From Falsiroseomonas stagni DSM 19981 (lineage in GTDB: Bacteria > Pseudomonadota > Alphaproteobacteria > Acetobacterales > Acetobacteraceae): a DNA stretch of 64,000 nucleotides. The notes beneath the pieces were generated by a model, which saw only the letters and a list, made by a program, of their open reading frames with translations, had not been told where the DNA came from and did not search any database. How positions within the stretch are numbered: position 1 is the stretch's first letter; the number at the start of each line of letters is the position of its first letter. Shown one piece after another: positions 1 through 64,000 of the stretch. The stretch spans positions 259,725-323,724 of the forward strand of contig NZ_FOSQ01000004.1 of the NCBI RefSeq assembly GCF_900114315.1, given 5' to 3'. The translations under genes and the position numbers were made by a program.

Positions 1-1083
1 ATCCGCCTCGCGGTCATCGTCCCGGTCTTCAACGAGGCAGCGAATGTCGCCCCGATGGTGGATCGCCTGGACGCCGCGCTGGCTGGCATCCCCTGGGAAG
101 CGATCTTCGTCGATGATGACAGCCCCGATGGCACCGCCGCCGTGGTGCGGGGCATCGCCGCGCGGGACCCGCGCATCCGCTGCCTCCGCCGCATCGGCCG
201 CCGCGGCCTGGCCTCCGCCTGCATGGAGGGTTTCCTCTCCACCACCGCCCCCTTCGTCGCCGTCATCGATGGCGATCTCCAGCACGACGAATCGATCCTC
301 CCCGCCATGCTGGCGGCGGTGGAGGGCGGTGCCGACATCGCCATCGGCAGCCGCCATGTCGCCGGCGGCGCGGCGGAGCAAGGCTTCTCCGCCGCCCGCG
401 GCGCGCTGTCCGACATGGGCGCGAAGATGGCCCGGATGCTGCTGCCCACCCCGGTCGCGGACCCGATGAGCGGCTTCTTCCTGCTGCCCCGCGCCCTGGT
501 GGAGGAAGTCGCCCCCCGCGTCGCCGGCCGCGGCTTCAAGATCCTGCTGGACATCCTGCTCTCCGCCCGCCGGAAGCTGGCGGTGGCGGAAATCCCCTAC
601 AGCTTCCGCAGCCGCCAGGCCGGCGAGAGCAAGCTGGACGCGACGGTGCTGCTGGAATTCGGCGCCCTGCTGCTGGACAAGGCCACGGGCGGCATCGTGC
701 CGCTGCGCTTCCTGGCCTTCGCCGCGGTGGGCGGCATCGGCGTTCTGGTCCATATGGCGGCGCTGTTCCTGCTGGTGCAGGCGGCGGGCTTCGGCTTCGG
801 GCCTGCGCAATGGGGGGCGACGCTGGTGGCGATGACGGCGAATTTCGCCCTCAACAACCGCATCACCTATCGCGATGCCCGGCTGCGCGGCCCGGCGCTG
901 TGGCGCGGCCTGCTGCTGTTCTACCTGGTCTGCGGCATCGGCGCCGCCGCCAATGTCGGCATCGCGGGGCTGCTGGTTCGGGACGGCGTGCTGGCCTGGG
1001 GCCTGGCCGGCGCCGCCGGCGCGCTGCTGACGGTGGTGTGGAACTACGCCGTGTCCTCCACCCTCGTGTGGCGCGCCCGATGA
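1..1083 (+). CDS. Family 2 glycosyltransferase with C-terminal GtrA membrane domain (5' end outside window)
   Basis: Open from the first base of the window, so the true start lies upstream; 360 residues are visible. The first two thirds are a GT-A fold of the dolichol-phosphate mannosyltransferase (DPM1) type: an N-terminal VIVPVFNEAANV strand, the D-x-D-type motif DGDLQHDE near residue 90, and the RSRQAGESKLD segment near residue 205. From about residue 225 the protein becomes hydrophobic, with four predicted membrane segments matching the GtrA family. Such enzymes load a sugar onto a polyprenyl phosphate at the inner membrane for later transfer by an integral GT. The next gene is exactly such a GT39-type transferase and overlaps by ATGA, so the two probably form one lipid A or glycan modification unit. 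The family call is strong; the sugar is unknown. Confidence 0.9.
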   Translation: MRLAVIVPVFNEAANVAPMVDRLDAALAGIPWEAIFVDDDSPDGTAAVVRGIAARDPRIRCLRRIGRRGLASACMEGFLSTTAPFVAVIDGDLQHDESILPAMLAAVEGGADIAIGSRHVAGGAAEQGFSAARGALSDMGAKMARMLLPTPVADPMSGFFLLPRALVEEVAPRVAGRGFKILLDILLSARRKLAVAEIPYSFRSRQAGESKLDATVLLEFGALLLDKATGGIVPLRFLAFAAVGGIGVLVHMAALFLLVQAAGFGFGPAQWGATLVAMTANFALNNRITYRDARLRGPALWRGLLLFYLVCGIGAAANVGIAGLLVRDGVLAWGLAGAAGALLTVVWNYAVSSTLVWRAR

Positions 1084-2525
1084 TCGGGGTCCTCGCCGCC
1101 CTCACGGCGCTTCGCCTGCTGGTCGCCGGTGCCACGCCGCTGGCGCCGGACGAGGCCTATTACTGGGTCTGGTCCCGCGTGCTCCAGCCCGGCTACCTCG
1201 ACCACCCGCCCATGGTCGCCTTCTTCATCCGCGCCGGCACGCTGCTGGCGGGGGAGGTTGCGTTGGGCATCCGCCTGATGGGCCCGCTGTCCATCGCACT
1301 GGCCAGCGTGTTGCTGGCCCGCGCGGCGGATGCCCTGTTCCCGGACCGCCGGCCGGGAATCTGGGCCGCGGCGCTGTTCAACGCGACGCTGCTGGTCGGC
1401 GTCGGCGGCATCCTGATGACGCCCGATTTGCCGCTGCTGGTCTTCTGGGTCGCGGCGCTCTGGGCGCTGGCGCGGCTGCATGTCACGCAGGATGGGCGCT
1501 GGTGGCTGGCCTTCGGCCTGTTCTCCGGCCTCGCCCTGGTGTCGAAGTACACGGCGGGGCTGCTCGGCATCGGGGTGATCGCCTGGCTCATTGCCTGCCG
1601 GGGCGCCTGGCACTGGTGGCGGGACTGGCGGCTCTGGGCCGGTGGAGTCCTGGCCGCCGCCGTCTTCGCCCCCGTCATCCTCTGGAACGCCGCCCATGGC
1701 TGGGCGAGCTTCGTCAAGCAGGGCGGCCGCGCGGGGGTGGAGACGGGCGGCTTCACGCTGCGCTTCCTCGGCGAACTCCTGGCCGGGCAGGCGGGGCTCG
1801 CCACGCCGCTGGTCTTCATCCTGTGTGTCACCGGCACCGCGCTGGCGGTCATGGCCTGGGTCAGGCGCGGCGATGCGGCGGCGGCGCTGCTGGCGGCGCT
1901 GGTCGTCCCCGGCGCCGCGCTGTTCACCTGGCAGGCCACGGGCAGCCGCGTGCAGGGCAACTGGCCCGCCATCCTCTACCCCGCCGCCTGCATCCTGGCC
2001 GCCGCCTTCATCACGCCGCGCCTGGCGCGGCTGCGCCGTCCCGCGGTCGCGCTCGGCGCCACGCTCGCGCTGCTTGCCTACATCCAGGCCGCCATCGCGC
2101 CGCTGCCCCTGCCGAGGCGCCTCGACCCCACCCTCGCGCGCCTTGGCGGCTGGGATGCCTTCGCGGCCCTGGTCGAGCAGGAGCGTGCGCGGACCGGTGC
2201 CGGCTTCGTCGCGGCGGAGGAATACGGCCTGGCCGCGCAACTCGCGCTGCGCCTTCCCCCCGGCGTGCCGGTGGTGGCCCTCAACCCCCGCTGGGACCTG
2301 TTCGACCTGCCGCGCCCCCAATCCCTCGGCCCCGCCGTAACCGGCCTGCTGGTCCAGAGCGAAAGACGGGACAGCGTGCCGGACTGGCCGGGGGCCGAGC
2401 CTGTCCAGCGCGCCGAGGGATCGCTGGTGCGGGCGCGCGGCGGGGTGGAGGCGGAACGCTACCGCGCCTTCCGCGTCACCACCCGCGCGGACCTGCCCGC
2501 CGCCGCCGTGATGCCGCGTCCCTGA
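1080..2525 (+). CDS. ArnT/PMT-like family 39 glycosyltransferase, integral membrane
   Basis: 481 residues starting at the ATG that overlaps the stop of the upstream GT2 gene (ATGA). The N-terminus has the hallmark of dolichyl/undecaprenyl-phosphate sugar transferases: an acidic residue after the first membrane segment (APDEAYYW) followed by GYLDHPPMVAFF. About ten hydrophobic segments fill residues 1-370, then comes a soluble periplasmic tail. Members move a sugar from a polyprenyl phosphate to lipid A or another periplasmic acceptor. Translational coupling with the GT2/GtrA gene suggests donor and transferase act together. The in-frame open region extends further upstream, but that part is only antisense-free shadow inside the GT2 gene. 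Confidence 0.85.
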   Translation: MIGVLAALTALRLLVAGATPLAPDEAYYWVWSRVLQPGYLDHPPMVAFFIRAGTLLAGEVALGIRLMGPLSIALASVLLARAADALFPDRRPGIWAAALFNATLLVGVGGILMTPDLPLLVFWVAALWALARLHVTQDGRWWLAFGLFSGLALVSKYTAGLLGIGVIAWLIACRGAWHWWRDWRLWAGGVLAAAVFAPVILWNAAHGWASFVKQGGRAGVETGGFTLRFLGELLAGQAGLATPLVFILCVTGTALAVMAWVRRGDAAAALLAALVVPGAALFTWQATGSRVQGNWPAILYPAACILAAAFITPRLARLRRPAVALGATLALLAYIQAAIAPLPLPRRLDPTLARLGGWDAFAALVEQERARTGAGFVAAEEYGLAAQLALRLPPGVPVVALNPRWDLFDLPRPQSLGPAVTGLLVQSERRDSVPDWPGAEPVQRAEGSLVRARGGVEAERYRAFRVTTRADLPAAAVMPRP

Positions 2526-2602
2526 CAGGGTCGCCGCTTGACGGGACGCGGCGCGCCCCGATCCTCTAGGCTCCATCGCGGCCCAACAAGGCGGAGACGA
2601 CC

Positions 2603-3592
2603 ATGCTCATCAAGCGCAGGCGGGGCTGGGAAATCCCCGAAAGCCAGGCGACCCCCGAACACCTGGTCGCCAACCGCCGCACGATCATGAAGGCGGCCGG
2701 CGCCGGCGCCATGCTGCTGCCCGGCGCGGCGCAGGCGCAGTTCTGGCGGCGTGGCGAACCCGCCGACCCCTGGGCGCGCAACCCGGCGGAGGTGCCTGAC
2801 CTGCCCGCCGCCATGCGCAACACCCGCTACGCCGCCGGCCGCGCCATCTCCCCTGAGCGGGACGCCATCACCTTCAACAACTTCTACGAATTCGGCACCG
2901 ACAAGGGCATCTGGTCCGTCGCCCGCGCCATGCCGACGCGCCCCTGGACCATCAAGGTCGATGGCATGGTGGAGAAGCCCGGCGAGTTCGATGTGGACGA
3001 CATCATCCGCCGCATCGGGATCGAGGAGCGCGTCTACCGCCTGCGTTGCGTGGAGGCCTGGGGCATGACCGTCCCCTGGTCCGGCTTCCAGCTCTCCTCC
3101 CTCCTCAGCCTGGTCACGCCGCTGGCATCGGCGAAATATGTGCGGTTCGAGACGGCGGCGATCCCCGCCGTCATGCCCGGCCTGCGCCAATCCTGGTACC
3201 CCTGGCCGCATGTGGAGGGCTGCACGATCGACGAGGCGGCGAATGAGCTGACCTTCATGCCCGTCGGCCTCTTCGGCCGGCCGCTGCCGGCGCAGAATGG
3301 CGGGCCGTTCCGCGTGCTGTTCCCGTGGAAGTACGGTTTCAAATCCGGCAAGTCGATCGTGCGCATCACGCTGACGGACCAGCGCCCGAAGAGCTTCTGG
3401 GAAACCCTCCAGGCCAGCGAATACGGCTTCTGGGCCAATGTGAACCCGGAGGTCCCCCACCCCCGCTGGAGCCAGGCGACGGAACGCCTGATCGGCAGCA
3501 ACGAACGCGTGCCGACGCGGCTCTACAACGGGTATGGCGAATTCGTCGCGGGCCTCTACACTGCGAGGCAGAACGAACGTCTCTGGGCCTGA
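2603..3592 (+). CDS. msrP: Protein-methionine-sulfoxide reductase catalytic subunit MsrP (YedY)
   Basis: 329 residues, normal length for MsrP. A twin-arginine signal (NRRTIMKAAGAGAMLLP, residues 24-40) precedes the sulfite-oxidase-type molybdopterin fold. The Mo-ligating cysteine is Cys149 in YRLRCVEAWGM. MsrP repairs oxidised methionines in periplasmic proteins using electrons from the haem membrane protein MsrQ. A GGAG ribosome site lies about 6 bases before the ATG. The usual msrQ partner is not downstream; a two-segment membrane protein sits there instead. Family assignment is firm. Confidence 0.95.
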   Translation: MLIKRRRGWEIPESQATPEHLVANRRTIMKAAGAGAMLLPGAAQAQFWRRGEPADPWARNPAEVPDLPAAMRNTRYAAGRAISPERDAITFNNFYEFGTDKGIWSVARAMPTRPWTIKVDGMVEKPGEFDVDDIIRRIGIEERVYRLRCVEAWGMTVPWSGFQLSSLLSLVTPLASAKYVRFETAAIPAVMPGLRQSWYPWPHVEGCTIDEAANELTFMPVGLFGRPLPAQNGGPFRVLFPWKYGFKSGKSIVRITLTDQRPKSFWETLQASEYGFWANVNPEVPHPRWSQATERLIGSNERVPTRLYNGYGEFVAGLYTARQNERLWA

Positions 3593-3596
3593 CCGC

Positions 3597-3858
3597 TTGC
3601 GATCCCTCGGCCTCATCCTGCTTGCCTCGGCGGTGGCGCTGGCATCGGGCTTCGGCCCGATGGCGTCGCTGGACGGTGTGCTGGTCCGGCTCTACCCGCC
3701 ATCGCTGCGCCTGTTGCAGGCGGCGGTGGATCACAACATCTCCCCCCGCCTCTGGGACCGGGTGATGCTGCCGGTGCTGTCCTGCCCGGCCTGGGTCTTC
3801 CCCGCGGTGATCGGCGTGGCGCTGCTCTTCTGGGTCGGGCGGCAGGCCGAGAAGGGGC

Positions 3859-3866
<8 letters not shown>
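3597..3866 (+). CDS. Small membrane protein of unknown function, between msrP and a response regulator
   Basis: About 89 residues with two hydrophobic segments (LGLILLASAVALASGF near the N-terminus and PAWVFPAVIGVALLFWVG near the C-terminus), then a short basic tail. I chose the TTG 4 bases after the msrP stop, which gives a natural MRSLGLILLASA start; an ATG at 3534 would give 110 residues but overlap msrP by 59 bases. The 3' end overlaps the next gene by 8 bases, so it is probably cotranscribed with both neighbours. It is too short and has no pair of haem histidines typical of MsrQ (six segments, about 200 residues). I do not recognise the family. Confidence 0.6.
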
Positions 3867-5316
<1,450 letters not shown>

Positions 5317-5645
5317 GGTCCAAACCCCATCATCTGCCGGGCGCCTGGCCGGTCTCGCGCGGCATCCGCGGCGTCAGGCCGCTTGCCGATGCAACCAGCA
5401 CCGGCGGCGCGTCCTTCCTGGCGGCCTGCCACGCGATCCTCGGCCATTCGCCTCCGGTCTGATCGGGTGTGGACCCTGGATCACGCCGCGTTCAAGTGAA
5501 CGCAGCTCGTGCTCTAGATGTCATTGAATCTAGAGCAAGAAATGCGTTCAGATGATTCCATCTGAACGCATATTCCTCTAGCGCGGCTTGCGGGATCACC
5601 GCGTGCCGTGCGATCCCGCCACGCCATGCCGGGAGGATACGAGAC
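5317..5645. other. Gene-free gap between the sigma-54 regulator and the Bug-family gene
   Basis: No convincing coding sequence on either strand. The first 160 bases show nothing I can name; the last part (5488-5571) holds a cluster of three palindromes listed separately. A GGAGG-like ribosome site (CGGGAGGATACGAG) at about 5630-5643 belongs to the next gene. Confidence 0.7.
5488..5571. repeat. Cluster of three palindromes (REP/BIME-like)
   Basis: Three perfect inverted repeats in 84 bases. First: GCGTTCA 5488-5494, loop AG, TGAACGC 5497-5503. Second: TGCTCTAGAT 5510-5519, 8-base loop, ATCTAGAGCA 5528-5537. Third: ATGCGTTCAGATG 5542-5554, loop ATTC, CATCTGAACGCAT 5559-5571. The first and third share the GCGTTCA/TGAACGC core. 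The region is much lower in GC than its surroundings. The layout resembles dispersed intergenic palindromic elements of alphaproteobacteria, but I see only one copy in this window. Confidence 0.75.
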
Positions 5646-6620
5646 ATGAACCGCCGCACCCTGCTTCGTTCCGGCTTCGCCCTGCCGCTCCTCGCCGCGC
5701 CGGGTACGCTGCGCGCCCAGTCCTGGCCGGACCGGCCGATCCGCCTCGTCGTGCCCTTCGCCGCCGGCACCAGCACCGACATCATCGGGCGGATGATCGG
5801 TGGCCAGATCTCCCGCGGGCTGGGTGGGCATGCGGTGGTGGTGGACAACCGCGCCGGTGCGGGGGGCACCATCGGCTCCGCCGCCGTGGCGCAGGCGCCG
5901 GCGGATGGCCATACCATCCTCCTCGGCACCATCGGCACCCATGCGGTGAACCCGAACCTGATGCGGAACCTGGCCTACAACCCGGTGCGGGACTTCACGC
6001 CGCTGTTCCTCCATTCCAAGACGGCGCTGCTGCTGGTGGTGCGCCCGCAGCTCGGCGTGCGCAGCATGGCGGAATTCGTGGCGTTGGCGCGGGCGCGGCC
6101 GCTTTCCGTCGGCACCTCCGGCGTCGGCACCGCCGGGCACCTGAACCACGCCGTGATGAGCGAGGCGACGGGCACCACCACCACCCATGTGCCCTACAGC
6201 GACGGTGCGCGCGCGATGACGGATGCGCTGAGCGGCACGCTGGATGCCCTGTTCTACCACACGCAGTTCGTGCGCGCGCAGATCGGGGCCGGGCAACTCG
6301 TCGGCCTCGGCATCACCGGCGCGCAGCGCAGCCCGCTGCTGCCGGCGGTGCCGACCTTCGCCGAGCAGGGCCTGGCCGGCATCGATGCGGAGGGCTGGTG
6401 GGCCATGTTCGGCCCCGCCAACCTTCCCGTGCCCGTCACGCAGCGGCTGTCCGGCATCCTCGCCGCCTCGCTGAACGAGGCTGAGACGCGAACGACGCTG
6501 GAGCGGAACGGCGTGGAGGCGATCGGCGGTGGGCCGGAGGCGCTGGCGCGCTACCAGCGGGAGGAGCTGGAACGCTGGGGCGCCGTGATCCGCCGGGCGA
6601 ACATCACGGTCGATTCGTAG
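5646..6620 (+). CDS. Bug/TctC-family periplasmic solute-binding protein
   Basis: 324 residues with an RR-containing signal peptide (MNRRTLLRSGFALPLLAAP...AQS). The mature protein shows the tripartite-tricarboxylate receptor pattern: WPDRPIRLVVPFAAGTSTDIIGR, VVVDNRAGAGGTIG, GTSGVGTAGHLN, and a C-terminal WWAMFGPANLPVPV segment. Bug proteins capture carboxylates or other small anions in the periplasm. No TctA/TctB membrane genes are nearby, which is usual for these widely expanded orphan receptors. A GGGAGGAT site precedes the ATG. The ligand cannot be predicted. Confidence 0.92.
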   Translation: MNRRTLLRSGFALPLLAAPGTLRAQSWPDRPIRLVVPFAAGTSTDIIGRMIGGQISRGLGGHAVVVDNRAGAGGTIGSAAVAQAPADGHTILLGTIGTHAVNPNLMRNLAYNPVRDFTPLFLHSKTALLLVVRPQLGVRSMAEFVALARARPLSVGTSGVGTAGHLNHAVMSEATGTTTTHVPYSDGARAMTDALSGTLDALFYHTQFVRAQIGAGQLVGLGITGAQRSPLLPAVPTFAEQGLAGIDAEGWWAMFGPANLPVPVTQRLSGILAASLNEAETRTTLERNGVEAIGGGPEALARYQREELERWGAVIRRANITVDS

Positions 6621-6722
6621 GAAGCAGCGCGGCCGGGGCGGGTGGCGCGCCAGCCATCCGTTCCCTGAACGCCCGCTCAGGCAATCCGCCCTTGCCGCGT
6701 CCTGGACTTCCAGACCACCCCG

Positions 6723-8498
6723 TCACGCCACCGGCAGCCACATCGCCGCCGTCGTGCCGCGCCCTGGTTCGCTGTCCAGCAGCAGCGCGCCGCCCGCCCG
6801 GGTGCAGAAGCCCCGCACCGTCGCCAGCCCCAGCCCCGTGCCGCGCCGCGGTCCCTTGGTGGTGAAGAAGGGCTCCCCCACCCGGGCCAGCGTCGCCCCA
6901 TCCATGCCCGCGCCGGTGTCGCTGACCGCCGCCACGATGTAGCGGCCGGCCTTCAGCCCGGCTTCCTCCCGCGCCTCCATCAGCTCCTCGACCCAGGCGG
7001 CGATGGTCACGGTGCCGCCGCGGGGCATGGCGTCCCGCGCATTGGCGGCCAGGTTCACCACCGCGGCCTCGAACCCCGCCCGGTCCCCGCGCGCGGGCGG
7101 CAGGCCGGGGGGGACGACGACCTGCACCCGCCAGGCGCTGCCGAGCGTGCGGTTCAGCAGCTCCGCCAGGTCCGACAGCGCCCGCCCGGCCTCCAGCGGC
7201 GGCTGCCCGCCCTCGGCCTCACCCCCGCCGCCGCGGGCGAAGTCCAGCATCGCCTCCACCAGGCGGCGCCCGCGCTCCGCCGCATCGCCCAGCAGCGCGG
7301 CGCAGCGCCGCACCTCCGCCGGGTCATCGGCGCGGCGGTCCATCAGCCGGGCGCCGCTGCGCACGGCCTGGACCAGGTTCTTCACATCATGCGCCAGCCC
7401 GGCCGCCAGCAGGCCGATGGCGGCGGCGCGGCCGGCGCGGGCCAGTTGCGTCTCGGCCTCCATCCGGCGTTCCGCCGCCAATTGCTGCTGCCGCGCGCCG
7501 CGGATGGCCAGGCCCGTCAGCGCCAGCAGCAGCCCCGCCGCCGCCACGCCGCCTGCCGCCGGCACCACCATCCGCTGGCGCCAGGCCGCGTCCAGCGCCT
7601 CCATGCTCAGCCCATAGGCCACCGCCACCGGCCAGTCGCCAACCTGCCGCGCCACGAACAGCCGCGGCAGCCCGTCGCCCACGCTCACGGAGGGGGGCGG
7701 CGATTCCCCGGCCGCGCGGGCCACCGCATCCGCCAGCCGCGCCTGCCGCACGGGGCGCTGGCCGGGTTCCGCCGCCGGGTCGGGCAGCGGCGGGTGCCGC
7801 GCCAGCACCGCGCCATCCAGGCGCATCATCATCACCGTGTCCCGCGGCGTCTCCACGACGGAGGCATAGAAGCCGGCCAGCGTCGCGGGGTTGAAGGCGG
7901 AGGCGATGACCCCCGCCGCATCATCCCCGGGATCGCCGCCAGGCCGCGGCGGCGTGGCGCGGGCGACGGGAAAGATGGTCCAGCCCATGGGGCGCGCGGT
8001 GATGACCTCGCCCACCGCATCCCGGCTGCCCTGCCGGAGCGTGGCGACGAAGTCGCGATCGCCGATGTCGGTCGGCCGAGCCGGGAATTCCCAGGAAGCG
8101 AGCACCACGCGCCCGCGCCCATCCGCCACCATCACCCCCTGGACCAGCGGATGGAGGGATTGGGTCAGCGCCGCCAGCAGGCCGTGCAGGTCGGGGTTCT
8201 GGCGCATCTCCTCCCACCCCATGCGGTCCGTGGCGTGGGCGGTGGCGGTCAGGATGGCGTCATGCGCGCCGAAGCTGCGCAGCGCGTGCTGGCGCAGCAT
8301 CTCCACCGTCCGGTCGAGCCTGGCGCCGGCGTCGCGCCGGACATCGACCCAGGCCATGACCCCGGCCCCCAGCACGCCGAGTGCCGGCACCAGCACCGCC
8401 GCGAGCCAGAGCAGGCGGAACCCCTGGGGAAGCCGGGGCGGTGGCGCCAGGCCAGCGCGGGGAAGGGGGGCGGGGTCTAGGCCGAGGGCGCTCTGCAT
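6723..8498 (-). CDS. Membrane sensor histidine kinase with periplasmic Cache-like sensor
   Basis: 591 residues from the ATG at 8498; an upstream in-frame extension to 8657 has no signal-like sequence and crosses a repeat, so I reject it. Membrane segments at about 29-50 and 311-333 flank a 260-residue periplasmic region resembling a double Cache/PAS sensor. The cytoplasmic part has the H-box with His370 (AAGLAHDVKNL), N-box NLAANARDA (482-490), G1 DTGAGMDG (527-534), FTTK, and G2 GTGLGLAT (553-560). The dimerisation helix has the HDVKN variant seen in NtrB/DctB-like kinases that pair with NtrC-family regulators, which fits the regulator at 3859-5316. The gene stands alone on its strand. Confidence 0.9.
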   Translation of the reverse strand: MQSALGLDPAPLPRAGLAPPPRLPQGFRLLWLAAVLVPALGVLGAGVMAWVDVRRDAGARLDRTVEMLRQHALRSFGAHDAILTATAHATDRMGWEEMRQNPDLHGLLAALTQSLHPLVQGVMVADGRGRVVLASWEFPARPTDIGDRDFVATLRQGSRDAVGEVITARPMGWTIFPVARATPPRPGGDPGDDAAGVIASAFNPATLAGFYASVVETPRDTVMMMRLDGAVLARHPPLPDPAAEPGQRPVRQARLADAVARAAGESPPPSVSVGDGLPRLFVARQVGDWPVAVAYGLSMEALDAAWRQRMVVPAAGGVAAAGLLLALTGLAIRGARQQQLAAERRMEAETQLARAGRAAAIGLLAAGLAHDVKNLVQAVRSGARLMDRRADDPAEVRRCAALLGDAAERGRRLVEAMLDFARGGGGEAEGGQPPLEAGRALSDLAELLNRTLGSAWRVQVVVPPGLPPARGDRAGFEAAVVNLAANARDAMPRGGTVTIAAWVEELMEAREEAGLKAGRYIVAAVSDTGAGMDGATLARVGEPFFTTKGPRRGTGLGLATVRGFCTRAGGALLLDSEPGRGTTAAMWLPVA

Positions 8499-8607
8499 TC
8501 CCGCCCATTCTGGGACAGATGTGGAACATGATATACGCACATTGCCGACAGAGGCAGGTCGGCGGGAACCGATGCCCGGGCCGCGAAAACCCTGGCATCG
8601 GCCCGAT

Positions 8608-8709
8608 GTACTTGGTATGTTCCTTCCGCCACCGCCACCCCTGTGACCGCAGAGCACCCCGAAAAACGCGTCTAAACGCGCTAAAAAGGGTAAATCGGCT
8701 AAATCGGCT
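8608..8709 (+). repeat. Dispersed LexA-box/AATCGGC element, copy A
   Basis: Reads GTAC-N7-GTTC at 8608-8622 (one mismatch to the alphaproteobacterial LexA operator GTTC-N7-GTTC), then a C-rich stretch CCGCCACCGCCACC.., CTGTGACCGC, GCGTCTAA, and two exact copies of TAAATCGGC at 8691-8708. Copy B lies at 52862-52966 on the other strand with the same order of blocks. The element ends at the stop codon of the NUDIX gene and lies upstream of the histidine kinase start. No conserved open frame links the two copies, so an RNA or DNA-level role is more likely than a peptide. Confidence 0.6.
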
Positions 8710-9174
8710 TTAGCTGTGCAGGGAGCTGTCGCGGGATGCCGCGAGGGCGATCACACGCCGCGCCTCCGGCCACAGCCCGTAGGGTTCCAGCGCCCCCACA
8801 GGCACCCAGGCCACCTCGGTCACGTCACCGCCCGGCCTTGCCTCGCCGGACAGCCAGCGGGCCTGGAAGTCGATGATGGTGTAGTGGAAGCGCGGGCCGC
8901 GGCCGGCCTCGCCCGGGGTGATGGCATCCACCACCGCCAGCAGGCTGAGGGGACCGACCTCGATCCCCGTCTCCTCCAGCAATTCGCGGCGGGCACACAA
9001 CTCGGCCGGTTCGCCGAGGCGCTGGCCGCCGCCGGGCAGGGACCATTCGCCCTGCCGCGGGGGGCGGCCCCGGCGGATCAGCAGCACCTCCTCGCCCCGC
9101 AGCGCGACCACCCCGATGCCGACCCAGGGCCGGTCGGGGTATTCGCGCCGGTTCACGGGGGCGGTGTCGCTCAC
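8710..9174 (-). CDS. NUDIX hydrolase
   Basis: 154 residues from a GTG that overlaps the upstream stop codon (GTGA). A longer frame starting at 9267 would run deep into the upstream gene and adds only an Arg-rich non-homologous tail. The Nudix box G-x5-E-x7-RELLEETGI is complete at residues 49-71, so Mg-dependent cleavage of a nucleoside diphosphate-linked compound is expected. The N-terminal YPDRPWVGIGVVAL matches ADP-ribose pyrophosphatase/MutT-like proteins. It is the last gene of the coupled ABC-transporter operon. Substrate unknown. Confidence 0.9.
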   Translation of the reverse strand: MSDTAPVNRREYPDRPWVGIGVVALRGEEVLLIRRGRPPRQGEWSLPGGGQRLGEPAELCARRELLEETGIEVGPLSLLAVVDAITPGEAGRGPRFHYTIIDFQARWLSGEARPGGDVTEVAWVPVGALEPYGLWPEARRVIALAASRDSSLHS

Positions 9175-10214
9175 TGTGGTGCCGGCGCCTCGGCGGCGGG
9201 TTCGGCGGCGGGGGCGGCCTGCTTGCGCAGATCCTCCAGCCGCGGGACCAGCGCCTTCTCCTTCCACTGCCCGATCTGGTAGGCCCAGCCGCGCCAGCGG
9301 TTGTTGAGGCGCGTCGCCTCCTCATCGCCCTCGGCGGCCAGCATAGCCCAGATCGTCTCCCCGTCCTTGTTGACGGTGGCGGTGATGCGGAGGTTGTCGG
9401 TCAGCTCGAAGGCACCGAGGCCCAGGCGCTCGCCGGGGATCTCGGCCGCCCGGCGGACATCGAGGAAGGTGAGGAATTCGAAGGCCCGGGCGATCTCGTC
9501 CAGGCTGATCTCATCCATCTCGCCCGCCTCGGCGGGCGTCACGACGGCCAGCTTGCCATCGGCGTCGCGTTCCTTCCGCACCAACAGCGGCGCCTCTCCG
9601 GTGCGGGTGACGGAGAGCGAGAGCACCCGTTCGCGGGCGATATTGGCCAGGTCCCGGTCGATCCAGAGGTTGGGGTCGCCATCCAGCGGCAGCCTGCCTT
9701 CGCCGAGCCAGGCCTGGTTCTCCCCGGGGCGGCGGACATAGACGCTCTCCGGCACATTGCCCTGCACCCGCACGCGGCGGCGCCCGATGATCAGCTCCGC
9801 GATCACCGCGCCTTGCGCATCCAGCACGCGAAGGTGGCTGGCGGTGGAGCCGGACTGGGCGGGGTCGTTCACGCCGAGGCGTTCCAGCATCTCGGGATTC
9901 GCGGTTCGCGGCTCCGCCAGGCGGAGTTCCGTGAGGCCCACGAGCAACTCGCGCACCTTCTCCGGCCGCACCGGATGGTCCGCCTTGGAGGGCAGCACCC
10001 AGGAATCGCCGGCCCCCTTGCGCACCACCAGCGTCGCGTCGTTGCGCCGCACCTCGATCGCCGCGGCACTGGCCAGGCGCTGCGCCAGGCCGGGAAACGC
10101 CAGCGGCGTGGCGGAGGCCGGCGGCGGCGCGTTGGTCTCGGGCGTCAGCAGCAGGGCGCCGCCCACGGCGGCGACGGCGGCGCCGCCCAGCAGCAGCAGG
10201 TTGCGGCGGTTCAT
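9171..10214 (-). CDS. DUF4340 domain protein, accessory to Gld-type ABC transporter
   Basis: 347 residues. One N-terminal membrane anchor (NLLLLGGAAVAAVGGALLLTP) and a long extracytoplasmic part with repeated beta motifs, including the typical DUF4340 pieces WVLPSKADHPVRPEKVRELLVGL and LWIDRDLANI. The gene overlaps the GldG-like gene by four bases (ATGA) and the NUDIX gene by GTGA. DUF4340 proteins regularly accompany GldA/GldF/GldG-like transporters, where their role is not established. The Ala/Pro-rich tail is low complexity. Confidence 0.88.
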   Translation of the reverse strand: MNRRNLLLLGGAAVAAVGGALLLTPETNAPPPASATPLAFPGLAQRLASAAAIEVRRNDATLVVRKGAGDSWVLPSKADHPVRPEKVRELLVGLTELRLAEPRTANPEMLERLGVNDPAQSGSTASHLRVLDAQGAVIAELIIGRRRVRVQGNVPESVYVRRPGENQAWLGEGRLPLDGDPNLWIDRDLANIARERVLSLSVTRTGEAPLLVRKERDADGKLAVVTPAEAGEMDEISLDEIARAFEFLTFLDVRRAAEIPGERLGLGAFELTDNLRITATVNKDGETIWAMLAAEGDEEATRLNNRWRGWAYQIGQWKEKALVPRLEDLRKQAAPAAEPAAEAPAPQ

Positions 10215-12148
10215 GCCCGCGCCTCCGCCCGCCGCCGCGCCCGCACCAGGCCGAGGCCGATGGCGAAGATCGTGAGCAGCAGCGGCACCGTCGCGATATT
10301 GAGGATGCGGAGCGTCGTCTCCAGCCCCTCGATGTCCCGGCGCAGTTCAAGCTGCACCTGGCGGAGTTCGCCGCGCGTGCGCCGGATCTCCTCCCGTGCC
10401 GCGTCGATCTCGGCGCGCTGCTCGGGGGTGATGACGGCGTTCGCGGGGGCCTGGCCCTGACCCGGACCCTGGCGCAGTTCGCGCAGGCGGCGCTCGGTCG
10501 CCTCAAGGCGCTCGGTCAGGCCGCGTTCGGTCTGGCGGAACTGGGCCTCCGCGCTGCGGCGGATGTCCTCCACCATCTCGAAGGGCCGCAGCGATTCACC
10601 GCGGGAGCGCAGCGAGACCAGCGCCTCGCCCCCCGCCATGCTGTCGGCGAGGTTGATGATGAGATTGCCGTTGTCGCTGAAGGGCGTTGTCACCTGCTGG
10701 CCGAAGAAATCCTGCACGCGGACCCAGAAGCGGTCCTCCAGGATGTCGGCGTCGTTGCCGACGATCAGGTTGGCGGGCCCTTCGGTCCGGGCGCGGTGGG
10801 CGGGGAAATCCGCCGGGCGCTCAGCACCCTCGGCCGGAGCCGGCGCCGCCGGGAAGGCGGAGGTGAGCGGCCCGCGCACGCGGGCGACGATGGTGCGGAC
10901 CTGGCCGTCAGGCCGGAAATCCGCCAGCAGCCGGGCCGGGGAGGGATCCTGACGCACGGCCGCACTGTCCACCAGCATCGTCCGATCGCTGGTCTGCACC
11001 AGCGGCGTGAACTCGATCGTCGAACCCTCGCGCCGCCGGACCTCGCCGGCGGAGGCCACCGTCACCTGCTGCAATTCCGCGGTCGCGACCTCGCTCCGGT
11101 TCAGGCCGGCGACGGGGACGTTGTACCAGGCGAGGTAGTCCACCGCCTGCACGCGGTCCCGCGGGTCCGCCCGCACGCGCCAGGCGCCCCGGAGATCGAG
11201 CACCACCTTGTCCGACGGTGCCTCCACGCCCCAGGCATTCAGCAGGCGGGAGAGGGAGGATGAGGTATCCGTCGCCGGCCGCTGGCCGGGGGAGGGGCGC
11301 GTCGCCTGGCTTTCGCTATGCGGGTCCGTCAGCGCGATCAACCGGCCGCCGCGCATCACGAACTGGTCGATGGCGTAGAGCATCTGGTCGCTGAGGTTCT
11401 GCGCGTGGGCCACCATCAGCACCTGGACATCGGGCTCGATCACCTGCGTGTCGGGCGTGATGTCGCGCACCGTGTAGAACTGGCGCAGCTGGTTCATGGC
11501 GACGAAGGGCTGCCCGACGCCGGGCTGGCGCATCATCATCGCGCGCGGATCGCCGTTGAGCGGGAGCGAGGAGATCACGCCCAGCACCGGCCGGCGGGGA
11601 TTGGAAAGCTCCCACACCATCCTGGTCAGATCATACTCAAGAAAACGCTCGCGATCCGGCTGGAAGAAGGGGATCGTCCGCTCATCGTCCAGCAGGTTGA
11701 CGCCGGAGAGGCCGAAATAGACCTGCTCGCCCGACTGATCCACCGGCACGCCCTGGAGGCCCAGCGCAACGGCGCGGTCCTCGGTCTCGCTGAAGGGCTC
11801 GGGGTCGAAGACCTCCAGCCGCAGCTTGCCGCCGCTGACGGCGACGTATTCGTCGAGCATGGCGCGGACGCGTTCGGCATAGGCGCCATAGACCGGGATC
11901 GCGGCGCCGAGGCGGCGGGAATAATAGACCCGGAAGGTCACGGGGTCCTGCAACCCCTGCAGCACCTGCCGCGTGCCGTCGGAGAGCGTGTAGAGGCGGT
12001 TCTCCGTCAGGTCGATGCGGGCGCGGGACAGCAGCCGGTCCGACAGCATGTTGACGCCGACGGCCAGCACGGCGCCGAGGCCGAGCGCCACGAGGGCCGA
12101 GACGCCGCGCTTGCCCTGCTTCTTGGCGGTGGGGAGTGTCGTGCTCAT
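10211..12148 (-). CDS. GldG-like ABC transporter auxiliary protein
   Basis: 645 residues. N-terminal membrane helix (VSALVALGLGAVLAVGVNML), then the GldG/ABC-type uncharacterised domain with IDLTENRLYTLSDGT and VTFRVYYS, a central DUF4350-like Rossmann region (VLMVAHAQNLSDQMLYAIDQFVMRGGRLIALTDPH), a coiled-coil near 540-610 (ERLEATERRLRELR.., ITPEQRAEIDAAREEIRRTRGELRQVQLELRR) and a C-terminal membrane helix (TVPLLLTIFAIGLGLVRARRR). It begins 4 bases after the permease stop. In Bacteroidetes GldFG acts in gliding; in proteobacteria the homologues are of unclear function, so no gliding role is implied. Confidence 0.87.
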   Translation of the reverse strand: MSTTLPTAKKQGKRGVSALVALGLGAVLAVGVNMLSDRLLSRARIDLTENRLYTLSDGTRQVLQGLQDPVTFRVYYSRRLGAAIPVYGAYAERVRAMLDEYVAVSGGKLRLEVFDPEPFSETEDRAVALGLQGVPVDQSGEQVYFGLSGVNLLDDERTIPFFQPDRERFLEYDLTRMVWELSNPRRPVLGVISSLPLNGDPRAMMMRQPGVGQPFVAMNQLRQFYTVRDITPDTQVIEPDVQVLMVAHAQNLSDQMLYAIDQFVMRGGRLIALTDPHSESQATRPSPGQRPATDTSSSLSRLLNAWGVEAPSDKVVLDLRGAWRVRADPRDRVQAVDYLAWYNVPVAGLNRSEVATAELQQVTVASAGEVRRREGSTIEFTPLVQTSDRTMLVDSAAVRQDPSPARLLADFRPDGQVRTIVARVRGPLTSAFPAAPAPAEGAERPADFPAHRARTEGPANLIVGNDADILEDRFWVRVQDFFGQQVTTPFSDNGNLIINLADSMAGGEALVSLRSRGESLRPFEMVEDIRRSAEAQFRQTERGLTERLEATERRLRELRQGPGQGQAPANAVITPEQRAEIDAAREEIRRTRGELRQVQLELRRDIEGLETTLRILNIATVPLLLTIFAIGLGLVRARRRAEARA

Positions 12149-12152
12149 GCGA

Positions 12153-12887
12153 TCAGTCCGCCTTCCGCTGGTCGATCGCGATGGTGTTCGCGAAGAGGAA
12201 GAAGGCCATGAAGGAGGCGAAGAAGACGAAGTCCCGCGCCGCGATCACGCCGCGGGTGAAGCCGTTCAGCCGGTCCGTGATGCTGATGGCGCGCGCGAGG
12301 TCCGCCAGCAGCGGGATGCGCTTCGACAGGAACTCCGTCACCACCGGGCTGCCCGCCGCCGTCAGGAAGAAGCAGGCCGCGACGGCCAGGACGAAGGCGA
12401 TGACCTGGTTCTTGGTCATGGCGGAGATCGCCGCACCCACCGCGAGGAAGGCGCCCGCCACCATCATGCAGCCGAGATAGCCGGTCAGGATCACGCCATT
12501 ATCCGGGTTGCCCAGCACATTGACCGTGATGACCAGCGGGAAGGTCAGGGCCAGCGCGATGCCGCAGAAGGCCCAGGCCGCGAGAAACTTGCCCAGCACC
12601 GCCTGCCACTGCGCGATCGGCAGGGTCAGCAGCAATTCGATGGTGCCGAGCCGCCGTTCCTCCGCCCACAGGCGCATGGTCAGCGCGGGCACCAGGAACA
12701 GGAAAAGCCAGGGCACGAAGGTGAAGAAGGGCGTGAGGTCCGCCTGGCCGCGGGCGAAGAAATTGCCGACCGTGAAGGTCAGCGCCCCCGCCATGATCAG
12801 GAAGATGACGATGAAGACATAGGCGACCGGCGTGGCGAAATAGCCCGAGAGTTCGCGCCGGAAGACCGTGATCGCGCCACCCATCAC
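12153..12887 (-). CDS. ABC-2 type transporter permease (GldF-like)
   Basis: 244 residues with six hydrophobic segments in the ABC-2 arrangement; the conserved element MRLWAEERRLGTIELLLTLPI lies near residue 75. The start is the GTG overlapping the ATPase stop (GTGA); the adjacent ATG one codon later (TGATG) is equally possible. Placed between its ATPase and the GldG-like partner, it forms the membrane channel of the system. Confidence 0.9.
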   Translation of the reverse strand: MMGGAITVFRRELSGYFATPVAYVFIVIFLIMAGALTFTVGNFFARGQADLTPFFTFVPWLFLFLVPALTMRLWAEERRLGTIELLLTLPIAQWQAVLGKFLAAWAFCGIALALTFPLVITVNVLGNPDNGVILTGYLGCMMVAGAFLAVGAAISAMTKNQVIAFVLAVAACFFLTAAGSPVVTEFLSKRIPLLADLARAISITDRLNGFTRGVIAARDFVFFASFMAFFLFANTIAIDQRKAD

Positions 12888-13615
12888 GCGGCCTCCGCGG
12901 CGGGAAGCGTGAGGCTGCGGAAGACGGCATCCATGCTGGGGCCCCGGGCGGCGAGTTCGGCCGGCGTCTCATCCGCCACCACGCGGCCGCGGGCGATGAC
13001 CACGGCGCGGGAGCAGACGGCGCCCACTTCCTCAAGGATATGGGTGGAGATCACGATCGCCTTCGTCGGCGCCATGGCCAGGATCAGGTTGCGGACATCA
13101 TGCTTCTGGTTCGGGTCGAGGCCATCCGTCGGCTCATCGAGAACCAGCACGGCCGGGTCGTGCAGCAGCGCGGCCGCCAGGCCGACACGGCGCTTGAAGC
13201 CCTTCGAGAGGGTCTCCACGGGCTGCAACCGCACGCCCTCCAGCTGCGTCAGCGCCATCGCCTTGGCCACCCGGTCCTGCAATTCGGACCGGTGGAAGCC
13301 GCGGGCCCGGCCGCAGAACTCGAGAAAGCCGGTGACGGTCATCTCCGGATAGGTCGGCGCGCCTTCCGGCAGGAAGCCGAGGTGCCGCTTGGCGGCCACG
13401 GGCTTGTCCACCACGTCGTCGCCGCAGATGCGCGCGGTGCCGGAGGTGGGCGTCATGAAGCCCGCCAGCATGCGCATGGTGGTGGATTTGCCGGCGCCAT
13501 TCGGCCCGAGGAAGCCCACGACCTCCCCCTTGGCGACGGTGAAGCTCACATCGTCCACGGCCGTGAAGGCGCCGAAGCGCTTCGTCAGGCGCTCGATCTC
13601 GATCAGCGCGGTCAA
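12884..13615 (-). CDS. ABC transporter ATP-binding protein (GldA-like)
   Basis: 243 residues. Walker A GPNGAGKST, Q-loop GFLPEGAPTYPEMTV, signature TLSKGFKRRVGLA, Walker B VLVLDEPTDGLD and the switch histidine (STH) are all intact. The start is a TTG, with no strong ribosome site, so a slightly different N-terminus is possible. First gene of the five-gene minus-strand operon (ATPase, permease, GldG-like, DUF4340, NUDIX), in which most junctions overlap by 4 bases. Confidence 0.92.
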   Translation of the reverse strand: MTALIEIERLTKRFGAFTAVDDVSFTVAKGEVVGFLGPNGAGKSTTMRMLAGFMTPTSGTARICGDDVVDKPVAAKRHLGFLPEGAPTYPEMTVTGFLEFCGRARGFHRSELQDRVAKAMALTQLEGVRLQPVETLSKGFKRRVGLAAALLHDPAVLVLDEPTDGLDPNQKHDVRNLILAMAPTKAIVISTHILEEVGAVCSRAVVIARGRVVADETPAELAARGPSMDAVFRSLTLPAAEAA

Positions 13616-13655
13616 GGCTCAGCCCCCGGTTTCCCCGGCGCAGCGATTAAGGACG

Positions 13656-13680
13656 CGGGGGGTGCGATGCAAGCCCCCCG
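13656..13680. other. Strong GC hairpin in the divergent intergenic region
   Basis: CGGGGGG at 13656-13662 pairs with CCCCCCG at 13674-13680 around an 11-base loop that itself can pair (TGC/GCA). It lies 40 bases upstream of the ABC ATPase start on the minus strand and 107 bases before the SOS promoter on the plus strand. It has no T-tract, so a terminator call would be weak; a leader hairpin or insulating structure is possible. Confidence 0.4.
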
Positions 13681-13786
13681 GGCGCCTGCAGATCATAAGG
13701 CGGGCTAAGGAGGCTGTTCTCTGTTTTTCACGCAGCGGGCCTACGCTGAACTGGGAGGTGCGGAGCGTGGCTCGCCAAATCTCCTA

Positions 13787-13815
13787 TTGACAAAACGAAC
13801 AAAATAGGAACATAC
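13787..13815 (+). promoter_or_regulatory. Promoter with perfect LexA (SOS) operator upstream of the muramidase gene
   Basis: A consensus -35 hexamer TTGACA at 13787-13792 is followed by GAAC-N7-GAAC at 13797-13811 (GAAC 13797-13800, AAAATAG, GAAC 13808-13811). This is the reverse complement of GTTC-N7-GTTC, the established LexA target of alphaproteobacteria. The box covers the spacer and the expected -10 position (13810-13815, CATAC-like), as for a repressor that blocks polymerase. The stretch is AT-rich relative to the genome. The muramidase ATG is 35 bases downstream with a GGAGAGA ribosome site. Confidence 0.8.
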
Positions 13816-13845
13816 GCCGCGAGACTCGTTGTCGGAGAGAACGCC

Positions 13846-14778
13846 ATGGCGCTCATCCCTCTTACTGAGGAAGGCCTTCGCGGCGCCATGCGCGATAGCC
13901 GCTACTGGCAGTCGGGCCATCCTGAGCGCGAAGACTATGTGGGCTGGGTGAGCCACGGGTGGCGCGCGCTCCATGGATCGCCATACCAGGACCCGTCTGG
14001 TAGCCCGGTCTTGTTTGTTCAGGCTTACACGCGCGTCCGCGATGGGCACATCGAGCAGGTATCCGCTCACCAGAGGTCCACCCCGGCTCGAACCGGCGAC
14101 AACGCTGCCGGTGGAGTACCCGCACAGCGGGCTGGGGATGGCGCAGAGCAACCGGCAACGCCGCCGAACGACACGGCGCCGCCGAGACCATCGGAGATCT
14201 CAAGGAATGGCGCGGCGTTTCTGTATCAGTGGGAGGCACAAGCCGGTGTAAGTGACAGGCCACACTGGCCTGGCGGCAACAGTGGTGTGACGCTAGGGCC
14301 CGGCTACGACATGGGCAGTCGGAGCCGCGAGCAGGTGCAAGGCGACCTCACCGCAGCAGGGGTTCCAGCCAACGCTGCCGCAGCGCTCGCCGGGGGAGCC
14401 GGACTCAGAGGCCAGGAAGCCGGCAACTTCGCTACTGCACAGCGGGATGCGGTCAGGCTTACCGACGACCAGCAGAGGGCATTAATGACGATTGCGGTGG
14501 CGCCCGCCCAGCGTGCTGTCGCAAACGCAGTTGCGGTTCCACTGAACCAAAATCAGTACGATGCGCTCGTCTCGCTTACCTACAACATTGGCAATGGCGC
14601 ATTCCAGCGCAGCACGCTGCTGCGTCGTTTGAACGCCGGCGACTATGCAGGCGCGGCAGAGCAGTTTGGGGTTTGGGCTCGATCGGGGGGCGCTGACCTG
14701 CCTGGACTCGTCGCGAGGCGCGCGGCCGAGCGGCGGCTTTTCGATTTCCCGTTCGGTACTGACGGAGCAGTGCCATGA
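13846..14778 (+). CDS. Pesticin-like muramidase (lysozyme fold), putative SOS-induced bacteriocin/effector
   Basis: 310 residues. The C-terminal half (about 120-305) is a T4-lysozyme-like muramidase: Glu130 in FLYQWEA, the block SGVTLGPGYDMG at 146-157 giving Thr149 and Asp155, and LNQNQYDALVSLTYNIGNGAF near 233-253. The SGVT-x-G-x-G-x-D pattern is that of the pesticin toxin domain. Residues 1-80 form a separate domain ending in VQAYTRVRDGHIEQVSAHQRS, a motif I associate with phage minor head/tail-type proteins; a Pro/Thr-rich linker (80-118) follows. There is no signal peptide. It cleaves, by inference, the glycan strands of peptidoglycan. The gene sits behind a LexA operator, overlaps the inhibitor gene by ATGA, and has visibly lower GC than its neighbours, suggesting transfer. 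Confidence 0.8.
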   Translation: MALIPLTEEGLRGAMRDSRYWQSGHPEREDYVGWVSHGWRALHGSPYQDPSGSPVLFVQAYTRVRDGHIEQVSAHQRSTPARTGDNAAGGVPAQRAGDGAEQPATPPNDTAPPRPSEISRNGAAFLYQWEAQAGVSDRPHWPGGNSGVTLGPGYDMGSRSREQVQGDLTAAGVPANAAAALAGGAGLRGQEAGNFATAQRDAVRLTDDQQRALMTIAVAPAQRAVANAVAVPLNQNQYDALVSLTYNIGNGAFQRSTLLRRLNAGDYAGAAEQFGVWARSGGADLPGLVARRAAERRLFDFPFGTDGAVP

Positions 14779-15188
14779 TCCAGCGAGCCGTTCTCGCTGC
14801 GGCTCTGCTCGCCGGCGCCACGGTGGCTCGTGCGCAGGCCGCGTCCGAGCCGGACCAACAGCCACTGGAGGCGTGCCGAAACCATCCCGGCTGGACGCCG
14901 ACCGGCGCTGCCATCTGCGCTCGCGAGGCGACGGATGCCGCGGACCAGCGCATTGCGGTGTTGATGCGGGAGGCCAGATCGCGTGCCCTTGCGTTGCGCA
15001 GCGCCGACCTCGCCGCGTCTCAGGCGGATTGGCAACGGTACCGGGACCTCCACTGCGGCCTCTTCGATCGGGGAGACGGATCGAGCGGCAGCCAGACGCC
15101 CGCCGATGTTCAACTGTGCCGCCTGGCCCGCACCCTCCGTCGGGAATCGGAGTTGCGGGAACTGATCTACCTTATGGGTCCACGCTAG
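14775..15188 (+). CDS. LprI-like (DUF1311) periplasmic lysozyme inhibitor, putative immunity protein
   Basis: 137 residues with a clear Sec signal peptide (MIQRAVLAAALLAGATVARAQA). The mature part has the DUF1311/LprI pattern: four cysteines (34, 48, 94, 115), the ASQADWQRYRDLHC segment with Trp86, and a final Cys-x-x-R-x-x-R helix. LprI of Mycobacterium tuberculosis inhibits lysozyme. Its ATG overlaps the stop of the muramidase gene, so the two are translationally coupled under one SOS promoter. I infer that it protects the producer's periplasm from the muramidase, as Pim does against pesticin. The domain is also found away from toxins, so the pairing is the main argument. Confidence 0.78.
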   Translation: MIQRAVLAAALLAGATVARAQAASEPDQQPLEACRNHPGWTPTGAAICAREATDAADQRIAVLMREARSRALALRSADLAASQADWQRYRDLHCGLFDRGDGSSGSQTPADVQLCRLARTLRRESELRELIYLMGPR

Positions 15189-15249
15189 GGTCCGGTCTTC
15201 ACGGCCTCAACCGCTTCTGGCGCCCGACGCCCTTTCCGTTCGAGGCCCG

Positions 15250-17370
15250 CTAACCCGCATCCAGTCGCGCCAGGGTCGGGTCATGGTCGAACAGCGCCAG
15301 CAGGGCCAGCGCCGCCTGGCCGCGCTCGCCCTCCAGCGCCGGGTCGCGGTCCAGCAGCACGGTCGCGTCCCGGTTGGCGATGTGGGTCAGGCGGGCGCAT
15401 TCCTCGGCATCCTCCCGCGGGTCCAGCAGGCGGGCGCCGGGCAGGCCGGATTGGCGGGCGCCCAGCGCATCGCCGCCGCCGCGGGTCAGCAGGTCTTCCT
15501 CCGCAATGCGGAAGCCGTCCTCCGTATCCCGCAGCACCAAGAGCCGACGCTTTTCCGCCTCCCCCAACCCGACGGAGTGGACGAGGAGGCAGGAGGAGGG
15601 TTTGGAGCCGCGCCCGACCCGGCCGCGCAACTGGTGCAAGGCGGCCAGGCCGAAGCGCTCGGCCTGCTCGATCAGCATGATGGTGGCTTCCGGCACATCG
15701 ACGCCGACCTCGATGACCGTGGTCGCGACCAGCAGGCGCGTGGTGCCGGCGGCGAAATCGGCCAGCGACTTCTCCCGCACCGCCAGTTCCTGCATGCCAT
15801 GGGCCATGCCGACCAGGCCGGGGAAATGGCCCTGGAGTTCGACGAAGCGGTCCTCCGCCGCCACGCTGTCATCGCGTTCGCCGCCGGTGATGGCGCGGAC
15901 GACCCAATAGGCGCGCTCGCCGCGGGTGATCGCCTCCCGCAGCCGGTCCACGATTTCCGGCAGGCGGTCCTGGCTGGCGATGCGGGTGGCGATGGGCTGG
16001 CGGCCGGCGGGCTTTCCTTCAAGGCGGCTGACGGCCATCTCGCCCCATTGCGTCAGCAGCAGGGTGCGGGGGATGGGGGTCGCGGTCATCACCAGCATGT
16101 CCGCGTCCTGCCCCTTGTTGGCGAGCATGAGGCGCTGGCCGACACCGAAGCGATGCTGTTCATCGACCACGGACAGGCCGAGGTCCCGGAACGCCACCGC
16201 ATCCTGGAACAGCGCATGGGTGCCGACGACGATCTGGACCGATCCATCGGCCAGCCCGCGCAGCACGCGCTTGCGTTCCTTGCCCTTCACGCTGCCGGTC
16301 AGCAGTTCGACATGCACCCCGGCGGGCAGGCAGAGTTTTGCCAGTGTCCGAAGATGCTGGCGGGCGAGCAGTTCGGTGGGGGCCATCAGCGCGGCCTGGG
16401 CGCCGGATTCCACGGCCTGGAGCATGGCCAGCACCGCCACCAGCGTCTTGCCGGACCCCACATCGCCCTGCACCAGGCGGAGCATCCGGCGGGGCGCGGC
16501 CATGTCGGCGGCGATATCGGACAGCGCGGCCTGCTGGCCGGGTGTCGGCGGGTGGCCGAAGGCGGCCAGCGCCTTGGCCTGAAGCTCGCCCGTGCCGGGC
16601 ATGGCCCGCCCCGGCCGGCCCCGCTGGCGGCGGCGGACGAGCGCGATGGCGACCTGGCCGGCCAGCAGCTCGTCATAGGCAAGCCGACGCCGGGCCTCCA
16701 GCGTCGGCAGGGCGGTCGGGCGTTGCAGGCTGCGGATGGCGGCATCGAAGGCCGGCCAGCCTTCCCGCTTCAGCAGCGCCCCGTCGGCCCATTCCGGCAG
16801 CGGCGCCAGCCGGCCTAGCGCGGCCCCCATCGCCATGGCGATGCGCTTCGGCGTCAAATCCCGCACCATCGGCCAGACCGGCTCGATCAGCGGAAGCTGG
16901 TCCTCGCGCTCCGCCACCAGCGGGTTCATCAGGGCGAAGCCGCCGCCGGCCTCGGTCATCACCCGGCCCGACAGGTAGCGGAAGCTGCCTTCGGGCAGCA
17001 GCTTCTGGATCCAGGGCAGGCGGCCATTCATGAAGCGCAGCGTCAGTGGCTTGCCGCCGGCCGTCGCCTTCACCTCGACATAGGGACGACCGGTGCGGCC
17101 GGACCGCGCGGCGCGCAGCGCGATGACCTCTGCCTCCAGGATGCAATCCTGGTCGGGCGGGGCCTCGGAGGGCGAGGGGACTCGGCGGCGGATGATGACG
17201 CGTTCGGGCAGGTGCAGCAGCAGGTCGAGCACCCTGTCGCCGCCTGTGGCTTCCGCCAGCAGCCGCGCCAGCGTCTCCCCCACCCCCGGCAATTCCCGCA
17301 AGGGGGCCAGGAGGGGGGCCAGCAGCCCGGTATGGGCGGGGAGCGCCGGGGAGGGTTCAGGCGTTGTCAC
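15250..17370 (-). CDS. recG: ATP-dependent DNA helicase RecG
   Basis: 706 residues, standard length, with GTG start. N-terminal wedge/OB domain, then SF2 helicase motifs: Walker A QGDVGSGKT, the RecG-specific DEQHRFGVGQR, TATPIPRTL, and the C-terminal ATTVIEVGVDVPEATIM and QLRGRVGRG. RecG remodels stalled replication forks and recombination intermediates. It is divergent from sdhE-mfd, with only 33 bases between the starts, an arrangement I know from other alphaproteobacteria. No LexA box is visible in that short region. Confidence 0.96.
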   Translation of the reverse strand: MTTPEPSPALPAHTGLLAPLLAPLRELPGVGETLARLLAEATGGDRVLDLLLHLPERVIIRRRVPSPSEAPPDQDCILEAEVIALRAARSGRTGRPYVEVKATAGGKPLTLRFMNGRLPWIQKLLPEGSFRYLSGRVMTEAGGGFALMNPLVAEREDQLPLIEPVWPMVRDLTPKRIAMAMGAALGRLAPLPEWADGALLKREGWPAFDAAIRSLQRPTALPTLEARRRLAYDELLAGQVAIALVRRRQRGRPGRAMPGTGELQAKALAAFGHPPTPGQQAALSDIAADMAAPRRMLRLVQGDVGSGKTLVAVLAMLQAVESGAQAALMAPTELLARQHLRTLAKLCLPAGVHVELLTGSVKGKERKRVLRGLADGSVQIVVGTHALFQDAVAFRDLGLSVVDEQHRFGVGQRLMLANKGQDADMLVMTATPIPRTLLLTQWGEMAVSRLEGKPAGRQPIATRIASQDRLPEIVDRLREAITRGERAYWVVRAITGGERDDSVAAEDRFVELQGHFPGLVGMAHGMQELAVREKSLADFAAGTTRLLVATTVIEVGVDVPEATIMLIEQAERFGLAALHQLRGRVGRGSKPSSCLLVHSVGLGEAEKRRLLVLRDTEDGFRIAEEDLLTRGGGDALGARQSGLPGARLLDPREDAEECARLTHIANRDATVLLDRDPALEGERGQAALALLALFDHDPTLARLDAG

Positions 17371-17403
17371 GAGATCACGGCGCTTCGGGCTGACAGGATT
17401 CCC

Positions 17404-17768
17404 ATGCGCCTCTATATGCCAGCACCGAGCATGATGACGATGTCAGACCCAGAACTCCCCCCTGAAGACCTGTCCCCCCGGCGCCGCCGCCTGCAGTTCC
17501 GCGCCTGGCACCGCGGCACGAAGGAAACCGACCTGATGGTGGGCGCCTTCGTCGCCCGCCATATCGCGACCTTCACCGAAGCGGAACTGGACGATCTGGA
17601 ACAGGTGCTGGAACTGCTGGACGTCGATCTGCAGGACTGGCTCTCGGGACGCAGGCCCATCCCGGCGGAGGTCGCCAGCCCGATGCTGGCCCGGATGGCC
17701 GCGGAATGCGCGGGCAGGGCGGCGGGGACCACGCCGGAGATCAGGGCGGGACTCGGGCTGGACCCGGC

Positions 17769-17772
<4 letters not shown>
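17404..17772 (+). CDS. sdhE: FAD assembly factor SdhE
   Basis: The core RLQFRAWHRGTKETDLMVGAFV contains the RGxxE motif of SdhE (YgfY/Sdh5), which helps insert covalent FAD into succinate dehydrogenase. The ATG at 17404 has an AGGA site 5 bases upstream and gives 122 residues; in-frame ATGs at 17416, 17431, 17434 and 17440 would give shorter proteins closer to the usual 90-110. Its stop overlaps the mfd start by ATGA. Confidence 0.85.
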
Positions 17773-21383
<3,611 letters not shown>

Positions 21384-21395
21384 GGGCGGCCGGGA

Positions 21396-22055
21396 TCAGC
21401 CTTCCACCACCGCCACGTCCAGCAGGCGCTCGATCACCTCCGGCTCCTGCGCGCCAGCGATGGCGTGGCGGCCCTGCACGACGAAGCAGGGCACGCCATT
21501 GATGCCCAGGCGGTGGGCGCGCAGGTTGTCGGCATGCACCGCCTCCACTTCCGCGGGGCCCGACAGCAGGCGGCGCGACGCGCCTTCATCCATGCCGAGG
21601 GTCGCGCCGATCGAGGCGAGGACGGCGATGTCGCCGATGTCCTGGCCCTCGCAGAAATAGGCCTGGAACAGCGTATCCACCGCATCGGCGGCGACGCCGT
21701 GCTGGTCCGCCAGCCGCACCAGGCGATGGGCGTCCAGCGAGGGGGGGATGCGCCGGATCAGGTCGAAATTGAAGATCAGGCCTTCCCCCCGGCCGAGTTC
21801 CGCGATGGTGGCGTGCAGGCGCCGGGCGCGGTCCTCGCCCCCGAACTTCCGCACGATGTAGTCCTGCCGCGGCACGCCGCCCGGTGCGATGTCCGGATTG
21901 AGCAGGAAGGGGCGCCAGGTGATGTCGGCGGCGATGTCGGGCCGGGCACGCAGGGTGCGGCGCAGCCGTCGCGTGCCGAGGAAGCACCAGGGGCAGACCA
22001 GATCGAAGACGACATCGATCTGCAGCCTGGCGCGGGGCGGGGAGAGGATGTTCAC
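21396..22055 (-). CDS. DsbA-family oxidoreductase (FrnE-like)
   Basis: 219 residues from a GTG. Thioredoxin-fold protein with Cys21-Pro-Trp-Cys24 (DLVCPWCFLG) and the cis-proline region INGVPCFVV near residue 185. This is the FrnE/2-hydroxychromene-2-carboxylate isomerase subgroup of DsbA proteins; no signal peptide, so cytoplasmic. The partner substrate is unknown. A 9-bp stem hairpin lies 13 bases upstream of the start. Convergent with mfd (12-base gap). Confidence 0.88.
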   Translation of the reverse strand: MNILSPPRARLQIDVVFDLVCPWCFLGTRRLRRTLRARPDIAADITWRPFLLNPDIAPGGVPRQDYIVRKFGGEDRARRLHATIAELGRGEGLIFNFDLIRRIPPSLDAHRLVRLADQHGVAADAVDTLFQAYFCEGQDIGDIAVLASIGATLGMDEGASRRLLSGPAEVEAVHADNLRAHRLGINGVPCFVVQGRHAIAGAQEPEVIERLLDVAVVEG

Positions 22056-22067
22056 GACACCACGATA

Positions 22068-22089
22068 GCACCGCCCGTGCGGGCGGTGC
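22068..22089 (-). terminator. Possible terminator hairpin after the globin gene
   Basis: Perfect stem GCACCGCCC (22068-22076) and GGGCGGTGC (22081-22089) around loop GTGC, directly downstream of the globin stop on the minus strand. No T-tract follows, so it is either a factor-assisted terminator or a leader hairpin in front of the DsbA-family gene. Confidence 0.5.
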
Positions 22090-22097
22090 AGCCGGGT

Positions 22098-22523
22098 TCA
22101 GGCTGCGGCGCGCGGTGTTTCGGTGGCCTCGATCATCGTGCGCGCCAGCACCCCGTAGGCGGCAGCCCAGGCGTTACGGACCTCGGCGGTGAAATGGGGC
22201 CCGAGGCCTTCCGCCAGGGTCTCCAGCAGGGCCTGGCCGACCGTGTCGTAGTGGGCCGGCTGGACGCCATAGGCCCCGTGCCGGGCACCGAGGGCGGCGA
22301 CTGCGGGCAGCAGGGTGTCCGGCCGGCGCAGATGGGCCACGACGAAGCCGATGGCCTGCATCAGCTTGCGGCCCTGGTCCCTGATGTCGGTCCGGGCGAA
22401 GAGGGGCTTCAGCGCAGGATCGAGGGCGAACAGGCGTTCGTAGAAAATGGCGGCGGCGGGTTCCGCTATCGGGGCGACGAGGCGGAAGCTGTTCTCGACG
22501 ATGGCGGTCTGGACGGGGGTCAT
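22098..22523 (-). CDS. Single-domain bacterial globin
   Basis: 141 residues, the length of a haemoglobin domain without the reductase part of flavohaemoglobin. IFYERLFALDPALKPLFA matches helices A-C; His82 in ALGARHGAYGV is the proximal haem ligand. Likely roles are nitric-oxide or oxygen handling. An AGGAG ribosome site precedes the ATG. Single gene followed by a hairpin. Confidence 0.9.
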   Translation of the reverse strand: MTPVQTAIVENSFRLVAPIAEPAAAIFYERLFALDPALKPLFARTDIRDQGRKLMQAIGFVVAHLRRPDTLLPAVAALGARHGAYGVQPAHYDTVGQALLETLAEGLGPHFTAEVRNAWAAAYGVLARTMIEATETPRAAA

Positions 22524-22647
22524 GGGGGGGCTCCTACTGAGGAGGCACCCTTATGGCGCCACAGCCCGTCCGCTTGATGCCGTGCCGTTTCGCCACCGTT
22601 TCATCATTTTTCCAGCGTCGGGAAACAATATTGCTGCAGCTGCCGCG

Positions 22648-22815
22648 CTACCAATGCGGCATCGGATCGTAGGGCTTGACGGCTGGAGGAGCCTCGAACG
22701 CCGCGCGCACGACATCCGTCATGCCAAGCGCCAGGATGACAAGCGCAATGACGGCGACGGCGACAGCGGCGGATCGGAACAGCCGCCGCTGACCTGGCTC
22801 GGGGCTCTCAATCAT
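22648..22815 (-). CDS. 55-residue single-span membrane protein, unknown
   Basis: Small frame missed by length cut-offs. A short polar N-terminus (MIESPEPGQRRLFRSA) leads into one strong hydrophobic segment (VAVAVIALVILALG, about residues 18-31), then an acidic/Pro-rich tail ending YDPMPHW. A GGAGAA precedes the ATG at close spacing. Positive-inside charges (QRRLFR) fit an N-in topology. It lies between the tRNA-Ser gene and the globin, same strand as both. I do not know the family; codon choice is regular for a real gene. Confidence 0.6.
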   Translation of the reverse strand: MIESPEPGQRRLFRSAAVAVAVIALVILALGMTDVVRAAFEAPPAVKPYDPMPHW

Positions 22816-22966
22816 TTCTCCATTCTAGGGAGTTCAGGGGGAACCGTCTATCCCGAGTTGTTTCCGGCAGGCAAACACACGCTAGGCGCGTGTTCGAGCG
22901 TCTGCAAGGAATTTGGGGCGGCTTCTGCTCGGAAGCCGGGGGGGGTGTCCTGGTCGCGGCCGAGGT

Positions 22967-23056
22967 TGGCGGATGGGGTGGGATTCGAACCCACGGTGGA
23001 CTTGCGCCCACGGCGGTTTTCAAGACCGCTGCCTTAAACCACTCGGCCACCCATCC
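22967..23056 (-). tRNA. tRNA-Ser (anticodon UGA)
   Basis: 90 nt including an encoded CCA (22967-22969). Acceptor stem GGATGGG pairs with the 3' CCATCC side, discriminator G; T-arm GGTTCGAATCC, a long class II variable arm, and anticodon TGA at 23020-23022 in loop CTTGAAA. The long variable arm and anticodon identify serine, reading UCA/UCG-type codons. Confidence 0.97.
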
Positions 23057-23197
23057 ATGCCGCGCACCATGTTGCCATCCTTTGCGGGTGCACGGCCAGT
23101 GGGCGAGACGCCGATCCGGTGGAGAAGAGCTTGTCTTGAGTCCAAATTCGCCTCTCGCCTATGCTGGAGTGACTGGCAGTATCGCATCGGATCGAAG

Positions 23198-24280
23198 ATG
23201 GCCTCACCCTATTCATCGCTGCCACCGACAAATTTCTGGCGCTCGGGCGTGGCCGGCGCGGCAACGGGCGACTTTCCCGGGCTGGTGCGGCCCCGGTTTC
23301 CGATCACCCCGCAGATGCGCATTGCGACTGCTGGCAGCTGCTTTGCGCAGCATGTCGGGCGCCACCTTCGCAGCCGCGGCTACGCCGTCATGGACGCCGA
23401 GCCGCCGCCGCCGGGGCTCGGCGATGAGGAAGCCAAGGCGTATGGCTTCAATCTGTATTCGGCCCGGTATGGCAACATCTACACCGTCCGCCAATTGTTG
23501 CAGCTGGCGCGCGAAGCCTTCGGCCTTTTCACCCCGGGCGATGCCGTGTGGCGGCGCGGTGACCGGTATTTCGACGCGCTGCGCCCGACCGTCGAGCCGG
23601 ATGGGCTTTCGAGTGCAGCCGCGGTGCGTGAACACCGGGCGCAGCACCTGGCACGCGTCGCCCAGGTGCTGCGCGAAGCGGAATTGCTGGTCTTCACGAT
23701 GGGCCTGGTCGAGGCCTGGGTGCATCAGGCCACCGGCACCGTCTATCCGACCGCTCCTGGCACGGTCGCGGATAGCGAAACCCCCGACGATATCACGCTG
23801 CAGGTGTTCGACTTCATGGACGTGCGGGCGGATCTCATCGCCTTCCGCAAGCTCATGAAGAAGGTCAACCCGCGGCTGCGCGTCCTGTTGACCGTCTCGC
23901 CCGTTCCGTTGACGGCGACGGCGATGGACAGTCATGTGCTGCTCGCGACCATGTACGCGAAATCCACGCTGCGCGCCGTGGCGGGCCGGATCCTGCAGGA
24001 CAGTCCTGCCTTCGACTATTTTCCCTCCTACGAGCTCATTGCCGGCCACCCGACGCGCGGGCGCTTCTATGCGCCCAACCTGCGCGAGGTGACGGCGGAG
24101 GGTGTCGCATGCGTGATGCGCCATTTCAGCGCTGCCCATGGCGGGGAGGTCGTCCCGGACGAGCAACCATCGTCCACTGCTGCTGCGGCGGTCATCGACG
24201 AGCAGGAGGCGGAAGAACGCGTGGTATGCGAGGAGATGCTGCTGGACGCATTCGGACCGCAATCATCGGGGGCACGATAG
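23198..24280 (+). CDS. GSCFA-domain protein, surface-glycan island
   Basis: 360 residues. The family motif TAGSCFAQHVG is at 44-54; further GSCFA features are GNIYTVRQLLQL, TMGLVEAW and LLTVSPVPL. GSCFA proteins are related to SGNH hydrolases/acyltransferases and occur in polysaccharide loci, where they probably handle acyl groups on glycans. The start is the ATG giving MASPYSSLPP; the frame extends upstream only through the tRNA gene. The next gene follows after 4 bases. Confidence 0.82.
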   Translation: MASPYSSLPPTNFWRSGVAGAATGDFPGLVRPRFPITPQMRIATAGSCFAQHVGRHLRSRGYAVMDAEPPPPGLGDEEAKAYGFNLYSARYGNIYTVRQLLQLAREAFGLFTPGDAVWRRGDRYFDALRPTVEPDGLSSAAAVREHRAQHLARVAQVLREAELLVFTMGLVEAWVHQATGTVYPTAPGTVADSETPDDITLQVFDFMDVRADLIAFRKLMKKVNPRLRVLLTVSPVPLTATAMDSHVLLATMYAKSTLRAVAGRILQDSPAFDYFPSYELIAGHPTRGRFYAPNLREVTAEGVACVMRHFSAAHGGEVVPDEQPSSTAAAAVIDEQEAEERVVCEEMLLDAFGPQSSGAR

Positions 24281-24284
24281 TCCG

Positions 24285-25070
24285 ATGAGGCTCTGTATCC
24301 TCGGCGCATCGCACATCGTTGCGCTTCGTTCCGCCTGGCAGGCCATGCCTGCCGGAGAAAGGCCTGCCGGCCTGCGTGTATCCTTCCTGCCGGGGGGGCG
24401 CGATATCGGCGACGTTGTTTTCGCGGATGGCAGCCTTCGGCCGGCCAGCGTGGCGGCGCAGGCCCGCCAGGCGGAGTTGGGCGAAACCGATCAGGTGACG
24501 CTGGCCGATTTCGATGCTTTCGCCGTCATCGGCGTGGCCAGCTTCAGGGCGGCGCTGAATGTCTACGCGGCCTGCCGCGGTGAAGCCCACGCGGCGAGGG
24601 GCGAGGGCCACCAGCTTGTCTCCGATGCCTGCTTCGAGGCAGCGGTCGCTGGCATCGTCGCGGCCCGCGCCCCCTGGTGGCTGGCGGCCAGGCTCCGGAC
24701 GGAAACGAAGGCGCCGATCGCCGTGATGGCCGCGCCGATGTATGCAGCATCGGTGCTGCGCGATGCCCGTTTCGGCGCGCGTTTCGAGGGGCTTCGCCGT
24801 GATGGCGATGAGGCCGCGCTGGCAGCGAGCATGGAGCGCGCCATGCGCCGTCTCACACACACCGATTTCTCGCTGATCCACCAACCGGCAGAGACGCTCG
24901 ATAGCCCCGCCACCACGAAGGAACGATTCCGTTCCGGCAAGCCGGTTCGTGCCGCAGCGGGGCGGGTCGCCGCGCCCGATGTCGCCCACATGAACACCGC
25001 CTATGGACGCATTGTCCTGGACCGGCTGTTCGCCTTTTGTGCGGGTGTCGGTGGCGACAACAAGGCCTGA
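24285..25070 (+). CDS. Unknown protein paired with the GSCFA gene (possible SGNH-like)
   Basis: 261 residues starting 4 bases after the GSCFA stop. The N-terminus MRLCILGASHIVALRSAW resembles the first strand and GxSH loop of SGNH-type hydrolases, and a late DVAHMNTAYGR could supply a D-x-x-H. The middle has no recognisable motif. It is cytoplasmic by sequence. I infer it acts with the GSCFA protein on the same glycan substituent; the family is not certain. Confidence 0.6.
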   Translation: MRLCILGASHIVALRSAWQAMPAGERPAGLRVSFLPGGRDIGDVVFADGSLRPASVAAQARQAELGETDQVTLADFDAFAVIGVASFRAALNVYAACRGEAHAARGEGHQLVSDACFEAAVAGIVAARAPWWLAARLRTETKAPIAVMAAPMYAASVLRDARFGARFEGLRRDGDEAALAASMERAMRRLTHTDFSLIHQPAETLDSPATTKERFRSGKPVRAAAGRVAAPDVAHMNTAYGRIVLDRLFAFCAGVGGDNKA

Positions 25071-25161
25071 TCGCCGGAGCCGGCTTCGCTCCGTGATTGA
25101 GTCTCGATTGACTCATTAACGCTCGCTGCGTATCGGTAACCGTCCGTGGAGCTGTATCGCA

Positions 25162-25863
25162 ATGGCCGTATCTACTGTGAGCAACCCACCATCCGCATCG
25201 CCGCTCCAGCGGGTCAGTCACGCGCAGACGGGCCAGGACATTCTCTGCGACTACTTCTTCGGTCGATACAAGTTGTACCCTGAGGGCGAGCCAGGCTTCT
25301 TCGTGGATGTCGGCTGTGCATGGCCGATCCAGGCCTCCAACACCTATTATTTCTATGAGCGTGGCTGGCGCGGCGTCTGCATCGACGCCAACAGCGCGAT
25401 GGAGAAGGGCTTCAAGGCAGCACGGCCCGAGGACACCTTCGTGAACTGCGGCATCGGCGAGACGGAGGCCGAAGCCACGCTCTATATGTTCAAGGATCCG
25501 AAGCACAACACCTTCAACCCGAAGCGTCGGGAAACCTGGGCGACACAGCCGGCGCGCGCGCATCTCTTCCGCGGGGAACGGACCGTACCGATCCGCCGGC
25601 TGTCGAATGTCCTTGACGAGGCGGCGCCCGGTCGCAGCCGGATCGACCTGCTCAGCATCGATGTCGAGAGCATGGAGCTTGAGGTGTTGAAGTCCATGGA
25701 CTTCGGTCGCCACCAGCCATCGATGGTCATCCTGGAGATGCTGATGCCGGTGTCGCGCATCATCGAGGATCCGGTCACGCAATACCTGCTCGCCCGCGGC
25801 TACGAATTGATCAGCCACACAAGCCACGACACCATCTTCATCAAGCGCCCTGCCAAGGCCTGA
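25162..25863 (+). CDS. FkbM-family methyltransferase
   Basis: 233 residues. SAM-binding motif FVDVGCAWP at 47-55 with Asp75 (GVCIDAN) closing the second strand, then RIDLLSIDVESMELEVLKSMDF, the characteristic FkbM segment with IDVE. FkbM enzymes O-methylate sugars or secondary metabolites. An inverted repeat TGAGTC/GACTCA lies 47 bases upstream (25098-25115). One of three FkbM genes in the window. Confidence 0.88.
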   Translation: MAVSTVSNPPSASPLQRVSHAQTGQDILCDYFFGRYKLYPEGEPGFFVDVGCAWPIQASNTYYFYERGWRGVCIDANSAMEKGFKAARPEDTFVNCGIGETEAEATLYMFKDPKHNTFNPKRRETWATQPARAHLFRGERTVPIRRLSNVLDEAAPGRSRIDLLSIDVESMELEVLKSMDFGRHQPSMVILEMLMPVSRIIEDPVTQYLLARGYELISHTSHDTIFIKRPAKA

Positions 25864-26090
25864 ACCGGCACCCCGCTCTGGTTACCTGGCGGTTGGGCAC
25901 GGGTGGCAAGGTTGCACCGGCGCGAGGGGCGGTGTCATCGGGGTGTAGGCTGGGGCCGAAACGAGAACCAGTCTGGCATCAACTCACGCAGTGCGATAGT
26001 CTGGCCAGGCGCAGCCCCCGGTGCGATGCGCCTCGCTGTCCCACACTGCCGGGATAGCTGGTCCTGGCGTGTGACGCATGGAAGAATCGG

Positions 26091-26816
26091 ATGTCTGCTC
26101 TGACGACGACGACTGAAACGCGCGCGCTGCTCCAGTCCGTCGCAAACCTGGTTACCGCCAATCTGCCGACAATCCTGGCCGGGCGCCGCGACATCACCTG
26201 GAAGCCGGATGGCAGCCCGGTGACCACTGCCGACGTCTTCGTCGAGCAGCTGGTCCGGGACCATCTCTCGGCACGGCTGCCCGATCTCTCCTTCGTGGGT
26301 GAGGAAAGCTTCGAGGTAGGGCAGTCGCTTGCCGGACGTAACCTCGCGCTGCTTGATCCGATTGATGGAACCGAGAATTTCTGTTCCGGCCTCCGCGAAT
26401 GGGGCGTGTCGCTGGGCCTGTGGCGGGATGGGCTGCACCTCGGCAGCCTGCTCATGCTGCCGGAACTGGGCGACCAGCTGATGTCGGGCGACCGGATCGT
26501 GCACGAGCGGTCCCGCATCAACGGGTTCTCATCCTCCTACAACGAGGAGATCGGCGCCCGCATCGCCGAGGTTCGGGAGTCGCGCATCTTCGGCTGCGCC
26601 GTCTACAATTTGTACAACGTCGCCCGCGGCGCCTTCAGCCGGTTCAGCAATCCCAAGGGCGCCTATGCCTGGGACCTGCTACCGGGATTGATGCTGGCGC
26701 TGGAGCAGGGCTGTGACATTCTTGTCGATGGGAACCGCTTCGATGGACAGTTTCTCGAGCCTCATCGCCGATATCGCGTCGACGTACAGCACCGATACGA
26801 TCTTCATCCTGGGTAA
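26091..26816 (+). CDS. Inositol-monophosphatase-family phosphatase
   Basis: 241 residues. The metal-binding motifs are intact: GEES (Glu71/Glu72), DPIDGTENF (Asp89-Glu95), and the C-terminal AYAWDLLPGLMLALEQG giving the last Asp. The family dephosphorylates inositol phosphates, sugar phosphates or PAP; SuhB, CysQ and histidinol phosphatase are alternatives. Position directly before the NeuB fusion (overlap about 100 bases) suggests it supplies or trims a sugar phosphate for that pathway. GGAAGA precedes the start. Confidence 0.87.
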   Translation: MSALTTTTETRALLQSVANLVTANLPTILAGRRDITWKPDGSPVTTADVFVEQLVRDHLSARLPDLSFVGEESFEVGQSLAGRNLALLDPIDGTENFCSGLREWGVSLGLWRDGLHLGSLLMLPELGDQLMSGDRIVHERSRINGFSSSYNEEIGARIAEVRESRIFGCAVYNLYNVARGAFSRFSNPKGAYAWDLLPGLMLALEQGCDILVDGNRFDGQFLEPHRRYRVDVQHRYDLHPG

Positions 26817-28269
26817 GGGACCCTCGGCCGACCTGGTGCGGCCAGAGGTCTTCGCATCCTCACTGACGATCGGGCTGAACGACGCGGAACGCATCGCGCC
26901 GGTCGATATCAGCATCTTCCACGCGGATTGGGTGAAGCAGGGCATCGCCGCTGCCGGCTACCGGTCCCGCCTCTACCTGACCTCGACTGAGTTCGACCCG
27001 CCTGGCCGCAAGACGCTGCGCGTGCCGCATTACCGCCTGACCCAGGAATCGTCTGACCTGGTCATGCAGCGCTTCATGTCGGACGAATTCGCGGTGGAGG
27101 ACATCCTCTTCCTCTCCGCGCTGAAGCTTGCCCGCAGCGTCGCGCGCCAGCGTGGCCGGCCGCAGACCGTCTATATGGTCGGCTTCGATTTCGCGCCCGC
27201 CGAGGGCTACAGCAGCCGGATCGACAGGGACTTCGCCCCGCACGCGACGGATGAGCGCGAGGCACGCATCTCACTGCAGGAATTCTATTTCCTCAACACG
27301 CTCTACTTCCTCCAGAATTCCGAACTGACGGTGAAGCATGTCGGCAACCGCGCCTTCAGCGTGCTGTCGCCGGAGGAGTTGACGCGGGCGGTGCTGGGTG
27401 CCGGCGCCGGGCCGGAACGCCCGCACCACCGCGTCAGCGTCATTGCCGAACTCACCACCAACCATTTCGGCGACCGCCGGCGGCTGGAACGCATGATCCG
27501 ATCCTCTGCCGCGGCGGGGGCGGATTTCGTCAAGCTGCAGAAGCGGGACGTGGAGAGTTTCTATTCGGCGGAGCAACTCGCCTCTCCCTACCGCTCACCC
27601 TTCGGGCCGACATTCGGGGATTACCGGCGCGCGCTGGAACTGTCCCGCGACGATTTCGGCTTCGTCGATGGGCTGTGCAAGGAACTCGGCATCGGGTGGT
27701 TCACCTCGATCCTCGATCAGCCATCCTTCGAGTTCATGCTGCAATTCTCGCCGACCGTGGTGAAGCTGCCTTCCACCATCTCCGAACACACGGACTACCT
27801 GGACTATGTGGCGGCGAATTACCGGCATGGGGTGGTGCTTTCGACCGGCATGACGGACCAGGCCTATGAGCGCTGGGTGCTCGATACCTTCACGCAGTGC
27901 GACCGGCTCTACCTCATGCAGGCCAACTCGGCCTATCCGACGCCACTCAGCGACTGCAATGTCGGCGTGGTGCGGCACTACCACCGCCTGTCGCACTCCG
28001 ACTCGCGGATCGTCCCGGCCTATTCCAGCCATGATTTCGGCTGGAAGGCTTCCGTCATGGCGGTCGCGGCGGGCGCGCGGATGGTCGAGAAGCATGTGAA
28101 GTTCGGCAACACCGAATGGGCGCATTTCGATGCGGTCGCAGTGGATCTCACCACGCCGAAGTTCAAGGAATACGTCGATGCGATCCGGGAGGCCGAACTG
28201 ATCGTCGGCCGGGAGGAGAAGCAGGTGAACGCCAGCGAGCACCACAAGTATTTCCGCAAGGCGAGCTGA
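26713..28269 (+). CDS. Fusion: GKGPS-motif (DUF115/sialyltransferase-like) domain + N-acetylneuraminate synthase (NeuB) domain
   Basis: 518 residues from a GTG with GGAG 7 bases upstream; ATG at 26743 is the alternative. Residues 28-215 are a Rossmann-like domain with FILGKGPSAD (32-40), GLNDAE and YMVGFDF; this resembles DUF115/CST-type sialyltransferase nucleotide-binding folds but is not a firm match. Residues 239-500 are a NeuB TIM barrel: VIAELTTNHFGD, GADFVKLQKR, STGMT, YSSHDFGWKASVMAVAAGARMVEKHV. NeuB condenses a hexosamine with phosphoenolpyruvate to a nonulosonic acid. The C-terminal SAF (antifreeze-like) domain that completes the active site of ordinary NeuB is absent. It overlaps the IMPase gene and is followed by a NeuA-like gene. 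Confidence 0.82.
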   Translation: MTFLSMGTASMDSFSSLIADIASTYSTDTIFILGKGPSADLVRPEVFASSLTIGLNDAERIAPVDISIFHADWVKQGIAAAGYRSRLYLTSTEFDPPGRKTLRVPHYRLTQESSDLVMQRFMSDEFAVEDILFLSALKLARSVARQRGRPQTVYMVGFDFAPAEGYSSRIDRDFAPHATDEREARISLQEFYFLNTLYFLQNSELTVKHVGNRAFSVLSPEELTRAVLGAGAGPERPHHRVSVIAELTTNHFGDRRRLERMIRSSAAAGADFVKLQKRDVESFYSAEQLASPYRSPFGPTFGDYRRALELSRDDFGFVDGLCKELGIGWFTSILDQPSFEFMLQFSPTVVKLPSTISEHTDYLDYVAANYRHGVVLSTGMTDQAYERWVLDTFTQCDRLYLMQANSAYPTPLSDCNVGVVRHYHRLSHSDSRIVPAYSSHDFGWKASVMAVAAGARMVEKHVKFGNTEWAHFDAVAVDLTTPKFKEYVDAIREAELIVGREEKQVNASEHHKYFRKAS

Positions 28270-28297
28270 CGCCGCGGGGCCACCGGAGCATCCAGGA

Positions 28298-29008
28298 ATG
28301 ACACCCTATATCGGTTTCCTGCCCTGCCGCGCGGGCAGCGAGCGGGTCATCAACAAGAATGTCCGGCCCTTCGCCGGCTTCGAGAATGGCCTGATCGAAC
28401 TCAAGCTGCGGCAGATGTGCGGCGTCCGCCGCCTGGAGGAGATCATCGTCTCCTCCAACGACCAGCGGATACTGGACTATTGCGACGCCTTCCGCCGCCA
28501 GCATGATGGCCGCGTGAAGCCGCTTGAGCGGCCCGATGAGCTTGGGCGCGGCAGCACGGCGATGGACGACTTCATCCTCTACATCGCGAAGCTGGTCGAG
28601 GATGGCGTGATGGTATGGAGCCACGTCACCTCGCCCTTCGTCAGGGCGAAGGAGTATGACGCCATCATCGATGCCTATGATCGCGCGGTGGCCGAGGGCC
28701 ACGACAGCCTGATCACGGTCAATAAGATCCACAAATTCCTGTGGGACGAGAAGGGGCCGATCAACTACAGCCAGACCCCCATCAAGTGGCCCCGCAGCCA
28801 GGACATCAAGCCGATCTTCGAGATCAACCACGCAGCCTATGTCATGCCCTTCGCAGTGATGCGCGAATGCGGCGACCGCATCGGGCATCGGCCCTACTTC
28901 ATGCCGATCGCGGAGGAAGTAGCGATGGATATCGACTGGGAGGAGCAGTTCGTGCTGCTCGAGCAGATTGCGCGGGTGAAGATGGCTGCCGGATACGCCC
29001 TGGTCTGA
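28298..29008 (+). CDS. Acylneuraminate cytidylyltransferase (NeuA-like)
   Basis: 236 residues. The N-terminal P-loop LPCRAGSERVINKN corresponds to the NeuA/KdsB signature with Arg11 and Lys20; WSHVTSPFVRAKEYD and the C-terminal MDIDWEEQFVLLE (the metal-binding D-x-D and acidic tail) agree. It would activate a nonulosonate with CTP. AGGA precedes the ATG, 28 bases after the NeuB-fusion stop, so both are cotranscribed. Confidence 0.87.
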   Translation: MTPYIGFLPCRAGSERVINKNVRPFAGFENGLIELKLRQMCGVRRLEEIIVSSNDQRILDYCDAFRRQHDGRVKPLERPDELGRGSTAMDDFILYIAKLVEDGVMVWSHVTSPFVRAKEYDAIIDAYDRAVAEGHDSLITVNKIHKFLWDEKGPINYSQTPIKWPRSQDIKPIFEINHAAYVMPFAVMRECGDRIGHRPYFMPIAEEVAMDIDWEEQFVLLEQIARVKMAAGYALV

Positions 29009-29045
29009 CCGTCCGGCGCAGGCCCCGCCTGCACGCGTGCCTCAT

Positions 29046-30221
29046 TCACCCAGCCGGGTCGGCGGCCCATGCGGTGATGATCCCTGCCAGGCGGGCGGCA
29101 TTCGCGGTGCGGATGCCGCGCTGTATCAGCGATACCCTCGCGACATCGCCGACCGTCATGTCCAGCCCGCTGACCGGGAGTGCCACGACGGCGGCGGCAT
29201 CGAGGCCAGGCTTGGCCTGCAGTGCTTCCATCAGGAACTGCACGGGCCCCAGCAGCCTGAAGGTGGCCCCCATCTCCTTGGCGACAGCGTGGCGCAGATC
29301 GACGCGCGCGCCGGCGGCCTGCATGGCGGGGATGATGGCCGCCAGGGCGTCCTGTGCCTCCGCCACCCGACCCGACAGCAGGTGGACTCCGGCCAGGACG
29401 CACAGCGAACGCACGGCGTTGTAGTAAACCAGCAGCGCTTCCGGATTGTCGCGGAAATCGTGCCGTTGGCCCAGGATCGCGGCCAGTGAAGCCGTGAAGG
29501 CTGCGCGGTCCCCGGCAATGGCCGCGACATGCCAGCGCGCGGTCAGCAGGGAGATGCGCATGGCGTCGTTCCAGCCGCTGCGCGGCAGGCCCTCGATCAG
29601 GGACAGGACGTCCTCGACGCGGCGCTGGGCATCCGCGGCGGTCACGGCTTCCTCGGCCTCGCAGGCGCGATAGGCCTGGGTTGCCGCCATGGTCATGGCG
29701 GCCTCGGTCAGCCGGGACCCGACGGACCAGGGCAGCTGCCGTAGCATCTGCAAGGCCTGGAAGCGCTGCGTTTCCCCGTCCCGGGGCCTCAGCCGCTTTT
29801 TCCGCGCCAGGCGCGCGGCTTCGAAGGCGGCCAGGTCCGGGCAGCAGAGCGTCGCCAACTCATAGGCCGGCATCACCTGCGCGGTGACAGGCGATCCTGC
29901 CGCATCCTCCAGCGTGATGCCCATGACGGCCTGGGGGAGGGCGCGGAGGTCCAGGCGGGCCACGAAGGCGCCTTGCCGGTCGTCCGAGGCTTGCAGCGAC
30001 GCCACGGCGAGCAACCCACCCGCCGGCCCGCGGGCGGCAAGGCGAAGCTGCCCCGGCGCCGGATGGGCACCGGACAGGCGGATCAGCGCCCAGCCGCCGC
30101 GAATGACGCCCTCTTCCAGTCGGAGCGGCGCCGCGTTGGCGGGGGCCGGTCCCTGCTCCATCATCACTTCCTCGGTCGCGGATGCCGCCATCGCCAGTGG
30201 CGCGGCCGCGCCGGACGTCAT
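29046..30221 (-). CDS. Unknown protein, glycan island, coupled to the hydrolase-TPR gene
   Basis: 391 residues, no signal peptide or membrane segment. Residues 30-130 look beta-rich (LEEGVIRGGWALIRLSG.., LRLAARGPAGGLLAVASLQ), followed by an all-alpha region to the end. No known family recognised. The start overlaps the stop of the upstream hydrolase-TPR gene (ATGA), so the pair is translationally coupled. The 3' end is convergent with the NeuA-like gene. Confidence 0.65.
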   Translation of the reverse strand: MTSGAAAPLAMAASATEEVMMEQGPAPANAAPLRLEEGVIRGGWALIRLSGAHPAPGQLRLAARGPAGGLLAVASLQASDDRQGAFVARLDLRALPQAVMGITLEDAAGSPVTAQVMPAYELATLCCPDLAAFEAARLARKKRLRPRDGETQRFQALQMLRQLPWSVGSRLTEAAMTMAATQAYRACEAEEAVTAADAQRRVEDVLSLIEGLPRSGWNDAMRISLLTARWHVAAIAGDRAAFTASLAAILGQRHDFRDNPEALLVYYNAVRSLCVLAGVHLLSGRVAEAQDALAAIIPAMQAAGARVDLRHAVAKEMGATFRLLGPVQFLMEALQAKPGLDAAAVVALPVSGLDMTVGDVARVSLIQRGIRTANAARLAGIITAWAADPAG

Positions 30222-31396
30222 GACGTGACACGCACCATGGCCGCCTCGAGCGCCGCTCGGGCACGATCGAACAGCCGGCGATTATCGGCGTTGGCAGGTT
30301 CTGCCTGGACCGCGGGAAGGATGGCATCAAGCGCCCGGCCGTTTTCTCCGGCCTCGATCAGGGCCTGGGTCAGCACGCGCCGCAGATCCCCGCTCGTCGG
30401 GCGAAGGGCCAGGCCACGTTCCGCAGCCTCCACGGCGAAGCGGTGCTGGCGCTGCACGCGGCGGGCGATGCTGAGCCCGCGCCAGGGCGCCGGATGGTCC
30501 GGGGAGAGGTTGGTGGCAGCGGTGAAGACCTCCACCGAACGGTCGACCTGCTTCCGCTTCAGCAGCGCATAGGCGTAGTCCAGCTGGAAGACGACCTCCT
30601 GCGGGCGCAGCGAGGTGGCAGTGTCCAGGCAGTGGAGCGAGAGAGCCGGGCGACGATGACGCGCGGCGCGGAGGCCGAGTTCATACCAGAACCGGCCCGC
30701 CTTGCGGCGCTTGTCGCGCCACAGGGCGCGCCAGCCTGGAACGTCGAGGCTGCCCGCCATGGCGCTGAAGACCAGGTCTGTGAGGAGGCCGGCCTGCTGG
30801 AGCGTATGCGCGATGACGTGCCCGCCATCGACACAGGGCAACAGCGTTGTCCGCGGCGCCATGGCGAACATGGCGGCGTGGGGTGCGTCAAGGCTGGCCG
30901 GATCGAAGACCAGGTACTTCTGCGCATCGGGGGAAAGGCGGCTCGCCAGGTCGTCATGGACGAAGTCGATACGCTTGGCTTCGGTCGCCCAGCGCTTCTC
31001 ATGCGGTGGCGTCGCGGGGTTGGCGCTCCATTGCGGCGCCAGCATCAGCACGTTCCGGGCGCCGAGGTCCCTGGCATAGAGCGCCGCGCCGAAGCCGCCC
31101 ATGCTGGAGCCATAGGTCATCACCGGAGGGCGGCCCGAGTATTCCAGCACTTCATCGACCGCCGCGATCGCCGCCCGCACGGACGGGGGCTGCCACCAGT
31201 GGTTCCAGCGGGCGATGAGGTGGATGGCGGGCACGCCATGCTTGGCGAAGAAGGCATCGCCGAAGCCATTGTTATGCACGTTGAGCGAGGAGAAGGTGAC
31301 GACGCAGGCATGCCGCCCGTCACCGGGATGGCGGACCACCCGGACATCCGGGCTTTCGAAGATCTCCTTCACGGCCACCGACCGGAGAGCAGCCAT
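30218..31396 (-). CDS. Alpha/beta-hydrolase-like domain with C-terminal TPR repeats
   Basis: 392 residues. Residues 30-215 have an alpha/beta-hydrolase order: the nucleophile elbow GSSMGG at 96-101 (Ser98), a possible Asp in the VFDPAS loop, and a late His in DGGHVIAHTL. Residues 240-380 form helix pairs with TPR spacing (LDTATSLRPQEVVFQLDYAYALLKR, FTAATNLSPDHPAPWRGLSIA). Probably an esterase or acyltransferase acting on a glycan or held to a partner by the TPRs. Coupled to the unknown gene downstream. Confidence 0.7.
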   Translation of the reverse strand: MAALRSVAVKEIFESPDVRVVRHPGDGRHACVVTFSSLNVHNNGFGDAFFAKHGVPAIHLIARWNHWWQPPSVRAAIAAVDEVLEYSGRPPVMTYGSSMGGFGAALYARDLGARNVLMLAPQWSANPATPPHEKRWATEAKRIDFVHDDLASRLSPDAQKYLVFDPASLDAPHAAMFAMAPRTTLLPCVDGGHVIAHTLQQAGLLTDLVFSAMAGSLDVPGWRALWRDKRRKAGRFWYELGLRAARHRRPALSLHCLDTATSLRPQEVVFQLDYAYALLKRKQVDRSVEVFTAATNLSPDHPAPWRGLSIARRVQRQHRFAVEAAERGLALRPTSGDLRRVLTQALIEAGENGRALDAILPAVQAEPANADNRRLFDRARAALEAAMVRVTS

Positions 31397-31794
31397 CCGG
31401 CGGTTTCACACCCATGCTCACGGTAGCAACGCGTCATGCTTGAACGACATCCTTGAGAAGGCGCTGCGTCTGCAGGGTGGTGGAGGCCGGGAGGCGGAGT
31501 TGCAGTCTGGAAACGCGGCGGGATGCTGAAGTCGCCTCCGTTTTTCTTCTGCTTCTCGTCCAGCGGAACGAAGAAGGCCATGCGAAAGCGGCCGGCATGC
31601 TGGCTGATGCTTGTCGTCCATCGCGTCATTGGGGGAGGGCTCGGCACCTGTATGCCTGGCGTACCGTCCGCTCCGACACCGAGCGGCCGCATAGGTTCCG
31701 TGATGGCTCCGCTGCCGATCGGCGCTTTCCCCATGATCAAGCGGGGTAGGACGACCGAATGCTCGTGCATTTGGGATCGCACGGTGTCTGTCCG
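31397..31794. other. 400-base gap without a supported gene
   Basis: Short frames exist on both strands, but none has a ribosome site or recognisable sequence. The minus-strand half next to 31396 must contain the leader of the hydrolase-TPR gene. I see no terminator-like hairpin or repeat. Confidence 0.5.
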
Positions 31795-34173
31795 TTATCG
31801 GCGGCCGACCTCGACGCGGGACTTGCCTTGCGTCTCAGTGCTTGAGTTGAAACCACGGTCGAGCGGCGCTTCATGACGGGGATGCTGCGTTGATGCCGCG
31901 GCGTCTGCGCTATCCGCCGATGCAGTCGCCACGACCTCGAATGTCAGGGTTGGGCGCTGATCGACATTCCGCTCGAACCAGCGAATGTATTCGAAGACCG
32001 GATCGGCGGAGACCTTGTAGCGTCCGGGCGCGAGCTTGGAGGTCGGGAGTGTTCCGGTGAGTGTCACGGTCGCTCCCGCCGGGAAGCCGCCTTCCGGAAC
32101 CGCCCAGCGGGGTTCGGCGACCTTTCGGATGCCATCGGCGGCCTCCGCCGTGATGACAAAGCCGGCCAGCAATGCGGCGTAGCCTTCGAAGGCGTCCGGA
32201 TAGCCGCGCGCGCCGGGATTGTGGACTTCCAACTCCAGGCGGAGCTCGCTGCCGGCCGTCAGAACTGGCCCATCGGCAAGCCGGAGCGAGACCTGCAGGC
32301 CCAGGGGGGCGAGAGCGTTGACGAAGCCCCGCAGCCGCTCCTTCAACGCCGCATGTTCCGGCAAGCGCAGGTTGGGGACTTGCTTCAACGTCGGATTCGC
32401 GGGCTGCGATGCTGCGGCCTCGGGCGCTGGTGCGCTCACCGGCATCGTAGATGCCTTCAGCGTTGGCGCGGGATGGGACTCCCAGGCCGCCAGGGTGCCT
32501 TCGGCGCCTGGCAGCATCAGCGCCGCGTAGTGGTGGAGGACGGCCTTCGCGGGGCCCTGGCAGTGGACCGTATGGAAGCGGATGAAGCGCTGTGCGCCGC
32601 CTTCCTCCCGGAAATGCAGGCGGCCATCCTGGAGGTAGGGCCGCTTCAGGGCCCGTCCGAGCACGATCGGCGCCAGTTCGCCCGGTGCGCCGACCTCAAG
32701 GCCATTATCCAGTGTCGAAGCCTGGTCGAGACCGCCATGAAAGAGCTGGGCATATTGGCTGACCACCACGCCCTTGGTGGTGTCCCGGTAGTGGTAGAAC
32801 ATGTGCATGTCCTGGAAGCTGCGCGCCTCCCGGCCTGTCACCATGCGACCCAGGCTGTTCACGAAGGGGATGATTTCGTCCCTGGGCCGCGCATAGACGC
32901 TCCGCATGCAATCAGCCAGGCCGGCGAGTGCCATGCGGTCTCGCACCGTCGTCGTCCAGGTCCAGTCATTCATGCCGTAGCCTGGCGGCATGGCGGCGAT
33001 GATCTCGCTGGCCGAGGAGAAGGCGAGGGCGTCGCTATCGATCACGACGCATTGGTCGATGCGGTTCTTCCGGCAGAATTCCTCGACGACGAGCCAGCGT
33101 TGGAAGCTGAACAGCCCATAGATGGGTTCACTGACGGAGTGGTGCACGTAGCTGGGCGCGAAGGCGGCGGCGGACTCGAAATAGTCGCTGATCGCGGCAT
33201 AGCGGCCGATCCCGATCGTCGCGGTCGTATCGTCGCCCAGCAGGACCACGTTGTTGGCGCCGTTCTGCAGGGCGAGGGACGCCGCGCAGAGCGCGACGTA
33301 GTCCTGCCCGCCGCGATGGACGACGATGAACGGGGGATGATCCTTTGCCGCGCGTGCCGCCTTCTTCGCCGGCGCCACGGCGCGCCGGCGCATCTGGTCG
33401 CTGACCTTCACGCGCTTGCCGGCATCCGCAGCCACCAATGCTGCCAGGCTCCCGGCGGGCGCGCCCTCGGCAACCGTCACCGCGCGGGCAAAATCCTGGG
33501 CGGCATAGAGCATCAGAGCGGCGCCTTCGCGCAGGAGCGGTGCCGCATCCGGCTGTTCTGCCACCGCCCTGGCGCGTGCCGCCAGGACATCGAGAGGCCG
33601 CTTGCCACCGAGATGCGGCCGCGATCCACCGAGGCCGGCGAGGAACTTGATGAAGAAGGACCGCTCGATCCCTCGATGCAGCAGGTGTCCCAGGATCGCG
33701 ATGGCGAATTCACCGCCGCCATTGATCGCGTCGGCCTGGAGGCCTTCAAGAAGCTGCCGGTCGGGCACGGTGGGCAGGAGATCGAAGCGCCCCAGCAGGG
33801 TCGCCGCGGCGTCGGCGGCGAAGGTCGCCTCTGGCCCTCGGCCCATCGCCGCGCAACGGCGCGCCACCCTCCAGAACTCGATCACCAGGCGATGCGCCTC
33901 GGTCTCCGTCACGCCGTCGATCAGCGCGGCCCGGTTTGGGATGGCATCTGCCAGCCGGCCCAGCATCAGGAGGGCCACGACCTTGCGCAGAAGAACGGGC
34001 CGAGGGACCGCGTCGGCAGGCAGGGCCGCGACCAGCGGCAGGACATCCTCCGTCCGTCCCGCCTTGATCAGCGCATCAAGCTGCCGGACCAGTTGCTCAT
34101 GCCGCACCTCGCCCTGCCTGCCGGACTTCCCGTCCCGGGCATTCACGTTTTCCGAGGCTGCGACGTCGGTCAT
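31795..34173 (-). CDS. Large putative glycosyltransferase-like protein with C-terminal beta domain
   Basis: About 792 residues from the ATG at 34173; the frame is open further upstream to 34449 but that part is Arg-rich and overlaps the next gene. Residues 20-275 are helical repeats. Residues 280-560 read like a nucleotide-sugar transferase core (FIVVHRGGQDYVALCAASLAL, VVIDSDALAF with an Asp-Ser-Asp at 379-381, GYGMNDWTWTTTV). Residues 650-785 are beta-rich (LRLADGPVLTAGSELRLELEVHN, ATVTLTGTLPTSKLAPGRY), reminiscent of the Wzt C-terminal glycan-binding fold. I infer a glycan-island transferase; no family was firmly matched. Confidence 0.65.
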   Translation of the reverse strand: MTDVAASENVNARDGKSGRQGEVRHEQLVRQLDALIKAGRTEDVLPLVAALPADAVPRPVLLRKVVALLMLGRLADAIPNRAALIDGVTETEAHRLVIEFWRVARRCAAMGRGPEATFAADAAATLLGRFDLLPTVPDRQLLEGLQADAINGGGEFAIAILGHLLHRGIERSFFIKFLAGLGGSRPHLGGKRPLDVLAARARAVAEQPDAAPLLREGAALMLYAAQDFARAVTVAEGAPAGSLAALVAADAGKRVKVSDQMRRRAVAPAKKAARAAKDHPPFIVVHRGGQDYVALCAASLALQNGANNVVLLGDDTTATIGIGRYAAISDYFESAAAFAPSYVHHSVSEPIYGLFSFQRWLVVEEFCRKNRIDQCVVIDSDALAFSSASEIIAAMPPGYGMNDWTWTTTVRDRMALAGLADCMRSVYARPRDEIIPFVNSLGRMVTGREARSFQDMHMFYHYRDTTKGVVVSQYAQLFHGGLDQASTLDNGLEVGAPGELAPIVLGRALKRPYLQDGRLHFREEGGAQRFIRFHTVHCQGPAKAVLHHYAALMLPGAEGTLAAWESHPAPTLKASTMPVSAPAPEAAASQPANPTLKQVPNLRLPEHAALKERLRGFVNALAPLGLQVSLRLADGPVLTAGSELRLELEVHNPGARGYPDAFEGYAALLAGFVITAEAADGIRKVAEPRWAVPEGGFPAGATVTLTGTLPTSKLAPGRYKVSADPVFEYIRWFERNVDQRPTLTFEVVATASADSADAAASTQHPRHEAPLDRGFNSSTETQGKSRVEVGRR

Positions 34174-34270
34174 GCCCGTTGAAATCTCCAAGGCGGCAAG
34201 CGTTTCGCAGTCCATAGTATGGGAATGCACGGCCACGCGAAAGCCGGAAGCCCTTGCCGCCCCTGCTGGG

Positions 34271-35530
34271 TCATCCGGGAAGGGCTGCCGTGAAGGCGCC
34301 GAGGCGGGCATCCGCGATGGTGAACGGCAGCAGGTGCAGGTGGCGCGTCTCGCCGAACATCGCCGCCAGCCCCGCCGCGGTGGTGCCAAGGCGGAGCGCC
34401 GCCAGGCCCGATACCGCACCACCCGTGACCGCAATCGGCGCCCCGCCATTCAGCGACAAGGCGGCCCTGCCGGCGCCATCGATGCTGAGTCCAAGCCGGA
34501 ACACCGTCCCGGCGGTCATGCTGCCGGCATCGGATTGCGCGGTGGCGCCCGCCAGCCCCCGCTGCAGCCGGATGACGGAACCGCCAGCTGCGTTGAGAAC
34601 GGTGTAGCGGTTGTTCTCGTCCCCGCCATCGATCTGCAGCAGTGTCTGGGATGCGCCGGCGCCGGCGGCCTGGGGGATGACGCCGCACCAGCCGAGCGTC
34701 GCGCGCCCGTTGCCGGCGATGCCCAGCGCCGACAGGGTGGCGCTGACCAGGTCGGTGCCCCGCGTCACGGAGGCCGGGGAACCCGCGAGCGGCAGGATCG
34801 GTGTCGATGCCGCGGGGCCTTGTTCCAACTGGATTCCGGCGAAACGCACGCTGACATCCACCGGCTGGCCGGACGTCACGGCGAGCCGCCAGCGGACGAT
34901 GATGCTGGTGGCGCCGCCAGCCGCCGTCACCGTGGCAGACCGCCGCGTCGTTCCCAGCGTGGCCGAGGCCAGGGTGTAGGTGGCATTGGTGGTCCCGGTG
35001 CCTGCCGTCGCCGCGAGCGTGGCGTTGCCGACATTCGCCAGGCTCCCGGCGGAGACGCGGCTGAACAGGGAGTAGGTCCAGACCTGGCCGTCGCTGGCCG
35101 GAGAGGCGACGTCATGGTTCACCTGGACGGTGCCGGTCGAGGTCGGCGTGCCGAAGAACCGGATATCGACATAGGCCAACCCATCCTCGACCCCGGTGCC
35201 GGTGACCGCCGTGGACAGGCCGAGTGTTCCGGCAAAAGACCAGAAGGTCGGCAGCGTGCCCGGCGTGCCGATGACGGCACCTTCGCAGCGTGGATTCCGC
35301 AGCAGGTTGGCCCGCTGCCCCTCGACCAGCAGCCGGGACGCACTGCCATGCGTCCGCGCCTGGTTCCCCCCGAACTCCGCCCAGGTCGCGCCATTGCTGG
35401 CTTGCGCGGTTGCCAGCGTCGCCACCTGCGCCCGCTGCAGGGTCAGGGGGGATCGGAGGACGCCGGCGAGGACAAGGGGACGGCCGGTGGCGTTGCTGAT
35501 GCCGGTGACGGCATGGATGGCGGCAGTCAT
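34271..35530 (-). CDS. Phage-tail-like carbohydrate-binding/LamG-type protein
   Basis: 419 residues from the ATG at 35530, which has a strong AGGAAAGG site; a longer frame to 35695 lacks one. GSASRLLVEGQRANLLRNP is a block I know from tail-associated proteins of alphaproteobacterial prophages and gene transfer agents. Two beta-sandwich regions follow: a CBM-like part (about 85-245) and a concanavalin/LamG-like part (about 260-400, LLQIDGGDENNRYTVLN..). No other phage genes are present. It may bind the surface glycan made by the island or be a domesticated tail fragment. Confidence 0.65.
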   Translation of the reverse strand: MTAAIHAVTGISNATGRPLVLAGVLRSPLTLQRAQVATLATAQASNGATWAEFGGNQARTHGSASRLLVEGQRANLLRNPRCEGAVIGTPGTLPTFWSFAGTLGLSTAVTGTGVEDGLAYVDIRFFGTPTSTGTVQVNHDVASPASDGQVWTYSLFSRVSAGSLANVGNATLAATAGTGTTNATYTLASATLGTTRRSATVTAAGGATSIIVRWRLAVTSGQPVDVSVRFAGIQLEQGPAASTPILPLAGSPASVTRGTDLVSATLSALGIAGNGRATLGWCGVIPQAAGAGASQTLLQIDGGDENNRYTVLNAAGGSVIRLQRGLAGATAQSDAGSMTAGTVFRLGLSIDGAGRAALSLNGGAPIAVTGGAVSGLAALRLGTTAAGLAAMFGETRHLHLLPFTIADARLGAFTAALPG

Positions 35531-35800
35531 GCGAAACCTTTCCTGGCATGCCGCCCCGATGACCTGGGCATGCGGATGCCCATGTGCGACCGGGCCAGCC
35601 CGGGTGATGGCCGGGATGGTCCGTGAAAGGACGGCGGATTGACTGGATCTAGGGGGCGAAGCGACGGTGCCGAGCGCGATGCCCTGTGAGGGCAATGCGG
35701 GCAGACCTCCGGCCTTGGCCTGCCTAACTAGGACGCCTTCGGGGTCGAGTGCAAGAAGTATTTCCTAGTTCGCCGCGCACTGGGGAGGGGGCGGTGACTG

Positions 35801-37294
35801 TCAGCCAGGCTCCAGCGGCAGGATGGGGCCGCGTGAGAGCACCTCCTCCAGCACGGCCAGCAGCGCCGGGATCTCCACATGGAAGCGTTGCCGGTGCGCC
35901 TGCTCGTCCATCGGCGGCACGGCCGTGACGGCACTGGCGGGCACGGTAAAGGCATGCGCGGGGTCAAGGTAGCGGGCTGACCGGATGACGGCGTCGTTCA
36001 CCACCGATTCGATATGATAGGTAATGGTCGGAACCGCCAGGGCGCAGGTCGGCAGGATGGTGGCCGTGCCGTAGGTCGCCAGCGCGATCCGGCAATCCGT
36101 GGCGAGGCCGATCTTGTCCTCGATGGACCGCCCATACAGCACGACTTCCTCGAACCGGGCGGGGCAGGCCTCACGGATGGCGGTGGCGATGCTGGCGATC
36201 CGGCCGCAGACGGCGTGGTCCCTGGGGCCCGGCACATTGCCCGCCGCGACAGTCCAGCCATCCCAATAGACGGTCAGGGACGCACCCAGGCTGGCCGCTT
36301 CCCGGCCCAGCCGTTCCAGACAGGCCGCGAAGGCCGGGATCTGGTTGTCGAAGCGCATCCGCTCCGCATCGACGGAAACCAGGACGCCGAGGACGCGGCG
36401 CCCCTCCTGCCCCGTGTCAGCCGACCGAAGACGGGAGACCCAGCCGAAGCTGGTATTCGTGATGCGCCTGTCATTCAGGCGGCATTGGAGGCCGAGGCTG
36501 CACAGGATGGCGGGCGCTTGCTCCAGCGGCACGGCGAGGACCGGGTAGTTCCGAAGTTCCGGGAAGACGCGAAGCGGGTCCACGAAACTCCGGTCGCTCA
36601 GGACCGTCAGGAGATGTCCTGCCTTGAGGAACGGGAGGATGAGTTCTTCGAGGTTCCGTTCGAGAAATCCGAGAGTCTGCGCCATGAAGTGGGAGGGCCG
36701 TGCCTCCCCGACGATGAAGGCGCGTCGCGCTGTCGGCCGGCCGGCCGCGTCCAGCCAGGCGAGGAAGGCGGCCGGCTGCTCAAGCACCAGATGAAGAAGC
36801 TGGCGGAAGGAAAGCGCGAAGGTGGAGGTGTTCTCCCGCAAGGCGAGCAGCGTCTGCTGCTCCGGGTACCAGATGCAGATGGGGGAGTTTGCCTCCAGGA
36901 TGAGGATGCGCAGAGGCGCATGCTGCAGCACGACCCATTGCAGCCATCGAAGGCGCGAGCCGAACAACTCGCCGACCGCTGGAAGCACGGCGCCGTCGAG
37001 CGGTGAGTAGAAACGGCCCATGCGCCCCGTGAAGAAACGCTTTGTCGTATCCGCAAGCCTGGCGTCCCAGGCCTTTGGTCCGCGCCCGTAATGCGTGGCG
37101 ATCATGCGGCCCAGCTCGGCGCGGCCCGTCGCACTGGCATCGGCGCCGGCACCGAAAGGATTGACGATCCGTGTCTGGTCGATGAGCGCCGCGATGCCAT
37201 GCGTCGCAGGGTCGCGCGGCGTTCGGCGATCGCGCAGATGGCGAGGATCGATGCCGAGCAGGGTGGCGAGCCTGGCAGGCACTTCGTCAGTCAC
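35801..37294 (-). CDS. Unknown protein, glycan island
   Basis: 497 residues from a GTG at 37294; a TTG at 37330 would add 12. No membrane segments. The C-terminal third (VVLYGRSIEDKIGLATDCRI.., ATYGTATILPTCALAVPTITY) has the order of a GT-B or GT61-like nucleotide-sugar pocket, in which a Gly-Thr-x-x-x-x-P loop meets the donor, but this is weak. It lies 51 bases downstream of the FkbM gene on the same strand and probably shares its transcript. Confidence 0.62.
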   Translation of the reverse strand: MTDEVPARLATLLGIDPRHLRDRRTPRDPATHGIAALIDQTRIVNPFGAGADASATGRAELGRMIATHYGRGPKAWDARLADTTKRFFTGRMGRFYSPLDGAVLPAVGELFGSRLRWLQWVVLQHAPLRILILEANSPICIWYPEQQTLLALRENTSTFALSFRQLLHLVLEQPAAFLAWLDAAGRPTARRAFIVGEARPSHFMAQTLGFLERNLEELILPFLKAGHLLTVLSDRSFVDPLRVFPELRNYPVLAVPLEQAPAILCSLGLQCRLNDRRITNTSFGWVSRLRSADTGQEGRRVLGVLVSVDAERMRFDNQIPAFAACLERLGREAASLGASLTVYWDGWTVAAGNVPGPRDHAVCGRIASIATAIREACPARFEEVVLYGRSIEDKIGLATDCRIALATYGTATILPTCALAVPTITYHIESVVNDAVIRSARYLDPAHAFTVPASAVTAVPPMDEQAHRQRFHVEIPALLAVLEEVLSRGPILPLEPG

Positions 37295-37345
37295 CGCGGT
37301 CTGTCCGATACTGAGCCGAGATCGTGGCAACCGAGACGGCGTGGC

Positions 37346-37969
37346 TCACTTCCAGTCGAGGAAGATGTGGTTGAGGTTGCGCTCCGCGATCACGTTGCGG
37401 ACATGTTTCATCGGTTCGCGAGAGGAAGGGACCTTCCGCTCATGCGTCTCCACCAGGCAGACGCTGAAGCGATCTTCGAGGTTCTGGTCGAGGATTTCCT
37501 TCAGCAGTTCGCCCTCGGCACCCTCGATATCGATTTTGAGCACCGCCGCCGGTGCGGGAAGTGCCCGCAGGAAGGCAGGGAAATCCACCAGTTCCACGTC
37601 ATGGCCGCCGCTACCGTCCACGTTGATCTTGTCGGCGAGCAGGGATGATGACTGGGTTCGCTCCACTGATGCCTCCTCCCGCGTCTCGTGGAAGAACAGC
37701 TTCGCGGTGCCCGCTTCCTTCCAGACCGCCTTGTTGTGGAGCGTGACGCTGGCGTTGCCGGCCAGCCGATCCTTCAGCATCCCGAAGGCAAGGGGGTCCG
37801 GTTCGAAGCAATGCATGACACAGCCGCGGGCTGCGAAGCGGGCTGCGACGGAACCAATGTTGGCGCCGCAGTCGACGACAATGTCGCCCGGTTCCAACAG
37901 AGCCAGAAGGGCAGCGAACCTCTCCTTGCGGTCGGTCAGCGCCAGGACAGCATCGATACCCTGCTTCAT
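37346..37969 (-). CDS. FkbM-family methyltransferase
   Basis: 207 residues. Complete SAM motif VDCGANIG at 32-39 and Glu56 in MHCFEPDP; the FkbM-typical LKIDIEGAEGELLKEIL near residue 140 is present. Likely O-methylates a sugar of the island's glycan. First gene of a two-gene minus-strand unit. Confidence 0.9.
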   Translation of the reverse strand: MKQGIDAVLALTDRKERFAALLALLEPGDIVVDCGANIGSVAARFAARGCVMHCFEPDPLAFGMLKDRLAGNASVTLHNKAVWKEAGTAKLFFHETREEASVERTQSSSLLADKINVDGSGGHDVELVDFPAFLRALPAPAAVLKIDIEGAEGELLKEILDQNLEDRFSVCLVETHERKVPSSREPMKHVRNVIAERNLNHIFLDWK

Positions 37970-38332
37970 TGATGACCTGCTTTCGTCTCTGTTGAGCCAG
38001 AATGCTGCGGGCCCGGGCAGAAGCCAGGCACATCAAGCCTTGATGGGATACCACAGTCAGGTAGCGTAACAGTCAGGCGGCGCGGGGTGATCGGCAGCCC
38101 CGTCCGGGTAGATTGGCTTCAGCCGGTCCCTGCATCCTACCAGACGCGCGGGACGCGGCGGCGGACACAACCTGTGCCCGCTTCCATTCGCCTGTGGGTA
38201 GTGAGCATATCCGAACCGGCTGTTCAAGCCTTCGCCGCTGCCCCGTGGCGGCCGTGGCGCCGTACGACACGCGGCGCAGGGCGGGGGCGCGGCGGCGCGT
38301 GTCTGCATGGGTCTCGCCGGGAGTTAACCGCC
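37970..38332. other. Divergent intergenic region with a 15-bp palindrome
   Basis: 363 bases between the divergent FkbM and beta-helix genes; it must hold both promoters. CATCAAG (38031-38037), C, CTTGATG (38039-38045) is a perfect palindrome 62 bases upstream of the FkbM start and a plausible operator. GGGAG 9 bases before 38333 is the ribosome site of the beta-helix gene. No coding sequence is supported. Confidence 0.5.
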
Positions 38333-40177
38333 ATGTCCCGTCACCTCCTCGCTCGTCGAGCAACCTTTTTCCTGCCCCTGGCGGCGGCGCCGGCCACCTC
38401 CGCGCTCGCTGCCGAGGCGACAGCCACGCCGTCGCCATCCCTGGCGCCATCCCTCGCACAGTCCCGCCTGCTGCCCGCGGCGCCGCTGGCGGCGGAGGAG
38501 GGCGCCGCCGCAGCCCGGCAGGGCGCGCTCGCGCTGCAGGCCGGGGATTGGCGCCTGTCCACCCATGGCGACCTGGCCGCGGCATACCTCAACACCATCC
38601 CCACCTTCCGCCAGGCGGCCGGGGATGATGCCCGGCTACGGCCCATTGGCGATGAACTGCGCGAACGCGTGGCATTCACGCAGTTCGAGACAGCGGGGCG
38701 CTCGGCCGGAGAGGCCATTGCCGCCGCGATCGACTATCTCCGCCGGAACAATGGTGCGGTGGGCGGCGAAGTGATCCTGCCGCAGGGGCGCCCGATCCAG
38801 GTCGTGGCGCCCATCGCGGCGGCGCCCGGGGTGCTGGTCCGGGGGCCGCGCCTGATCGAGGTGCCGCGTTTCCCTGCCGTCAGCCTGGGTGTCTTCGACG
38901 TTGACGGGGCGGATGACTTCGCCTTGGCCGATATCGGCTTTTCCCTGGGGCGGCGCTGTTCGCCGGTCCGGGTCCGGGGCAATGCCGCCGGCTTTTCCGC
39001 CCGCGGCCTTCGCATCCAGGAGGGGCGGAGCATCTGGTTCCAGCGTGCGCGCCAGGCACGGCTGATGGATATCGTCGCGCGCGGCGGCACATCGGTCATC
39101 GGTGCCGGCGCGGGCCCGGATGACCGGATCGAGGATGTCGTCGCCACCGGGATCCAGGGATATGACCTCCACGACGAGGCCATCGACCTGAACTTCAACG
39201 TCCGCAGCTTCCACCTGTCCGGCTTCACCTTCCGGCGGTGCAGCCTGGCCCGGAATGGGGAGGTGATCGACATCGGCGGCGGCGATTGCGGCGACATCAG
39301 CATCGCCAACGGGCTGATCGATTGCTCCGGCTCGACCCACAGCGTCGCGGGTATCCGCATCAAGCAGGGCACGCGCAACGTCAACGTCACCGGCGTCCAC
39401 ATCGTCAACGGCAAGGCCCAGGGCGGCATCGGCATCCACGTGACCCACGCCACCAACCTGGCGATCGGCGAGACCAGCGTGGACAACAGCTTCGGCCGGG
39501 GCTTCTTCTCGGAACCCGGCGTCAGCGACGTGACGTGGCGGGGCGGGCGCTGCGACAGCCCGATCGTCGTCAACGGCAGCAGCGACCTTCGCTTCGACAT
39601 CAGCCATGACGGCGGCGGCAGCGAATCCCGCAGCCCCGCCTTTTCCTTCGGCTTCGGCGCCAGGCGGATCAGCGTGTCCGGCGTCGTGCGCAACCGGCCG
39701 ATGGCCCCCGCCGTCGTGGTCGGGCATGGCCGCGGCGGGGCGGTCGATTGCACGGTCTCCGACCTGACGGTCCAGGGCGCGCAGCGCGCCGTCGCCGCGC
39801 AGGACGGATGCCACCGGCTCAGCGTCTCCGGCCTGCGGGCGCAGGACATGGCGATGGAAGCGGTCCTGCTGGCGCCGGGCTGCCGCAACACCCATCTCCG
39901 CGGCATCATGGCCCTCGATGGTTCCGGCAGCCGGCCGGCGGCCTTCCCGGCAATCCGCCTCGGCCGGGACTGCCATGGCACCGTGCTGCGCGACATCACC
40001 GCGCGCGACACGCGGGAAGGTGCGGGCCGCACCAGCGGACCGGCCCTGATCGTCGATGGCCCGTGCCAGGGCGTGATGGTGGATGGCGTTCTGGGCGACA
40101 ACCTGCCCGCCGCCACGCAGATCGGCGTGGACCGGCTGCAGGGCAGCGCCGTCGGCGCGGTCCTGACCATCGGCTGA
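38333..40177 (+). CDS. Secreted right-handed beta-helix protein
   Basis: 614 residues. The N-terminus ([26 protein letters not shown]) is a signal peptide with an RR pair that could be Tat or Sec. After a 100-residue Ala-rich part and a [17 protein letters not shown] entry strand, the rest is a run of about 20-25-residue beta coils with [20 protein letters not shown] and [15 protein letters not shown], as in pectate-lyase-like/TIGR03808-type proteins. Likely binds, cleaves or epimerises a polysaccharide in the periplasm or outside. The neighbouring UDP-glucuronate decarboxylase supports a uronic-acid/xylose-containing glycan. Confidence 0.8.
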
Positions 40178-40248
40178 GCCGTGTGCATTGGGAATCCCTT
40201 CAGCACTTCCTGCGAAGGTCGCCCGTCCTAGAATGGGATTTGCGGGCC

Positions 40249-41235
40249 ATGCGTCATTTCCGCCGTCGCGTGCTGGTCACAGGCGGGGCCGGCTTCATCG
40301 GCTCCCACCTGTGCGAGCGCCTGCTACAGGCCGGGCACCACGTGATCTGCGTGGACAACTTCTTCACCGGGGTGCGGGAGAATGTGGCCGGGATGCTGGC
40401 CAACCCGTATTTCGAGTTGATCCGCCACGATGTGACCTTCCCCCTCTCGGTCGAGGTGGATGAGATCTACAATCTGGCCTGCCCGGCATCCCCCATCCAC
40501 TACCAGCAGGACCCGGTGCAGACGACGAAGACCAGCGTGCTGGGCGCCATCAACATGCTCGGCCTGGCGAAGCGGCTGAAGGTGCGCATCCTCCAGGCCT
40601 CGACCAGCGAGGTCTATGGCGATCCGCAGGTGCATCCGCAGCCCGAGGGCTACTGGGGCAACGTCAATCCCATCGGCCCCCGCGCCTGCTACGACGAGGG
40701 CAAGCGATGCGCGGAGACGCTGTTCTTCGACTACCACCGCCAGCACGGCGTCCCGATCCGCGTGGCGCGCATCTTCAACACCTATGGCCCGCGCATGCAT
40801 CCGAATGACGGGCGCGTGGTGTCGAACTTCATCATGCAGGCGCTGACGGGTGCGCCGCTGACCATCTTCGGCGATGGCAGCCAGACCCGGTCCTTCTGCT
40901 TTGTGGACGACATGGTGACGGCGCTGGTCGCGCTGATGGAATCCAATGATCCCGCGGCGGTGGGGCCCATCAACATCGGCAACCCCGGCGAATTCACCAT
41001 GCTGGACCTGGCGGCGCTGGTGATTCGCCTGACAGGGTCGCGATCCCGCCTCGAATCCCAGCCCCTGCCGCAGGATGATCCGCGCCAGCGCCGGCCGGAC
41101 ATCACGCGGATCGGCCAGTTGGCGGGCTGGGTGCCGGAAGTGGGGCTGGAGGACGGGCTGCGACGGACGATCGCCTATTTCCGCGCGCAGCACGACATCG
41201 GCACGATGATCCGGGCGGCGCCCCGCGCCGCCTGA
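40249..41235 (+). CDS. UDP-glucuronic acid decarboxylase (UDP-xylose synthase)
   Basis: 328 residues of the extended SDR family. Rossmann motif [10 protein letters not shown] at 11-20, catalytic Tyr148-x-x-x-Lys152 (RACYDEGKR), STSEVYGDP and [10 protein letters not shown]. The CPASPIHYQ and [11 protein letters not shown] blocks are those of UXS, which oxidises and decarboxylates UDP-glucuronate to UDP-xylose. It is the last plus-strand gene before the cellulose operon. Upstream glucuronate-forming genes are outside the window. Confidence 0.92.
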
Positions 41236-41242
41236 ACCGTCT

Positions 41243-44200
41243 TCAGAACCGGTTGCGCAGCCGCAACTGGAACCGCGTCTCGTCGAAGTTGGAGGCCTTG
41301 TCGTAGCGCAGCGCGGCCCCGATGGAGAGGCTGTCATTCAGCGCATAGTCCAGGTCCGCCCGGATACCACCCACGGCGCCGGCCTGCGACTGGCCGCGAT
41401 AGGTGGCGGACACCGCCTCCGACGTGCCGGCCGTGGCATTCGCCTGGGACTGGAGGCTGGCCTGGGCGCCCGCATCGTTCGGGAAATAGGGCGCCGAATC
41501 CTCCCGCCATGCGGCGTAGCCCAGCGTCGCGCCCAGCCGGTAGGTCAGGTCGCCGTTCCGCCCTCGGTAGTCCACCGGCAGGTTCAGCGCCGTGTACTGC
41601 TGCGGCGAGAAATAGCCGCCATGGCCGAGCGTGAAGTACCGAAGGTTCCGCTGATAGGCGAGGTAGACGAGGTCGAGCCCCGTGCGGATTTCCGTGTCCC
41701 CGCTGCGATAGAGCGGGATGGACACGCCGGCGCCACCCTCGATCCGGCTGTTGGAGACGACGCCGCTGCCATCGAGGATCGCGTAGCCACCGCCGGCATA
41801 GCCGTAGCCCGACCCCAGCGGGATCTCCACCTGCGCCCGGCCGCCCGTGCGCAGCACGGGGCCCCAGCTCGCCCCCGTCCGCGTATCCGTCACGCCGGCA
41901 TAGGACAGCACGCTGTCATTCATCGCCCGGCGTTCCGCCGTGAAGCGCAGCCGGATGCCGTCATCGGTGATGCGGGGCGAGATCTCCACCCCGCCGACGA
42001 TGTTGGAGGTCGGGAACCCGATGGGGGTGGAGCCGACGTCGATCCGACCCCAGTCGCCCCGCTGATACGCCACGCCGAGGCCGACACCGGCGGCGGAGCC
42101 CGAGGGGATCGGCGGCAGGGCGGTGGGGGAGGAGAGCGCCGCGGTGCCGAAGCGCCGCCGCGCCTGGGTGGAATTCTCGACCGAGCCTGAATCGATCGCG
42201 GTCGGCTCCGCGAAGACCGTCAGGCGCCCGCCCACGATCGGCGCCGTCACCACCGCCTCCAGCCTCGTCGAGACCTCCGCCAGCTTGTCGAGGCCGTTGT
42301 CGCCCGACCGCATCCGGCCGCCGACGATGGCCGCCATGCTTGGGCCGATGTCGTCGCGCAGCGAGGCCAGTTCCTGCTCGATCTCCCGCGTCAGGCGGTC
42401 CACCGGCGCGCCGGTGGTGGCCCCGCTCGCGGTGCTGGCCGCGCGGCCGAAGGGGTTCTGTGCGCTGGCGCCGACCAGGCCGGACGGCGCCGGCCCGCGG
42501 GTAAAGCTGCCAAGCTCTGCCGCCCGCTGCCGCAGCGCCGCTTCCAGCGCCTGGCGCGCGCGGGGGCCATCGCCGGCATCCCGCGCGACGCGGGCTTCCA
42601 GCAGCAGCACCCGGGCGTCGGATGGCATGGCGCTCTGCCCCTCCGCCAGCAGCCTGGCGGCGCGGGCGCGGTCGCCGGTGGCGATGGCGGCCTCGATGGC
42701 CGTGCGGCGGGCATCGATGTTGCGGGGGTCGCGCATCAGCGTCGCCTCCGCCACGCGCAGTGCCTCCGCCGGTTGCCGGGCGCCGAGGTAGAGGCGGGCC
42801 AGCGCAAGCTGCGCGTCCCGGTTCTCCGGCTGGGCGAGGGCGGGGCGCAGCCTTTCGAAGGCCTGCACCTGGTCGCCGGCCTCGTTCAGCCGGTCCGCCG
42901 CGCGGATGGCGGCGCCGCTGCGCAGCACGGCCAGATCCCGCCGCACCTCGGCGCTCGGGTTGCCGGCTTCGATCTCCGCTGCCACCGCGGTGGCTTCCGC
43001 TTCCAGCCCCGCGGCCAGCAGGGCGCCGGCGATGGCGACGCGCGCCGGCACCTGGCCGCGATTGGCGACAACGGCCACGCGGCCGGCCTCCGCCGCGCCG
43101 ATCCGGTCATTGGCATCGGAGAAGGCGCGGATGACGGCGCCGGCGGTGCTGCCGGTGGGGTCCGGCCGCGCGGCCAGCGACAGCAGCTGGGATCGTCCAT
43201 CGAGCGGCGAGGCCGCCATCATCGCCGCCGCGGCCACCACCTCCCGCTGCGTGCGGATGCGGGTGGCGAGCCGCGCCATATCCGCCGTGCGGCGCCCCTG
43301 CGGGATGCGCGCCAGCAGCGCGTCGGCATCCGGCGTCCGGCCGTCCTCCTCCGCCAGCAGGGCGGCGGCGTAGATGTTGTCCGGCGTCGGCGTGCGGGAG
43401 GCGAGTTCCTCCACCAGCGCCCGGCCTTCGGAGCCGCGCCCCTGGCGCCGCAGCGCGCGCGCCAGGTCGAGGCGGATCCAGGGGTTCTCCGGCGCCGCCG
43501 CCATGGCGTTGCGCAGCAGCACCGCCGCGGCGCCGGGGTCGGCGACGCGGGCGGCTTCGGCGCGGAAGGCGGCGGCGGCGGCGGGCAGGGGGGGCGTGCC
43601 GCCCTCGGCCCGGAAGCCATCGCCTTCCGGCACCGCGGCGATGCGCGGTTCCCCGGCGGCGCGCGGCTCCGGGGCGCGCCCCTGGGCCCGCAGTGCCTGG
43701 GTCAGGCCGGCCTGGGCCGGGGGGAAGCCCGGGCGGCGGGACAGGGCGGCGCGGTAGCGGGCCTCCGCCGCCACCGGATCGCTGCGGCGCATCGCGATGT
43801 CGCCCAGCAGGGTCTCGATGTCGGACCGGTCATCCACCTCACGGATCGCGGCGCGACGGGCGGTGGTCTCGGCGGCGTCCAGGTCGTTGCGGCGCAGCAG
43901 GGCGCGGGCGGTGGCGAGTTCGTCGCCATAGGCCGCGCCTTCGAAGGCGCGCTGCCATTGCCGGCCGCCCTGCGGGTCATTCGCCATGGCGCGGCCCAGC
44001 AGGTCCCGCGCCTCCGCCAAATTGCCTTCCCGCAGCCGGATGATGCCGAGGCCGCCGAGGCTGTCGGCATCATTCGGGTCGCGCGCCAGCAATTCCTGGA
44101 AGCGGCGGGTGCTGTCGCCGATAGCACCGGCCTCCAGCCGCTGGAAGGCGAGTTGCCGCCCCGCGGCCTCCGGGTCCGGCGCCGCGGCGGTGCGGGTCGA

Positions 44201-44983
44201 GGCGCGGAGCGTCTCCACCCGCCGGCGCATCTCGGGATCGTCGGGGTAGCGCTGGAGGAAGGCTTCCGCCGCGGGCAGCATGGCCGGGTCGTTGCCGGAG
44301 AAGCCGATGGCCGCCGCCCAGGCCCGACGCGCTTCCCCGCCTACCTCGGGCAGCGCCGCCAGGGCCTGCAATTGCTGGATGCCCTGCAGGCGCGTCGCCG
44401 GATCGAAGGTCAGCGCCTGCGCAAGGGCCAGCCGGGCGCGTGCCGTGGCGTTGGGGCGGGCCGCCAGGCGGGACAGCGCCTCGATCCCCTCCTGCCGCGT
44501 GGCGGGCGCGCCGGAGAGGGCCTGGGCGTATTCCAGCGCATAGGCATCGGGTGGCGCCTGGTTGCCGAACAGGGCGCGGTAGCGCTGCACGGCGGCGGCG
44601 GCGCGGCCTTCGCTTGCCAGGCGGCGCGCTTCCTCCAGCCCCTGGCGGTCCACGCCGCTGGCGCGGATGGCGTCCTGCACCTCCTGCACCTGGGCGCGGT
44701 TGCCGCCCTGGCCGAGGCGCGCGAGATAGGCGCTGGCCGCTTCCCGGTTGCCGCGCGCCACCTCGATCCGCGCGGCGACGGCGAGCGCCTGGGGGTTGTT
44801 GGGCTCCGCCGCCAGGGCGCGCTCGATCGGCGCCACGGCCAGGTCCACCCGGTCCTGCGCCAGCCAGCGCTCCGCCTGCCGGACGAGGATGGCGATCGCG
44901 GGCGAACCGCCACCCGCTTCCTGCGCCGCGGCGGGCAGGGCGAGGGCGGAGGCCAGCAGGGCGAGGCGGAGCGGGGCGCGCAT
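41243..44983 (-). CDS. bcsC: Cellulose synthase outer-membrane/periplasmic subunit BcsC
   Basis: 1246 residues, typical for BcsC. Sec signal (MRAPLRLALLASALALPAAAQ), about 19 TPR helices to residue 850 (for example QALAVAARIEVARGNREAASAYLARLG), then a C-terminal beta-barrel of about 330 residues ending in FQLRLRNRF with a terminal Phe, the usual outer-membrane signature. It guides the glucan chain across the periplasm and outer membrane. Starts 4 bases after the bcsAB stop. Confidence 0.95.
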   Translation of the reverse strand: MRAPLRLALLASALALPAAAQEAGGGSPAIAILVRQAERWLAQDRVDLAVAPIERALAAEPNNPQALAVAARIEVARGNREAASAYLARLGQGGNRAQVQEVQDAIRASGVDRQGLEEARRLASEGRAAAAVQRYRALFGNQAPPDAYALEYAQALSGAPATRQEGIEALSRLAARPNATARARLALAQALTFDPATRLQGIQQLQALAALPEVGGEARRAWAAAIGFSGNDPAMLPAAEAFLQRYPDDPEMRRRVETLRASTRTAAAPDPEAAGRQLAFQRLEAGAIGDSTRRFQELLARDPNDADSLGGLGIIRLREGNLAEARDLLGRAMANDPQGGRQWQRAFEGAAYGDELATARALLRRNDLDAAETTARRAAIREVDDRSDIETLLGDIAMRRSDPVAAEARYRAALSRRPGFPPAQAGLTQALRAQGRAPEPRAAGEPRIAAVPEGDGFRAEGGTPPLPAAAAAFRAEAARVADPGAAAVLLRNAMAAAPENPWIRLDLARALRRQGRGSEGRALVEELASRTPTPDNIYAAALLAEEDGRTPDADALLARIPQGRRTADMARLATRIRTQREVVAAAAMMAASPLDGRSQLLSLAARPDPTGSTAGAVIRAFSDANDRIGAAEAGRVAVVANRGQVPARVAIAGALLAAGLEAEATAVAAEIEAGNPSAEVRRDLAVLRSGAAIRAADRLNEAGDQVQAFERLRPALAQPENRDAQLALARLYLGARQPAEALRVAEATLMRDPRNIDARRTAIEAAIATGDRARAARLLAEGQSAMPSDARVLLLEARVARDAGDGPRARQALEAALRQRAAELGSFTRGPAPSGLVGASAQNPFGRAASTASGATTGAPVDRLTREIEQELASLRDDIGPSMAAIVGGRMRSGDNGLDKLAEVSTRLEAVVTAPIVGGRLTVFAEPTAIDSGSVENSTQARRRFGTAALSSPTALPPIPSGSAAGVGLGVAYQRGDWGRIDVGSTPIGFPTSNIVGGVEISPRITDDGIRLRFTAERRAMNDSVLSYAGVTDTRTGASWGPVLRTGGRAQVEIPLGSGYGYAGGGYAILDGSGVVSNSRIEGGAGVSIPLYRSGDTEIRTGLDLVYLAYQRNLRYFTLGHGGYFSPQQYTALNLPVDYRGRNGDLTYRLGATLGYAAWREDSAPYFPNDAGAQASLQSQANATAGTSEAVSATYRGQSQAGAVGGIRADLDYALNDSLSIGAALRYDKASNFDETRFQLRLRNRF

Positions 44984-44987
44984 CGTC

Positions 44988-47900
44988 TCAGTGGTCCTTC
45001 GGCGTTCGCGCGCGCAGCCGCATGGCGGACCGGCGACGCAGCATCCAGGCGGAGGGTAGTGCCAGCAGCAGGGCAGCTGCCAGCATCAGCAATCCGACGC
45101 GCCAGGGTGATTCATCCAGCAGCAGGTAGGGAACCATCCAGAAGGGCGGTTCACCGACGGTGTAGCTGGCATTGGTTCGGAAGGTCGTAACGCGCACGCC
45201 GTTCAGCACCGCCAGGTCGCCCTGCACCTGCCCCGCCGTGGCGGGGTCCCGCAGCGTAGCGACGGCATTGGCCAGCGCCGCCGGCGTCGCGCCCAGCAGC
45301 GCCACCACGGAACGCCCACCGCCTTCCGGCGCTTCCGTGCCGACGATCACCGCGAGGGATTCGCCGACCTCCGACAGCGCCGCCGACGCGCGCCGGCGTT
45401 CGGCGCCGCCTGGCTGGTCCAGGAACAGCGCGCGGATATCGGCCAGCGCATCCGGCGCGGCGATGCTCACGCGGTCCTGTGCCACCTGCACGGGGCTGTT
45501 GCGCAGCAGCGTTGCCGCGGCGGGCTGGCGGCCGAAGGTGCCCATGACGATCAGGTCGCGGTTCCCCTGGCTGGCCGCGCCGGCCGGAAAGGCCACCTGC
45601 ACCCCCGTGGCCGGCAGGCCGACCTTCACGGCCATGGAGCCGATGAGGTCGAGGAAGGCCCCCGTCTCCACCGTGTTCGGCGCTTCCGGCAGGATCACGG
45701 TGGTGGCGGACAGGTCCGCCATCCGGGTGAAGGGAAAGCCGGAGGAGGCGAAGAAGCCCAGCGAGGGCATCCGCGCATAGCGCCAGGCGCGGGAGACATC
45801 GACGGTCGAGGTCGGCTCGATCGACGCGCGGATGTCACCCGGGACGCCCACGCAGTCGCCACGGGCGAAGGGGCGCATGTCGAAGCGCAACTGCAACTCG
45901 TCCTGCCCGGCCAGCAGGTAGGTCGGCACCATCACGCGCCCGCGCCGCACGGCGGCGTCCGGCAGCACAGTCCCGGTGACGTAGGGCGCCAGGAAATCCG
46001 GCAGCCACCACCGATCCCCGCGGGCGAGCGGCAGCGACTTCAGGAAGACGCCGGAGAGCGAGACATCGAGGCGCGATGTCGCGACATCCAGGATCGGCCC
46101 GCCCGGCGCCCGGTATTCGATATCGACCGGAATGCCCCGCCCCGCCCAGGTCAGCAGGTCCGGCGCCGTGCGCAGCGGCATGCGGATGGTGCCGGGAGAA
46201 TAGCCATAGGCCTGCAGGTCGTTGCGATCGATCCGGCTGCCGAATTCCTCCGGCCGGTCCGGCGCCACCCAGCGCGGCGCGTCATAGGGCCGGCGCGGCG
46301 CCACGATGGGCGGGCCGGACAGGCGCACCGCCTCTCCCCCGAAGGTGTCCCCGCCGGCGGCGAGCGCGATGGCGGCCTGGGCCAATTCCGTCTCCGACCG
46401 CCCGCCGATGACCAGCAGCGTGCCGTAGGGGTCGGTGGGATTGGCGATCAGGGCGAGGGTCGGACCCTCGAACCGCGGCAGGGTCAGGTTCGGGATGGCA
46501 TCGGGCTGCGCCGCCAGCACCACCGCATTGCCGCTGGGCGGGATGGAGCGGGAGACGGGGAAGCGCGCGCCGCGGTAGTCGGCCTCCACCGCGAAGTAGG
46601 ACGCGGCGATGGCCGCGGCCCGCAGCGCGGAGGGCCCGGATTCGGAGGCCATCACCACCGGCAGCGTCAGCCCCTGGCGGAGGTTCCGCCGGTCGAACAG
46701 CGGCTCCGGCAGCCGGGCCAGGTCCCGCTGCGGCACCAGGCGCTCGATCGTCAGCGTCAGCGTCGAGAGGTCGGAGACGTTGGCGCTGAGTAGGCCGGAG
46801 AGCGGGTCGTTGCATTCCGGCGTGTAGCGCGCCGTGAAGCGGAAGTTCAGCCGGTTCAGCTCCGCGAAGGCGAGCGGATCGAGGTCGAACCCCACCGGCC
46901 CGAAGGCGCCACGGCCGGGGTCGAGCGGGAGGTTGCCGACGAACTGCTCGTTCAGCGTAACCGAGATCTGCGACAGGGAGGGGATGAGCTGGGCGGAGGA
47001 CCCGCCCTGCACGACCAGCCGCGCCTGGGTCACCACCTCATCGCGGGAGAAGCCGAACAGAACGCCCTGGAGGTCGGCCGTGCCACGGAACTGCATCGGC
47101 CCGGTCAGGCCGAGTTCCCGCAGCGTGAAGCGCACTTCCCGCGTGGCGGAGGACGCGAAGGGCGATGCCGCAGGCGAAGGCGGCACTGCCGCCCGGGCCT
47201 GCGGTGGCGCGGCCGCCAGAGGCGGCGGGGCAGGCGCGGGCGCGGGTTCCGCCAGCGGCGCGGCTTCGATCGCGAGGGGCAGCGCACCCAGCGCCGGCGC
47301 CAGCGCGGCGGGCGGCGGGCCGGTGCGGACGGCGGGCGGCGGGGCGGGCGTCGGGGCGGGTGGCTGCGCGGCCGGGGGACGGCTGGCGGGGCGCTGGGTC
47401 TGGCCCTGGGGCTGGGACTGCGCCGGCGCGTTCTGCGCCAGCGCCGGCCCGGCCAGGCCGAGCGACAGCGCCAGCAGCAGCCCCGCCGCCATGTCCTTCG
47501 CCCGGTCCGCCAGGCGACGTGGCCGCACCACATCGGATTTGCGTTCGACCGCGGCGGCCGCCATGGCGGCGGGCGGCAGGCGCTTCGGCGGCTTGCGCAT
47601 CTGGAAGCGGTAGCGGTGGAACACCGCATCGCGCGTCGCGCCCACCACATCCTTCAGGGCGCGCAGCGGCTTGTCGCGCGGCCAGTGATCCCATTCGATC
47701 CAGGCGTCGGGCCGTCCGAAGAAGACGCGAACCAGCGCCATCTCGTCGCGGATATCCGCGACCTCGAACCGCACCACCGCCTCATTGTCCTCCCACCGCA
47801 GCAGCGTGGCGGGCACCTCCTGGATTTCGCCGCCGGAGTGGAAGGCGATGCGGCACTTCGCCTCATCCGCCACGCCGAGGGGCCGGTCCAGCACGAGCCG

Positions 47901-49691
47901 GGCGCCGGACAGCGAAATGTCGGTGGTGACGGCCTGCATGCGCTTGCCATCCTCCAGCACGATCTCGCTCGGGATGTCGGACCGGATGCGCGCGCGCTCT
48001 CGCATCTGCTCACGCTCCACCCCCACCGCCACGGCGGCGGAAACCGGCACCAGGCAGAGCGTCGCCCAGAGCGTGTTCAGAGCATAGGCCTGGAACTCCA
48101 GCGACCCTATCGGCGCGGTGAAGAGACCGTAGATGCCGATGGAGACGCCGATCAGCAGCAGGCCCAGCAGCACCAGGTTGGGCATGACGGCGGGCACGTC
48201 GAGGTAACCGTGCTCCACCATGCCGCCCTTGTCGGTGACGTTGAACTTGCCCTTCAGCGGGTCCCAGAGCGTGGCGATGGTCACGCGCACCAGCGGGCCG
48301 GCCAGCGAGGCTTCGTAGATCTCCGACCAGAAGGAATGGCGGTTGGTGCCGTTGAGCCGCGCGGCGGTGCCGAAGGCGTGGATCATGTGGCTGCCGGCAT
48401 AGGCGAGGATGGCGGTGGGAGAGGCCGCGATGATGTTCTCCCCCAGGAAGAGGAAGCCGAGCGGGGAGGTGAGGAAGACGATGCGCGGCAGGGCAAACAG
48501 GAAGCTGAAGCCCGCGGTGAAGTAGCAGAGCCGCTGGGTGATGCTCAGCTCCCGGATCATCGGCGTGTTTTCCTGCCGCAGGATCTGGATCATGCCGCGC
48601 GCCCAGCGCATGCGCTGGCCGATATGGATCGACAGCCTTTCGGTCGCGAGGCCGGCCGCCAGCGGCAGGCGGATATAGGCGCTGTGCCAGCCCTTCTTCG
48701 CCATCAGCAGCGAACAGTGGCAATCCTCCGTCACCGTCTGGTGCGGCACGCCGCCCACTTCCATCAGCGCGGTGCGGCGGATCAGCGCGCAGCTGCCGCA
48801 GAAGAAGGCGGCGTTCCAGAGGTCATTGCCCGGCTGGATGGCGCCGTAGAACAGCAGGCCCTCATTCGGCACGCGCCGGCGGCGGGCCAGGTTCCGTTCG
48901 AACGGGTCGGCGGAATAGAAGTAGTGCGGCGTCTGCACGCAGGCGATCCGCTTGTCCCGCACCAGCCAGCCCGCCGTCATCTGCAGGAAGGCGCGCGTGG
49001 GCGCGTGGTCGCAATCGAAGATGGCGATATACTCGCCATCGGTGTGCTTCAGGGCGTGGTTGATGTTGCCGGCCTTGGCGCCCTTGTTGTCCGGCCGGAT
49101 CACGTAGCCGCAGCCCACCTGCTCCGCGAAGTCGCGGAATTCGGGCCGCCTGCCATCATCCAGGATGTAGACGTTCAGCTTGTCCCGCGGCCAGTCGATG
49201 TTCATCGCGGCCAGCACCGTCGGCCGCACGATGTCGAGGCTTTCGTTGTAGGAAGGCACATAGACATCGACGGTCGGCCATTCGTTCACATCGGCCGGCA
49301 GCGGCACCGGCTTGCGGTCCAGCGGCCAGGTCAGCTGGACGTAGGACAGGAACAGCAGCGCCGCGGCATAGACTTCCGCCAGCAGCAGGCCGACCGACAT
49401 CAGGCCGCCCAGCACACTCTCGAACTCGATCGTCTGCGTCACGCGCCAGAACAGATAGCGCGACGTGATGGCGACCGAGAGCATCACCAGGAAGACCGTG
49501 ACGCGGCGGGAGCGGTAGCGGTTCAGGATGATGAAGGCCGCCGCGCCCAGCAGCGTCAGCACCGCCTGCTGTTCGCCGGCCAGCGGCACGGTGATGACGA
49601 TGAGCAGCGCGACGGCGCCGAGTGCGATCAGCACGCCCCGCAGCAGCCGCCCCGGCAGCGGCAGGGTTCCCTCCGTGGCCGCGCGGATCAA
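44988..49691 (-). CDS. bcsAB: Fused cellulose synthase BcsA-BcsB
   Basis: 1567 residues combining catalytic and periplasmic subunits in one chain, as in Komagataeibacter AcsAB. BcsA half: DDG 178-180, DCD 226-228, TED 321-323 and QRMRW 359-363, the GT2 catalytic set; about eight membrane segments; then a PilZ c-di-GMP domain (RERARIRSD... DISLSGARL) near 560-660. A 70-residue Gln/Pro/Ala linker (about 755-830) leads into the BcsB half (CBD-like modules, VRFTLRELGLTGPMQFRG) and a C-terminal membrane anchor (GLLMLAAALLLALPSAWML). UDP-glucose is the expected donor, with c-di-GMP activation by the PilZ domain. Confidence 0.96.
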   Translation of the reverse strand: MIRAATEGTLPLPGRLLRGVLIALGAVALLIVITVPLAGEQQAVLTLLGAAAFIILNRYRSRRVTVFLVMLSVAITSRYLFWRVTQTIEFESVLGGLMSVGLLLAEVYAAALLFLSYVQLTWPLDRKPVPLPADVNEWPTVDVYVPSYNESLDIVRPTVLAAMNIDWPRDKLNVYILDDGRRPEFRDFAEQVGCGYVIRPDNKGAKAGNINHALKHTDGEYIAIFDCDHAPTRAFLQMTAGWLVRDKRIACVQTPHYFYSADPFERNLARRRRVPNEGLLFYGAIQPGNDLWNAAFFCGSCALIRRTALMEVGGVPHQTVTEDCHCSLLMAKKGWHSAYIRLPLAAGLATERLSIHIGQRMRWARGMIQILRQENTPMIRELSITQRLCYFTAGFSFLFALPRIVFLTSPLGFLFLGENIIAASPTAILAYAGSHMIHAFGTAARLNGTNRHSFWSEIYEASLAGPLVRVTIATLWDPLKGKFNVTDKGGMVEHGYLDVPAVMPNLVLLGLLLIGVSIGIYGLFTAPIGSLEFQAYALNTLWATLCLVPVSAAVAVGVEREQMRERARIRSDIPSEIVLEDGKRMQAVTTDISLSGARLVLDRPLGVADEAKCRIAFHSGGEIQEVPATLLRWEDNEAVVRFEVADIRDEMALVRVFFGRPDAWIEWDHWPRDKPLRALKDVVGATRDAVFHRYRFQMRKPPKRLPPAAMAAAAVERKSDVVRPRRLADRAKDMAAGLLLALSLGLAGPALAQNAPAQSQPQGQTQRPASRPPAAQPPAPTPAPPPAVRTGPPPAALAPALGALPLAIEAAPLAEPAPAPAPPPLAAAPPQARAAVPPSPAASPFASSATREVRFTLRELGLTGPMQFRGTADLQGVLFGFSRDEVVTQARLVVQGGSSAQLIPSLSQISVTLNEQFVGNLPLDPGRGAFGPVGFDLDPLAFAELNRLNFRFTARYTPECNDPLSGLLSANVSDLSTLTLTIERLVPQRDLARLPEPLFDRRNLRQGLTLPVVMASESGPSALRAAAIAASYFAVEADYRGARFPVSRSIPPSGNAVVLAAQPDAIPNLTLPRFEGPTLALIANPTDPYGTLLVIGGRSETELAQAAIALAAGGDTFGGEAVRLSGPPIVAPRRPYDAPRWVAPDRPEEFGSRIDRNDLQAYGYSPGTIRMPLRTAPDLLTWAGRGIPVDIEYRAPGGPILDVATSRLDVSLSGVFLKSLPLARGDRWWLPDFLAPYVTGTVLPDAAVRRGRVMVPTYLLAGQDELQLRFDMRPFARGDCVGVPGDIRASIEPTSTVDVSRAWRYARMPSLGFFASSGFPFTRMADLSATTVILPEAPNTVETGAFLDLIGSMAVKVGLPATGVQVAFPAGAASQGNRDLIVMGTFGRQPAAATLLRNSPVQVAQDRVSIAAPDALADIRALFLDQPGGAERRRASAALSEVGESLAVIVGTEAPEGGGRSVVALLGATPAALANAVATLRDPATAGQVQGDLAVLNGVRVTTFRTNASYTVGEPPFWMVPYLLLDESPWRVGLLMLAAALLLALPSAWMLRRRSAMRLRARTPKDH

Positions 49692-50518
49692 CGGCGCAAC
49701 CCCCAGGCGGTGAGGGCGGAGAAGCTGGGCCGGCCGCGATCCTTCTCCGCCGGCGGCGCGCCGAGGTCGAGCCGCCGGGCCAGGGTTTCCGCCAGCAGGG
49801 CGATATCCTCCGACCCCGGGCCGATCGCTTCCACCGGCAGCCGGCGATCCGCCAGGGCTTCCGCCACCGCCGGGTCGCGTGCGATGGCGCTGACGGGGCG
49901 ATCCCCCATGGCCTGCTGCGCGAATTCAAGCACCGCATCCGACAGCGGTGCGCCCAGATCCACCTGGTTCAGCACCAGCATCGCCTTCAGCGCGGCGCGG
50001 GACGCCAGCGTGCCGCGGCCGAGGAAGCGGCCACTGGCGACGGAAGGGATGAGGGAGGCGGAGCCGCTATCGGCCAGCAGCACCACGCAGATGATGTCCG
50101 CCAGCGGCAGCACGGCGGACAGCGCGGGGGAAGGCCCCGGCGCGGCATCGACGATGACGACGCGGCCAGGTGCCGCCACCATCTCCCGCACCTGCTGGCC
50201 GAGCAGGTCCGGGCGTTCCAGCAGCAGCCTCGTCAGGTCCAGGGATGCCTTCGGCTCCGTATGGCCATGCGGCAGCAGGCCGACGCCGGCGCGGGTCTGG
50301 CGCAGCGCATCCTGCCAGCGCAGCCCGTCCGGCAGGCCGGCGAGGAAGCCGCTCTCCTCATGGATCGGCACGCCGAGATGCAGGCGAAGCGCATTCTGCG
50401 GATCGAGGTCGAGTGCGATGACTTCGTTCCCCCGAGCGGCGAGCACGGCGGCGACGCTGGCGGCCAGGGTTGTCTTCCCGACACCCCCCTTGGGAGACAC
50501 GAAGGCGATGAGCGGCAT
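49688..50518 (-). CDS. bcsQ: Cellulose biosynthesis ATPase BcsQ (ParA/MinD family)
   Basis: 276 residues. Deviant Walker A KGGVGKTT at 10-17, Walker A' VIVDAAPGP, and the C-terminal helix of MinD-type ATPases. BcsQ places the cellulose machinery at the pole in some bacteria. The stop overlaps the bcsAB start by four bases, so its rate is tied to the synthase. Could be called YhjQ-type. Confidence 0.9.
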   Translation of the reverse strand: MPLIAFVSPKGGVGKTTLAASVAAVLAARGNEVIALDLDPQNALRLHLGVPIHEESGFLAGLPDGLRWQDALRQTRAGVGLLPHGHTEPKASLDLTRLLLERPDLLGQQVREMVAAPGRVVIVDAAPGPSPALSAVLPLADIICVVLLADSGSASLIPSVASGRFLGRGTLASRAALKAMLVLNQVDLGAPLSDAVLEFAQQAMGDRPVSAIARDPAVAEALADRRLPVEAIGPGSEDIALLAETLARRLDLGAPPAEKDRGRPSFSALTAWGLRR

Positions 50519-50536
50519 GGACGAATCGGGCTCGCT

Positions 50537-51136
50537 TCAGGGTCGGCCGGGCGCGGCCGGCGGGGGCATACGGCGATCGGACGGCACGGGCGGGCGTGCG
50601 GCGGATGGGGCGATCTCATCCAGCAGGGCGAAGCGCCGGGGCGGGGCATCGCGCCGGGGCGGCGGCGGGACCGGCGGCGAGGCGCGGCGTTCCGCCGCGC
50701 CGCGCGGATCCCGCCCGCGGAAGGCGATGATCGGGTCGAAGGAATCGGGTTCCGGCAGGACCACGGGCGGGCGGCCGGACGGGACGCGCGTCGCGGGACG
50801 TGCAGCGGCGGCGATGACGGGGGCCTCCGGCGGCGGCAGCACCACCGGCGCGCGGCGGGGCGGCAGGCCAGTGCCGGCGGCCTGTTCCTCGGGCGGTTGC
50901 GACAGGCGGATGGGTGGCGATGCCGCCGCGGGAAGCGGCGGGGCAGGGGGCTGCGCGGCGATCGGGGCTGCGGGGGCTTCCACCGGCGCCGCGGCTTCCT
51001 CCGCCAGGGTGATGGCGGGCTCCGGCTCCGGCGCCGGCACGCGCTGCACGACGACGATCTCCGGCGCGCCGAAGGCCCGGTAGCTGAAGTGGCGCAGACC
51101 GCACGCGGCCGCCAGGCGATCGATGTGGCTATCCAT
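50537..51136 (-). CDS. Proline-rich protein with BcsR-like N-terminus, first gene of the cellulose operon
   Basis: 199 residues from the ATG at 51136, which has a strong GGAGG site 5 bases upstream. Residues 1-30 (HIDRLAAACGLRHFSYRAFG) resemble BcsR/YhjR, a small cytoplasmic factor controlling BcsQ and cellulose synthesis; the rest is Pro/Ala/Arg-rich and probably disordered. 18 bases separate it from bcsQ, matching the bcsR-bcsQ order in other species. The resemblance is short, so this is a suggestion. Confidence 0.6.
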   Translation of the reverse strand: MDSHIDRLAAACGLRHFSYRAFGAPEIVVVQRVPAPEPEPAITLAEEAAAPVEAPAAPIAAQPPAPPLPAAASPPIRLSQPPEEQAAGTGLPPRRAPVVLPPPEAPVIAAAARPATRVPSGRPPVVLPEPDSFDPIIAFRGRDPRGAAERRASPPVPPPPRRDAPPRRFALLDEIAPSAARPPVPSDRRMPPPAAPGRP

Positions 51137-51368
51137 CGCAACCTCCGGGCGGTGGACACCGCTGGAACCCATCCGCTCTCTTTGCCGTGAATCGCCGCAG
51201 AGCGTCAAACATCTGATTCGATTACACGCTGCGCGAGAATGTCGCGGACGGGGCTTGCGCTTGTGGCATCCGCCGGGGCCGGCCGCCTGCCGGCGCGACG
51301 CCCCGCGGCCGGGCGGCGATGGGCGCGATCCCAGGCCAGGCAAGGGCCGACTCGGCGCCACATCGCCG

Positions 51369-51485
51369 TCATCGCGGGGCCAGAAGGGGCCGCGGGTGCG
51401 ACACAGGCGGCACCGCCGCACCTGCCGGGGTACCGCCAGCACCTCCCGACCAGGAATTGTCTTTATTTTTACGAGTAGTATTCAT
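51369..51485 (-). CDS. Candidate 38-residue peptide upstream of the cellulose operon
   Basis: Reads MNTTRKNKDNSWSGG..., then Ala/Pro-rich to a natural stop. An AGGAG lies 10 bases before the ATG, and the first codons are AT-rich in an otherwise GC-rich genome, as often seen at efficient initiation sites. No hydrophobic segment. It is 232 bases upstream of the BcsR-like gene on the same strand. Could be a real small protein or a chance frame in a leader RNA. Confidence 0.3.
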   Translation of the reverse strand: MNTTRKNKDNSWSGGAGGTPAGAAVPPVSHPRPLLAPR

Positions 51486-51658
51486 TTTGGAAAAACTCCT
51501 GTCTTCCCATCGTCGCATTTTCGCGTCGGACCTCAGAGTTGTGTTGACGTCGTCTCGAATCGATCTACCTTGGGTTGCCGTATCAATGCAAACATGAACG
51601 TGCAGGATGCGGTGACTTGAACGATCTCGCGGCGGGCGAGGGACCATCAGGCCAGCAT

Positions 51659-51678
51659 GCATCGCGATATCGTGATGC
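51659..51678. promoter_or_regulatory. 20-bp near-perfect palindrome, possible operator
   Basis: GCATCGCGAT (51659-51668) abuts ATCGTGATGC (51669-51678), one G/T mismatch from perfect symmetry, with no loop. A contiguous palindrome of this kind suits a dimeric regulator rather than a hairpin. It lies 154 bases before the FkbM gene and 174 bases upstream of the 38-codon frame. Confidence 0.45.
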
Positions 51679-51832
51679 GTCAAAAAAGATATCAGGTTGT
51701 GAAAGCGGGATGATCCGGGAGCCGTGCCGCTGGCGCCACCATCGCCTTACGTCCCCGCGGGCAGGCCGCCCGCATGCCGCATCGCGCCGCACGGGGTGCC
51801 CCCGCCGGCCGCGCACCGCAGGAGGAGCCGCC

Positions 51833-52819
51833 ATGAGCACGCTGGACGAACGTACCCTCGCCCTCCGCCAGGACGACCGTGCCATGCCGCCCCGGCGGAT
51901 GGTGCCGCTCGGCGTCGATGAGGTGATGGTCGAGACCGCCTGGGGCGGATTCGTCGTTGTCCCCGCCTTCAACATCGATGTCGCGATCGGGGTGCTGCGC
52001 GACGGCGTGCATGAGCCCTGGACCACCCGCCTGATGCAGAAGCTGCTGCGTCCGGGCGACATTTGCCTGCTGGCCAGCGCGGGCTTCGGATATTTCGCCT
52101 GCCTCGCCGGCCGCCGAGTGGGCGCGGCCGGGCGCGTCGTGGCGGTGGAGCCCAATCCGCATCTGCTGCCTTTCCTGCTGAAGTCGCTGCACTGGAACGG
52201 CAGCCACGGCCATACGGAGGTCTTCGCCCGGGCATTGTCGGACGAGGCCGGGCGCGACATCGCCTGCCGCTTCGACCCGCAGCGCCTGGCCACCCTGCCG
52301 CCGCGCTGCCCAGCCGCGGAAGGCGGGGGGGAACCCGGCCTGCCCCCCGATGGGCGCTGGTCCGCCGCCACCATGGGCCGGCTGGTGGATTCCGAGGGGC
52401 GCTGGGGGAAGGGGGCCTGCCTGCCCGTGCCCTTCACCGCCCGTACCAGCACCATCGACCACATCGCCGACCTCCTCGCCCTGCCGCGAATCGACCTGCT
52501 GCAACTCGACCTCGGCGGTGCGGAGCCGCTGGCGTTGCGGGGCGCGCAGCGGGTGATCGCGGCCTCGCCCGACCTCCGCCTGCTCACCCGCTGGAGCGCC
52601 GCCCATCACGCGCGGCTCGGCGATCGGCGGCGCGCCGCCTTCGAGGAGATGTGGGACTTCCTCACCCGCCTCGGCTACGTCGTCCGCATGCTGGAGCCAC
52701 TGATCGACCGGAACAGCGACATCCAGCTTTCCGCCCCGCTGACTCATGAGGCGATGACCACCGTCGCGCTGCCGGGCCACTACCTCTGGTCCCGCGGGGA
52801 TGGCGAACCCTACGCCTGA
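51833..52819 (+). CDS. FkbM-family methyltransferase (divergent)
   Basis: 328 residues with AGGAGG upstream of the ATG. The SAM loop is degenerate (DICLLASAGFGYFACLAGRRVG rather than a clear VDxGxNxG), but VVAVEPNP and STIDHIADLLALPRIDLLQLDLGGAEPLALRGA keep the FkbM pattern (IDLLQLDLGG with the acidic residue). Activity could be weakened or the cofactor bound differently. It is a single gene facing away from the cellulose operon. Confidence 0.75.
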   Translation: MSTLDERTLALRQDDRAMPPRRMVPLGVDEVMVETAWGGFVVVPAFNIDVAIGVLRDGVHEPWTTRLMQKLLRPGDICLLASAGFGYFACLAGRRVGAAGRVVAVEPNPHLLPFLLKSLHWNGSHGHTEVFARALSDEAGRDIACRFDPQRLATLPPRCPAAEGGGEPGLPPDGRWSAATMGRLVDSEGRWGKGACLPVPFTARTSTIDHIADLLALPRIDLLQLDLGGAEPLALRGAQRVIAASPDLRLLTRWSAAHHARLGDRRRAAFEEMWDFLTRLGYVVRMLEPLIDRNSDIQLSAPLTHEAMTTVALPGHYLWSRGDGEPYA

Positions 52820-52855
52820 TGGCCGCCATGGCTGTGCCATTGAGGTCACATAACC

Positions 52856-52966
52856 CTAAGGCGGGTTTAGCCGATTTAGCCGATTAGACGTCTTTAGTGG
52901 GGTCTTCGCGCTGCCTTCGGGGGGCGGACACAGGTCGGATGGTGATGGCGGGAACATAGAGCGAAC
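52856..52966 (-). repeat. Dispersed LexA-box/AATCGGC element, copy B
   Basis: On the minus strand: GTTC-N7-GTTC (52952-52966, a perfect alphaproteobacterial LexA box), a C-rich stretch, CTGTG..CCGCC, ACGTCTAA, and two AATCGGCTAA units ending near 52866. The block order matches copy A at 8608-8709. A 33-codon frame (ATG at 52957, stop at 52856) runs through it and overlaps the box; copy A has no equivalent frame. The nearest gene is lpxR-like at 53103, 137 bases away on the plus strand; whether the box controls it is unknown. Confidence 0.6.
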
Positions 52967-53102
52967 AAGACCGCCTGGCCAGCAGAATCGCGGCCGGCGC
53001 GGCTGCCCCGTGATCCCGGGAAGGTGATGGGGCGGGGGGCGCCTTCGCGGCGGGGTTGCGGTATCGGAAGGGTTGCCTCCTCCCTCCGGATCGCCCGCCC
53101 CC

Positions 53103-54116
53103 ATGCGCCACCTGCTCCTGCCCCTACTCCTCCTCGCCGGACCGGCGCTGGCGCAGGTCCCGCCGCTCGCGGTGGTGCCCCCACCGGCGCCGGCGCCAGA
53201 CCCGCGCGGCAGCTTCACCTTTAACTACGAGAACGACACCCTGGCCGGGACCGATCGCTACTACACCAGCGGGGTGCAGTTGGCCTGGCGGTCGCCCTCC
53301 ACCGAACTGCCGGGACTGCTCCGCTTCCTCGATGGGCAACTGGATGCGCTGATCGGGCCGGGGGAGGTGCGCTGGGGCTTCGGCCTCGGCCACGCCATCT
53401 ACACGCCGCGCGACACGCTCTCCCGCATCCCGGACCCGACGGACCGTCCCTATGCCGGGCATCTCTATGGCGCGCTGGTGCTGCAGCGGGACGAGGGCTT
53501 CGCGCTGTCCACGCTGGAATTGCAGGCCGGCGTGGTCGGTCCCTCCGCGCTCGGCGAATTCGTGCAGAACAACGTCCACGACCTGATCCGCGACTATTCC
53601 GCCAATGGCTGGTCCCGCCAGCTGAAGGACGAGCCCGCGCTGAACATGGTGTTCGAGCGCACCATGCGGACGCCGGCGCTGCGCGTCGGCGGCATCGAGA
53701 TCGACCTGCTGCCCTCCGCGACCTTCGCGCTCGGCACCGTCAGCACCTATGCGGGTGCCGGCGCGACACTGCGGATCGGCAATGGGCTGGAAGCCGATTA
53801 CGGCGCGCCGCGCATCCGCCCCGCGCTGGTCGGTTCCGCCTTCTTCCAGCCGCGGCAGGAATTCGGCTGGTACGGTTTCGTCGGCGGGCAGGGGCGGGCG
53901 GTGCTGCGGGACGTGTTCCTGGATGGCAACACCTGGCGGAATGACGGGCCTTCCGTGGACAAGCGACCCTTCGTCGGCGACCTCTCCGCCGGCTTCGTCG
54001 TGCATTGGCGCGGCTTCCGGCTTGCCTACAGCCAGGTGATGCGGACGGAGGAATTCTACGGCCAGCGCGGCGGCGCGCAGTCCTTCGGGTCGCTGGCGCT
54101 GACGGCGCGGTTCTGA
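53103..54116 (+). CDS. lpxR: LpxR-family lipid A 3'-O-deacylase (DUF2219)
   Basis: 337 residues with a Sec signal peptide (MRHLLLPLLLLAGPALAQ). The mature start FNYENDTLAGTDRYYTSGVQLAW holds the Asn44-Asp45 pair matching the Ca-binding/catalytic N-D of Salmonella LpxR; YTPRD and FVQNNVHDLI supply further conserved positions including a His. The chain ends LALTARF, as an outer-membrane barrel does. It removes 3'-linked acyl groups from lipid A at the outer membrane. An in-frame TTG at 53073 is less likely. Confidence 0.88.
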   Translation: MRHLLLPLLLLAGPALAQVPPLAVVPPPAPAPDPRGSFTFNYENDTLAGTDRYYTSGVQLAWRSPSTELPGLLRFLDGQLDALIGPGEVRWGFGLGHAIYTPRDTLSRIPDPTDRPYAGHLYGALVLQRDEGFALSTLELQAGVVGPSALGEFVQNNVHDLIRDYSANGWSRQLKDEPALNMVFERTMRTPALRVGGIEIDLLPSATFALGTVSTYAGAGATLRIGNGLEADYGAPRIRPALVGSAFFQPRQEFGWYGFVGGQGRAVLRDVFLDGNTWRNDGPSVDKRPFVGDLSAGFVVHWRGFRLAYSQVMRTEEFYGQRGGAQSFGSLALTARF

Positions 54117-54141
54117 CCGCGCCGCCTGTCAGTCGGGCGGT

Positions 54142-55644
54142 TCAGTTCGCCCGCGCCAGGATGGGGGCGAAATCGGCCTCCAGCGTCGCCAGCGCCGCGT
54201 CGATCCGCCCGCGCTGCGCCGTGGCCCATTCGCCATGGCCGGCGAGCCTGCCCCGGGCGCTGGCCAGCATCCGCGTCATCTCCGCGGGCTGGGGGCCGCC
54301 CGGTGTCGCGCGCGCGCGGATGATGGCGGCGGGGTCGAGCGCCGCGCGGAAGGCCTGTTCCGTCATCGGCAGGTCGGCCTCCGGCAGCCCCATCTCATGC
54401 AGCATGTGCCGGTAGAGGCGCTGCGCCTCGGCATAGGGGAAGTCGCTCGGGCGGATGTCGCGGGACTTGGCGAAGTCCACGACCTCGCTCGCGAAGTGGT
54501 GGCCGACGCGGAAGGGCAGCCGGTGTTCCCGCATCAGCACATCGGCGATTTCCTGGGAGGCGGTCCAATCGAGGTCCAGCTCCTCCAGCGCCCGGGCGGG
54601 ATTGAGCACGAGGGCGCGCAGCACGCGGTTCCACTGTTCCAGCATCCGCGTCGTGGCGGCGGTCAGCGCGACATTGTCGGCGGTGCTCTTCGCGTCGTTC
54701 ATCCCGGGCGGGATGTTGTGGGCGGTGATGGTGCGGCCGGTGGCCAGCGTGACCACCATGCTGGCCTGGCGGCGCACATCGTTCAGCAGGCCGGGGTTCC
54801 GCTTCTGCGGCATGGCGGAGGAGACATAGGTGTTGCCATCGCCCTCGGCCAGCAGCAGCCAGGGGCGGGGCTGGGCGTATTGCGTCATCACATCGGCGAT
54901 GTAGGCGCCGGCATGGATGGCGATGGCGGTGCTGACGGCGCCGAGTTCCACCGGCATTTCCGCCGCCAGGATCTGCGCGGCGTCATAGGCATTCTCGATG
55001 GTGGCGGGGAAGCCGAGGTAGCGCGCCATGCGGTCCCGGTTCAGCGGCCAGCTCGTGCCGTTCAGCACGGTGGTGCCCATGGGGGAGAGGTCGAGCCGCG
55101 CATAGGCTTCGCGCAGCCGCTGCATGTCCCGTTCCAGACCCGCGACATGGCCCAGCAGGTAGTGGCCGTAGCTGTTGGGCTGGGCGGCGACGCCGTTGGT
55201 GTAGTTGGGCACGATGGTGTCGCGGTGGCGCTCCGCGATGTCGAGCATCGTCGCCGTCACTTGGCGGAGCGCGGCCGCGACGCGCAGCAGCTCCTCCCGC
55301 ATCATGGCGGAGCGGACGGTGGTCAGCATGTCCTGGGAGGAGCGGCCGGCATGGATCAGCGTCGCCTCCACCCCCGCGGCCTCGATCAGCAGAGGCTCGA
55401 AGGTGATGACCAGGTTGGGGCGGCGGCCGCCGGGCTGGTCCCCGGCGCGCAGTACCGTGTCGATGCCGCGGGCGATGCGCGGCGCGATGGCGGGGTCGAG
55501 CAGCCCTTCCTGGCTGTTGATGATGACGCTGGCCTTGTTGATCTGGCCGAGCCAGTAGAATTCATCCCGCCGCGGCGCCGGCTGGGCCAGGGCTTCGGTG
55601 GCCATGGCCCCCGCGATGATCGCTGCCGTCATGAATTGCCTCAT
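54142..55644 (-). CDS. Exported lyase of the fumarase/argininosuccinate-lyase superfamily
   Basis: 500 residues. The fold signature SSAMPQKRNP is present (family GSxxMPxKxNP), along with LTTVRSAMMREELLRVAAAL and NTYVSSAMP. The N-terminus MRQFMTAAIIAGAMATEALAQ is a cleavable signal peptide, unlike the cytoplasmic argininosuccinate lyase or fumarase. So this is a periplasmic member, possibly a beta-elimination enzyme for an external compound. GGGAGG precedes the ATG. The next gene upstream on the same strand is a LysR regulator. Confidence 0.8.
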   Translation of the reverse strand: MRQFMTAAIIAGAMATEALAQPAPRRDEFYWLGQINKASVIINSQEGLLDPAIAPRIARGIDTVLRAGDQPGGRRPNLVITFEPLLIEAAGVEATLIHAGRSSQDMLTTVRSAMMREELLRVAAALRQVTATMLDIAERHRDTIVPNYTNGVAAQPNSYGHYLLGHVAGLERDMQRLREAYARLDLSPMGTTVLNGTSWPLNRDRMARYLGFPATIENAYDAAQILAAEMPVELGAVSTAIAIHAGAYIADVMTQYAQPRPWLLLAEGDGNTYVSSAMPQKRNPGLLNDVRRQASMVVTLATGRTITAHNIPPGMNDAKSTADNVALTAATTRMLEQWNRVLRALVLNPARALEELDLDWTASQEIADVLMREHRLPFRVGHHFASEVVDFAKSRDIRPSDFPYAEAQRLYRHMLHEMGLPEADLPMTEQAFRAALDPAAIIRARATPGGPQPAEMTRMLASARGRLAGHGEWATAQRGRIDAALATLEADFAPILARAN

Positions 55645-55701
55645 CCCCGCTGATCCTCCCCGCCTTATCGTGACGCATCCGGCGCGCCGGGCGGGCATCC
55701 G

Positions 55702-56583
55702 TCAAGACGCGCCCATCAGCGCGTGGCGCTGCCGCTGGAACAGTGCGGCGACGGCATCGGCGACGGCGCGGATGGCGGGGACGTCGGCCAGGTCCTCATG
55801 CATCAGCAGGTAGGCGTCCTCATCCGTCTCCGGCGGGAAGGAGGCCACGCGCACCAGCGCGCCGGTCGCATCCGCCGGCGCGCAGGGCAGCACCGCCATG
55901 CCGAGGCCGGCCAGGCAGGCGCGGAGCCGGATCGGCGTGTCATCCAGCACCGCGACCGGCGGACGGTCCCCGACCACCGCGTGCAGCGCGGCCACGGTGC
56001 GGGATTGCGCGGGCGGGCGCGCCAGGCCGATGAAGGGCAGGGCGGTGACGTCCGGCGTTGCGCCTTCCGGCAGCAGGGACCGGGCGGCGTAGAGGGCGAC
56101 GCGGACGCGGGCCAGGCGGCGCATCACCAGGCGCCCGCCCTCCGGCGGGTCCCGCATCCGGATGGCGATTTCCGCTTCGCGACGGGCCAGCGACAGGATG
56201 GCACGGGATGGCAGCAGGGAGATGACGATGCCGGGCGTCGCCGCGGCCAGCGCCGCCATGTGGTCCACCAGCACCAGGCCCATGGAGGCCGTGGCGGTGA
56301 TGCGCACCACCTCCGTCTCCCGCGCCGCGGCCGCGCGGCGGATGGCATCGGCGCCGCCGCCCATCTGGGCGAGGGCCGCCATGATGCGGTCGCCGCGGCG
56401 GGTCAGGCGCAGGCCCTCCGGCCGGCGTTCCAGCAGGGGCTCGCCGACCCAGGCTTCGAAGGCTTCGACCCGGCGGCTGGCCGTGGCGGTGGACAGGCCG
56501 AGCTTCAGCGCGGCCTTGCGCCAGGAACCGGCCTCCACGACGGCGGCGAAGACCTTGGCATCGTCCCAGGAGAAGTCGCGCAT
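55702..56583 (-). CDS. LysR-family transcriptional regulator
   Basis: 293 residues. The N-terminal winged helix-turn-helix (DAKVFAAVVEAGSWRKAALKLGLSTATASRRVEAFE) and the substrate-binding domain of type 2 periplasmic fold (VRITATASMGLVLVDHMAAL, LPFIGLARPPA) are normal. It lies 57 bases before the exported lyase and is likely to control it or the divergent amidohydrolase. Inducer unknown. Confidence 0.92.
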   Translation of the reverse strand: MRDFSWDDAKVFAAVVEAGSWRKAALKLGLSTATASRRVEAFEAWVGEPLLERRPEGLRLTRRGDRIMAALAQMGGGADAIRRAAAARETEVVRITATASMGLVLVDHMAALAAATPGIVISLLPSRAILSLARREAEIAIRMRDPPEGGRLVMRRLARVRVALYAARSLLPEGATPDVTALPFIGLARPPAQSRTVAALHAVVGDRPPVAVLDDTPIRLRACLAGLGMAVLPCAPADATGALVRVASFPPETDEDAYLLMHEDLADVPAIRAVADAVAALFQRQRHALMGAS

Positions 56584-56604
56584 GGCGGTGGTCGGGGCCC
56601 TGGT

Positions 56605-56952
56605 TCAGCGGTCGAGCGATCGCAGCGCCGCTTCCAGCACCCAGCGGGATGGCCAGCGTGGCGGGGGCGGGGCGCGGTCCGCATCCGGCAATTGCCAGGG
56701 GGAAGCGTAGACCGGGCGGCGGAGCGACCGGAAGATGGAAGCCAGGCCCGGCGCCGCGTCCAGCAGCGCCGCGTCGCAGGCGGCGGCCAGGCGCCGTGCC
56801 ACGGGGGCGGCGGGGCCGCCTTCCGCCAGCGCCGCCTCCAGCGCCGCGGCATCCAGGGGCAGGTGCCCGGCGCGGCGGATCACCGCGGCATCGCGGCGCC
56901 ACAGCGCCTCATCCGCTGCCGAGAGCAGCACCAGCATCCCGGGCTGTGTCAT
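56605..56952 (-). CDS. Small Ala-rich protein of unknown function
   Basis: 115 residues from the ATG at 56952 with AGGAG upstream; a longer frame to 57015 has no ribosome site. All-alpha by composition (EALWRRDAAVIRRAG, PVARRLAAACDAALLD), ending with a Pro-rich stretch. The N-terminal MLVLLSAAD resembles the first strand of a receiver-like fold but is too short to be sure. It lies between the LysR gene and the divergent amidohydrolase. No family recognised. Confidence 0.6.
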   Translation of the reverse strand: MTQPGMLVLLSAADEALWRRDAAVIRRAGHLPLDAAALEAALAEGGPAAPVARRLAAACDAALLDAAPGLASIFRSLRRPVYASPWQLPDADRAPPPPRWPSRWVLEAALRSLDR

Positions 56953-57123
56953 CGCCTGATCTCCTGTCCTCGGGCGGCAGGATGGCGGGGCGGGGCGGGC
57001 GGGCGCGACGGCCAAGGCTGCAACGCCGTGTTACGCCCTTGACCATGCAATCGGTTGCTTGGTAACAGGACGTCGCCGGCGCCGCGACGCGGAACGGCGG
57101 GAAGAGACGGGCCCTAAAAAACA

Positions 57124-58596
57124 ATGAACGACAGTTCCGACGCCAACGGCCTCGGTCGCCGCGCGGTCTTCGCAGCGGCGGCCGGGGCCGCAACTCTTTC
57201 GGGGCTTCCGGCCGCGCCCCGCGCGCAGCATGCTGCCGATCCGGCCCGGCCCATTCTGGTTCGCGGCGCGCATGTGCTGTCCATGGACAGCCAGGTCGGC
57301 GACATGCCGCTCGGTGACATCCTGATCGAGCGTGGCGCCATCCGCGCCGTGGCGCCGAATATCGAGGCGCCGGCCGGGGCGACCATCATCGATGGCGCCG
57401 GGCGCATCGCCATGCCGGGCATGGTGAACGGCCATATCCACCTGGCGCAGACGATGCAGCGTGGCCTGTCCACGGAGCATTCCTTCGTCGGCTATTTCCA
57501 GACCATCGTGCTGCGCCATTCCAACCGGATGACTCCGGCCGATGTGAAGCTGGCCGACCATGCGGGGGCGCTGGAACAGATCGCCGCGGGCGTCACCGCC
57601 GTGATGGACTGGTCGCGGGAGACGATGAGCCCGGCCCACGCCGATGCGGCGATCGAGGGTCTGGACGCCGCCGGCATCCGCGCCGTGCTGGCCTATACCG
57701 CGCCGCCCATCCCGCAAGGCGCCGACGCCGCCGCGATCCATGGCCGCATGGTGGACCATGCGAAGGCGCTGAAGGCGGGCAGGCTCGCGGCCTCCGACGG
57801 GTTGATCCAGCTCTGGACCTGCCTCCAGGGGCCGGATTTCACGCCGCTGGAGCCGGCGCTGGTCGATATGCGCCGGCTGGCGGAGATCGGCGTGCCGATC
57901 GCGATCCACACCGGCGCCAGCATCTACGCCAACCGCAAGCCGCGCCTGCTGGCGCAGCTCGATGCCGCGGGGCTGCTGAACGATCGCCTCCAGATCGTGC
58001 ACGCGAACAACCACGAGGATGACGAGTACAAGCTTGCCGCCGACAAGGGCGTGATGCTGGCCTCGACGCCGGAGGTCGAGCTGCGGATGGGCCATGGGCA
58101 TCCCTCGATGTTCAAGGCGCTCGCGGCGGGGATGCGGGTCTCGGTCGGGACGGACATCCCCTCCATGGTCGGCGGCGGGCTGCTGCCGCAGCTGCGGGTG
58201 GCGATGGCGGTGGAACTGCACCGGCTGAACCTGCTGGCCATCGCGGCGACGCGGACGGTGGCGCAGACGCCGCCGGTGACGGCGCGGCAGATGCTGGAAT
58301 TCGCCACCATCGGCGGCGCGCGGGGCCTGGGGCTGGATCGCGTCACGGGCAGCATCACGCCGGGCAAGCGGGCCGACATCATCCTGGTGCGGGCCGACCA
58401 GCCGCTGACGGCGCCGGTGAGCGATCCCGCGGGCCTCGTGCTGCTGCAGGCGAGTGCGGGGGATATCGAGACGGTCATCGTCGATGGCCGCATCCGCAAG
58501 CAGGGCGGGCGCCTCGCGGATGCCGATGCCCCGGCGGTGTTCCGGCGGTTGCAGGACCGGGCGGAGGAGATGGCGGCCGCCGCTTCGCGCGGGTGA
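57124..58596 (+). CDS. Tat-exported amidohydrolase (ATZ/TRZ, guanine-deaminase type)
   Basis: 490 residues. The N-terminus GLGRRAVFAAAAGAATLSG is a twin-arginine signal. Metal-binding motifs of the amidohydrolase superfamily: NGHIHLAQTMQRG (H-x-H), IAIHTGAS, IVHANNHED and VGTDIPSM. The ITPGKRADIILV block is the usual end of the barrel. It hydrolyses amide, amidine or amine bonds in a heterocycle; the exported location is unusual. It faces the LysR regulator and lyase and may belong to the same catabolic set. Confidence 0.88.
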   Translation: MNDSSDANGLGRRAVFAAAAGAATLSGLPAAPRAQHAADPARPILVRGAHVLSMDSQVGDMPLGDILIERGAIRAVAPNIEAPAGATIIDGAGRIAMPGMVNGHIHLAQTMQRGLSTEHSFVGYFQTIVLRHSNRMTPADVKLADHAGALEQIAAGVTAVMDWSRETMSPAHADAAIEGLDAAGIRAVLAYTAPPIPQGADAAAIHGRMVDHAKALKAGRLAASDGLIQLWTCLQGPDFTPLEPALVDMRRLAEIGVPIAIHTGASIYANRKPRLLAQLDAAGLLNDRLQIVHANNHEDDEYKLAADKGVMLASTPEVELRMGHGHPSMFKALAAGMRVSVGTDIPSMVGGGLLPQLRVAMAVELHRLNLLAIAATRTVAQTPPVTARQMLEFATIGGARGLGLDRVTGSITPGKRADIILVRADQPLTAPVSDPAGLVLLQASAGDIETVIVDGRIRKQGGRLADADAPAVFRRLQDRAEEMAAAASRG

Positions 58597-58651
58597 CGCC
58601 ATCGCAGCCGTGCGTTGCCCCGACAGGCCCGGCTGTGGCAATCAGCGGTCC

Positions 58652-59623
58652 ATGAGTCCGACACGGCGAGTCACCCTTTCCGCGGCCGCGGCCGCCCTGC
58701 TGATGCCCGGCGCCGCAGCCGCGGCCACGCAGAGCTTCGACGCCTTCCTGGAAGGCGTCAGGGCGGAGGCGCGGCGGCAGGGCGTCTCCGCCGCCACCGT
58801 GTCCCGCGCGCTGACGGGCATCCGCGCCAATGACCGGGTGCTGGAGCTGGACCGGCGGCAGCCGGAATTCACCCAGACCTGGGAACAGTACCGCGATGCG
58901 CGCCTGTCCCAGACCCGCATCGATGCGGGCCGGCGGGCCTTCGCCGACAACCGCGCGACGCTGGAAGCGGTGCAGGGGCGGTTCAAGGTCTCCCCCCGCG
59001 TTGTTGTCGCGATCTGGGGGCTGGAGACGAATTACGGCGGCTTCACCGGCAATTTCAGCGTGGTGGAAAGCCTGGCGACGCTGGCCTGGGATGGAAGGCG
59101 CTCCGCCTATTTCCGCAATGAATTGCTGGCCGCGCTGAAGATCCTGGATGCCGGGCATGTCGCGCCCGACCGCATGAAGGGCAGCTGGGCCGGCGCCATG
59201 GGCCACCCGCAATTCATGCCGAGCAATTTCGAGCGCCTGGCCGTCGACATGGATGGCGATGGGCGGCGGGACATCTGGGACAACCGGGCGGATGCGCTGG
59301 GGTCCATCGGCAACTACCTCGCCCGTTCCGGCTGGCGGGAGGAGGAGCTGTGGGGGCGGGAGGTGGTGCTGCCCGCGGGCTTCAACCCGGATGACGCGCG
59401 GCGCGACAATACGAAGCCGCTGCGGGAATGGGTGCGGATGGGGGTGCGGCGCCCGGATGGATCGGCGCTGCCGGCACTCGACATGGAAGCGGCGATCATC
59501 CTGCCGGGGGGCGCGGGCGGGCAGGCCTTCGCCGTCTACCACAACTTCAACGTCATCCGGCGGTACAACCCCTCCAACTTCTACGCCCTCGCGGTGGGCC
59601 TGCTGTCGGACCGAGTGGCCTAG
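58652..59623 (+). CDS. Membrane-bound lytic murein transglycosylase, MltB family
   Basis: 323 residues with a signal peptide (MSPTRRVTLSAAAAALLMPGAAAA). The catalytic Glu125 lies in IWGLETNYG, followed by GSWAGAMGHPQFMPSNF and the C-terminal YNPSNFYALAVGLLSD. It cleaves glycan strands with 1,6-anhydro formation. No lipobox Cys, so it is soluble periplasmic (SltB/MltB2-like). rlpA follows 2 bases later, giving a peptidoglycan unit. Confidence 0.9.
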   Translation: MSPTRRVTLSAAAAALLMPGAAAAATQSFDAFLEGVRAEARRQGVSAATVSRALTGIRANDRVLELDRRQPEFTQTWEQYRDARLSQTRIDAGRRAFADNRATLEAVQGRFKVSPRVVVAIWGLETNYGGFTGNFSVVESLATLAWDGRRSAYFRNELLAALKILDAGHVAPDRMKGSWAGAMGHPQFMPSNFERLAVDMDGDGRRDIWDNRADALGSIGNYLARSGWREEELWGREVVLPAGFNPDDARRDNTKPLREWVRMGVRRPDGSALPALDMEAAIILPGGAGGQAFAVYHNFNVIRRYNPSNFYALAVGLLSDRVA

Positions 59624-59625
59624 GC

Positions 59626-60531
59626 ATGAAGCGCCTGGCCCTGTTGGCGTTGCTCGTCCTGGCGGGCTGCGCGCGGACGCCGCCGCCGCCCATCGCGCAG
59701 CCGCGCTATGTGGTGGGGGAGCCCTACCAGATGGGTGGCGTCTGGTCCTACCCGCGCGAGGACTTTCAGCTATCCCAGACCGGCCTCGCCGCGGTGATCG
59801 CGGATCAGCGGAGCGGGCGGCGGACCGCCAATGGGGAGATCCATGACCCCACCGCGCTGGTCGCGGCGCATCGCACCTTGCAGATGCCGGCGGTGGTGAC
59901 GGTGACGAACCTGGAGAACGGCCTGCAATTGCAGGTGCGGGTGAATGATCGTGGCCCCGTCAACCCCGGGCGGGTGATCGACCTTTCCCGCCGCGCGGCG
60001 GAACTGCTGGGCATCCGCCCCGGCGGCACCGTGCAGGTGCGGGTCGAGGTGGTGGGGGAGCAGAGCCGGGGCATCTCCGCCGCCCTGCCGAATACCGAGA
60101 CCCCGGCGCTGCAGATCGCCCCCGCGCCCGTCGCCGCGGTGGAGCGGGAGGAGCTGGCCCCGCCGCCCGGCGCCGCCCAGGCCGCGCGGGTGCGGGAGGC
60201 GCGGCGCCTGCCGGGCGATGGGCGCGCGGGCGTCGCGGAACAGGCGGCCGTCAGCGCGGCGCCGGAAAGACTGCCCGAACGCCTGGCGCGCGTCGCGGCC
60301 ATGCCGGGGCGGCTCTATGTGGAGGGGGCCACCTTCTCCCGCCGCGACATGGCGGAACGGCAGGCGGCGCGGCTCGCGGGGCTGCGGCCGGTGGTGGAGG
60401 CGCAGGGACCGCGGGGGCGGCAGACCTTCCGCGTGCGGCTCGGCCCCTTCAACTCGGTGCCGGAAGCCGACAGGGCGCTTGAGGGAAGCCTGCGTGCAGG
60501 GGTATCGGAGGCCCGGATCCTCGTGGACTGA
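59626..60531 (+). CDS. rlpA: Septal-ring lytic transglycosylase RlpA lipoprotein
   Basis: 301 residues. Lipobox LVLAGC with Cys15, double-psi beta-barrel with the RlpA block VNDRGPVNPGRVIDLSRRAAELLG, a 130-residue Pro/Ala/Glu-rich linker, and a C-terminal SPOR domain (GRLYVEGATFSRRDMAERQAARLAGL..) for denuded septal peptidoglycan. The family block GTASWYG is replaced by GGVWSYPREDFQ, a common alphaproteobacterial variant. Confidence 0.88.
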   Translation: MKRLALLALLVLAGCARTPPPPIAQPRYVVGEPYQMGGVWSYPREDFQLSQTGLAAVIADQRSGRRTANGEIHDPTALVAAHRTLQMPAVVTVTNLENGLQLQVRVNDRGPVNPGRVIDLSRRAAELLGIRPGGTVQVRVEVVGEQSRGISAALPNTETPALQIAPAPVAAVEREELAPPPGAAQAARVREARRLPGDGRAGVAEQAAVSAAPERLPERLARVAAMPGRLYVEGATFSRRDMAERQAARLAGLRPVVEAQGPRGRQTFRVRLGPFNSVPEADRALEGSLRAGVSEARILVD

Positions 60532-60563
60532 TACCGCGAGTCGCATAGGAAAGACGCGCCGCC

Positions 60564-61778
60564 ATGCGCCGCCGAGACATCATGGGGGCCGCCGCCGGCC
60601 TCGCCACCGGGCTGCAGGCCGTGGACGCCCTGGCGCAGCAGCGCCCCGCGCCGCAGCCGGCACGCCCGCCGCGCCAGCCCCCGCCGCCGCCCTCCACCCC
60701 CGCCAGCACGCCGCTGGGGCCGGTGGACACGCTGGCGCGCCACGCGCTGATCATCGACTTCGATACGGGCGCGGTGCTGCTGGAGAAGGCGGCTGACGAT
60801 CGCATGCCGCCATCGTCCATGTCGAAGCTGATGACGATGTACGTCGTCTTCGACCTGCTGAAGCAGGGGCGGCTCCGGCTCGACCAGCAATTGCCGGTCA
60901 GCGAGCGTGCCTGGCGCATGGGCGGGTCCAAGATGTTCGTCCAGGTCGGCACGACGGTGCCGGTGGAAAGCCTGGCGCGCGGCGTCATCGTGCAGTCCGG
61001 CAACGATGCCTGCATCGTGCTGGCGGAAGGCATCAGCGGGTCGGAGACCCAGTTCGCGGAGCTGATGAACGAGACGGCGCGGCGCATCGGCCTGCGGTCC
61101 AGCAATTTCCGCAACTCGACGGGCTGGCCCGACCCGGAACACCGCATGACGAGCCGGGACCTGGCCACCCTGGCGCGGCGCATCATCACCGACTTCCCGG
61201 AATACTACCGCTTCTATAACGAACGCAGCTTCCGCTGGAACGACATCACGCAGGAGAACCGGAACCCCGCGCTCGGCCGCGTGCCCGGGGCGGATGGGTT
61301 GAAGACCGGGCATACGGAGGAAGCGGGCTACGGCCTCACCGCCTCCGCCATGCGGGGCAATCGCCGGCTGATCCTGGTGGTGAACGGGCTGGGGTCCATG
61401 CGCCAGCGGGCGGAGGAGAGCGAGCGGCTCTTCGAATGGGCGTTCCGGGAGTTCGAGAACGTCGTCGTCTTCCGCGCCGCCGATACGGTGGAGGAAGTGC
61501 CGGTCTACCTCGGTGAGCGTCCGACCGTGCCGCTGGTGGCCGGGCGCGACCTGGTGCTGACGCTGCCGCGGCAATGGCGCCGCAACCTCCAGGTCCGGGT
61601 GCGCTTCGATGCGCCCGTGCCCGCGCCGGTGACGAAGGGGCAGGGGATCGGCACGCTGCTGATCAGCGGGCAGGGGGTGCCGGAGATGACGGTGCCGCTG
61701 ATCGCCGGGGCGGATGTGGAGAGGCTCGGCCTGTTTCCGCGCATCCCGGCGGTGATCGGGCGCTGGTTCGGCAGCTAG
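60564..61778 (+). CDS. Serine D-alanyl-D-alanine carboxypeptidase (DacC/PBP5-6 family)
   Basis: 404 residues. Penicillin-binding motifs: Ser85-x-x-Lys88 (PSSMSKLMT), S-G-N (VQSGNDACI) and K-T-G (LKTGHTEEAGYG). A signal peptide (MRRRDIMGAAAGLATGLQAVDALAQ) and Pro-rich linker precede them; the PBP5 C-terminal domain and a short amphipathic end follow. It trims pentapeptides on the periplasmic face. Part of the mltB-rlpA-dac-tmk-holB-metG order. Confidence 0.93.
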   Translation: MRRRDIMGAAAGLATGLQAVDALAQQRPAPQPARPPRQPPPPPSTPASTPLGPVDTLARHALIIDFDTGAVLLEKAADDRMPPSSMSKLMTMYVVFDLLKQGRLRLDQQLPVSERAWRMGGSKMFVQVGTTVPVESLARGVIVQSGNDACIVLAEGISGSETQFAELMNETARRIGLRSSNFRNSTGWPDPEHRMTSRDLATLARRIITDFPEYYRFYNERSFRWNDITQENRNPALGRVPGADGLKTGHTEEAGYGLTASAMRGNRRLILVVNGLGSMRQRAEESERLFEWAFREFENVVVFRAADTVEEVPVYLGERPTVPLVAGRDLVLTLPRQWRRNLQVRVRFDAPVPAPVTKGQGIGTLLISGQGVPEMTVPLIAGADVERLGLFPRIPAVIGRWFGS

Positions 61779-61818
61779 GGCCTTGAGACTTCGCGCGTAA
61801 GGGGCGACACCCCCCGGC

Positions 61819-62445
61819 ATGATCACGCGCGGTCGATTCATCACCTTCGAGGGCGGCGAGGGCGGGGGGAAATCCACCCAGGCCCGCCGCCTGGCCGCCC
61901 ATCTCTGCGCCCGCGGCCTGCCCGTGCTGGTGACGCGGGAGCCCGGCGGCGCGCCGGGGGCGGAGGCGATCCGCCAGGTGCTGCTGGGCGGGCAGGGGCT
62001 CGATCCCGTGGCGGAGGCGATGCTGCTCTTCGCCGGGCGGCGGGAACATGCGGTGCAGACGATCCGGCCGGCGCTGGAAGCGGGGATGTGGGTGATCTGC
62101 GACCGCTTCGCGGACAGCACGCTGGCGTATCAGGTGCATGGCCTCGGCATGGCGCGCGCCACCTTCGACACGCTGGCGGGCCTGGCGCTGGAGGGGCTGC
62201 GGCCGGACCTGACGCTGATCCTCGACGTGCCGGAAGCCATCGGGATGAAGCGCGCCATGGCGCGTGGCGTGGCGGCGGATCGCTACGAAAGGCTGGACGC
62301 CGCCTTCCACGGGCGCGTGCGCGACGGTTTTCTCGCCCTGGCGCGGGCCGAGCCGGATCGCTGCGCGGTGGTGGATGCGACCGTTGCGGTCGATGAGGTG
62401 ACGGCGGCGGTGGCGGCGGTGGTCGCAGAGCGGCTTTCCGCATGA
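61819..62445 (+). CDS. tmk: Thymidylate kinase
   Basis: 208 residues. P-loop EGGEGGGKSTQ at 11-21, the DR motif (CDRFADSTLAYQ) and the LID region with the basic pattern of class II TMKs. It phosphorylates dTMP to dTDP. The gene overlaps holB by ATGA. The end of the protein is Ala/Val-rich. Confidence 0.95.
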   Translation: MITRGRFITFEGGEGGGKSTQARRLAAHLCARGLPVLVTREPGGAPGAEAIRQVLLGGQGLDPVAEAMLLFAGRREHAVQTIRPALEAGMWVICDRFADSTLAYQVHGLGMARATFDTLAGLALEGLRPDLTLILDVPEAIGMKRAMARGVAADRYERLDAAFHGRVRDGFLALARAEPDRCAVVDATVAVDEVTAAVAAVVAERLSA

Positions 62446-63509
62446 GTCGCGCGCCGCGCACCACGAAGGCCGCGGAGATGGAGGAGGATGAGGACCTTCC
62501 CGTCCGCTCCAACCCCGATCTGTTCGGGCATGACGCCGCGGCCGCCACGCTGGAGAAGGCCGCGCGGTCCGGCCGCCTGCCCCATGCCTGGATGGCGGCG
62601 GGCCCGCCCGGGATCGGCAAGGCGACGCTCGGCTACCGTTTCGCGCGCTGGCTGATGGCGGGCATGGCGGAGAAGCCGGCCGCCGAGGGCGCCCCGCCGC
62701 TTCACCTGGCGCCGGAGCACCCGACCTTCCGCCGCATCGCCGCCGGCGCCCATGCGGATCTGCGCGCGCTGCGCCCCAATACCGGCGATACCGGCGTGAA
62801 GAAGGTGATCCGCGTGGATGATGCCCGCGCGGCCATCCGCTTCATGGCGATGACTCCGGCGGAGGGCGGCTGGCGCTTCGTGCTGGTGGATGGGGCGGAA
62901 CTGCTGCAACCCCAGGCCGCCAACGCGCTGCTGAAGACGCTGGAGGAACCGCCGCCGCGCGCGGTGCTGATGCTGACGACGGCGGCGCCGGACCGGCTGC
63001 TGCCGACCATCCTCAGCCGCGTCCGGCGGCTCGACCTCTCGCCGCTGGCGGAAGTGCCGATGGACACGCTGCTGCGCCGCCTGCTGCCGGAGCTGAACCC
63101 GACCGAACGGGGCGCGCTGGCGCGCATCGCGCAGGGCTCGCCGGGCCGCGCGCTGATGCTGGCGGAAGGCGAGGGGCTGGCCATCCAGGCCATGGTGGAT
63201 GAGGTGCTGAACGGCCTGGCGCAGGGCGATCGCCGCCGGTGGCACGCGCTGGCGGAAGGCGTCGCGGCGAAGCGGGATGGCAGCAGCTTCGCGACCTTCA
63301 TGGCGCTGCTGCGCCAGGCGATCTCGACGGCGGTCCGCAGCGCCGCGCGGGGCCAGGCGCCGCCGCCCTGGCTCGCCTTGCGTCCGCTTGCCGAGTGGTC
63401 GACCCTGTGGGATAGCCTCGGCCGGCTCGCGGCCGAGACGGATGGGCTCAGCCTGGATCGCAAGCAGGCGGTTCTGACGGCGTTGGGCTGGCTCTCGCCG
63501 CGACGCTGA
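62442..63509 (+). CDS. holB: DNA polymerase III subunit delta prime
   Basis: 355 residues. AAA+ clamp-loader fold: GHDAAAATLEKAARSGRLPHAWMAAGPPGIGKAT (Walker-A-like), VRVLVDGAEL-type Walker B region (WRFVLVDGAELL), NALLKTLEEPP and the sensor TILSRVRRL. The SRC motif reads SRV, a mild variation. It begins inside the tmk stop codon. Confidence 0.93.
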   Translation: MSRAPRTTKAAEMEEDEDLPVRSNPDLFGHDAAAATLEKAARSGRLPHAWMAAGPPGIGKATLGYRFARWLMAGMAEKPAAEGAPPLHLAPEHPTFRRIAAGAHADLRALRPNTGDTGVKKVIRVDDARAAIRFMAMTPAEGGWRFVLVDGAELLQPQAANALLKTLEEPPPRAVLMLTTAAPDRLLPTILSRVRRLDLSPLAEVPMDTLLRRLLPELNPTERGALARIAQGSPGRALMLAEGEGLAIQAMVDEVLNGLAQGDRRRWHALAEGVAAKRDGSSFATFMALLRQAISTAVRSAARGQAPPPWLALRPLAEWSTLWDSLGRLAAETDGLSLDRKQAVLTALGWLSPRR

Positions 63510-63526
63510 TATCCGGAAGAAATACC

Positions 63527-64000
63527 GTGACCTCAACCAGCTACATCACGACCCCCATCTATTACGTCAACGACAAGCCGCATATCGGGCACGCCTATTC
63601 GACGCTGGCGGCCGATGTGCTGGCGCGCTGGCGCCGGATGCAGGGGAAGGACGTGTTCTTCCTGACCGGCACCGACGAGCATGGCCAGAAGGTGGAAAAG
63701 GCGGCCGCCGATGCGGGGATGGACCCGCAGGCCTTCACCGACCAGGTCAGCGGCACCTTCCGCGCCCTGGCGCAGGACATGGGCTATTCCATCACCGACT
63801 TCATCCGCACGACCGAGCCGCGCCACAAGCGCGCCTGCCAGGTGCTGTGGGAGAAGCTGGCCGCGAATGGCGAGATCTATCTGGGCCATTACGAGGGCTG
63901 GTACGCCGTGCGGGACGAGGCCTTCTACGGCCCGGACGAGCTGACGGAGCGCGACGGCGTGAAATACGCGCCCTCCGGCGCGCCGGTGGAATGGGTGAGG
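63527..64000 (+). CDS. metG: Methionyl-tRNA synthetase (3' end outside window)
   Basis: 158 residues visible from a GTG with GGAAGA 6 bases upstream. YITTPIYYVNDKPHIGHAYS contains the class I HIGH motif at 19-22; TGTDEHGQKVEKAA and IRTTEPRHKRACQ follow, as in MetG. The KMSKS motif lies beyond the window. 17 bases after the holB stop. Confidence 0.96.
   Translation, partial: MTSTSYITTPIYYVNDKPHIGHAYSTLAADVLARWRRMQGKDVFFLTGTDEHGQKVEKAAADAGMDPQAFTDQVSGTFRALAQDMGYSITDFIRTTEPRHKRACQVLWEKLAANGEIYLGHYEGWYAVRDEAFYGPDELTERDGVKYAPSGAPVEWVR

Follow-up and report, generated by a model that had tools for sequence, protein, structure and literature searches.

A probable muramidase with a scaffold-like N-terminal segment in Acetobacteraceae: a candidate family of capsid-docking polymorphic toxins

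Pesticin and the colicins are under SOS-type control and lie beside an immunity gene, and pesticin has a receptor-binding import domain. T7-type phages carry internal lytic proteins, and fusions to fragments of the P22 scaffold have been used to load cargo into capsids. Passages in two papers on MuF toxins (PMC5576092, PMC3482391) describe varied toxin domains joined to a phage-head protein, in most cases followed by a small gene; MuF (SPP1 Gp7) is stated to bind the portal, the toxins are described as temperate-phage-encoded, and capsid loading and delivery have already been proposed for them. For P22, passages in the sources place the coat-binding domain of the scaffold in a C-terminal helix-turn-helix (PMC9962691, PMC12005531) and describe expulsion of the scaffold on maturation (PMC12005531).

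Judged by these passages, the MuF toxins are the nearest precedent for the locus described here, with which they share a phage-head part, varied toxin domains and a small downstream gene. In contrast to MuF, the tag in our locus resembles the C-terminus of a scaffold, the toxin and most of its relatives examined lie away from capsid genes, and the capsid operon looks domesticated. Cargo loading by fragments of the P22 scaffold, whose coat-binding end (described in passages of PMC9962691) leads cargo into the capsid, is likewise similar, although here it is proposed as a natural system, for toxins. Among the literature matches listed, in which subscription journals are thinly covered, no title or abstract opening described scaffold-tagged toxins or the element reported below.

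The DNA analyzed (the window) is a stretch of 64,000 nucleotides at G000:C27:259725-323724, where G000 is the genome of the window. The features of the locus were determined from an ORF listing, Pfam and homology searches, with the constraint on the linker judged by dN/dS:
13787..13792, + strand, TTGACA, a -35-like hexamer
13797..13811, + strand, LexA-type box GAACAAAATAGGAAC (GAAC-N7-GAAC), just 3' of the -35-like hexamer
13846..14778, + strand, toxin gene, 310 aa
13867..13983, + strand, toxin residues ~8-46, homologous to the T7-type scaffold C-terminus (AMRDSRYW block), proposed capsid-docking tag
13999..14091, + strand, toxin residues ~52-82, second conserved half of the N-domain (VQAYTRxRDG..VSAHxRS), phrog_21154 match at 4.1e-6
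14092..14199, + strand, toxin residues 83-118, weakly constrained linker
14200..14760, + strand, toxin residues 119-305, predicted GH24 muramidase domain with the E130/T149/D155 block
14775..15188, + strand, LprI-family candidate immunity/inhibitor gene, 137 aa, predicted periplasmic, ATGA overlap with the toxin stop

An earlier, sequence-only reading had proposed a pesticin-type block in the 310-aa ORF, and E130, T149 and D155, which we take to be catalytic, are indeed present. It had also suggested a comparison with pesticin and GH24 models, and in Pfam this returned a strong match to Phage_lysozyme (PF00959) at residues 204-295 (7.4e-30) and one to Pesticin (PF16754) at residues 144-221 (6.2e-6). 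The latter scored 26.7 bits against a cut-off of 25.8 over profile positions 30-101 of 156, i.e., it is partial and barely above the cut-off. Pesticin chains aligned with residues 144-218 alone, and residues 1-143 matched neither pesticin nor a Pfam import domain, in agreement with the earlier statement that the N-terminus is not a pesticin import domain. The profile of the gene transfer agent endolysin BgtA gave 83 bits, far under its 315-bit cut-off. The protein is probably a GH24 muramidase with a catalytic E-T-D block, and its catalytic domain appears far closer to phage GH24 endolysins than to pesticin.

The overlapping ORF at 14775-15188 encodes an LprI protein (PF07007, 3.8e-10) with a hydrophobic, signal-like N-terminus and four cysteines (Cys 34, 48, 94 and 115), much as had been read from the letters. 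A link to type VI secretion was considered for this protein and dropped, its T6SS_VasE match being sub-threshold (0.036) and taken as chance. That the muramidase and a periplasmic LprI inhibitor form a toxin/immunity pair is well supported by sequence. The locus shares SOS-type control and an adjoining immunity gene with pesticin and the colicins and, with pesticin, a muramidase that has a similar E/T/D block; it differs from pesticin in that the match is confined to residues 144-221, the rest of the catalytic domain being nearer phage GH24 endolysins. Of the proposed pesticin-like bacteriocin/immunity pair, the toxin and its periplasmic inhibitor were retained while the likeness to pesticin shrank to a weak match with part of the catalytic domain, one that endolysins surpass by far. 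We judge the pesticin-like bacteriocin label to be wrong or incomplete and delivery in the manner of pesticin to lack support; what defines the protein is its N-terminal domain.

The nearest named matches to the toxin were two Roseomonas-titled records (85% and 81% over all 310 residues), and full-length homologues occur in 3 of 299 family genomes, a count that includes the genome of the window. Free phages and plasmids were tried as carriers of the whole protein and rejected, since none of 1,006 matching phage records and none of 779 matching plasmid records covered 80% of it; the N-domain alone gave three weak matches to phage records at E ≤ 10. The lower GC that had been taken as a sign of mobile origin was clearest at codon position 3, where GC was 0.67 in the toxin and 0.77 in the inhibitor gene against 0.89 in recG and 0.91 in an ABC gene. 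By eye, one orthologue adjoins recombinase-like genes and the other lies ~3 kb from transposase-like genes, and neither recG nor ABC genes were recognized in the 12 kb read around each. The pair is probably accessory and of mobile origin. In two orthologue comparisons dN/dS was 0.08-0.10 in the N-domain and the muramidase domain against 0.5-0.7 in the linker; as these ratios indicate, both domains are under purifying selection, the linker much less so.

A perfect LexA box overlapping a TTGACA promoter had been claimed for the toxin. Both the box and the hexamer are where they were placed, but the box follows the hexamer and does not overlap it, and a sigma-70 scan found no full consensus promoter at the toxin. 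The box GAACAAAATAGGAAC is unchanged in both orthologues and equals the box of the capsid operon in the same genome (GAACAAAACAGGAAC) in 14 of 15 letters. Within the window alone, GAACN7GAAC occurred twice (0.56 expected), which is not beyond chance, as 10 of 100 shuffles held at least two. In the whole genome, 121 matches were counted on both strands against 18 for the reversed pattern, and one copy lies ~100 nt upstream of a lexA match; the 3.8-kb recA locus has none. Given this enrichment and the copy upstream of lexA, reading the box as an operator is sound, and a LexA-type operator that would confer SOS-type control at the toxin promoter is well supported by sequence. The second copy in the window (52952-52966) lies ~110 nt upstream of an ORF (53073-54116) that by eye resembles an outer-membrane lipid A deacylase.

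The N-domain (the N-terminal ~80 residues) was then compared with the scaffold of a podovirus-like capsid element found elsewhere in the genome:
1253-15024 of L196 (G000:C22:538001-557000), conserved podovirus-like operon with S24 repressor and SOS-type box

The scaffold of this element matches the T7 capsid assembly protein (PF05396, 5.8e-15). An HMM built from 37 toxin N-domains only, run against 8,499 ORFs, matched 44 of 45 element scaffolds (E 1e-10 to 3e-7), and 43 of these matches end within three residues of the C-terminus. In the exception (L206) the scaffold frame continues beyond the motif, and in the missed scaffold (L207) the motif is present in another, short frame. The reverse search with a scaffold-end HMM found 27 of the 37 toxins, 23 of them at E ≤ 1e-3 (window toxin 9.6e-5); against docking, 10 toxins were missed and one apparently unrelated ORF (L151) scored 7.7e-5. 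Aligning N-domain residues ~8-46 with the scaffold end by hhalign gave a probability of 97.8 (E 9.4e-13). On the strength of these profile comparisons, this segment is homologous to the extreme C-terminus of the element's T7-type scaffold, in line with the phage-like motif noticed earlier in residues 1-80. The two share an MRDPRYW..P.....V..G(F/W)..L segment; in the toxins it is N-terminal, its middle is three residues longer and a second conserved motif follows. A pesticin-like import domain, tried as an identity for the N-domain, was rejected, the domain being scaffold-like and pesticin aligning to the catalytic part alone.

Further relatives of the motif were found at lower similarity. The N-domains of two toxins from another taxonomic family (f93) match the last PF05396 positions below the cut-off (E 0.0013 and 0.02), a scaffold-position gene of an isolated Pelagibacter phage (similarity E 7e-4, annotated as hypothetical) has the same motif at its end, and two T7-like phage scaffolds end in a partial DPRY version of it. 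Two observations count against docking, namely that only one of the 37 N-domains matched PF05396 directly (E 0.094) and that toxins have the tag at their N-terminus, the opposite end from scaffolds. Expulsion of the P22 scaffold on maturation also weighs against that reading, in which cargo would have to be retained in the mature particle, as does the need for a capsid-borne muramidase to get into the periplasm.

In G000 the element begins with the S24-type repressor and the box, after which come genes for the portal protein, the scaffold, the major capsid protein, tail and internal virion proteins, a T7-type tail fiber, a terminase and a cell-wall hydrolase; G237 counterparts supplied the names of the two tail proteins. 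Pfam scans of ten element proteins, a set that left out two small genes at the start and the larger tail protein, revealed neither an integrase nor a replication gene. The major capsid gene was detected in 114 of 397 family genomes and 24 of 102 genera, as a single match in 108 genomes, and in every one of the 13 genomes sampled from the window's genus. In three f105 genomes (L272, L278, L279), the sole capsid match is separated from portal and scaffold by 0.24-1.25 Mb or is found on a different contig, and this arrangement speaks for domestication. A second small protein, ~105 aa from its likely start and ending in the scaffold motif, follows the scaffold in these genomes. The element looks domesticated, of the gene-transfer-agent type. 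With gene transfer agents and PBSX-like defective phages it shares an apparently domesticated operon present across genera, mostly with one capsid gene per genome; it differs from them in its T7-like head and tail set and its SOS-type box. Outside Acetobacteraceae, 385 genomes were drawn from the class, and a further 28 of these gave matches to the N-domain profile (E ≤ 1e-5); many of these matches are scaffold-like by frame length and stop position, and toxin-like ORFs are present in G848 and G858.

Within Acetobacteraceae, 43 of 397 genomes have an N-domain match at E ≤ 1e-3, some through scaffolds or fragments, and the N-domain recurs in 37 ORFs examined, with differing C-termini (GH24, alpha/beta-hydrolase and unnamed types). 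With related proteins added, the C-termini include alpha/beta-hydrolases (PF00561; L148 and L142 score above its cut-off, L126 and L156 do not), Ntox44 (L270, 1.3e-9), the BPSL0067 family (L269, 1.3e-20) and an Mrr-type restriction endonuclease domain (L159, 4.1e-34, in an ORF that may be chimeric). Ntox50 (L139, 7.6e-17) accompanies the second half of the N-domain alone. A GRYQ-type domain (L111, L163, L274) has no library match and was judged by eye to be a lytic enzyme, the nuclease-like type of L132 and L128 was likewise named by eye, and several further C-termini are of unnamed type. G000 itself has four intact-looking members and one without its start. Toxin genes L124, L135 and L257 lie near the tail module of what is apparently another prophage, whose spike-like protein has residues 182-759 in common with the element's spike (~46% identity). 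A search for a MuF (SPP1 gp7-like) domain gave no Pfam match in the window protein or in 20 further proteins scanned.

A kept downstream gene lies within 45 nt of 27 of the 37 ORFs with a full N-domain (the other 10 have none or a dropped row), and in 13 of those 27, including the window and both orthologues, it overlaps the toxin gene by 4 nt (-4 nt). The partner table held 51 rows, of which 15 were dropped (gene fragments, a transposase-like gene at L149 and a scaffold neighbor). Partners with a signal-like N-terminus accompany 9 of 9 envelope-type toxins (GH24, alpha/beta-hydrolase and GRYQ-type) and none of 27 others, where signal-like is defined by a simple hydropathy threshold set after the values were seen and the dropped L149 row would have passed it. 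As predicted from these N-termini, the partner proteins would sit in the compartment that matches the target of their toxin. By eye, immunity-like paralogues occur in tandem or nearby at L111, L112 and L259. A signal-peptide-like ORF at L111 (7918-8307) resembles a partner gene by eye and has no toxin directly before it; it may be an orphan immunity gene. The arrangement of one N-domain, many C-termini and a downstream partner gene is that of polymorphic toxins, and suggests a trafficking role for the N-domain.

All 24 genomes with a best N-domain match below 1e-11 (7 genera) carry the element's major capsid gene (hypergeometric 1.5e-14 by genome and 1.9e-5 for 7 of 7 genera, values that treat phylogenetically non-independent genomes and come from lists compared by eye). 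Among 19 genomes with weaker matches, 16 are capsid-positive; the other three (G073, G155 and G319, E 8e-4 to 1e-3) speak against docking, as does G858, in which N-domain-like genes stand beside a divergent capsid match alone (28-32%). A toxin gene lies between the scaffold and major capsid genes in G237 and G421, which belong to the same genus, and in the IMG/VR contig L259; in 37 other elements this gap measures 149-493 nt. The window toxin, on the contrary, is not adjacent to the capsid operon, which counts against docking.

Element promoters were read in 44 of the 114 capsid-positive genomes. A perfect GAACN7GAAC was present in 34 of the 44 (0.27 expected) and in 9 of 47 toxin upstreams (0.22 expected), where the expectations are somewhat too low owing to a mostly coding, GC-rich background and the nine include three mutual orthologues. 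The remaining 38 toxin upstreams have no perfect box, among them those of the G000 sister toxins L111 and L112, so SOS control is not claimed for the whole toxin family; G205 has a boxed toxin orthologue yet no box at its own element promoter (L201). Both observations weigh against the docking reading. The word [AT]TAGGA[AT] was found in 22 of 47 toxin upstreams and 27 of 44 element promoters (0.8-0.9 expected), which is a lead only, because for an AT-rich word this background makes the expectation too low. The toxin-like ORFs L163 and L164, with the second N-domain half alone, have a one-mismatch box upstream. Taken with the co-occurrence and the synteny in three records, the same box at a minority of toxins suggests that the N-domain is tied to the resident capsid operon.

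Our best reading is that these proteins form a new family of capsid-docking polymorphic toxins, of which the window toxin would be a muramidase member. On DNA damage, LexA would leave the toxin promoter and, at the same type of box, would release the podovirus-like head-and-tail operon elsewhere in the genome. The N-domain would dock on coat protein as procapsids form, loading the cargo in trans; lysis would free particles through which the muramidase reaches the periplasm of other cells, and periplasmic LprI would let kin survive. Sister toxins in the same and related genomes would supply different warheads, and their immunity proteins would lie in the compartment concerned. We consider this account as a whole, from joint SOS release through tag-mediated loading and delivery to the protection of kin, to be somewhat probable. 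The common domain, its scaffold-end homology, the capsid co-occurrence, the boxes (at the majority of the element promoters read and upstream of a minority of the toxin genes) and the partner compartments are based on sequence, and from there we infer induction, binding, loading, delivery and killing.

The SOS-type box, the coupled inhibitor gene and a pesticin-type block just above the Pfam cut-off would also suit a classical colicin- or pesticin-like bacteriocin, released by lysis, imported by its N-domain via an outer-membrane receptor and killing with its muramidase, LprI being the immunity protein. We hold this to be unlikely, given the homology of the N-domain to the end of a phage scaffold, its co-occurrence with a capsid operon and the lack of a pesticin or Pfam import-domain match in residues 1-143. 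The muramidase could instead be a virion-associated lysozyme of the element particle, aiding only DNA entry or particle release while LprI protects the producer; the internal lytic proteins of T7-type phages and the similarity to GH24 endolysins (including BgtA, far under its cut-off) point that way. The same N-domain, or half of it, is however joined to Ntox50, Ntox44, hydrolase and unnamed domains, many partners have no signal-like N-terminus, and a toxin with full-length homologues in only 3 of 299 family genomes is not a core part of the particle, which makes this explanation quite improbable.

A capsid sensor would also be compatible with the similarity to the scaffold and with the SOS-type box. 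Such an anti-phage or element-control factor would sense or trap coat protein through an N-domain that imitates the scaffold end, and its enzyme would kill or disarm the infected or induced cell. This we rate lowest, with little expectation that it is right, since it is hard to see why a muramidase or lipase acting in the producer's own cytoplasm would be paired with an inhibitor in the periplasm, and toxin genes lie within the element's own head operon in three records.

Relative to MuF toxins, the docking reading would add a scaffold-like tag, scattered cassettes that supply the toxins in trans, and the SOS-type box of a conserved element. If true, scaffold-tagged cargo in a domesticated capsid would be an added delivery route in bacterial warfare and the tag a natural capsid-loading tag, and a previously unexplained N-terminal domain would become a testable interaction with coat protein. 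A broader statement, on which our belief is evenly divided, is that in Acetobacteraceae and some other members of their class a domesticated T7-like particle, induced by the SOS response, is maintained as a common shell for toxin delivery, which several unlinked cassettes per genome load in trans via a scaffold-derived tag; such a shell would be a natural counterpart of engineered scaffold-fusion cargo loading. Docking of toxins, if true, would explain what a widely conserved podovirus-like operon is for and why its promoter has kept an SOS-type box.
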